From positions 1 to 34,972 of the forward strand of contig JAUSDE010000132.1 of the NCBI GenBank assembly GCA_030650885.1: DNA of 34,972 nucleotides. The letters run 5' to 3'. This document shows positions 1-34,972 of this stretch, in pieces. The notes beneath the pieces are model-generated. The model made no database searches. It saw nothing but the letters and a program-made list of their open reading frames with translations, and had not been told where the DNA came from. The stretch comes from Thermoleophilia bacterium (GTDB lineage Bacteria > Actinomycetota > Thermoleophilia > BMS3ABIN01). Made by a program: the position numbers and the translations under genes. Numbering within the stretch: the stretch's first letter is position 1; every line of letters starts with the position of its first letter.

Positions 1-3000
1 GACAGCTGACATAGGTGTCCGTCGCCGTGCAGTTGGTTAACTGCATGTCCGGGCCGGTCCAGTAGACGCTCACCGAAGCGGAGTCGACCCCCGAGCCGGC
101 GTCAGCATAGTAGGCGCTGATGTTGGCGGCGGTGGTTGTGACGTAACCGCTCGGTACCACGCTGGTGATGTTCGGGCCCACGGTGCTGACATCGAATGAG
201 CCTGAGCCGGTGCCGGTGTTGCCGGCGTTATCGGCCACGCTCACGTCGATCGTGTGGGTGCCGTTGGCCAGGCCACTTGCCGGGCAACTGATTGAGCTGG
301 CACCGACAATGCAGCCGCTGAGCGGCGAGCCGTCAAGGTTGACTACTGCGCTGGCGCCATTGATGCCGCTGGTGGCGTCAGACATATATGCATAAACACT
401 CGCCGTAGCGGTGTGAATGGTACCTGACGGTGTGATGCTACTCACGACCGGGGCCGTGGTGTCTACCGTGAAGCTCGCCGAGGCGGAGCCGGTGTTGCCG
501 ACTACGTCCTTGACGGAGACTGTGTAGTTATGGACGCCATCAACAGGCGACATCGGGCAGCTGACGCCAGTTGCCGTGACCATACAGCCACTGACCGCGC
601 TTCCGTCCATATAGACCGAAGCCGTGGCGCTGTTGATACCGGTGCCTGAGTCACTGTAGCTGGCTTCCAGTAACACGATGTTTGCATTCAGTGTGCCAGT
701 CGGCGCCAGGCCGGTTACGGCCGGTGCGATCGTATCCACTGTGAAGGCGCGGGTGCCACTGCCATGGTTCCCGGCGTAATCATCCAGAGTGATGACAGTT
801 GAATGAGCGCCCTGAGCAAGTCCGGTGATGGTCGGGCAGCTGATGTATCCGGTGCCATGATCGATGGTGCAGCCAGTTACGGCAGTACCGTCGAGCGTTA
901 CCGCCACTGTATCGAAGTTGACGCCGGTGGCAGTATCAGGCGTGTAACCGCTCAGCGGATCATCGGCCAGGTAAGCTGTGATGGTGGCCGACGTCGTGGT
1001 TATGTTGTTGCGCGGATACATGCTCCTTGCCCTCGGAGCACCTGAGTCGATGGTGACAGTGGTGGAGGCGGTTGAGACGTTACCGATCAGGTCGGAGACG
1101 CTGACGCTGATCGTGTGAGTGCCCTGCGGCAGTCCGGTCTGCGGACAGCTCACGAATGTGTCGGTAGCAGTGCAGTTTGAAAGCTGCATGTCCGGGCCGG
1201 TCCAGTAGACGCTCACCGAAGCGGAGTTGATGCCGGAACCAGAGTCTGTGTAGTAAGCGCTCACGTTGGCGTCGGTAGTGTTGATGATGCCGTTTGGCAC
1301 GATGCTGCTTATCGCCGGGCCGTTAGTGCTTACCGAGAAGCTGGAAGTACCGGTGCCGGAATTGCCACCGTTATCCTTCACATTCACGCTGATGTTATGC
1401 GGACCTGGAGCCAATCCGGAAACCGGACAGCTGACCAGGTTGGTAGTGATCGTACAACCAGCAACCGAGCTGCCGTCCAGATAGACCATGGCGGTAGCGC
1501 TGTTGATGCCCGAGCCAGTATCAGTGAAGCTGGCGGAGATGGTCGCAGACGAACTCGTGATCGTGCCGGTGGGCAGGACATTCGTTACCGCCGGAGCGAT
1601 CGTGTCTACGTTGAATGTGCCCGCTCCGGATCCGCTGTTACCTGCGTTATCCTTGATGGATATGGCCAGGCTATGGCTGCCCTGAGCCAGTGATGAGACG
1701 GGGCAGCTGACGTTGTTCGGACCGACTACGCATCCTGCGACAGTTGAGCCGTCCAGCGTGACGACGACCTGGGAGGTATCGATGCCACTCCCGACGTCGG
1801 AATAATCGATGCTGAGTATCGGCGAAGCCGTGGTGATGATACCGGAAGGCCTCATGGTGCCGATGGCCGGCAGCGTCGTATCCACGGTGATCGTGCCGTT
1901 GTTGGATCCGCTGTTGCCGGCATTGTCATAAGCGGTGACCATGATGGTATGGGTACCTGCGGTCAGGGTAGCAGCCGCACAGCTGACGCTGGTTGTGGTT
2001 CCCGTGCATCCGCTCATCAGAGTGCCATCCATGTATACCTTGGTTGCAGCGGAATTGATGCCCGCGGCGTTATCCGACAGGTTGGCGCTCACGCTTACAG
2101 AAGTCGAATTGACGGCGCCGGACGGCAGGATGCCACTTACGCTCGGTGTAGTCGTGTCAATAGAGAACGATCCTGTCGCCGAGCCGGCGTTGCCCGCGTT
2201 GTCGGTAGCGTTCACAGTGAACGTGTGGCTACCCACTGCCAGGCCGCTGGGTGAGCAAATGACGCTCGTCGAGTTGACGACACAACCTGACATCGTGCTG
2301 CCATCGAGCTGTACGCTGACGCTGGAAGTGTTCACGCCACTCGCATCGCTGTAGCTGGCGGTGATGTACGCGTTATTCACATTGATCCAGCCGGAAGGCT
2401 GAAGGTTGGTTATCGCCGGCGGGGTCCCGTCGAATGTTACGTTGAAGGAACCGTTGGCGGTACCGGTGTTGCCGGAGTTATCTGTGATATATACGGCGAT
2501 CGCGTGGCTGCCGTTTGTCAGGCCAGTGGCGTTACAGCTTACGCTGGAGGCACCTGCGGTGCAGCCGCTCATCCGGGCGCCGTCAAGATAGACGGCCGCC
2601 GTCGAGCTGTTGATGCCGGCCAGGTTGTCGCTATAGCTGGCACTGATGGTAGCTGATGACGAACCGACGTTACCAGTCGGCTGTATGTTACTCACTACCG
2701 GCAAGGTGTTATCCGCCACAGTGAAGCTGCCGCTGATGTTAGCGACATTGCCGGCACTGTCAGCGACGGTTCCGCTGATCGTATGCAAGCCCATTCCCAG
2801 ACCGCTCGTATTGCAGCTGACGCCGGTTCCGGAGACGGAACAGCCGGTCAGAGCCGAGCCATCGAGCCTCACGGTCACCGATGCCTGGTTCACGCCGGAC
2901 TGTGTATCCGAGTAGTCAGCGCTGATCGTCGTCGAGCCGCTGTATATAGTTCCACCGGGCAGGACGTTGGTCACTGCCGGTGCCGTGGTGTCGTTGGCGC

Positions 3001-6000
3001 TCCAACCGCCCCTGTACGTCCATGGGCTGGGGTCGCTGCCACCGGTAAACGTATACGCCGCATCGCAATAACCGTCGGCGTTGGCGTCTGCGCATGTCGG
3101 GCTGTAATTGGCCCAGTAGTTACCGCCTGTGGGTACTGGCTGGCTGAATACGTTGCCTGAACCACCACTGACATAAGCCTGGGTGATGTTACCTTCGAAG
3201 TTATTGTTGAATATCTTCGTGTTTGTCGAGGCCAGCAGATAAACGCCGTAATTGAACGACTTTATCGTCAGGTTCTTGATAGTGATGTTGCTCCTGACGG
3301 AGAGGGAGACACCGGTAGCCAGACCGCCATTACTGGTGATCTTGTGGCCGTTTCCGTCAATGGTGATGCCGTTACTGTTGACGACGATACCGTTCTTGCC
3401 GGAGTTGATCCTCACATCAGTGGTCAAAGTACAGGTCAGTGTCGCCGGATTCCAGGAACCTATGACTGTACAGGAACCACCTGTGCTGTTATTGGTAATG
3501 GTATTGGTGTTGGTGGTTATCTCCGGGGAGATCGTGGTGTCTACTGCGAATGTTCCCGAATTGCTGCCGATGTTGCCGGCATTGTCGGTAACGCTGACGA
3601 CCAATGTGTGAGTAGCGTTGGCGAGGCCTGTGACCGGGCAGCTGATTGCCGTTGCTGATGCTGTGCAACTGGTGACAGTCGTTCCGTCGAGTGTGACGAC
3701 AGCCGTAGCTGAATTAATACCCGAGGCCGCATCAGAATAGGACGCGCTCAGAGTCGTCGAACTCACGTTGATGGTTCCCGTCGGAGCAAGACCAGTTACT
3801 GCGGGCGCTGCCGCGTCGATCGTGAACGAGCCCGTGCCGGAACCGGCGTTGCCGGAGTTATCTGCAACGTTAACGGTTATGGTATGGGCGCCAGCCGCCA
3901 GGCCTGAGCTTGGGCAGCTGATATTGGTGGTGGTTGCTGTACATCCCGTAAGCGCCGCTCCACTGTCGATCCTGATTGTGGCGGAGGCTGCGTTGACGCC
4001 GGCGCCGCCCAGATCGGCCAGGTTGGCGCTGATGGTCGGATTACCTGCGTTGATCCAGCCGGTCGGCGTGACATTACTGACCGTCGGCGGAGTCGTATCA
4101 GGTGCGATCACCTGGAATGAACTGTTGCCGCTGCCTGCATTGCCTGCGGCATCCGAGACGCTAACTGAAATCGTGTGAGTGCCGGAAGCCAGGGCTGAAG
4201 CAGTACAACTTATGGTAACTGCGTTCGCCGTGCAGCCAGGCAGAGGCAGCAGGGCTCCATCGAGCCTGATCGAGGCGGAGGCTGCGTTGATTCCGGAGCC
4301 GCCGTCAGCATAATCGGCGCTGATGGTCGCGGTGCTGGTCGTGATGGTGCCGGTCGGCAGCATGTTGCTGACCACCGGCGCTATCGTATCTACCCGGAAC
4401 GTACCCGAAGCAGATCCGGTGTTACTGGAATTATCCTGCACGCTGACGCTGAGGCTATGGTTGCCCTCTGCCAGACCGCTTACGGGGCAGTTGACGCCAC
4501 TGGCGGTCGCCGTGCAACCGCTGACAGACGAGCCGTCGAGGGTCACAGCAGCAGTCGCCGCGTTAACGCCAGAGAGCTCATCTGAGAAGCTGGCGCTGAT
4601 CGTGCTTGAAGTGGTATTGATCGAGCCGCTCGGCGCCAGGCTGGAAACGACGGGTGCCGTTGTATCAACGACGTTGAAACTGCCGCTTATTGGCGAGGTG
4701 TTGCCGGCGTTATCAGCTACCGAGCCCCCGATTGTATGAGCGCCGGCGCCCAGACCTGAGGCCGGACAGCTGACGCTGGTAGTTGTAACAGTACAGCCGA
4801 GCATCGAGCTGCCGTCCAGGGTCACGACCACCGAAGAGGTCTTGACGCCGGATTCGCCGTCGAACAGGCTGGCGCTGACAGTAGTGCTGGAGCTGGTGAT
4901 AACACCTGATGGCGCGACATTACTGACAGTCGGCGCGGTCACATCTGCGACCGGCGGCGTCGTCCAGCCATTCATCGTTGTCCAGGGATTGTTATCCCGG
5001 TTGCCGGTGAATATATAGGCGGCATCGCAACGGCCGTCAACGTTAAGGTCGCTACAACCCTGTGCGGGAGTACTGTAATTGCTCCAGTAGTTACCGCCTG
5101 CGGGCATCGGCTGGTCGAAGGTGATTCCGGAACCACCGCTGACATAGGCCTGTATGTTATTGGACACGAAGTTGTTATTGAAGACGGCGACATTGGTCGA
5201 GGCCGTCATATAAACACCATAGTTGAACGATTCCAACGTCAGGTTTTTGACGGTGATGTTACTCCTGACAGACATGGACACACCACTGCCTAAACCGCCG
5301 GCGCTGGTGATCTTGTGGCCGTTACCGTCAACGGTGATGCCGTTGCTGGTGAAAGAGAGGCCGGTTTTGCCGGAGTTGACGAGTACATCGGTAGTAAGCG
5401 TACAGGTCAGTGTCGCCGGGTTCCAGGTACCGATCACGGTACAGCTGCCGCCGGTCGCGTTGTTGGTCATGTAGTTGGTGTTGGTGGTGATAACCGGTGA
5501 GATGGTCGTGTCGACCACGAAACTGCCGCTGCCACTGCCGGCGTTGCCGGCGTTATCGTTCACGGTCACGGAGATCGCATGGCTGCCGTCAGCAATGCCG
5601 GAAACTGTACAGCTGACGCTCCCGGCGCCGGCGGTACAGCCCGGAACGATGGTGCCGTCCAGCCTCACCACGGCGCTGGCGCTACTCACGCCTGATCCAC
5701 CATCAGAATAATTGGCGGAAAGAGTCGTCGAATTGACGTTGATGGTGCCGGTCGGCAGAACGCTGCTGATCGTCGGTACCGTAGTATCTATAGAGAACGA
5801 ACCAGAGCCGGTGCCGTTATTGCCGGCGCCGTCAGATACGCTCACAGATATAGAGTGCCCGCCTGCGGCGAGTCCACTGCTGGGACAGCTTATATTTGTA
5901 GCGGTGGCAGTGCAGCCGGATATGGCGGCGCCGCCGTCGAGGCGAACTGTCGCAGATGCGGCGTTGACGCCTGATCCGCCAAGATCGGCAAGGTTGGCGC

Positions 6001-7555
6001 TGATCGTCGGGCTGGTCGTGTTGATCCAGCCGGACGGCGTGATACCGCTCACCGTCGGAGCGGTCGTATCCGGAGTTACTGCCTGGAACGAACCGCTGCC
6101 GGTGCCATTGTTGCCAGCGGCGTCACGGACGCTCACACCAATAGTGTGTGTTCCGGAGGCGATGGCCGACGCAGGACAGCTGACCGTGGTCGCGCTGGCG
6201 GAGCAGCCCGGAAGGGTCGCGCCGTCGAGTGTGACCGCAGCCGTTGCTGAATTGATGCCGGAGCCGCCGTCTGAGTAGTTCGCGCTTATGGTAGTGCTGG
6301 AAGTCGTGATTGTTCCTGTCGGCTCTATATTAGTGACCGACGGAGCGATGCTGTCGACTATGAACGAGCCCGAACCGGTTCCGGCATTACCGGAACCGTC
6401 ATTGACGTTGATGGTGATACCGTGGCTGCCTTCAGCCAGGCCCGACGCCGAACAGCTGACGCTGGAAGCGGCAACCGTACATCCGGAGACTGCCGAACCG
6501 TCAATCAGCACCGCGACCGTTCCGGTGTTGATCCCGGAGAGGTCGTCAGAGTAACTGGCGGTCACGGTTGCGGAGCCAGAGCTGATCGCGCCACTCGGCA
6601 GGATATTCGAAACGACCGGAGCCGTGTTGTCGGCTACGGTGAAGCTGCCAGTTATTGAAGCTGTGTTACCGGCGTTATCGGAAACTGAACCGCCGATGGT
6701 GTGAGCGCCGAGGGCGAGCGTTGCGGCGGAACAGCTGGCACCGGTGTTCGTTACGGTGCAACCCGAAAGCGGGGTGCTGTCCAGCGAGACAACGACCGTC
6801 GATGTATTGACGTTCGACTCACTGTCGGAATAACTCACGTTGATAGTCGCGGAACCCGTGTTTATGGTTCCCGACGGGGTGACGCTGGAAACGGTCGGCG
6901 CGGTCGTGTCCGGCACGGGCGGAACCAGCCACCCGCTGGCTGTCGTCCATGCCTTCGCGTCACTGCCGCCGGTGAAGGCATAAGCGGCGTCACAGTTGTG
7001 ATCACTGTTGACGTCACTACAACCCTCGGCGGGAGTGTCGAACTTCTGCCAGTAATTTCCGCCCACGGGACTGGCCTGGAAGAATACGTTGCCTGCACCT
7101 CCCGAAACATAAGCCGGGATGTTGGCGGCGGTCACGTTGTTGTTGAAGATCTTGCTGTTACTCGAAACAAGTAAGTAAAAACCATAATTGAAATTTGTGA
7201 CTGTCAGGTTTTTGACAGTTATATTGTTCCGAGAGGAGAGTGACACTCCATTGGTGAAGCCGCCGGTACCCGTAACAGAATGACCGTTGCCATCCAATGT
7301 GACGCCGTCACCCGTTATCTGGATACCGTTCATCGCGACCGCGCTGATGTCTGCGGTGAGGGTACAGGTCTTGGTGGCTGCGTTCCACGTACCGACCGTC
7401 GAACAATCACCGCCAGTTGCGCTGATTACTTTAGCGTTCGCGGCCTGCGCATTTTGAGTAAATGCGAAGTTGAAGAGAAGTACTGCGAGAACTGAAAAAC
7501 TTACTACAAGAAAAGCTTTCGATGACACACTGAGTCCATGCTGTTTTTGCTTCAC
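1..7555 (-). CDS. Giant secreted repeat protein (C-terminus truncated by window edge): signal peptide, three NosD-like right-handed beta-helix modules, at least 21 Ig-like repeats
   Basis: GTG start at 7555 (minus) preceded by AAAGGAACACGG. Translation begins VKQKQHGLSVSSKAFLVVSFSVLAVLLFNFAFTQNAQAANAK (Sec signal with AQA cleavage site). The same frame at the left edge reads TGPDMQLTNCTATDTYVSC. No ORF in this frame appears in the supplied track, consistent with a frame that has no stop inside the window. Confidence 0.9.
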   Translation of the reverse strand, partial: MKQKQHGLSVSSKAFLVVSFSVLAVLLFNFAFTQNAQAANAKVISATGGDCSTVGTWNAATKTCTLTADISAVAMNGIQITGDGVTLDGNGHSVTGTGGFTNGVSLSSRNNITVKNLTVTNFNYGFYLLVSSNSKIFNNNVTAANIPAYVSGGAGNVFFQASPVGGNYWQKFDTPAEGCSDVNSDHNCDAAYAFTGGSDAKAWTTASGWLVPPVPDTTAPTVSSVTPSGTINTGSATINVSYSDSESNVNTSTVVVSLDSTPLSGCTVTNTGASCSAATLALGAHTIGGSVSDNAGNTASITGSFTVADNTAPVVSNILPSGAISSGSATVTASYSDDLSGINTGTVAVLIDGSAVSGCTVAASSVSCSASGLAEGSHGITINVNDGSGNAGTGSGSFIVDSIAPSVTNIEPTGTITTSSTTISANYSDGGSGINSATAAVTLDGATLPGCSASATTVSCPASAIASGTHTIGVSVRDAAGNNGTGSGSFQAVTPDTTAPTVSGITPSGWINTTSPTISANLADLGGSGVNAASATVRLDGGAAISGCTATATNISCPSSGLAAGGHSISVSVSDGAGNNGTGSGSFSIDTTVPTISSVLPTGTINVNSTTLSANYSDGGSGVSSASAVVRLDGTIVPGCTAGAGSVSCTVSGIADGSHAISVTVNDNAGNAGSGSGSFVVDTTISPVITTNTNYMTNNATGGSCTVIGTWNPATLTCTLTTDVLVNSGKTGLSFTSNGITVDGNGHKITSAGGLGSGVSMSVRSNITVKNLTLESFNYGVYMTASTNVAVFNNNFVSNNIQAYVSGGSGITFDQPMPAGGNYWSNYSTPAQGCSDLNVDGRCDAAYIFTGNRDNNPWTTMNGWTTPPVADVTAPTVSNVAPSGVITSSSTTVSASLFDGESGVKTSSVVVTLDGSSMLGCTVTTTSVSCPASGLGAGAHTIGGSVADNAGNTSPISGSFNVVDTTAPVVSSLAPSGSINTTSSTISASFSDELSGVNAATAAVTLDGSSVSGCTATASGVNCPVSGLAEGNHSLSVSVQDNSSNTGSASGTFRVDTIAPVVSNMLPTGTITTSTATISADYADGGSGINAASASIRLDGALLPLPGCTANAVTISCTASALASGTHTISVSVSDAAGNAGSGNSSFQVIAPDTTPPTVSNVTPTGWINAGNPTISANLADLGGAGVNAASATIRIDSGAALTGCTATTTNISCPSSGLAAGAHTITVNVADNSGNAGSGTGSFTIDAAAPAVTGLAPTGTINVSSTTLSASYSDAASGINSATAVVTLDGTTVTSCTASATAISCPVTGLANATHTLVVSVTDNAGNIGSNSGTFAVDTTISPEITTNTNTITNNSTGGSCTVIGSWNPATLTCTLTTDVRINSGKNGIVVNSNGITIDGNGHKITSNGGLATGVSLSVRSNITIKNLTIKSFNYGVYLLASTNTKIFNNNFEGNITQAYVSGGSGNVFSQPVPTGGNYWANYSPTCADANADGYCDAAYTFTGGSDPSPWTYRGGWSANDTTAPAVTNVLPGGTIYSGSTTISADYSDTQSGVNQASVTVRLDGSALTGCSVSGTGVSCNTSGLGMGLHTISGTVADSAGNVANISGSFTVADNTLPVVSNIQPTGNVGSSSATISASYSDNLAGINSSTAAVYLDGARMSGCTAGASSVSCNATGLTNGSHAIAVYITDNSGNTGTANGSFNVTFDGTPPAITNLQPSGWINVNNAYITASYSDASGVNTSSVSVQLDGSTMSGCVVNSTSVICSPSGLAVGSHTFTVNATDNAGNAGSATGSFSIDTTTPSVSGILPSGAVNSTSVSVSANLSDNAAGINSAATKVYMDGTLMSGCTGTTTSVSCAAATLTAGTHTIMVTAYDNAGNSGSNNGTITVDTTLPAIGTMRPSGIITTASPILSIDYSDVGSGIDTSQVVVTLDGSTVAGCVVGPNNVSCPVSSLAQGSHSLAISIKDNAGNSGSGAGTFNVDTIAPAVTNVLPTGTITSSSATISASFTDTGSGINSATAMVYLDGSSVAGCTITTNLVSCPVSGLAPGPHNISVNVKDNGGNSGTGTSSFSVSTNGPAISSIVPNGIINTTDANVSAYYTDSGSGINSASVSVYWTGPDMQLSNCTATDTFVSCPQTGLPQGTHTISVSVSDLIGNVSTASTTVTIDSGAPRARSMYPRNNITTTSATITAYLADDPLSGYTPDTATGVNFDTVAVTLDGTAVTGCTIDHGTGYISCPTITGLAQGAHSTVITLDDYAGNHGSGTRAFTVDTIAPAVTGLAPTGTLNANIVLLEASYSDSGTGINSATASVYMDGSAVSGCMVTATGVSCPMSPVDGVHNYTVSVKDVVGNTGSASASFTVDTTAPVVSSITPSGTIHTATASVYAYMSDATSGINGASAVVNLDGSPLSGCIVGASSISCPASGLANGTHTIDVSVADNAGNTGTGSGSFDVSTVGPNITSVVPSGYVTTTAANISAYYADAGSGVDSASVSVYWTGPDMQLTNCTATDTYVSC

Positions 7556-7607
7556 CCGTGTTCCTTTCCGATTTTAAATAGCTGGGGGGGGTATTAAAAT
7601 GTTCTTG

Positions 7608-7636
7608 ATTTTAGCGTGTGATTCTTTTTATGTAAA
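7608..7636 (-). promoter_or_regulatory. Candidate sigma-70-type promoter for the giant repeat gene
   Basis: Minus strand TTTACA-N17-TAAAAT (-35 at 7636-7631, -10 at 7613-7608), about 50 nt upstream of the GTG start. Confidence 0.55.
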
Positions 7637-8271
7637 TACTTTCACAAAGGGAAGTTCAGGGCTCTTCTTTGAGTTCTGGCGGTATACCAGCGATTCAGGG
7701 CAGCCCATTCCGGCTCCGTGATTCTTGCCCGGATAAATAGCTTTTTCTGTAACTATCTAAAGGCCGTCTCCTGGCAACGGTCACAAACCCGCTTATTTGC
7801 AGGAATTCATATGTGTGAATCAATTCGCTTCAATGCCCCCGACGATCCAGTCTGAGCACCCTGCACCTGCCGGACCGGGATCGATCATGCTCGTTTTCCC
7901 CGAGGGCGGCGGAATTTCCCTCATGGAAAAGATAGGGGAATTCCCCTAGAAGGATTTAGCCCTTTTTTGACCGTTGTTAAGCCGTTTTGCCGGATGCGCG
8001 TCATCCAGGGAGTTTGAAGCGAAGAATGCCGGAATTGTTAAACCATACTCTTTTTGTCATGATTTTTATTACATTATGTCAAGTTAGTTCCGGCGCTGTT
8101 CCTGCATATTTTTCTTCGGCTGTTTGCTGCTTCCGCAGGCAGTGAAAGAAGGGGTTTTTTAACTGCTCGCGATGGTGAGGTAAAACGAGGTTTAGCAACT
8201 TGTCCTGATGATTCTTTTTTGGTGTACGGCCGATTGCCTGCCGCGCAGGTCGCGGCGACTCCAAGGGCTGC

Positions 8272-8640
8272 TTATCCGGTGCGGCGGGCTGCTTCGATCG
8301 CTGCCTTGAGATCACGCGGAAGGGGCTTGTCTGAGACCACGAAATCATAGAGCTTGTCGGCGAGCTCAGGTGAACGGTAGAGCTCGCGCTGGAGTCCCCT
8401 CTGGCGATACTCGAAGAAGTGTTCGGGCTTGACTCGCAGGGCTCTGGCTATCGCCTTGATCACTTGATCCGCTGGCACAGGCCTGGTTCCGCAAGCCAGG
8501 TGGTTCAGATATCCCGCCGACAGCTTCGTGCGGGTGGCAAGCCTGCGGTAACTGATCTTCCGCAAAGCCATCAACTCGCGCAACGTTTCGGGAAAGATCC
8601 TGGTTGAATTCGGCATATCTTTGGAAGCGTCGGAAATCAT
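8272..8640 (-). CDS. XRE/HTH-type DNA-binding regulator
   Basis: Helix-turn-helix core LRELMALRKISYRRLATRTKLSAGYLNHLACGTRPVPADQVIKAIARALRV. Start overlaps the trpA stop as ATGA. Confidence 0.8.
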   Translation of the reverse strand: MISDASKDMPNSTRIFPETLRELMALRKISYRRLATRTKLSAGYLNHLACGTRPVPADQVIKAIARALRVKPEHFFEYRQRGLQRELYRSPELADKLYDFVVSDKPLPRDLKAAIEAARRTG

Positions 8641-9419
8641 TTGAGCACCTCGTTGACTTCATTCAGGAATGTTCTGATGGCGCGGCCGGCTGTATCGATA
8701 TCCGGAGCCTCTCCCACCAGGTTGATAAGACGGCTGCCTATGATAACACCATCGGCGTACTTCGCAACCTCAGCGGCGTGCTCCGGAGTGGATACTCCGA
8801 AACCGATCGCCAGTGGTACATCAGTCCGCTTGCGCACCCTGGCGATGAAAGCGGGCAGCTGATCAGAGAGCGACGTGCGTGCTCCTGTTACACCTGCCAC
8901 AGAGACACAATAGATAAACCCTGACGCCGACTTCGCGATCAGCTCGATGCGCTCGTCCGGACTGGTCGGCGCTACCAGAAGGATCGGATCGACGCCGCTC
9001 TTACGGCAGATGTCGATGAACTCTGTGCCCTCATCCACAGGCAGATCGGGGACTATCAGTCCATCGACCCCCGCCGCCGCGGCGGCCTCGATGAAGCGGT
9101 CCTGGCCATATGCGAAAACGCAGTTGTAGTAAACCATGAGGACGACTGGAATCCGGGCGCTGAATTCAGAGGCCAGCTGCAACACGTCGTCAGGGGTGAC
9201 CCCCTGCTCCAGAGCCTGCTGGGTTGAAGCCTGGACAACAGGGCCGTCGGCCAGGGGGTCCGAGAACGGCACGCCCATCTCGATCATGTCGGCGCCGCCG
9301 GAGATAAAGGCTTCAAGTACATGGCGGCATTCGTGCATCGTCGGGTAACCGCCGGTCGTATAAGGCATCAGCAACGCTTTTTTACTGCGCTCGCGAAAAA
9401 TCTCTTCCAGCCGGCTCAT
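8637..9419 (-). CDS. trpA: Tryptophan synthase alpha subunit
   Basis: [58 protein letters not shown] motifs. Confidence 0.97.
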
Positions 9420-10594
9420 TCCATTATCCCCAGTGCCCGGGCCGCCTGGTGGACGTCCTTGTCACCGCGTCCGCTCAGATTGATGATCACGGCGTCATCC
9501 TTGCCATAATCCCCCGCGTGCTTCGTGATCCAGGCGATAGCATGGGAACTTTCCAGTGCCGGGATTATGCCTTCGGTCTCGGACAGCATCGTGAAGCAGG
9601 CCAGGGCCTCCGCGTCGGTAACGGAATCGTAGCGGACCCGTCCCTCGTCATGCAGCCAGGAGTGTTCAGGGCCCACACCGGGGTAATCCAGCCCCGCCGA
9701 GATGGAATGGGCTTCCAGGATCTGCCCGTAAGCATCCTGGAGAACGTAAGACATGGAACCGTGCAGGACGCCGCGGTGGCCTCGCTCGATGGAGGCGCCG
9801 TGCTTGCCGCTGTCGAGCCCCTCCCCCGCAGCTTCGACGCCGACCATGGGCACATCGTCGTCCAGAAAAGCCGCGAACAGCCCCATGGCATTGGAACCGC
9901 CGCCGACGCAGGCGATAAGTTCAGATGGCAGCTTGCCCTCTGCCTCCATAAACTGGGCGCGGGCCTCACAGCCGATGACGCTCTGGAAATCGCGCACCAG
10001 CGCCGGATACGGAGCCGGACCCGCCACAGAGCCGATCACATAATATGTATTCTCCACGTTGGTGACCCAGTCGCGGATAGCGTCGTTCATGGCATCCTTG
10101 AGCGACTGGCTTCCGGAGCTGACCGGTATGACCTCGGCGCCCAGCAGCTTCATGCGCACCACGTTCAGCTCCTGCCTGGCAATATCCTTGACTCCCATGT
10201 AGATGGCGCAGGGAATGCCAAAAAGCGCTGCCGCAGTGGCCGTGGCAACTCCGTGCTGACCCGCCCCGGTCTCGGCGATTATCCTCTTCTTCCCCATCTC
10301 CGCGGCCAGCAACAGCTGCCCCACGGTGTTGTTTATCTTGTGGGCGCCGGTATGGCAGAGGTCCTCGCGCTTGAGATAGATGCGCGGGCCGCCCAGCTTT
10401 TCCGTCAGCCGCGCGGCAAAATAGAGGGGCGTAGGCCGGCCGACGAAGTCTTTCAGCAAAGACTGCAGTTCTGCCTGAAAGCCCGCCTCGTCTTTCAGCC
10501 GCTCGTAAGCGGCGGTCAGCTCGTCAAGAGCCGGTATGACGGTCTCGGGTACATAGCGGCCGCCGTAGGGGCCGAATCGGGCCTGTATTGTCAT
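9416..10594 (-). CDS. trpB: Tryptophan synthase beta subunit
   Basis: [54 protein letters not shown] motifs. Confidence 0.98.
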
Positions 10595-11238
10595 TCAACC
10601 TCTTTCTCGAGCTTTGCAAACAGCATGCGAAGCTTATCTGGATCCTTGATACCGGGAGCCGACTCGACGCCGCTTGAGACATCCACGGCAAAGGAGCCTG
10701 TCTTCTGTATAGCTTCGAGGATGTTTCCCGGATTGAGGCCTCCCGCGAGGATCAGTCTCTCCCTCCGGAAGCCTTCATCGAGCGCGGCAGGCATACTCCA
10801 GTCGAAGACTTCACCGGTGCCGCCCCGGCGCTCGGGATGATAAGTATCCAGCAGAACGTAATCGGTGTCAAACTGGACAACGCGCTCCAGCGACTCCGGG
10901 CCGGACACGGCAATCGCCTTTATCACCGGCACGCCGGTACGCTCCCGCACCGCCTGGCACTCCGCCGGGCTCTCGTCGCCATGCAGCTGCACGGCGGTCA
11001 ACCCGCATGCTTCCACCGCCTCAGCGATCTCAGCGATATCAGCATTTACGAAGACTCCCACGCGTGCTATTCCCGCGGGCGCTGCCCCCATAACCTCAGC
11101 TGCCCGCTCGATGCTGATCCGCCGGGGGCTTTCCGGAGCGAAGATGACACCGAGCGCCCAGGCGCCCAGCTCCGCCGCCAACGCGGCGTCCTGAGGCCGT
11201 GTCAATCCGCAGATCTTGACCTTAACAGCCGGCGCCAC
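10591..11238 (-). CDS. trpF: Phosphoribosylanthranilate isomerase
   Basis: [40 protein letters not shown]. Probable GTG start at 11238, just after the corA stop; the ORF-track start at 11319 overlaps corA. Confidence 0.93.
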
Positions 11239-11243
11239 CGGAC

Positions 11244-12224
11244 TTACCTGTACTTTCGCGTCTTGAAGATGATGATCATGACTGCCGAGACCACCGCCAT
11301 GAACAGCAGGCTCCCCCACATCCAGACCCTGCTGCCGACTGGCAGTTCGGCGAAATTCATCCCCCAGAAACCGGTGATGAAGGTCAGCGGCATGAAGATG
11401 GTGGCCACCAGGGTCAGACGCTTCATGATCTCGTTCAGCCGGTTGGAGACCGCCGACAGGTGCACGTCGAGTGAGCCCGTGAGGATATCCCGGTAGGAAT
11501 CAAGCATGTCCGAGAGCCGGATCAGATGGTCGTAGACGTCGCGCAGGTACGGCAGCATATCGCTGGTCACCAGGGGGAAATCCCGGGAAGTCATCTCGTT
11601 GATCGCCTCGCGCAGCGGGCCGGCCTTCTTGCGGAAATGGATAAGCTCGCGCTTGAAGTCGAAGATGCGGTGTACTGTAGACTCGTCCGCCCTGGGATCG
11701 ACTACCGCGTCCTCTAGGGTGTCGAGCTCGTCCTCGACGCCATCAATTGTCTCGATGTATCCATCGACCACAGTGTCCAGCAGGTAGTAGGCCAGCATGC
11801 CGCTGCCGCAGCTCATGATCCTTGAGCGCGTGTCCGCGTCCTTCCAAACCCTCTCGACCGCGCGTGAGTCGCCCCGGTGTACCGATACCAGAAAATTCCC
11901 ACCTACGAAAATATCGATCTCTTCCCACTCGAGCGCCAGGCTGCCGGTGCTCACGCTGGCGCTGACCTCGTGCATAACCAGGAAAAAATGATCGTCGTAA
12001 GGCTCGACCTTGGAACGCTGGCCGTCCTGCTTGGAGGCGTCCTCAAGAGCCAGCTCGTGAAAATTAAAGGGGGGCTTGCCCAGAAGTTCCCGGTCCTCGG
12101 GGGTCAGGGGTCCGGCGATGTCGAGCCAGACCAGCTCCTCCCCCCTGCCTGCAAGTTCGAGCGCCTCGGCCGTGGAAACAGTCCTTACACCCGTTTCTTT
12201 TGAGCCGCACACTTTGGCCTGCAT
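11244..12224 (-). CDS. corA: CorA-family magnesium/divalent cation transporter
   Basis: C-terminal GMN signature: LTLVATIFMPLTFITGFWGMNFAELP, followed by a second TM helix. Confidence 0.93.
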   Translation of the reverse strand: MQAKVCGSKETGVRTVSTAEALELAGRGEELVWLDIAGPLTPEDRELLGKPPFNFHELALEDASKQDGQRSKVEPYDDHFFLVMHEVSASVSTGSLALEWEEIDIFVGGNFLVSVHRGDSRAVERVWKDADTRSRIMSCGSGMLAYYLLDTVVDGYIETIDGVEDELDTLEDAVVDPRADESTVHRIFDFKRELIHFRKKAGPLREAINEMTSRDFPLVTSDMLPYLRDVYDHLIRLSDMLDSYRDILTGSLDVHLSAVSNRLNEIMKRLTLVATIFMPLTFITGFWGMNFAELPVGSRVWMWGSLLFMAVVSAVMIIIFKTRKYR

Positions 12225-12230
12225 GACAGA

Positions 12231-13601
12231 CTACTCGTGGATATGTATAGAGGTACCGATCGGGGTCCAGTCATAAACACGCTTGGCCGTGTCGACCGGG
12301 AGGCCGACGCAGCCGTGGCTGGAACGCTGCCCGAAAGCAGTCGCCCAGTAATTGCCGTGCATCGTATAGTCGCCCTTGAAGACCATGACCCAGGGGACTT
12401 TGGGCGCGAAATATCCGGGGCCCCTCATATCGATCGCGGGCATCTTGGCATATATCGTGTAATCGCCCATTGGAGTGTCGGTGCCCGAGTTGCCGGTAGA
12501 GCAAAGGAAGCTGTCAACCGCCACACCGTTCTCGTACAGAGTCACTCTCTGCTCGGAGATGCTTACATCGATAGACTTGGCTGGTGCTGTCGTGAAGGTC
12601 GCCGCCGAGTCGGCCTCGATGAAACCTCCGGAGACGCCGCGAACGCCCGCTGGTCCACCCTTGAGGGTTATTGTGACGTCCTGCAGGTGATCCCAGGCAG
12701 CGGTGGGCTTGAACTCGAGCCGGTTTGGAGCTGGCCATGAGAACGTCCCGTCAACCTTGGGCTCGACCGACACCAGGGTGCGGGCGAGGTCCTGGTTGGA
12801 AACCGGTTCGCTGAAGACTATGGCCGGAGCGGCCTCGGTGCTGACGCCGGAAGTGCCGTCAGCGGGCTCGAACACAGGCTGGAGTGGCGGTGCGGTTGTC
12901 ACCGTCGAGACCACGGGAGCTTTCAGCTCTCTGCCGTTGCTCGATGTAGCTCCGGTCACCTTCAGCGGGTATGCCTGGCCCTGTTCGAACTTCGCCAGGG
13001 AAATATGGGCTACGCGGCCCCCGTCTTCAAGCCGCGACGTGCTCTGAATCCCTTCGAGGGAATATTCGAAATCGCTGATAGGGATGTTCCACTCCAGAAT
13101 TACATCTTCCCCGTACTTGACCTTCAGCCCATCCTTGGGGGTGATCGGCATCGGAGTGGTCACTGTCGTAAAGGTCAGAGTCTGCTCGACAGGCGTATCC
13201 GTGACTCCGGAGATCCCGAATTCCTTGACGGTGCCACTTACGGTTATGGTGTACTCGGCATCTGCGACTAGGGGGCTTGAGCCATCCTCCAGCACAAACC
13301 GGCCGTCGGTCAGATGGCCGCTGAGCAGGCGCTCGCTTTCACGGGTGCCGTCGGGAGCGATCTTCGCTTCCTTCACCGCGACCGTCGCTAGGCTCGCGCC
13401 CCAGCGGCTGGTCGAAATCTCCAGTTCGCTGTCGTCGGGCATGATCTCTGAGGAACCATCCCCGGGACTAACTGAAATACGGGGAGGCAGAACCACCACG
13501 AGCGCCAGCGTCGCTAAAACAGCGAGTGCCGCCACTGCGCCGGCGATTATGATCACCAGCTTGATTCGTGACGCAAGCTTCCCGACCTGCGGCGCCGTCA
13601 A
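12231..13601 (-). CDS. L,D-transpeptidase (YkuD) with N-terminal TM helix and Ig-like (Big_5-type) domains
   Basis: YkuD catalytic motif HGNYWATAFGQRSSHGCVGLPVDTAKRVYDW; TM segment LVIIIAGAVAALAVLATLALVVVL. The annotated start is TTG; the real N-terminus is probably longer (see findings). Confidence 0.9.
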   Translation of the reverse strand: MTAPQVGKLASRIKLVIIIAGAVAALAVLATLALVVVLPPRISVSPGDGSSEIMPDDSELEISTSRWGASLATVAVKEAKIAPDGTRESERLLSGHLTDGRFVLEDGSSPLVADAEYTITVSGTVKEFGISGVTDTPVEQTLTFTTVTTPMPITPKDGLKVKYGEDVILEWNIPISDFEYSLEGIQSTSRLEDGGRVAHISLAKFEQGQAYPLKVTGATSSNGRELKAPVVSTVTTAPPLQPVFEPADGTSGVSTEAAPAIVFSEPVSNQDLARTLVSVEPKVDGTFSWPAPNRLEFKPTAAWDHLQDVTITLKGGPAGVRGVSGGFIEADSAATFTTAPAKSIDVSISEQRVTLYENGVAVDSFLCSTGNSGTDTPMGDYTIYAKMPAIDMRGPGYFAPKVPWVMVFKGDYTMHGNYWATAFGQRSSHGCVGLPVDTAKRVYDWTPIGTSIHIHE

Positions 13602-13911
13602 TTCCTTGGTTGCTTCCCTGCCCAGCGTAACCGTCCCGTATTCTTTGTGCGGATAAAAACTGATCAGTTTTTCCGATACCCCCGGGAGCCTGCATTCTAA
13701 CCTCCACCCGGGAGATTGCCTCCGTCCTTTTGCATGGCGCAGTGAGATTGCGCCAGACCGGGACGAATAGAGGAATTATAGCAAAGAGTAGAAGTGTGTT
13801 TCCAGAGCTTTCAGCTATATTTCTCATCGCCGGCGATAATCTGATATTTTGGTTAGGAAAGATCCAGGCCCGGTCCGGGCTTGTGAACCCCGCGAAAAGA
13901 TCCGGATGCCC

Positions 13912-14979
13912 ATGAAACGAAAAGCCCTAGCCCTGCTCTCCGGCGGCCTCGACAGCCGGCTGGCGGTAAAGATGATGCTCGAACAGGGCATCGAGGTCGA
14001 AGGACTCAACTTCGTCACGGTCTTCTGCACCTGCACCGCCAGGAGCAGCTGCAAATCCGAGGCGAGAAAAGCCGCCGAGGAATACGGCATCCCGCTCAAG
14101 GTCCTGAATGCCACTGATGAGATCCTCGAAGCCATCGGTGACCCGAAACACGGTTTCGGCCGCGGGCTCAACCCCTGCCTCGACTGCCGCATAAGCATGT
14201 TCCGCCGGGCTGGAAAGTATATGAAAGAGACCGGTGCCGATTTCCTGGTTACCGGCGAAGTCTGGGGCGAGCGGCCCATGTCCCAGAGGCCGGATGCGAT
14301 GGCGATCATCGAGAAGGAGTCCGGCCTGGCCGGGCTGATCGTGCGCCCGCTGTCGGCCCACCTCTTCGAACCCAGCATACCCGAGCGCGAAGGCTGGATC
14401 GACCGGGATAAGATGATGGCCATCAGCGGCCGCTCCCGCAAGCCCCAGATGCAGCTTGCCCACGAACTCGGCGTCAACGACTACCCCTGCCCCGCCGGAG
14501 GCTGCCTGCTTTGTGACAAGAATTTCGCAGCGCGGTTGAAGCACCTGCTGCAGGAAGACCCCAAACCAGCTGTCGCCGAGATTCAGGCGCTGAGGCTTGG
14601 AAGGCTGATATTCTCTTCCGAGGGCAAGCGCGTCATGATTCCCAGAAACGAGGATGAAACCAAACGGCTGATAGCTCTGGCCCGACCCGGCGACCTGCTT
14701 ATGAGCGCCGATGGGCACATGGGGCCCACCGCCGTGATCAAGGGCGGCGATATCGGTGAGGCGACCCTGCGTGAGGCAGCTGCTTTGACCGCACGCTATG
14801 GCCAGGGACGCGAAGAGGAGAGCGTGACCGTAGCCTGCTGGCCAGCCGTGAAGGATGAAGGAACCCAGCCGGCCAAAGAGGGCGAAATATCTGCCAGCGT
14901 GGAAACCATGACGCGCCAGACTATTTCTGTCTCGCCGGCTGATGGCTGGCGCCTGGCCGATTCGCTCGAACGCGAGTGA
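13912..14979 (+). CDS. PP-loop ATP pyrophosphatase, ThiI/MnmA-like putative tRNA sulfurtransferase
   Basis: PP-loop LLSGGLDSRLA; cysteine motifs FCTCTARSSC, NPCLDC, CPAGGCLLC. Start at ATG 13912 or 13906. Confidence 0.75.
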   Translation: MKRKALALLSGGLDSRLAVKMMLEQGIEVEGLNFVTVFCTCTARSSCKSEARKAAEEYGIPLKVLNATDEILEAIGDPKHGFGRGLNPCLDCRISMFRRAGKYMKETGADFLVTGEVWGERPMSQRPDAMAIIEKESGLAGLIVRPLSAHLFEPSIPEREGWIDRDKMMAISGRSRKPQMQLAHELGVNDYPCPAGGCLLCDKNFAARLKHLLQEDPKPAVAEIQALRLGRLIFSSEGKRVMIPRNEDETKRLIALARPGDLLMSADGHMGPTAVIKGGDIGEATLREAAALTARYGQGREEESVTVACWPAVKDEGTQPAKEGEISASVETMTRQTISVSPADGWRLADSLERE

Positions 14980-15051
14980 TCGCCTGAATCCTTTTGCTCC
15001 TCTTGGCATCTAAGCTATTAAAAGCATATCAACAGACAGAAGGGCTCCAAA

Positions 15052-15399
15052 TTGCCAGCTACCAAGACTTTTGAAATCCCCGTTTTCGGATCGCGTTACC
15101 TGGACTCCTGCTCCGGCGGTTGAGGTCCAAGCTGGTCTCTGGAAGAGATCACAGAACAGGTCAACAGGAAGCTCGACCGCGATTTCGGCGGTCACGTCCG
15201 CTTGAGATATGTTGATTTTGATTCAGAGGAACTTTCTGAATATCCCGATGTGTATCATCGGGTGACCGTCGACCGGGACCTTGAACCCGGAGCGATCATT
15301 TTTGACGGCAGGCTCGTCCCCATGTGGGATATCCAGTACAACCGGCTGGCTGAGGAATTCGTGAAGCTGGGAGCCGAGCGGCTACGCAAAGCTTCGTAA
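15052..15399 (+). CDS. Putative selenoprotein, small thioredoxin-fold-like redox protein, Sec at codon 24 (UGA 15121-15123)
   Basis: TTG start at 15052. Read-through gives MPATKTFEIPVFGSRYLDSCSGGUGPSWSLEEITEQVNRKLDRDFGGHVRLRYVDFDSEELSEYPDVYHRVTVDRDLEPGAIIFDGRLVPMWDIQYNRLAEEFVKLGAERLRKAS (115 aa). The ORF track lists only the part after the UGA (15202-15399). Confidence 0.75.
15133..15151 (+). promoter_or_regulatory. Candidate bacterial SECIS hairpin
   Basis: UGGUCUCU-GGA-AGAGAUCA: 8-bp stem (one G-U), GGA loop at 15141-15143, 17 nt after the UGA. Confidence 0.7.
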
Positions 15400-15423
15400 T
15401 ACCTGCTCCAGCAGGGAAGACTA

Positions 15424-15452
15424 AAGGACGGCATTTTGGCCGTCCTTTTTTT
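15424..15452 (+). terminator. Rho-independent terminator after the putative selenoprotein
   Basis: GGACGGC-atttt-GGCCGTCC followed by TTTTTTT. Confidence 0.85.
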
Positions 15453-15515
15453 ATCCCGGAATATGGTCTGAGGCAGCATGCCGCGGGAGCCAGCTGCCAT
15501 AAGGGTTACACGCGC

Positions 15516-16490
15516 CTACTTCGCCAGTACTCCCAGCAGTTGCCATAGATCGAGGTCCAGCTGTTTGGTCTTTCCCGCGACTTCTTCCAGAGGTGTGCGG
15601 GTCACGGCGCCGTCGATCCATCCGACAAGCTGGCCAGTGCCGCCGCCTGCCATGAACTCCACCGCCGCCGCTCCCAGCCGGCTTGCCAGGATCCGGTCGT
15701 AAGTGGATGGCGCCCCGCCCCGCTGGACATGTCCGAGTATCGTCACCCTCAGCTCGTAGCCGATCTCGTCCTCACGGGACCTGAAATATTCCATGCACCT
15801 TTCGGCGTTGTTGCGGGCGCCGTCGGTGACAACCGCCAGGGCATAACGCTTGCCGCGATTGTGCGCTGCCGCCAGCTGCTGCTCCACCTCAGCGGGCTCG
15901 ATATCGAACTCAGGCGTGACGATCACATCGGCGCCACCGGCCAGTCCCGACGCCAGTGCCAGGTACCCGCAGGTCTTCCCCATCACCTCGATGAGGAATG
16001 CCCGGTGATGTGACTCGGCGGTCGTGCGGATACGGTCGATCGACTCGATGATGATGTCCAGCGCCGTGTCGACTCCGATGCTGATATCCGAGCCGAAAAG
16101 GTCGTTGTCCACTGTAGAGGCCACACCCACCACGGGCAGACCCATATTGCCCAGTTCGTGGGCGCCAGCCTGGGAGCCGTTGCCGCCGATTACGATAAGG
16201 CCGTCGACCTTCTCACGGTGCAGATTCTCTACCGCCCGCTCTCTGGCATCCCTGCTGTCGCGGAACTCGATGCTGCGCGCCGTCCCCAGAAAAGTGCCGC
16301 CAAGATGCAGTATCTCGCTGACGTCACGATTGCTCAGTGGCATGATGTCGCCGCCGATCAGCCCCTCGAAGCCGTTGCGGACGCCGAACATATCCATGCC
16401 GATATCGGTCCCGACACGCACGATGGCCCGCACCGCGGCGTTCATCCCCGGAGCGTCGCCGCCGCTGGTGACTACAGCTATGCGCTTCAT
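15516..16490 (-). CDS. 6-phosphofructokinase family protein (paralog 1)
   Basis: VVTSGGDAPGMNAAVRA, GGNGSQAGA, VASTVDNDL, EVMGKTCGYLA, LGHVQRGGAPS. Confidence 0.93.
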   Translation of the reverse strand: MKRIAVVTSGGDAPGMNAAVRAIVRVGTDIGMDMFGVRNGFEGLIGGDIMPLSNRDVSEILHLGGTFLGTARSIEFRDSRDARERAVENLHREKVDGLIVIGGNGSQAGAHELGNMGLPVVGVASTVDNDLFGSDISIGVDTALDIIIESIDRIRTTAESHHRAFLIEVMGKTCGYLALASGLAGGADVIVTPEFDIEPAEVEQQLAAAHNRGKRYALAVVTDGARNNAERCMEYFRSREDEIGYELRVTILGHVQRGGAPSTYDRILASRLGAAAVEFMAGGGTGQLVGWIDGAVTRTPLEEVAGKTKQLDLDLWQLLGVLAK

Positions 16491-16576
16491 GATCGGGCCT
16501 CCATGCTAGGTCTCAAAGTTTTCCTGATCCTGAGGTGGTGCGCTGCCGCTTATTGAAGAAAATTACCACGCTGGAA

Positions 16577-17212
16577 TCAAAAGCCCGGAAGGAATACACG
16601 GTATATAGGGCGGAGAATGACTGACAGACCGCCGGTATTGATCAGCACCATCAGAAGAACCAGGACGAAAAGCATCCCGTAGCGGTCCAGCTGCACCCAT
16701 TTGGCATAAGTCTTGGGCGGCATCAATGCGCCGGCGATGCGCGAACCGTCCAGCGGTGGAACCGGTATCAGATTGAAGACCATGAGGATTACATTGAGCT
16801 GGAAGATTCGAAATATGGAATTGATGAGCAATTCACCCACGTCAGCCGGATACAGATACAAAATATGCAGTACCAGCGCCGCCAGTGCTGCCAGCACCAG
16901 GTTCGCCGCCGGTCCGGCCATGCCCACCCACATCATCCCATACTGCTGCGACTTGAAATACCCGGGATTGACCGGTACCGGCTTTGCCCATCCGAACAAC
17001 ATGGCCCCGTTAGAGAAGAGGAATGTGACCGCCAGCATCAGCGTGCCCAGCCGGTCGAGATGTTGCAGAGGATTGAGCGACAGCCGTTTGAGGTTTTTGG
17101 CTGTCGGGTCGCCTAACCGGTAAGCCATGTATCCGTGCGAAACCTCATGGCAGGTCATTGAAAACAGCAGGACCGGCGCAGTCACAGCCAGCTGCAGAAG
17201 CAGTTCATTCAC
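16577..17212 (-). CDS. Site-2 protease (M50) family metalloprotease, membrane protein
   Basis: SMTCHEVSHGYMAYRLGDPTAK (HExxH-type) and NLIPVPPLDGSRI motif; multiple TM helices. Confidence 0.88.
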   Translation of the reverse strand: MNELLLQLAVTAPVLLFSMTCHEVSHGYMAYRLGDPTAKNLKRLSLNPLQHLDRLGTLMLAVTFLFSNGAMLFGWAKPVPVNPGYFKSQQYGMMWVGMAGPAANLVLAALAALVLHILYLYPADVGELLINSIFRIFQLNVILMVFNLIPVPPLDGSRIAGALMPPKTYAKWVQLDRYGMLFVLVLLMVLINTGGLSVILRPIYRVFLPGF

Positions 17213-19922
17213 TCTTTACCTCATTCCCGGAATCGGCCTGCCCCACGGGGCCGCCGTTTCCGACAGTATTTTTTTTCACGCGCCTGATCATCTGCTCAGC
17301 GGCCCGCATCTCGGATTCCCTGCCATCCACCTTGCCCTCGAGTTTCAGCAGCTTCACCCGTGTCAGCACTTCTCCCACTTCCGGCGACTCCTCGAGTCCC
17401 AGCTCCAGCAGGTCCTTGCCGCTGATGCCAAGTGAAGTATAGCGGAGCTCCCTGAGGAATAGTTCGACGGCGTCACGGGCGCTGCCTTCGCCAGCCTCAG
17501 CCCAGGCGAGCAGCAGCCCTTCCGCGGGCAGCCTCGCCAGCAGATCATAGAGTTCCGGCCTGCCCAGGCTGGCGCCAGCCATGCGCTCCAGCACCTTGCG
17601 GGCGAGCACGACACCGCCGGCGATCACCGTGGCGTCGGAGTTGCGCAGCTTGAGCCGCTCAGTCCACCCGGCGAGCTGCTCCGGTTCCAGACGGCGGGCC
17701 ATACATACAAGCCGCAGCCGCCAGAGGCGGATCTCCTCACGCATGTGAAGTTCTTTGACAGCGAGGTCGGCCTGTGCCACAAGCTCCGCAGTCTCCGCGT
17801 CGGCAGCCAGCGATGGATGTATCGACGGCGCGATGCCCAGCTCGCCGATCCTCTGGATGGTATGCCCCACTTCGGGCTCCGACAGCAGCCAGATCAGCTC
17901 ATCGCGCAACCTGGCAGAGGAAAGGTCACCTACAAGATTCATCTCGACGCAGCCGCGCGCAAGGCCGAGCGTATGCGAGTTCATGCGGAAGCCCAGCCGG
18001 TTCTCATAACGGATAGCCCGGAAAATACGCGTGGGGTCCTCGATGAAACTCAGATTATGCAGCACCCGGATGACCCGGTTCTCGATATCGCGCAGGCCGC
18101 CGAAGAAATCGAGCAGCCGCCCGAAGTCGTGGGCCGTGAGGGACACCGCCATTGCGTTGATGGTGAAATCGCGCCTGTAAAGATCGTGTTTTATGGAAGA
18201 GTGCTCCACGGTCGGGAGCGCAGCCGGGTAATCGTAGAACTCGGTGCGGGTCGTAGCGATGTCCACCCTGATCTCGGGCTGCACCTGGTCCAGCACGACT
18301 ACTGCCGTGTTGAATTTCTGGTGCGCCCTGACGCGGCCGCCCAGTTCCTTTGCCAGATGCTCGGCGAAATCGATGCCGTCGCCCTCGACGGCTATGTCGA
18401 TGTCATAGTTGGGCTGGCGCAGGATCATGTCACGGACAAAACCGCCCACCAGGTAGACGCCGCGATAGTCGGTGCTGAGTTTCTGCACCGCTTCGAACAC
18501 GGGAGCGACGTTGGGTATCTCCGCGAGCTGGCCGCGGAAGTCCGCCTCTCGCAGGACCGTTTCGCCGATGCCCGATTCCACCTCGCTACCGTGGAGGGTC
18601 CTGAGCACATCGGAGCGTGTGACGATACCCGTCACCTGGTCGACCGGAACCTCGCGCATACCCTCGTGGCCTGGCGGCACCACTGGCAGGCGGCCGACGG
18701 CGCTCTCGGCCATCAGGCGGCGCAGCTCGTGCACGGTAGTGTTCTCCGAGACGGTCCTGACGCCACGTGACATGATGCCTTTCACCGGCGCGTGCTTGAG
18801 TTTGTGGCCCACAGCCTTGTCCAGGTCCTTGCGCGAGACGATACCGGCCAGCATCTCATTGTCTCTTACACAGACGCCGCTGTGTCCGTAGCGCTGGCAG
18901 ATCAGCAGAGCCTCGCCGATAGTCGTATGGGCTTCAACGAAATACACCGGGTGTGACATGATGTCGCGCGCCCGCAGGGGCTCCTCGAGCACGCCGGGCA
19001 GGCTGTCGACGAGCAGCTGGTGCGTCTCATCGAGACTCCTGCCCTTGACGATGGCCGACGACGCCTGGCTATGGCCGCCGCCGCCGATGGGCGCCAGCGC
19101 CTTTGCCACGTCCAGGAGCCGGCTCTTGCTGCGCCCGACGACAAAGATCCGATCCTCCATCTCTACCATGATGATCAGCGCCTGGCAGTCGGTGACGTCC
19201 ATGATCTTGTGAGCGACAACGCTCAGGCCTTCAACATAGCGGGGGCTGTGCAATGAGGCCAGGAAGACTTCCACGTCGCCGATAGTCGTCTGCTCCAGCA
19301 CGTCGATCAGCTGCAGCATCAGCTCTCGCTGATCGTCGCTGAGCGGGTTGTGAAGATATTTGCCGATCAGGCCCTGGCTTGCACCCAGCCGCATGCAAAG
19401 GGCGAGCGCCTCGGCGTCCCTCGGCGTGGTCGTTGGAAAAGTCAGCGAGCCGGTATCCTCGTGGATGCCGAGGGCGAAGATCGTCGCCTCCAGCGGCGAG
19501 ACCTCCAGATGCCGGTCGTGGATGATCTTCAGCATAGTGGTGACCAGGGAACCGTCCCGGGAGAGCACGTAATTCTCGTCGGCGACGAATACCGGTTTCT
19601 CCGATGGCGAACCCAGCCTGTGGTGGTCGAAGACTATGACCTCGACCTCAGGCGACGGACAGACAGGTTCGAACTCGCCCAACCTTCCACAATGGATGGT
19701 GTCGACGATGATCAGCCGTCGCACTTTCCCGAAATCCACCATGGAGACATCGACGGTATCGATCTCGTCGGCGTGCAGGTTATAGAACTCACGGACGTTG
19801 CGGTTGAGCGATCCGGGGAAGCAGATCTTGGCCTCGGGATAAAGCTTCGCGGCCGCCACCGATGCGGCAAAGCCGTCGAAGTCGGTGTTGGCGTGCGTGA
19901 CTATGACTTCCGGAATATTCAT
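17205..19922 (-). CDS. CCA/A-adding tRNA nucleotidyltransferase-type protein with N-terminal DHH/DHHA1 and tandem CBS domains
   Basis: DHH-type motifs THANTDFDGFAAS and VIVFDHHRLG, GGGGHSQASSA (DHHA1), two CBS repeats, then YLVGGFVRDMILRQPNYDIDIAVEG and RRDFTINAMAVSL (class II NTase). Confidence 0.9.
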   Translation of the reverse strand: MNIPEVIVTHANTDFDGFAASVAAAKLYPEAKICFPGSLNRNVREFYNLHADEIDTVDVSMVDFGKVRRLIIVDTIHCGRLGEFEPVCPSPEVEVIVFDHHRLGSPSEKPVFVADENYVLSRDGSLVTTMLKIIHDRHLEVSPLEATIFALGIHEDTGSLTFPTTTPRDAEALALCMRLGASQGLIGKYLHNPLSDDQRELMLQLIDVLEQTTIGDVEVFLASLHSPRYVEGLSVVAHKIMDVTDCQALIIMVEMEDRIFVVGRSKSRLLDVAKALAPIGGGGHSQASSAIVKGRSLDETHQLLVDSLPGVLEEPLRARDIMSHPVYFVEAHTTIGEALLICQRYGHSGVCVRDNEMLAGIVSRKDLDKAVGHKLKHAPVKGIMSRGVRTVSENTTVHELRRLMAESAVGRLPVVPPGHEGMREVPVDQVTGIVTRSDVLRTLHGSEVESGIGETVLREADFRGQLAEIPNVAPVFEAVQKLSTDYRGVYLVGGFVRDMILRQPNYDIDIAVEGDGIDFAEHLAKELGGRVRAHQKFNTAVVVLDQVQPEIRVDIATTRTEFYDYPAALPTVEHSSIKHDLYRRDFTINAMAVSLTAHDFGRLLDFFGGLRDIENRVIRVLHNLSFIEDPTRIFRAIRYENRLGFRMNSHTLGLARGCVEMNLVGDLSSARLRDELIWLLSEPEVGHTIQRIGELGIAPSIHPSLAADAETAELVAQADLAVKELHMREEIRLWRLRLVCMARRLEPEQLAGWTERLKLRNSDATVIAGGVVLARKVLERMAGASLGRPELYDLLARLPAEGLLLAWAEAGEGSARDAVELFLRELRYTSLGISGKDLLELGLEESPEVGEVLTRVKLLKLEGKVDGRESEMRAAEQMIRRVKKNTVGNGGPVGQADSGNEVKSE

Positions 19923-20026
19923 TGGAAGCGATGATCAACTTTCATAGGGGAGTTGCCAGAGTTCGCAAACCTGCTCAGTGATGCTGTCCCCAGTTATTTA
20001 TAGAATTAACCAGCCTTCCACGGATT

Positions 20027-21073
20027 CTACGCGAAGAATGTCTGCGCCAGATCCCAGAACTCCTGCCGCACCACCTTACGCTCACCAACGGCCACTTCCA
20101 GCGGTACGGCTACTATCGCGTCACCCTGCAGCGCCGCCATCAGGCCGAACTCCTCGCCCTGCACCATCTCCGCGGCCTTGGCTCCGTAGCGCGTCGCCAG
20201 TATGCGGTCATGAGCGGTCGGCGTGCCCCCGCGCTGGATATGCCCCAGCACGGTCGCCCGGGTCTCGAAGCCGGTACGCCGCTCGATCTCCTTGGCCAGG
20301 ATGTTGGCGACTCCGCCCAGTTTCACGTTGCCGAAGGCATCGACCTCGTCGGACTGGGTCACCATCTGCTCTTCGCCTTCCTTGGTGACCAGCTTGGCGC
20401 CCTCACTCACGGCGACGATGCTGAAGCTCTTGTCGCCCGACTGGCGGCGGCGGATGATGTCGCAGGTCTCTTCCACGGAAACATCGTACTCGGGAATCAG
20501 GATGACATCCGCTCCGCCGGCGATACCAGCCATGACCGTGATCCAGCCGGTGTGCCGGCCCATGATCTCCACAACGATGACACGGTCATGGGATTCGGCG
20601 GTAGTATGCAGCCTGTCGATGTTCTCGGTCGCGATCTGCACGGCGGTGTCGAAACCGAATGTGTAGTCGGTGCCGGACAGGTCGTTGTCGATGGTCTTGG
20701 GAACTCCCACCATGTTGAGCGCGTATTTGCCATTGAGCTGATTGGCCACGCCCAGGGTATCGTCGCCGCCGATGGCGATCGTCGCCCAGATCTCGTTCTG
20801 CCTCATGTTATCCACCAGCAGTTCGACGCCGCCCTCGGTCTTCATCGGGTTAGTACGCGATGTCCCCAGGATGGTTCCGCCGCGATGCAGGATGCCGGAG
20901 ATCGCTTTGAGGTCGAGTTTCATATAGTCGTTTTCCATAAGGCCCCGCCAGCCGCCGCGCACACCGACCATCTCATAGCCGGCACGGGTAAGCTTCAAAG
21001 TAGCTGCGCGAATGACCGCGTTAAGCCCCGGGCAGTCACCGCCACCTGTGAGGATCGCAACCTTTTTTGCCAT
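20027..21073 (-). CDS. Phosphofructokinase (paralog 2), motif pattern of a PPi-dependent enzyme
   Basis: ILTGGGDCPGLNAVIRA, IGGDDTLGVA, VGVPKTIDNDL, EIMGRHTGWI, LGHIQRGGTPTAHD. Confidence 0.92.
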   Translation of the reverse strand: MAKKVAILTGGGDCPGLNAVIRAATLKLTRAGYEMVGVRGGWRGLMENDYMKLDLKAISGILHRGGTILGTSRTNPMKTEGGVELLVDNMRQNEIWATIAIGGDDTLGVANQLNGKYALNMVGVPKTIDNDLSGTDYTFGFDTAVQIATENIDRLHTTAESHDRVIVVEIMGRHTGWITVMAGIAGGADVILIPEYDVSVEETCDIIRRRQSGDKSFSIVAVSEGAKLVTKEGEEQMVTQSDEVDAFGNVKLGGVANILAKEIERRTGFETRATVLGHIQRGGTPTAHDRILATRYGAKAAEMVQGEEFGLMAALQGDAIVAVPLEVAVGERKVVRQEFWDLAQTFFA

Positions 21074-21195
21074 CAGAAAACCTCCATTTTGCCGTAGTTT
21101 GAACTGCGTGAGATCTGTTCCGCCATTGCGGAACCAACCATAATTTTACAAGGGGAATAATATCTTTTGCGGGGAAGGAACGAAACCCGCGCTAG

Positions 21196-21384
21196 CTAAC
21201 AGAGAGTCAGCTGCTCCGCCGTCAGGTCGTTGCGCGCGGCGATGACCGCCCGGTCGAAGGTCTTGAGGCAGTTCTCGCAGATGAAACTCTGCCGTTTTTC
21301 CGACCATGATACCGTGGCCTTTTTGTGGCAGCAATGGCATGGATAGCGAGCCGAGGTTCGATATTTTTCCGTGGAATCAGTCAT
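21196..21384 (-). CDS. Small zinc-ribbon-like protein
   Basis: 62-aa ORF MTDSTEKYRTSARYPCHCCHKKATVSWSEKRQSFICENCLKTFDRAVIAARNDLTAEQLTLC with CxxC...CxxC. Confidence 0.5.
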   Translation of the reverse strand: MTDSTEKYRTSARYPCHCCHKKATVSWSEKRQSFICENCLKTFDRAVIAARNDLTAEQLTLC

Positions 21385-21609
21385 GGTGACTATTATATAT
21401 TCCCTGACTGGCGGTTATTACCTGCCAGGATCGGCTCTCGGCGGACAGCAGCCTCATATATCATCTATGCCCGTAAAGCCGCTGCTGAAGCGGGTTTTCT
21501 GCCTGCCTCAGAATCCCATTTTGTTAATCCTTAGTATTTTTGTCAGGTTTTATAAGGATAACTTATGTATCCATCCACACTATCGAATAACCTAGATGGC
21601 GCCAACCTA

Positions 21610-21637
21610 TTGCAATGTATGCATATGTGCGTACAAT
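21610..21637 (+). promoter_or_regulatory. Candidate promoter for the ncRNA
   Basis: TTGCAA (21610-21615), 16-nt spacer, TACAAT (21632-21637). Confidence 0.6.
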
Positions 21638-21644
21638 GGTTCTA

Positions 21645-21878
21645 TTAGAGCCTCACTGAAGGGTAAAGGTGACCTTCCCTGAGGTCGATTCATTTAATGA
21701 GACAGCAGACAGCCGCGAGCTGTTTTCTGTTTCCTGATTTGCTCGTGCGGGTAAGAGAGACCAGCTCAGATCGACAGCCATGTGCCGTAAAATGTCTTCG
21801 TCTGTGAATCCCGCCCTCCACAGGTGGACGTGCGAGCAAATGTTTTTAGAGCCGCCCGGAAGGGCGGCTCTTTTCTTT
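21645..21878 (+). ncRNA. Candidate stand-alone structured small RNA
   Basis: Promoter upstream, no coding ORF, three self-complementary hairpins (one closed by a perfect 9-bp stem, 21737-21745 with 21833-21841), ending in an intrinsic terminator. Confidence 0.6.
21849..21878 (+). terminator. Rho-independent terminator
   Basis: GAGCCGCCC-GGAA-GGGCGGCTC followed by TTTTCTTT; the T-tract is on the plus side only. Confidence 0.85.
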
Positions 21879-21906
21879 GCCCATCTATATAGTTTTGGCC
21901 CTCAGC

Positions 21907-22086
21907 TTACTCCTCGAAGGCTATGATCTCGCGTCCCTTGTAAGTGCCGCAGACAGGACATACCCTGTGTGGCCTCTTGGGGCTGTGGCACTGAGGGCAG
22001 GTGTTGATCGTCGCAGCGGTCAGGCTGTCGTGAGCCCGGCGCTGGTCTCGTCTTGCTTTGGAAGTTTTTCTCTTGGGTACGGCCAT
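21907..22086 (-). CDS. rpmF: 50S ribosomal protein L32
   Basis: Translates as [59 protein letters not shown]. At 59 aa it falls below the ORF-track cutoff. Confidence 0.97.
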
Positions 22087-22214
22087 TTGTGATTACCTCT
22101 TTCTTTTTACCAAGGAAACAGGATAGCGGAACCGGCCCTCAAAGTAAAACCTGGAGAACTGAAGGCCCGGCCCCGCGACAGGTAAACCGCAGCCCGACAT
22201 ATATATCCCCAGCG

Positions 22215-22751
22215 TTACTCCGGCTTCCAGTCTTTCAGCTTCTCCCATCGGAAATCAGCCGGCGGCTCGCAGCTGCATTCCACCAGGTTGCGGTTGCCTC
22301 CGCACAGATGACACAGCCCCTTGCAGTCGGACTGGCACAATATCTTGGGCGGCAGCAGTTCCGCCACGGCGTCATGCGCCCACCGTGAGAGGTTCAACAT
22401 GCCGCCTTCCTTGTACCAGAGAGTCGGCTCATCCTCTTCGCCTATTTCCTTGACAGGTGGCAGCTCGGCTTCAAAGAAATCCTCGACGGTCACGTCGAGA
22501 TCCAGAGCGGCCGGCTCCAGGCAGCGCCAGCAGGCGCCTTCCAGCCTGCAGAGGAAGGACATGTTCACGGTATAACCGCGCCCGACATCGATGGCCTTGA
22601 TAACCGCTGTCGCTACGTCCGGGACAAAAACATAGTCCTGCCCAGCCAGATGTAGCGGCGGCAGCCGGACTTCCATTTCAAATACCATGGGATCGCCCGG
22701 TTCGAGGGGAAGCGCCGACAGATCGAGGGAAGTCAGGGTATGGTCAGACAA
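22215..22751 (-). CDS. YceD/DUF177 family protein
   Basis: Immediately upstream of rpmF as usual; cysteine pattern GACWRCLEP, CQSDCKGLCHLCGGNRN. Confidence 0.9.
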   Translation of the reverse strand: MSDHTLTSLDLSALPLEPGDPMVFEMEVRLPPLHLAGQDYVFVPDVATAVIKAIDVGRGYTVNMSFLCRLEGACWRCLEPAALDLDVTVEDFFEAELPPVKEIGEEDEPTLWYKEGGMLNLSRWAHDAVAELLPPKILCQSDCKGLCHLCGGNRNLVECSCEPPADFRWEKLKDWKPE

Positions 22752-22820
22752 GAAAAAGCTCCAGTGAAACCGGCACTGCGGCAGGCGGGATTATTGGGAA
22801 GCCAAGAGCGGAGGAACGGT

Positions 22821-23360
22821 TCAGTCTTCCGTGCGGATCTCCTCAGCGCCCTCTTCGAGCTCGCTCTTGCCCTGCAGACGCTCGCGCCCGCGCTGCACCG
22901 CCGCCAGGAACTTGCCAAGGTTGGTCTCCAGTGTCTCAAGCACCTCGTCGGCGTAATCCTCGGCGCCCAGACGGATCTCACGCTCGCGCGCCCGCGCGTC
23001 TTCCATGATCGAGGCGGCGTTGCGCTCGGCCATCTTGACGACTTCCTGCTCGGATACCAGCCGCTCGGCCTGATCGTTGGCTTCCTTGACGATGCGGTCG
23101 CTCTCTGTCTTGGCCTCGGCGAGCATCTCCTGGCGCTCTTTGACTATCCAGCGCGCCTGCTTGATCTCTTCGGGGATGGTAGTCCGCATCTGATCGAGGA
23201 TGTCATAGATCTCCTCGCGGTCGATCATGACCTTGTCGGTCATCGGCATCGGCCGGGCGTTGTTCACGATCTCGTCGAGCTTGTCTATCAGTACCAGTAC
23301 GTCCACTTTTGCCTCCAGTGTTCCTGGTTTTTCGTTGTCGGCCACCTTGCGGCGCCACAC
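22821..23360 (-). CDS. Coiled-coil protein resembling ATP synthase subunit b/E-like family
   Basis: Long charged helix ARWIVKERQEMLAEAKTESDRIVKEANDQAERLVSEQEVVKMAERNAASIMEDARAREREI; no clear TM. Start may be downstream of the track start. Confidence 0.6.
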   Translation of the reverse strand: MWRRKVADNEKPGTLEAKVDVLVLIDKLDEIVNNARPMPMTDKVMIDREEIYDILDQMRTTIPEEIKQARWIVKERQEMLAEAKTESDRIVKEANDQAERLVSEQEVVKMAERNAASIMEDARAREREIRLGAEDYADEVLETLETNLGKFLAAVQRGRERLQGKSELEEGAEEIRTED

Positions 23361-23385
23361 CGCGCCTGCCGGCGCGCCCGGGCGC

Positions 23386-23883
23386 TTACTTCAATAACTC
23401 GGCAAAGCGCCTGGCCACAACCGCGGGCACCAGGTCATCCACCTTGCCGCCGAATCTTGCCACTTCTTTTACGCCGCTGGAACTCAAAAAGCTGTACTCC
23501 GGCGACGCCATCAAGTAAACAGTTTCTAGGTCCGGAGCCAGTTTCCTGTTCAATTGCGCCATCTGGAACTCGTATTCGAAATCACTGATGGCCCTGAGCC
23601 CCTTCACGAGCGCCTTCGCGCCCCACTTGTGGGCGAAATCCACCAGCAGTGTATCAAAAAGCACGACCTCGATATTACCAGCTTCCCCGGAAAGCGAATC
23701 TTCGAGGAAGGCAACCCGCTCGTCGGCGCTGAACATCGTGTCCTTGCGCGGCGACGAGGCCACGACGCCCACGATCACCCGCTCGAACAGTTCCGAGGCC
23801 CGCCGGATTATGTCCAGGTGCCCTTCGGTGACCGGGTCATAGGTCCCGGGGCAGACTGCGGTGGTGTTGGTGTGATCGGTCAT
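23386..23883 (-). CDS. coaD: Phosphopantetheine adenylyltransferase
   Basis: AVCPGTYDPVTEGHLDIIRRA, MFSADERV, MASPEYSFLSSSGVKEVARFGG. Confidence 0.97.
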   Translation of the reverse strand: MTDHTNTTAVCPGTYDPVTEGHLDIIRRASELFERVIVGVVASSPRKDTMFSADERVAFLEDSLSGEAGNIEVVLFDTLLVDFAHKWGAKALVKGLRAISDFEYEFQMAQLNRKLAPDLETVYLMASPEYSFLSSSGVKEVARFGGKVDDLVPAVVARRFAELLK

Positions 23884-24001
23884 CGTGATTCAGATGGAAC
23901 TCTATCAAATCTTACATTAGAAGGAATTGTCTGATGGAGGAATCAATGCTGAATGGTTCACCAGTCGCCGGGGAATCAATACAGGTTTTCCGCTGGCGGT
24001 C

Positions 24002-24616
24002 TCACTCGCCCGAATCAATTTCTTCCTTTCGGCGAGCCCCATCAATCCTTCGCTCCGACGACTTCCTTTTTTCCCCGCCGTCATCCGCCATGAATATTCG
24101 GACCCGTGTGTCCCCGTACACCTTGTCGGTAATCGGCTCGAACGGCAGGGTAACCTCTTCGCGGGAATCGCTCTCGACGATGACCCTCCCCCCGGCCGTT
24201 ATAACCTTCGGTAGCCACCGGCTCAGCTGAGGCTCGATAACGCGGTGCATTTTATAGGGGGGGTCTACGAAAATCAAATCATATCGCTCGCCTTTTTTTG
24301 CTGCCTGCTTCAGTATTTGAAGGTAATCGCGCCGCGTCATGCGCACGTTTTCCATCCTGAGTTTCGCGATGTTTTTTTGGATGACCGCCGCCGCGGCGAC
24401 ACCGCTGTCGGCCAACACAGCCGCCGCCGCGCCGCGGCTCAGCGCCTCGAGCCCCAGCGCCCCGCTGCCGGCAAAAAGGTCCAGGACGGTAAGGCCCGAG
24501 ACATCGCCCAGCATATTGAAGATGGCGCCGCGGACCTTATCCGCGGTCGGCCGCGTATGGCTGCCCTTCGGGGCCGCTATTATCGTGCCTTTGCATGTTC
24601 CGGCGATTATCCGCAT
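24002..24616 (-). CDS. rsmD: 16S rRNA (guanine(966)-N(2))-methyltransferase RsmD
   Basis: MRIIAGTCKGTIIAAPKG, TRPTADKVRGAIFNML, VLDLFAGSGALGLEALSRGA, DLIFVDPPY. Confidence 0.96.
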   Translation of the reverse strand: MRIIAGTCKGTIIAAPKGSHTRPTADKVRGAIFNMLGDVSGLTVLDLFAGSGALGLEALSRGAAAAVLADSGVAAAAVIQKNIAKLRMENVRMTRRDYLQILKQAAKKGERYDLIFVDPPYKMHRVIEPQLSRWLPKVITAGGRVIVESDSREEVTLPFEPITDKVYGDTRVRIFMADDGGEKRKSSERRIDGARRKEEIDSGE

Positions 24617-24691
24617 TTCCTTTGGGTCCTTTGGATGACGTTCTAAAACTACCGGATTCGCCAGGTTTAAGCTCCCCGGTCTCCCCAGGTG

Positions 24692-26848
24692 TCACGCCCG
24701 GCGCAACCACTCTATCGAATCGCCGAAGACCCGCTCGACCTCGTCTCTCAACAGCGCGTTCTCTGGCCGCTTCAACTCCGGATCGGTCTCAACCAGCTCA
24801 AACGCCTTCTCGCGTGCCAGTTTTAAAACCTCCTGGTCGCGGGCCAGCCGCGCCAGCCGCAGATCAGGCAGCCCGGACTGCCTGGCGCCGAACAGCTGGC
24901 CCTCGCCACGTATCTCCAGGTCGATGTCAGCCAGCGCAAAGCCGTCCGCTGTCGTAGTCATGGCGCTCAGGCGCTGCTCACCGGAATCCGTCTTCGGATC
25001 ACCAAACAACAGGCAGCAGGACTCATGTTCACCACGCCCGACCCGCCCTCGAAGCTGGTGCAGCTGCGCCAGGCCGAAACGGTCCGCTTCCTCCACCAGC
25101 ATCACCGTGGCGTTGGGTACGTCCACGCCGACCTCGATCACCGTCGTCGTCACGAGCACCTGGACCTCTCCGGCGGCGAATCGCCCCATAGTCTCCTGCT
25201 TGGCCCGGGACGGCATCTGCCCGTGCAGCACAGCGACGCGATAACCGGCGAACTCGCTCCCAGCCAGGCGTTCGGCTTCACTCTCAACGGCCTTCGCCTC
25301 CAGCGCCTCTGATTCTTCGATCAGCGGACAGACGACAAAACACTGCCTGCCGGCGTCAAGCTGCTCGCGGATAAAACCATAGGCGCCGGATCGCTTCACC
25401 TCGGGCACCAGCCAGGTCCGAATTCGCTGGCGCCCCGCAGGCAGTGAACTGATAGTGCTGACATCCAGATCGCCGTAAAGCGTCAATGCCAAGGTCCTCG
25501 GAATCGGCGTCGCAGTCATGTGCAACACATGCGGCGTGACTCCCTTCCTCGTCGCCTTGTCGGCCAGCTCGTCCCGCTGGCGTACTCCAAAACGGTGCTG
25601 TTCGTCGACTACCACCACCGCCAGTTGCCTGAAGGTGACGTCCTTCTGGATAAGGGCGTGTGTACCTACTGCTATATCTATCTCACCGGCAGCCAGAGCA
25701 TGAAGCAGCGCTTTCCGCTCGGCCGTTTTAAGCCGGCTGGACATGAAGGCGACGCGCACTCCGAGCGTCCCGAGCATCTGCTCCAGACTGTAATAATGTT
25801 GCTCGGCCAGCACCTCAGTTGGAGCCATCAGCGCCGCCTGCCGTCCATCCTCTACCGCCCTGAGCATCGCGTAGACAGCTACGACCGTCTTGCCAGAGCC
25901 AACGTCGCCCTGGAGCAGCCGCTGCATGGGCGCCTCGCCCCTGAGGTCGGTGGAGATCTCCTCACAGACACGGAACTGGTCATCGGTCAGCTTGAACGGC
26001 AACGAACGGACAAAGTCCTTTGTCAGCCCGCCCACCTCGCGCAGCGCCATGCCCTGCCGCTTCTTCCTGAATCGCTGGCGGTGACTGAGCAGTCCTACCT
26101 GCATCAGATAGAGCTCCTCGAATATGAGTCGCCCCTCTGCGGTTCTGAAATCCTGTGCAGATCGCGGAAAATGCATGGCGGTAATTGCGTCCGGGCGCAA
26201 TGGCAACATCAGCTCCGCCCTGAGTGCGGACGGCAACGGATCAGCCAGCCGCGCAGCCAGCGGGCGAACCCGGCCCAGCCAGCCGCGCAGGCGTTTCACC
26301 GATATTTTCTCCGTGGTGGGGTATATGGGAACAAAGCCCGTTGTATGCAGCCCTGCGACAGGAGTCAGCCCGCCTGCATCACGCGGTACTGCGCCTCCCT
26401 GCAGCCCTTCGGATGCATCCGGCCCCGAACCCCGCTTCGCCAGAACTTCATGACTTCGAACCTTATATATGCTGCCGCCGGCTCCCTCGTAAGTGCCGCG
26501 CAAAAGCAGTTCGTCACCAGCCGTCAGCTGGCCGGCCAGATAATCCTGGTTATACCAGACGGCCTCCATGTAGCCGGTCTCATCCTTGACCATCGCCTTG
26601 ACCAGGCGCAGGCTGCGCCGCCTGGTACGCTGCAGGGCTACCTTCTGCACCATGCAGCGCACAGTCGCCTCCTCCCCCAGTTTCAGCTCGCCGATCTGCT
26701 TCTGGCTGGTAAAATCCTCATGCCGGGAGGGAAAGTGGAAGATCAGATCGCCAAGGGTCTCGATGCCGATTTTTTTAGCGGCCGCGGCCAGCGTCGGCCC
26801 GACACCCGGCAGCGTGGCAAGTGGCTCGTCCAGCTCTGGAGGGTTCAT
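24692..26848 (-). CDS. recG: ATP-dependent DNA helicase RecG
   Basis: LLQGDVGSGKTVVAVYAML, VVDEQHRFGVRQR, HMTATPIPRTLAL, QLHQLRGRVGRGEHESCCLL. Likely start ATG 26848 (MNPPELDEPLATLPGVGP). Confidence 0.97.
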   Translation of the reverse strand: MNPPELDEPLATLPGVGPTLAAAAKKIGIETLGDLIFHFPSRHEDFTSQKQIGELKLGEEATVRCMVQKVALQRTRRRSLRLVKAMVKDETGYMEAVWYNQDYLAGQLTAGDELLLRGTYEGAGGSIYKVRSHEVLAKRGSGPDASEGLQGGAVPRDAGGLTPVAGLHTTGFVPIYPTTEKISVKRLRGWLGRVRPLAARLADPLPSALRAELMLPLRPDAITAMHFPRSAQDFRTAEGRLIFEELYLMQVGLLSHRQRFRKKRQGMALREVGGLTKDFVRSLPFKLTDDQFRVCEEISTDLRGEAPMQRLLQGDVGSGKTVVAVYAMLRAVEDGRQAALMAPTEVLAEQHYYSLEQMLGTLGVRVAFMSSRLKTAERKALLHALAAGEIDIAVGTHALIQKDVTFRQLAVVVVDEQHRFGVRQRDELADKATRKGVTPHVLHMTATPIPRTLALTLYGDLDVSTISSLPAGRQRIRTWLVPEVKRSGAYGFIREQLDAGRQCFVVCPLIEESEALEAKAVESEAERLAGSEFAGYRVAVLHGQMPSRAKQETMGRFAAGEVQVLVTTTVIEVGVDVPNATVMLVEEADRFGLAQLHQLRGRVGRGEHESCCLLFGDPKTDSGEQRLSAMTTTADGFALADIDLEIRGEGQLFGARQSGLPDLRLARLARDQEVLKLAREKAFELVETDPELKRPENALLRDEVERVFGDSIEWLRRA

Positions 26849-27046
26849 GAATGACTTGGAAGTGCGGGGAAGTTGAGTGCTCCGGAGTGGGGCAAGCCCG
26901 GCGAATTCGGTAAGGCACCGGGCTTTAGTCATGGCCTCTCCTTCTTGCAATTCCGGAGCGGCTATAGCATAATGTCGCCTTGTGTAAAAAGCAAGGAGCG
27001 TCCGGCCCCCTAAAAGGCCGTAGCGCCTGAAAAGCAAGGAATCCTG

Positions 27047-27274
27047 ATGTCACGAGTTTGCACTGTATGCGGCAAGAAGCCCGGCTACGGCAACAACCGC
27101 AGCCACTCCAACCGCGCCACCCGTCGCCGGTTCAACCCGAACCTGCAGAAGATCCGCATCGTCCAGAATGGCTCCCCCACCCGCGCCTATGTCTGCGCCA
27201 AGTGCATCAGCGCCGGCAAAGTGCAGAAGGTCGCGGTCGGCAAGTCCAGCGAGGCCGTCAAGGAAGCAGTCTAG
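27047..27274 (+). CDS. rpmB: 50S ribosomal protein L28
   Basis: [38 protein letters not shown]...[15 protein letters not shown]. Confidence 0.97.
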
Positions 27275-27302
27275 ACAAGAGGCAGAATCATATAAAGTTA
27301 CC

Positions 27303-27327
27303 AAAGCCTCCTCCGGGAGGCTTTTTT
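27303..27327 (+). terminator. Rho-independent terminator after rpmB
   Basis: AAAGCCTCCTCCGGGAGGCTTTTTTA. Confidence 0.85.
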
Positions 27328-27476
27328 ATTTCGTGAAACCTGCTCGTCATAAAGAAATAAGGAGAATCCCCGAGCTCCAAAAGCTACTTATTCGCCTTTC
27401 CAGACCGAATCTTAACTTAGATTACCTGTTATTGCCGGATGTCTTCATGCGGCGCGGTCCAAGTAAAGGGGTTGAG

Positions 27477-27857
27477 ATGGATTCTTCATTTACACTGGGT
27501 GTCGTACCAACTCTTCTGATCAGTCTGGCGGTTTACGTGTACTACGCGTTTTCGCTGATGACGATCGCAAGCAAGACCGACACTGAGAGCGGGTGGATGG
27601 CGTGGGTGCCGATCCTCAACCTGCTGCTCATGTGCAGGGTCGCCGGCAGGCCTGGATGGTGGCTTGTGCTGATGTTGATACCCCTGGTTAACATTGCCGT
27701 CCTGTTGATCGTCTGGATGGGCATCGCCGAGGCGAGAGGCTTCGCCAGCTGGTGGGGCGTCATGATGATCGTCCCGTTCGTCAATGTCATCGTTCCGGGA
27801 TACCTGGCATTCGCTGAAGGACACGGGATATCACACGGGACTCCGATCCATCATTGA
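27477..27857 (+). CDS. Small multi-TM membrane protein, DUF5684-like (paralog 1 of 3)
   Basis: ATG 27477: MDSSFTLGVVPTLLISLAVYVYYAFSLMTIASKTDTESGWMAWVPILNLLL...VPGYLAFAEG. Confidence 0.75.
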   Translation: MDSSFTLGVVPTLLISLAVYVYYAFSLMTIASKTDTESGWMAWVPILNLLLMCRVAGRPGWWLVLMLIPLVNIAVLLIVWMGIAEARGFASWWGVMMIVPFVNVIVPGYLAFAEGHGISHGTPIHH

Positions 27858-28006
27858 GGATCGAGGAGCACGCTGATTGAATCGACATCTCGCTGATCTG
27901 GTATCGCTGCACGGAACACCGTGGCAGACTGAGCGTGACTGAACGGTCGATTAGAACACGAGTACAGAAGGGCAAACGAGCATCGCGAGAATCGCAACAA
28001 GGCAGG

Positions 28007-28036
28007 ATGCGAAACCCCCATTCGGGGGTTTCGCAT
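28007..28036. terminator. Perfect 13-bp hairpin after paralog 1, terminator-like
   Basis: ATGCGAAACCCCC-ATTC-GGGGGTTTCGCAT; no downstream T-tract on the plus strand. Confidence 0.55.
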
Positions 28037-28131
28037 ATCTGATGCAGGTTATTGCCGCCTGACTGCGAAAAGAAGAGTAGCAAAAAGCTTTGCAAACCTT
28101 AATCGTCTTCAATATAAGGAAAGGAGTGCAA

Positions 28132-28479
28132 ATGTCATCTGATATAATTTTTGGTGGAGGACCGGCGCTGATCATCTGGGCCGCGATCTATGCTTATTTC
28201 GCGTTCTCGTTGATGACCATCGCCAACAAGACGGGCACAGAGAATGCCTGGTTCGCGTGGATCCCGATTCTGAATTTTATCCTCATGCTTAACATCGCGG
28301 ATAAACCCATCTGGTGGATCCTTCTGATGTTCATCCCGTTCGTGAATATCGTCATAGCCATCATGATCTGGATGGCGATCGCCGAGGCACGGGGATTCCC
28401 CAACTGGTGGGGTATCCTGCTCATCGTCCCGATCGTCGGCGTTATCGTACCGGGATACCTGGCTTTCGCCGAACCCTAA
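28132..28479 (+). CDS. Small multi-TM membrane protein, DUF5684-like (paralog 2 of 3)
   Basis: ATG 28132 after AAGGAG: MSSDIIFGGGPALIIWAAIYAYFAFSLMTIANKTGTENAWFAWIPILNFILML...VPGYLAFAEP. Confidence 0.8.
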   Translation: MSSDIIFGGGPALIIWAAIYAYFAFSLMTIANKTGTENAWFAWIPILNFILMLNIADKPIWWILLMFIPFVNIVIAIMIWMAIAEARGFPNWWGILLIVPIVGVIVPGYLAFAEP

Positions 28480-28528
28480 GCCGGACAACCGTCACTACGA
28501 CGAAGCCTCTATAAACTACTTGCTTGAA

Positions 28529-28558
28529 CGGAAAAGCCCCCGAATGGGGGCTTTTCCG
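28529..28558. terminator. Perfect 13-bp hairpin after paralog 2, bidirectional terminator-like
   Basis: CGGAAAAGCCCCC-GAAT-GGGGGCTTTTCCG. Confidence 0.7.
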
Positions 28559-28743
28559 CATTCTGCATTAACCAGAGCCGTCCACCAGCATAATCGGGGC
28601 AGCCTACGCCCCGATCACATGTAGTAACCACGTTTATGCTCATTTATCATCCACTTTTGCCGACAGGCGATTAAAGTGTTTTCAACTGATATGTGTCAGT
28701 TCCCACGCTTGTCGAAAAAGTCCAAGAGAAAGGAGCGATCGTC

Positions 28744-29088
28744 ATGAATAATTCTTCCGGAGGTTCTGAATATCTGATTGTCCTTGGGCTATTGCTATAT
28801 GCCTGGCTAACTTACTGCCTCTACAGGATCGCATTGAAGGTAGGCATGGAGAATGCCGGTATTGCCTTCATCCCGTTCTTTAACATGATGTTGATCTGTG
28901 CCATGATTGACAAGCCTGCATGGTACGCAATCCTTTTTTTGGTGCCCGTGATTAATTTTTTCTGGAGCATCATTGTCTGGATGAGGCTCAGCGAGGAAGT
29001 CGGGCATTCGCGCTGGTTGGGGTTTGCGATGATCTTGCCGCTCTTCAATCTGGCAGTACCCGGATACCTCGCTTTTTCCAGGGAATAA
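28744..29088 (+). CDS. Small multi-TM membrane protein, DUF5684-like (paralog 3 of 3)
   Basis: ATG 28744 after AAAGGAG: MNNSSGGSEYLIVLGLLLYAWLTYCLYRIALKVGMENAGIAFIPFFNMMLICAMIDKPAWY...VPGYLAFSRE. Confidence 0.75.
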   Translation: MNNSSGGSEYLIVLGLLLYAWLTYCLYRIALKVGMENAGIAFIPFFNMMLICAMIDKPAWYAILFLVPVINFFWSIIVWMRLSEEVGHSRWLGFAMILPLFNLAVPGYLAFSRE

Positions 29089-29103
29089 ATCGTAAGGAGG
29101 ATT

Positions 29104-29583
29104 ATGAAAGCTTTGATCAAGATTATGCCCGCTCTTGTAACCATCCTGGCGATGGCCACTTTCAGTGTCATCGGTTGCGGTGATGACAGTGACGAGACAT
29201 CTACCACAGTTACCGGGGCCGCATCGACGACGTCTGTGAAGTCGGCCGACGCGGGCGCGACCCTCGATGTCGCGGAACGTGACTCGGGAAGTTCGGTCGC
29301 CCTTAAACCTGGAGCAACGCTTGAAGTCACCCTGAGCAGCAATCCTTCCACAGGCTATCACTGGGTTGTTAGCTCGATCGATACGGGCTCTTTGCAGCAG
29401 GTTGGAGGGGCAGAGTACACGCCCGATCCGGACTCAGAGGGCCTGATCGGCTCCGGTGGCACGGATACTTTCAGGTTCAAGGCAATCTCGCCGGGGGACG
29501 CCACCATCGTGATGGACTACCTGACCCCCGACAACCAGCCGTCAGACACGACGTTCACTATCACGACTAACATTCAAGGTTAA
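29104..29583 (+). CDS. Chagasin-like (MEROPS I42) protease-inhibitor-fold lipoprotein
   Basis: Lipobox-like FSVIGCGDD; chagasin-type motifs NPSTGYHW and GSGGTDTFRFKA; AAGGAGG RBS. Confidence 0.75.
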   Translation: MKALIKIMPALVTILAMATFSVIGCGDDSDETSTTVTGAASTTSVKSADAGATLDVAERDSGSSVALKPGATLEVTLSSNPSTGYHWVVSSIDTGSLQQVGGAEYTPDPDSEGLIGSGGTDTFRFKAISPGDATIVMDYLTPDNQPSDTTFTITTNIQG

Positions 29584-29704
29584 AAAACTGCGTCTTCGAG
29601 GAGATCGTACAGACTCTCAATAGCATGGTTTCGTGGGAAATATAAACGTTGCGAGGCAAAAAGATTCACATCGTCAACGTTCGTGAATCCATATTGGAAA
29701 GCAA

Positions 29705-29738
29705 GAGGCGAAAACCCCCGGACGGGGGTTTTCGCCTC
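29705..29738. terminator. Perfect 15-bp hairpin, bidirectional terminator-like
   Basis: GAGGCGAAAACCCCC-GGAC-GGGGGTTTTCGCCTC. Confidence 0.7.
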
Positions 29739-29771
29739 TAAAACATTCCAGCTGACTGAGCTTACAGCGCT

Positions 29772-30245
29772 TTAAAGCGTCTTGACCAGCTGTGCCATCT
29801 CAATGGCGCCGGCAGCTGCCTGCCAGCCCTTGTTTCCGGCCTTGGTACCGGCCCTCTCGACCGCCTGCTCGATGGAATCGGTGGTGAGCACACCCATGGC
29901 TACGGGAACCTTGGTATCCATAGCTATTTTGGCGATGCCCTTGGAGACCTCACCGGCTACGTAATCGAAATGAGGCGTGCCGCCCCGGATTACCGCGCCG
30001 AGGGCGATGATGGCGTCATATTTGCCGCTCTCTGCCATCTTGGAGGCCACCAGGGGGATCTCGAAAGCCCCGGGGACCCAGGCTACCTCGATGGCGCCCT
30101 TGCCGGAGCCGTGCCTGATTATGCAATCCACGGCGCCGTCCAGCAGGCGCAATGAGATGAACTCGTTGAACCGGGCGATGACGATACCGAACTTCAGGCC
30201 CTTGGCGTCGAGCATCCCCTCATAACTCTTGTATTTTTCTGCCAT
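29772..30245 (-). CDS. ribH: 6,7-dimethyl-8-ribityllumazine synthase
   Basis: [58 protein letters not shown]. Confidence 0.97.
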
Positions 30246-30313
30246 CAGCTGTTCCTTTCTGTCCAGATTTTCCGGTTCCGGCGGCTCCTTTGTCCGCCGC
30301 GACCCGTGAAGCC

Positions 30314-31600
30314 TTACTCGCTGCTCTTTTCATCTTCTTCCTCGAACCTCAGGTCCTGATGATGCAGGATGTGCCCCATCTTCGCCTTCTTGGTAGACAG
30401 GTACGCGACGTTCTCGCACTGGGGCGGCATCTCGATTGACACTCTTTCCACGATACTGAGACCGTATCCTTCCAGCCCTTTGATCTTCTTGGGGTTGTTG
30501 GTCATCTGGCGGATGGTGGTCAGCCCCAGGTCAACCAGGATCTGAGCGCCGATGCCATAATCGCGCAGGTCGGCGGGAAAGCCGAGCTCCTCATTGGCCT
30601 GGACTGTGTCCATACCCTGCTCCTGCAGCTCGTAGGCGCGTAACTTGTTGAGGATGCCAATGCCGCGTCCTTCCTGCGACATATACAGCAGCACGCCCTT
30701 GCCCTCCTCGTCGATCATGCGCAGTGCATGATTGAGCTGCTCGCCGCAATCGCAGCGCATGGAGTGGAAGACGTCTCCCGTCAGGCATTCGGAATGCACC
30801 CTCACGAGCACGTTCTCAGCGCCGTCAACGTCACCTTTGACCAGGGCCACATGCTCCTCGTTGTCCAGCAGGCTGCGGAAGCCGATGGCGCGGAAGTCGC
30901 CATATCTCGTCGGGAGCCGGGCGTCAGCAACGCGCTGCACCAGCTTCTCGTTCTTGCGCCGGTATTTGATCAGATCGGCCACGGTGACCATCTTGAGGTT
31001 GTGCTTTTTACAGTAGGGAATCAGGTCCGGCACCCTCGACATGGTGCCGTCCTCGTTCATGATCTCGCAGATGACGCCAGCTGGCTCCAGCCCGGCAAGC
31101 CGCGCCAGATCGACGCCGGCCTCAGTCTGGCCGGTGCGCTCCAGCACTCCGCCCGGCTTGGCCCGAAGCGGGAACACGTGGCCTGGCTGTACCAGGTCGG
31201 TGGGCTTTGCGCCGGGCATGATCGCAGTCTGTATCGTATGGGCCCGGTCGGCGGCTGAGATACCGGTGGTCACACCGTGCCGCGCTTCCACAGACACCGT
31301 GAAGGCCGTGCTGAAGGTGGCCTCGTTGTTCTGGACCATCTGAGGAAGATCAAGCTCGATGCACTTCTCGGGGGTCAGGGTCATACAGATGAGCCCGCGC
31401 CCGTACATGGCCATGAAGTTGATGGCGTCCGGTGTGGCGAACTGGGCCGCCATGGTGAGGTCGCCCTCGTTCTCCCTGTCCTCGTCGTCACAGACGACGA
31501 CGATCTTTCCCGCCTTGATGTCCTCTATCGCATCCTCGATACTGCTGAACGGTGAATCCGCTGCTTTTTCTTCCTGTTTTTCTGTATCCTTTTCTCCCAT
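30314..31600 (-). CDS. ribBA: Bifunctional DHBP synthase / GTP cyclohydrolase II
   Basis: [73 protein letters not shown]. Confidence 0.97.
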
Positions 31601-31698
31601 TTTTCCTTCCTGCTCTCTGAGTTGATTTTAAAAACTGCTGCCGGTTCTTTTTGGACTGACTGCGTTGCAGTCCGCCCCGTGAATCGCGCCGCCTGGTT

Positions 31699-32352
31699 CT
31701 ACAAAAAGCCCCCCTCTGCCAGCTTTTCCAGGGTAAGGCCGCCTTCTCCCTGTCCTCCGGGAAGTCCGCCGCGCATGATCCTGTCCACGTACTTGCCTAG
31801 AACATCCGCCTCCAGGTTCACTTTATATCCGACTCCGTTATGGCCGAGTGTCGTGACTTTCACGGTGTGAGGTATCAGCGAGACGCTGAACTGGTCACGA
31901 TCGAGCCGGGCTATCGTCAGGCTGATGCCGTCGATGCCGATCGAACCCTGGGGCAGAAGATAGCGCCGTATCTCTTCCGGCGCTGAAAATGTGTAAAAAA
32001 TAGCATTGCCTTCAGGTCGGATGGAGACGATCTTGCCGGTGGCGTCCACATGGCCGAGCATCAGATGGCCGCCGAGCCGCGACGAGAGAGTCAGCGCCCG
32101 CTCCAGATTGACAATACTGCCACGCTTGAGGTCGCCCAGGTTGGTCTTCCTCAGGGTCTCAGGCATGACATCGGCGGAGAAAGTGCCGCTGCCGAAATCC
32201 CTGGCCGTAAGGCAGACGCCGTTAACGGCAATGGAATCGCCGAGCTGGCATCCCTCCAGGACCCTGTCCGCCTCGACAGTGATGACGCCTGATTCGGAGC
32301 CCATCTCAAGACTGACCAGCTTTCCAAGCTCTTCAACGATACCGGTGAACAT
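31699..32352 (-). CDS. ribE: Riboflavin synthase
   Basis: MFTGIVEELGKL, NGVCLTAR, MPETLRKTNLG, GHLMLGHVDATG, GIDGISLTI. Confidence 0.97.
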   Translation of the reverse strand: MFTGIVEELGKLVSLEMGSESGVITVEADRVLEGCQLGDSIAVNGVCLTARDFGSGTFSADVMPETLRKTNLGDLKRGSIVNLERALTLSSRLGGHLMLGHVDATGKIVSIRPEGNAIFYTFSAPEEIRRYLLPQGSIGIDGISLTIARLDRDQFSVSLIPHTVKVTTLGHNGVGYKVNLEADVLGKYVDRIMRGGLPGGQGEGGLTLEKLAEGGFL

Positions 32353-33477
32353 CTACCATTCCTCCTGAGTGGTATAGGCCGTGATCAGCACATCGTCACC
32401 CACGGCCTTGTGGGTGACACGATAGAGTGGCGTAGCTTCACCGACGAGCCGGAAGCCGCGTCCCTCGACGGGTGTCTTCGCATCTTTGCCGCCGATGAAC
32501 TTCGGCGCTATAAAAGTCATCACCTTGTCGATCGCGCCGGATTCCACGAAAGAAGCCGCCAGGGTCGGCCCGCCTTCGAGCAGCAGGCTGAGCGCGGCGG
32601 ATTCGCGGGAGCCCAGATGAAGCAACGCCTCACCCACATTGACCTGTTTGTCCAGCGTTCCGGTCCTGACGACTTCGACACCGGCATCCTCAAGCGCTTT
32701 GATCTTTTCCGCAGGCGCCGCCTCGGTCACGAAAACTAGTGTCTCCACTTCTCCGGACGTCTTCACCAGCTGGCTTTCCAGAGACAGGCCCGCCCTGGAA
32801 TCGAAGACGACCCTCAGGGGCTGGCTATAGTCACCGGGAATGCGGCATGTGAGCATCGGATCATCTATCTGGGCCGTGCCACTCCCGCAGGCGATGGCGT
32901 CCACCTCGCCCCGGAGCGCGTGAACCAGCGCCCTGCTTTCCTCGCCTGAGATCCATTTGGAATCGCCGGTGGAGGTGGCGATCTTTCCATCCAGGCTCAT
33001 GGCGCTCTTGAATATGACAAAGGGCAGGCCGGTGACCGCGTGCTTGCGAAAAGCTTCATTCTGGGAACGCGCACGTGCTGCAAGCAGGCCATCCAGCACT
33101 TCGACTTCCATTCCGGCCTCGCGCAGCTCTACGAGACCTTTGCCGTTGACCTTGGCTGACGGGTCAAGAGAAGCGACGACTACCCGGGAGATGCCCGAAT
33201 CCATGAGCGCCCGTGTACACGGTCCCGTGCGGCCATGGTGGCAACAGGGCTCGAGTGTGACAAAGATTGTGGCGCCGCTGATATCCCCGGTTGCTGACTT
33301 GATGGCGGCCACCTCGGCGTGGTCTTCGCCGGCGCGTTTGTGATAACCCTCGCCCAGGACTTCCTCACCACGGGCGATAACCGCGCCCACCGTGGGATTA
33401 GGGCTGGTCTTGCCCCTGCCCAGGTCGGCCAGATTGAGAGCCCTCTGCATGAAACTTATGTCGAGTCCGGTAACCAT
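32353..33477 (-). CDS. ribD: Bifunctional diaminohydroxyphosphoribosylaminopyrimidine deaminase / reductase
   Basis: TSPNPTVGAVIARGEEVLGEGYHKRAGEDHAEVAAI, VTLEPCCHHGRTGPCTRAL, MSLDGKIATSTGDSKWISGEESR. Likely start ATG 33477. Confidence 0.96.
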   Translation of the reverse strand: MVTGLDISFMQRALNLADLGRGKTSPNPTVGAVIARGEEVLGEGYHKRAGEDHAEVAAIKSATGDISGATIFVTLEPCCHHGRTGPCTRALMDSGISRVVVASLDPSAKVNGKGLVELREAGMEVEVLDGLLAARARSQNEAFRKHAVTGLPFVIFKSAMSLDGKIATSTGDSKWISGEESRALVHALRGEVDAIACGSGTAQIDDPMLTCRIPGDYSQPLRVVFDSRAGLSLESQLVKTSGEVETLVFVTEAAPAEKIKALEDAGVEVVRTGTLDKQVNVGEALLHLGSRESAALSLLLEGGPTLAASFVESGAIDKVMTFIAPKFIGGKDAKTPVEGRGFRLVGEATPLYRVTHKAVGDDVLITAYTTQEEW

Positions 33478-33668
33478 GTCAGATTGTCTTCCTTTATCGC
33501 CGCCGGCGGCTGCATCTTTAAGCGCAGCTGCGAATAAGATGCAAGCTGCGGCATCCCTGATCACAAACGCGGCAGTTCTGAAAAATCATTTATTCAATGG
33601 AAGGCTTCGGGGGGATCCCGAGGAGGATGACGGCGCCGAATCTCGTCTGCTACCGGGGAGGCCGCCCA

Positions 33669-33699
33669 TAAAAAAATCCCGGGCAGCAACCATCCCGGG
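33669..33699 (-). terminator. Terminator hairpin between the FMN riboswitch and ribD
   Basis: Minus strand CCCGGGATGGTTGCTGCCCGGGATTTTTTTA. Confidence 0.8.
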
Positions 33700-33719
33700 G
33701 GCACACACGCGCTTTCAAG

Positions 33720-33831
<112 letters not shown>

Positions 33832-33927
33832 AATGCTGATAAACAGCTATTCAGTTTTTACGGCCGGCATCGCAAGCCGCACAAAAAAATAATAACAGAA
33901 AGATGGGGGAAGATTCCAGAGCCTGGT

Positions 33928-34617
33928 TTATCTGGCCGCCCTGGCAGCCATGGCAGCCATAAGCCCGCGTGCCGCGTCGGCCTGGTCTTTGGCTCCGAAT
34001 ACCGCCGAGCCAGCCACAAACAGGTTGGCGCCTGTGTCCAGAACTGCGTCTATGGTGTCAGCAGCAACGCCGCCGTCTACCTCGAGCCCCACTTCCGGCG
34101 GCAACAGTTGCCGCGCACGCGCTATCTTTGGCAGCACTGATGAAATAAATTTTTGTCCGCTGAATCCTGGGTTAACGGTCATCATCAGGGCGAAATCGAT
34201 GTCGCCGGTGACCTCCTGAAGCACGTTCAGCGGTGTAGCCGGGTTCAGTGAAACGCCCGCCTTGCAGCCGGCAGCCCTGATCTGGGACAGGGTCATGTGC
34301 AGATGGGTGCAGGCCTCGGCATGGACGCAGATCCAGTCCGAACCCGCTTTGGCGAAATCTTCGATGTAGCGTTCCGGGGCGTCGATCATCAGATGTACGT
34401 CGAGGACGCCGCCGGCCTCATGCACCAGATCGCGGATGCCATCGATGACCACCGGCCCGATAGTGATGTTGGGAACGAACTGACCGTCCATGACGTCGAC
34501 ATGGATGACTCTGACACCGGCGTCCATAACCCGCTTTATGTCCTCACCCAGGCGCGAGAAATCAGCCGAGAGGATCGACGGGGCAAGCTGATAAGTTGTG
34601 ATCAGGTCTTCGCTCAC
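33928..34617 (-). CDS. rpe: Ribulose-phosphate 3-epimerase
   Basis: LAPSILSADFSRLGEDIKRV, HVDVMDGQFVPNITIGP, DVHLMIDAPERYI, MTVNPGFSGQKFI, EVDGGV. Confidence 0.97.
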   Translation of the reverse strand: MSEDLITTYQLAPSILSADFSRLGEDIKRVMDAGVRVIHVDVMDGQFVPNITIGPVVIDGIRDLVHEAGGVLDVHLMIDAPERYIEDFAKAGSDWICVHAEACTHLHMTLSQIRAAGCKAGVSLNPATPLNVLQEVTGDIDFALMMTVNPGFSGQKFISSVLPKIARARQLLPPEVGLEVDGGVAADTIDAVLDTGANLFVAGSAVFGAKDQADAARGLMAAMAARAAR

Positions 34618-34671
34618 GGGGGTGATTCTAGCATAACGCCGACACGAGAGCTCCCTGCTCCGGTTTTGCTG

Positions 34672-34950
34672 TCAGGGCAGTCTGGCCGTATCATTCTTGA
34701 CCTCAGTAAGCGTATCGTTGATTTTAAAAATCACGATCAGCATCTCGGCATATAACCTGACTCCGATAGGACCAAGGATGATTATGGCCAGACCCGGTCC
34801 CAGGCCGTTTTTTTGCGTCATGGTGACGATGCCGCCGATGATGACACCAGCGACGCCAACCCAGAACAAAACCTGGATAAGAATCGGCATCAGCATACGG
34901 TCAAAAGTCAGATATCCCTTCAGCTTTCCGTCGCTCATTCTGATCTCCAT
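34672..34950 (-). CDS. Small two-TM membrane protein (DUF4282-like)
   Basis: LTFDRMLMPILIQVLFWVGVAGVIIGGIVTM...ILGPIGVRLYAEMLIVIFKINDTL. Confidence 0.7.
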   Translation of the reverse strand: MEIRMSDGKLKGYLTFDRMLMPILIQVLFWVGVAGVIIGGIVTMTQKNGLGPGLAIIILGPIGVRLYAEMLIVIFKINDTLTEVKNDTARLP

Positions 34951-34972
34951 TCCTTGATTTATATTTCCTTTA

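Follow-up and report, generated by a model that had tools for sequence, protein, structure and literature searches.

A predicted structured RNA gene between pfk and rpmF in an uncultured actinobacterial family, and two paralogs that share its four-way-junction core

In this study, the region between a 6-phosphofructokinase gene and rpmF was analysed in a window of 34,972 nucleotides, which is the whole stretch of DNA presented above. On the minus strand, pfk (20027-21073) and a conserved small open reading frame, orf62 (21196-21384), lie on one side, and rpmF for ribosomal protein L32 (21907-22086, named from its translation) and a YceD/DUF177 gene (22215-22751) lie on the other. The stretch between them is, judging from its sequence, a previously undescribed, strongly conserved structured non-coding RNA gene on the plus strand, here called type A, with a predicted transcript of about 235 nt (21644-21878), whose 5' end is placed from the -10 box and whose 3' end is placed from the terminator. 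The gene is divergent from orf62/pfk and convergent with rpmF; its antisense placement between minus-strand genes had been pointed out in the first-pass annotation and is also seen in the loci of relatives. The sigma-70-type promoter TTGCAA-N16-TACAAT proposed there is present at 21610-21637 (+), with the -35 box at 21610-21615 and the -10 box at 21632-21637; it is kept as TTGMAA-N16-TACAAT in five of the five genomes of the genus, and other genera display different but well-formed boxes at the same position (TTGTYN-N17-TAWGAT or TTGATA-N16-TAAAAT). The intrinsic terminator (21848-21878, +) was likewise found as described, with a hairpin at 21848-21871 and a T-tract on the plus side only. No open reading frame of at least 60 amino acids overlaps 21645-21876 on either strand, in line with the earlier view that no convincing ORF is present. 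The fold energy of a 246-nt stretch was -95.8 kcal/mol, against -72.6 +/- 5.6 kcal/mol in dinucleotide-preserving shuffles (z -4.1). As a separate observation on the neighbouring gene, the orf62 product (62 aa) carries zinc-ligand-like cysteine pairs, and its comparison with Pfam gave a weak match to a Cas12f1-like TNB domain, below the cut-off of that domain.

The 5' part of the RNA contains two hairpins. The first, CCUCA..GAAGG/CCUUC..UGAGG (21651-21684, +), is conserved within the genus only; the letters of the nested element AGGG/CCCU with AAGG/CCUU that had been read here are present, but its AAGG/CCUU part is lost in relatives and the hairpin just named is the one that is kept. The second (21699-21733, +) displays compensatory changes within the genus, for instance GAGACAG/CUGUUUC versus GAAGCAG/CUGCUUC. 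The ACAGC-CGCGA-GCUGU hairpin of the first-pass annotation proved real, and its stem is longer in relatives, where compensatory changes occur. Downstream lies the four-way-junction core (21737-21841, +). Its closing stem P1 pairs 21737-21749 with 21829-21841 over 13 bp and is supported by covariation. Arm a, GGU-AAGAGAG-ACC (21750-21762, +), has an invariant stem, and its loop ANGAGAG is found in all copies; arm b (21765-21806, +) has a covarying outer stem and an A-specific apical loop, GUGCCGUAAA, at 21782-21791; arm c, CCGCC-CUCCACA-GGUGG (21811-21827, +), has a covarying stem and a loop, YYCCRCA, that occurs in all copies. The core is thus made up of P1, two hairpins whose 7-nt loops are near-invariant, and a third arm that varies between types and in its A version ends in GUGCCGUAAA, nearly invariant among the A copies.

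The covariation support for this core is overwhelming. Across 26 distinct sequences of types A, B and C, 93.1% of the cells of the core model are paired and 132 cells show two-sided changes, against 47 +/- 5 in shuffles, with a covariation score of 0.619 against 0.267 for shuffled and at most 0.166 for slid controls; fitting the alignment to the model gives the structure some advantage. The structure is visible too in alignment A2, made by MAFFT without structure. In P1, 12 of the 13 pairs carry two-sided changes. The outer stem of the large element in the first-pass annotation was right, but the GCGGG/CCCGC pairing placed inside it is unlikely: this register can form in most copies, but it meets an A.C mismatch in six of the six type B copies, and it is disfavoured because closing-stem pairs that change from G-C to A-U contradict it. 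Constant across copies are GGUANGAGAGACCRG, UCCCG and the 7-nt loop YYCCRCA, all of them unpaired or at the junction, and these loops and junction are near-invariant across the paralogs despite completely changed stems. Taken with synteny, promoter and terminator, this covariation supports the earlier proposal of an undescribed structured RNA gene with its own promoter and terminator.

With regard to distribution, 12 genomes, all from one uncultured actinobacterial family, carry a type A ortholog at the same genomic position; wherever a locus is long enough to include both sides, the RNA has orf62/pfk on one side and rpmF-yceD on the other and is encoded on the opposite strand. When 60 relatives were searched with a BLAST-type method, type A matched nearly over its full length within the genus (91-80% identity) and over about 105-160 nt in other genera. 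The public genome collection records that contain the pattern are metagenome-assembled genomes titled Thermoleophilia bacterium or Actinomycetes bacterium. The covariance model R1 gave matches in this family alone out of 399 sampled genomes of the class, and no core was found outside the family among about 380 genomes of the class and about 390 of the phylum. A second model, R2, built from all 27 A, B and C sequences, confirmed 27 copies; elsewhere in the class and phylum samples it revealed nothing credible. Weak model hits in these samples (G127, G328, G661, L066, L067) were not accepted because their count is within chance over hundreds of genomes; one of them (G005:C3:588757-588871, L066; 20.8 bits), with a CGCCCUCCACAGGUGAACG element, could be a weak fourth copy and is probably chance. 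A scan of a viral collection for the core motif returned six matches, all chance, with poor model scores. Two further observations concern individual type A loci. In three loci of genus g3 (L007, L009, L010) a large inverted repeat, GGGGACGTGATGCGGGCC, possibly an inserted repeat element, lies directly 3' of type A, and at the A locus of genome G011 (L014 1660-1930, -) the core was not found, although the stretch between the genes there has an unusually stable fold (z -3.1).

The first-pass annotation had missed the existence of two paralogs that share the core of type A, one of which has a predicted base-pairing partner. A search of genome G000 with R1 revealed two loci beyond A; by the covariance model there are up to three paralogs per genome, A, B and C, and copies of B and/or C were noticed in most family genomes that carry A. 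Type B is found on the same strand as uvrC, between that gene and a YtxH-like ORF, and its terminator precedes uvrC. Type C has a pfkB-type kinase gene on one side and, on the other, a plsX-like gene, named from its translation; in G000 a glycosyltransferase-like gene is also found on the side opposite the kinase. Between core and terminator, type C harbors the invariant segment CUUCAUCCUC, which reads CCCUUCAUCCUC in most copies, and the type B tail in the genus is AUCCACCUCCGCG; type A harbors neither the C nor the B tail segment. At the C locus of G011 (L162 1400-1620), the tail and terminator are kept and no four-way core is detectable.

The C tail CCCUUCAUCCUC is perfectly complementary, over 11-14 nt, to the ribosome-binding sites of two families of secreted-protein genes. 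Within the genus, each genome has 2-13 exact complements of the C segment, whereas the reversed control gives 0-1. The excess is partly coding bias, and in four genomes the C gene itself is included in it; several of these complements fall on ribosome-binding sites of secreted-protein genes. In the first target family, MQVSSKLL-type genes of eight relatives, the seed complement GAGGAUGAAGG stands just upstream of the start codon, beside the Shine-Dalgarno (SD) sequence (G000, G005, G002, G013, G015, G008, G017 and G018); near-matches occur in the orthologs of G001, G010, G011 and G014, and the sequence further upstream of the site differs between genera. These orthologs were fetched by protein similarity only. 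The second family, secreted proteins with an MK start, has the seed complement at the corresponding place before the start codon in other relatives and shows GGAGGAUGAAGGGAUG or its G-U variant GGAGGGUGAAGGGAUG. Both families rank top by duplex energy among 350 SD-bearing leader windows (top energies -27 to -21 against a mean of -11), and the real C seed reached -26 kcal/mol where the best of 30 shuffled seeds reached -24 kcal/mol. The C seed includes an anti-SD stretch, which by itself would produce some complementarity to ribosome-binding sites; the leader set was partly chosen by pattern search and is SD-rich by nature, and the ranking therefore lends support but falls short of proof. The C locus of G011 lacks a detectable core, yet the genome has the target sites, and because tail and targets are kept there without it, the tail rather than the core appears to define the C target. 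The same locus suggests that the core is an accessory element that is acquired or lost whole. On the side of the target genes, the MQVSSKLL leaders at L103 1220-1523 and L106 1220-1524 are long, similar and structured-looking, with no Rfam match. As a separate observation, a domain of about 115 aa (query 347-461) recurs in many ORFs at L180 and other loci, with 6-36 query matches per genome in the family.

Target searches were also carried out for types A and B. For type A, nothing stood out among the 350 fetched leaders with three candidate seeds. For the type B tail, a perfect 12-nt match at a start codon was found in L115 only (1490-1530, G006); this candidate was rejected because B was not found in G006 and the site was not seen at a start codon elsewhere.

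Our preferred reading, in which we place slightly better than even confidence, is that the family, type A included, consists of three paralogous, independently encoded trans-acting sRNAs that base-pair to ribosome-binding sites. Members would pair in trans with the ribosome-binding sites of mRNAs and thereby block translation, while the shared core would be a module that stabilises the RNA or binds a protein or the ribosome. In type C, the tail CCCUUCAUCCUC is predicted to pair with the ribosome-binding sites of the secreted-protein genes and to repress them. As the tag of this sister RNA exactly matches ribosome-binding sites, the family probably switches genes off by binding messages; type A is taken as a regulatory sRNA on account of homology and gene architecture, and it has, at the sequence level, the independent transcription unit of promoter and intrinsic terminator that characterizes trans-acting sRNAs. 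It may work likewise, with candidate seeds in the apical loop of arm b (GUGCCGUAAA), in the loop of arm c (CUCCACA) and in the 5' domain; either an A-specific loop would be the seed, or A would act through whatever the core binds. Against base-pairing speak the missing C-like tail of type A, the lack of a convincing target for it among the fetched leaders, and a core that is built more elaborately than is usual for base-pairing sRNAs. To our knowledge, Hfq-type partners are generally missing in Actinobacteria. We hold it possible, though only tentatively, that the four-way core is a portable module carried by three sRNAs with different tails and 5' domains and absent from the corresponding sRNA locus of at least one relative, which would recruit a chaperone or the ribosome.

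A different interpretation is that type A functions mainly as a scaffold: its core would bind a protein, the ribosome or RNA polymerase, much as 6S or CsrB-type RNAs do, and A would act by this binding instead of base-pairing. The near-invariant loops and junction (GGUANGAGAGACCRG, UCCCG, YYCCRCA), retained while the stems of the paralogs changed completely, would suit such a role, as would the missing tail seed of A; the core has no GGA-in-loop repeats of the CsrB type, however, a canonical 6S gene exists elsewhere in the genome, and the one genome without a core at the C locus still keeps seed and target, so that we regard this function as doubtful, albeit conceivable. A metabolite aptamer resembling a riboswitch, acting in cis on uvrC at the B locus and otherwise detached, appears improbable. 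Its compact multi-branched fold with invariant loops and the position of type B upstream of uvrC on the same strand speak in its favour, yet A and C are encoded opposite to the adjacent genes and have no gene downstream on the same strand, and the terminator stands apart from the core with no competing pairing visible.

The narrow phylogenetic range might also be expected of a structured intergenic or terminator region, or of a decayed or mobile repeat, without any RNA function. Syntenic conservation despite diverging flanks, the conserved promoter and the massive covariation render this very improbable, and the sequence evidence against it is strong. Scarcely credible, finally, is a small protein read from the ATG at 21780 (MCRKMSS...PALHRWT): this sole conserved short frame is open through the core in eight of the 12 orthologs, but it is broken in the other four by frame-shifting indels (L009, L010, L012) or a stop (L007), it runs through the terminator, and no such frame exists in paralogs B and C. 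The small-ORF reading was accordingly rejected.

The covariation behind this undescribed RNA family of an uncultured actinobacterial lineage is unusually strong. The type C tail yields an sRNA-target pair that can be tested directly, and the core common to the three RNAs may help in the search for sRNA-binding partners, about which little is known in this phylum. Should the core be a portable module, it would represent a new structural class of RNA in Actinobacteria.

With reference to known systems, the first-pass annotation had recognised no 6S core, and Rfam 15, with 6S RNA included, gave no match at gathering score for any family in the type A region, nor for the sister RNAs; over the whole window, the only match at gathering scores is an FMN riboswitch (33715-33835, -; 112.5 bits), 12 kb from type A. 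Permissive filters returned matches far below gathering scores, mostly driven by the terminator. Among weak matches, BjrC1505 (RF02356; E 0.012, 25 bits against a gathering score of 50) was rejected, the match lying mainly on the GC-rich terminator. A literature search found no sRNA paper for this uncultured actinobacterial lineage or class. Type A resembles 6S RNA (RF00013) in being stand-alone, structured and of comparable size, but 6S RNA is a long rod with a central bubble, whereas the RNA here has a four-way junction and no RF00013 match in the region; a genuine 6S gene lies at G000:C24:5558-5714. The arrangement of the core is cloverleaf-like, as in tRNA, but a tRNA or tmRNA reading was discarded, with no ARAGORN hit and with YYCCRCA unlike the T-loop consensus. 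The 5' leader position of riboswitches is not seen, A having no downstream plus-strand gene and C no same-strand gene. Sponges of the CsrB/RsmZ type, which need repeated GGA hairpin loops, differ from the core loops ANGAGAG, YYCCRCA and GUGCCGUAAA; CsrB, like LhrC and GsrN below, is a functional comparison only. GsrN of Caulobacter has a conserved C-rich loop that pairs with mRNA and a family-restricted range (PMC5869019), features in which our RNAs are comparable, but GsrN activates katG and no Rfam or other relation to it was found. LhrC of Listeria is a multicopy sRNA whose three redundant UCCC/CU-rich motifs are distributed over two loops and a linker; it is predicted to block an SD (PMC4132741). 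Both LhrC and the family described here comprise several homologous, stand-alone sRNAs in each genome, with unpaired C-rich stretches complementary to Shine-Dalgarno regions (PMC4132741); the latter family differs in its four-way junction, a different tail in each paralog and no Rfam match. The mode inferred for type C would be that of C-rich, SD-masking sRNAs such as LhrC.
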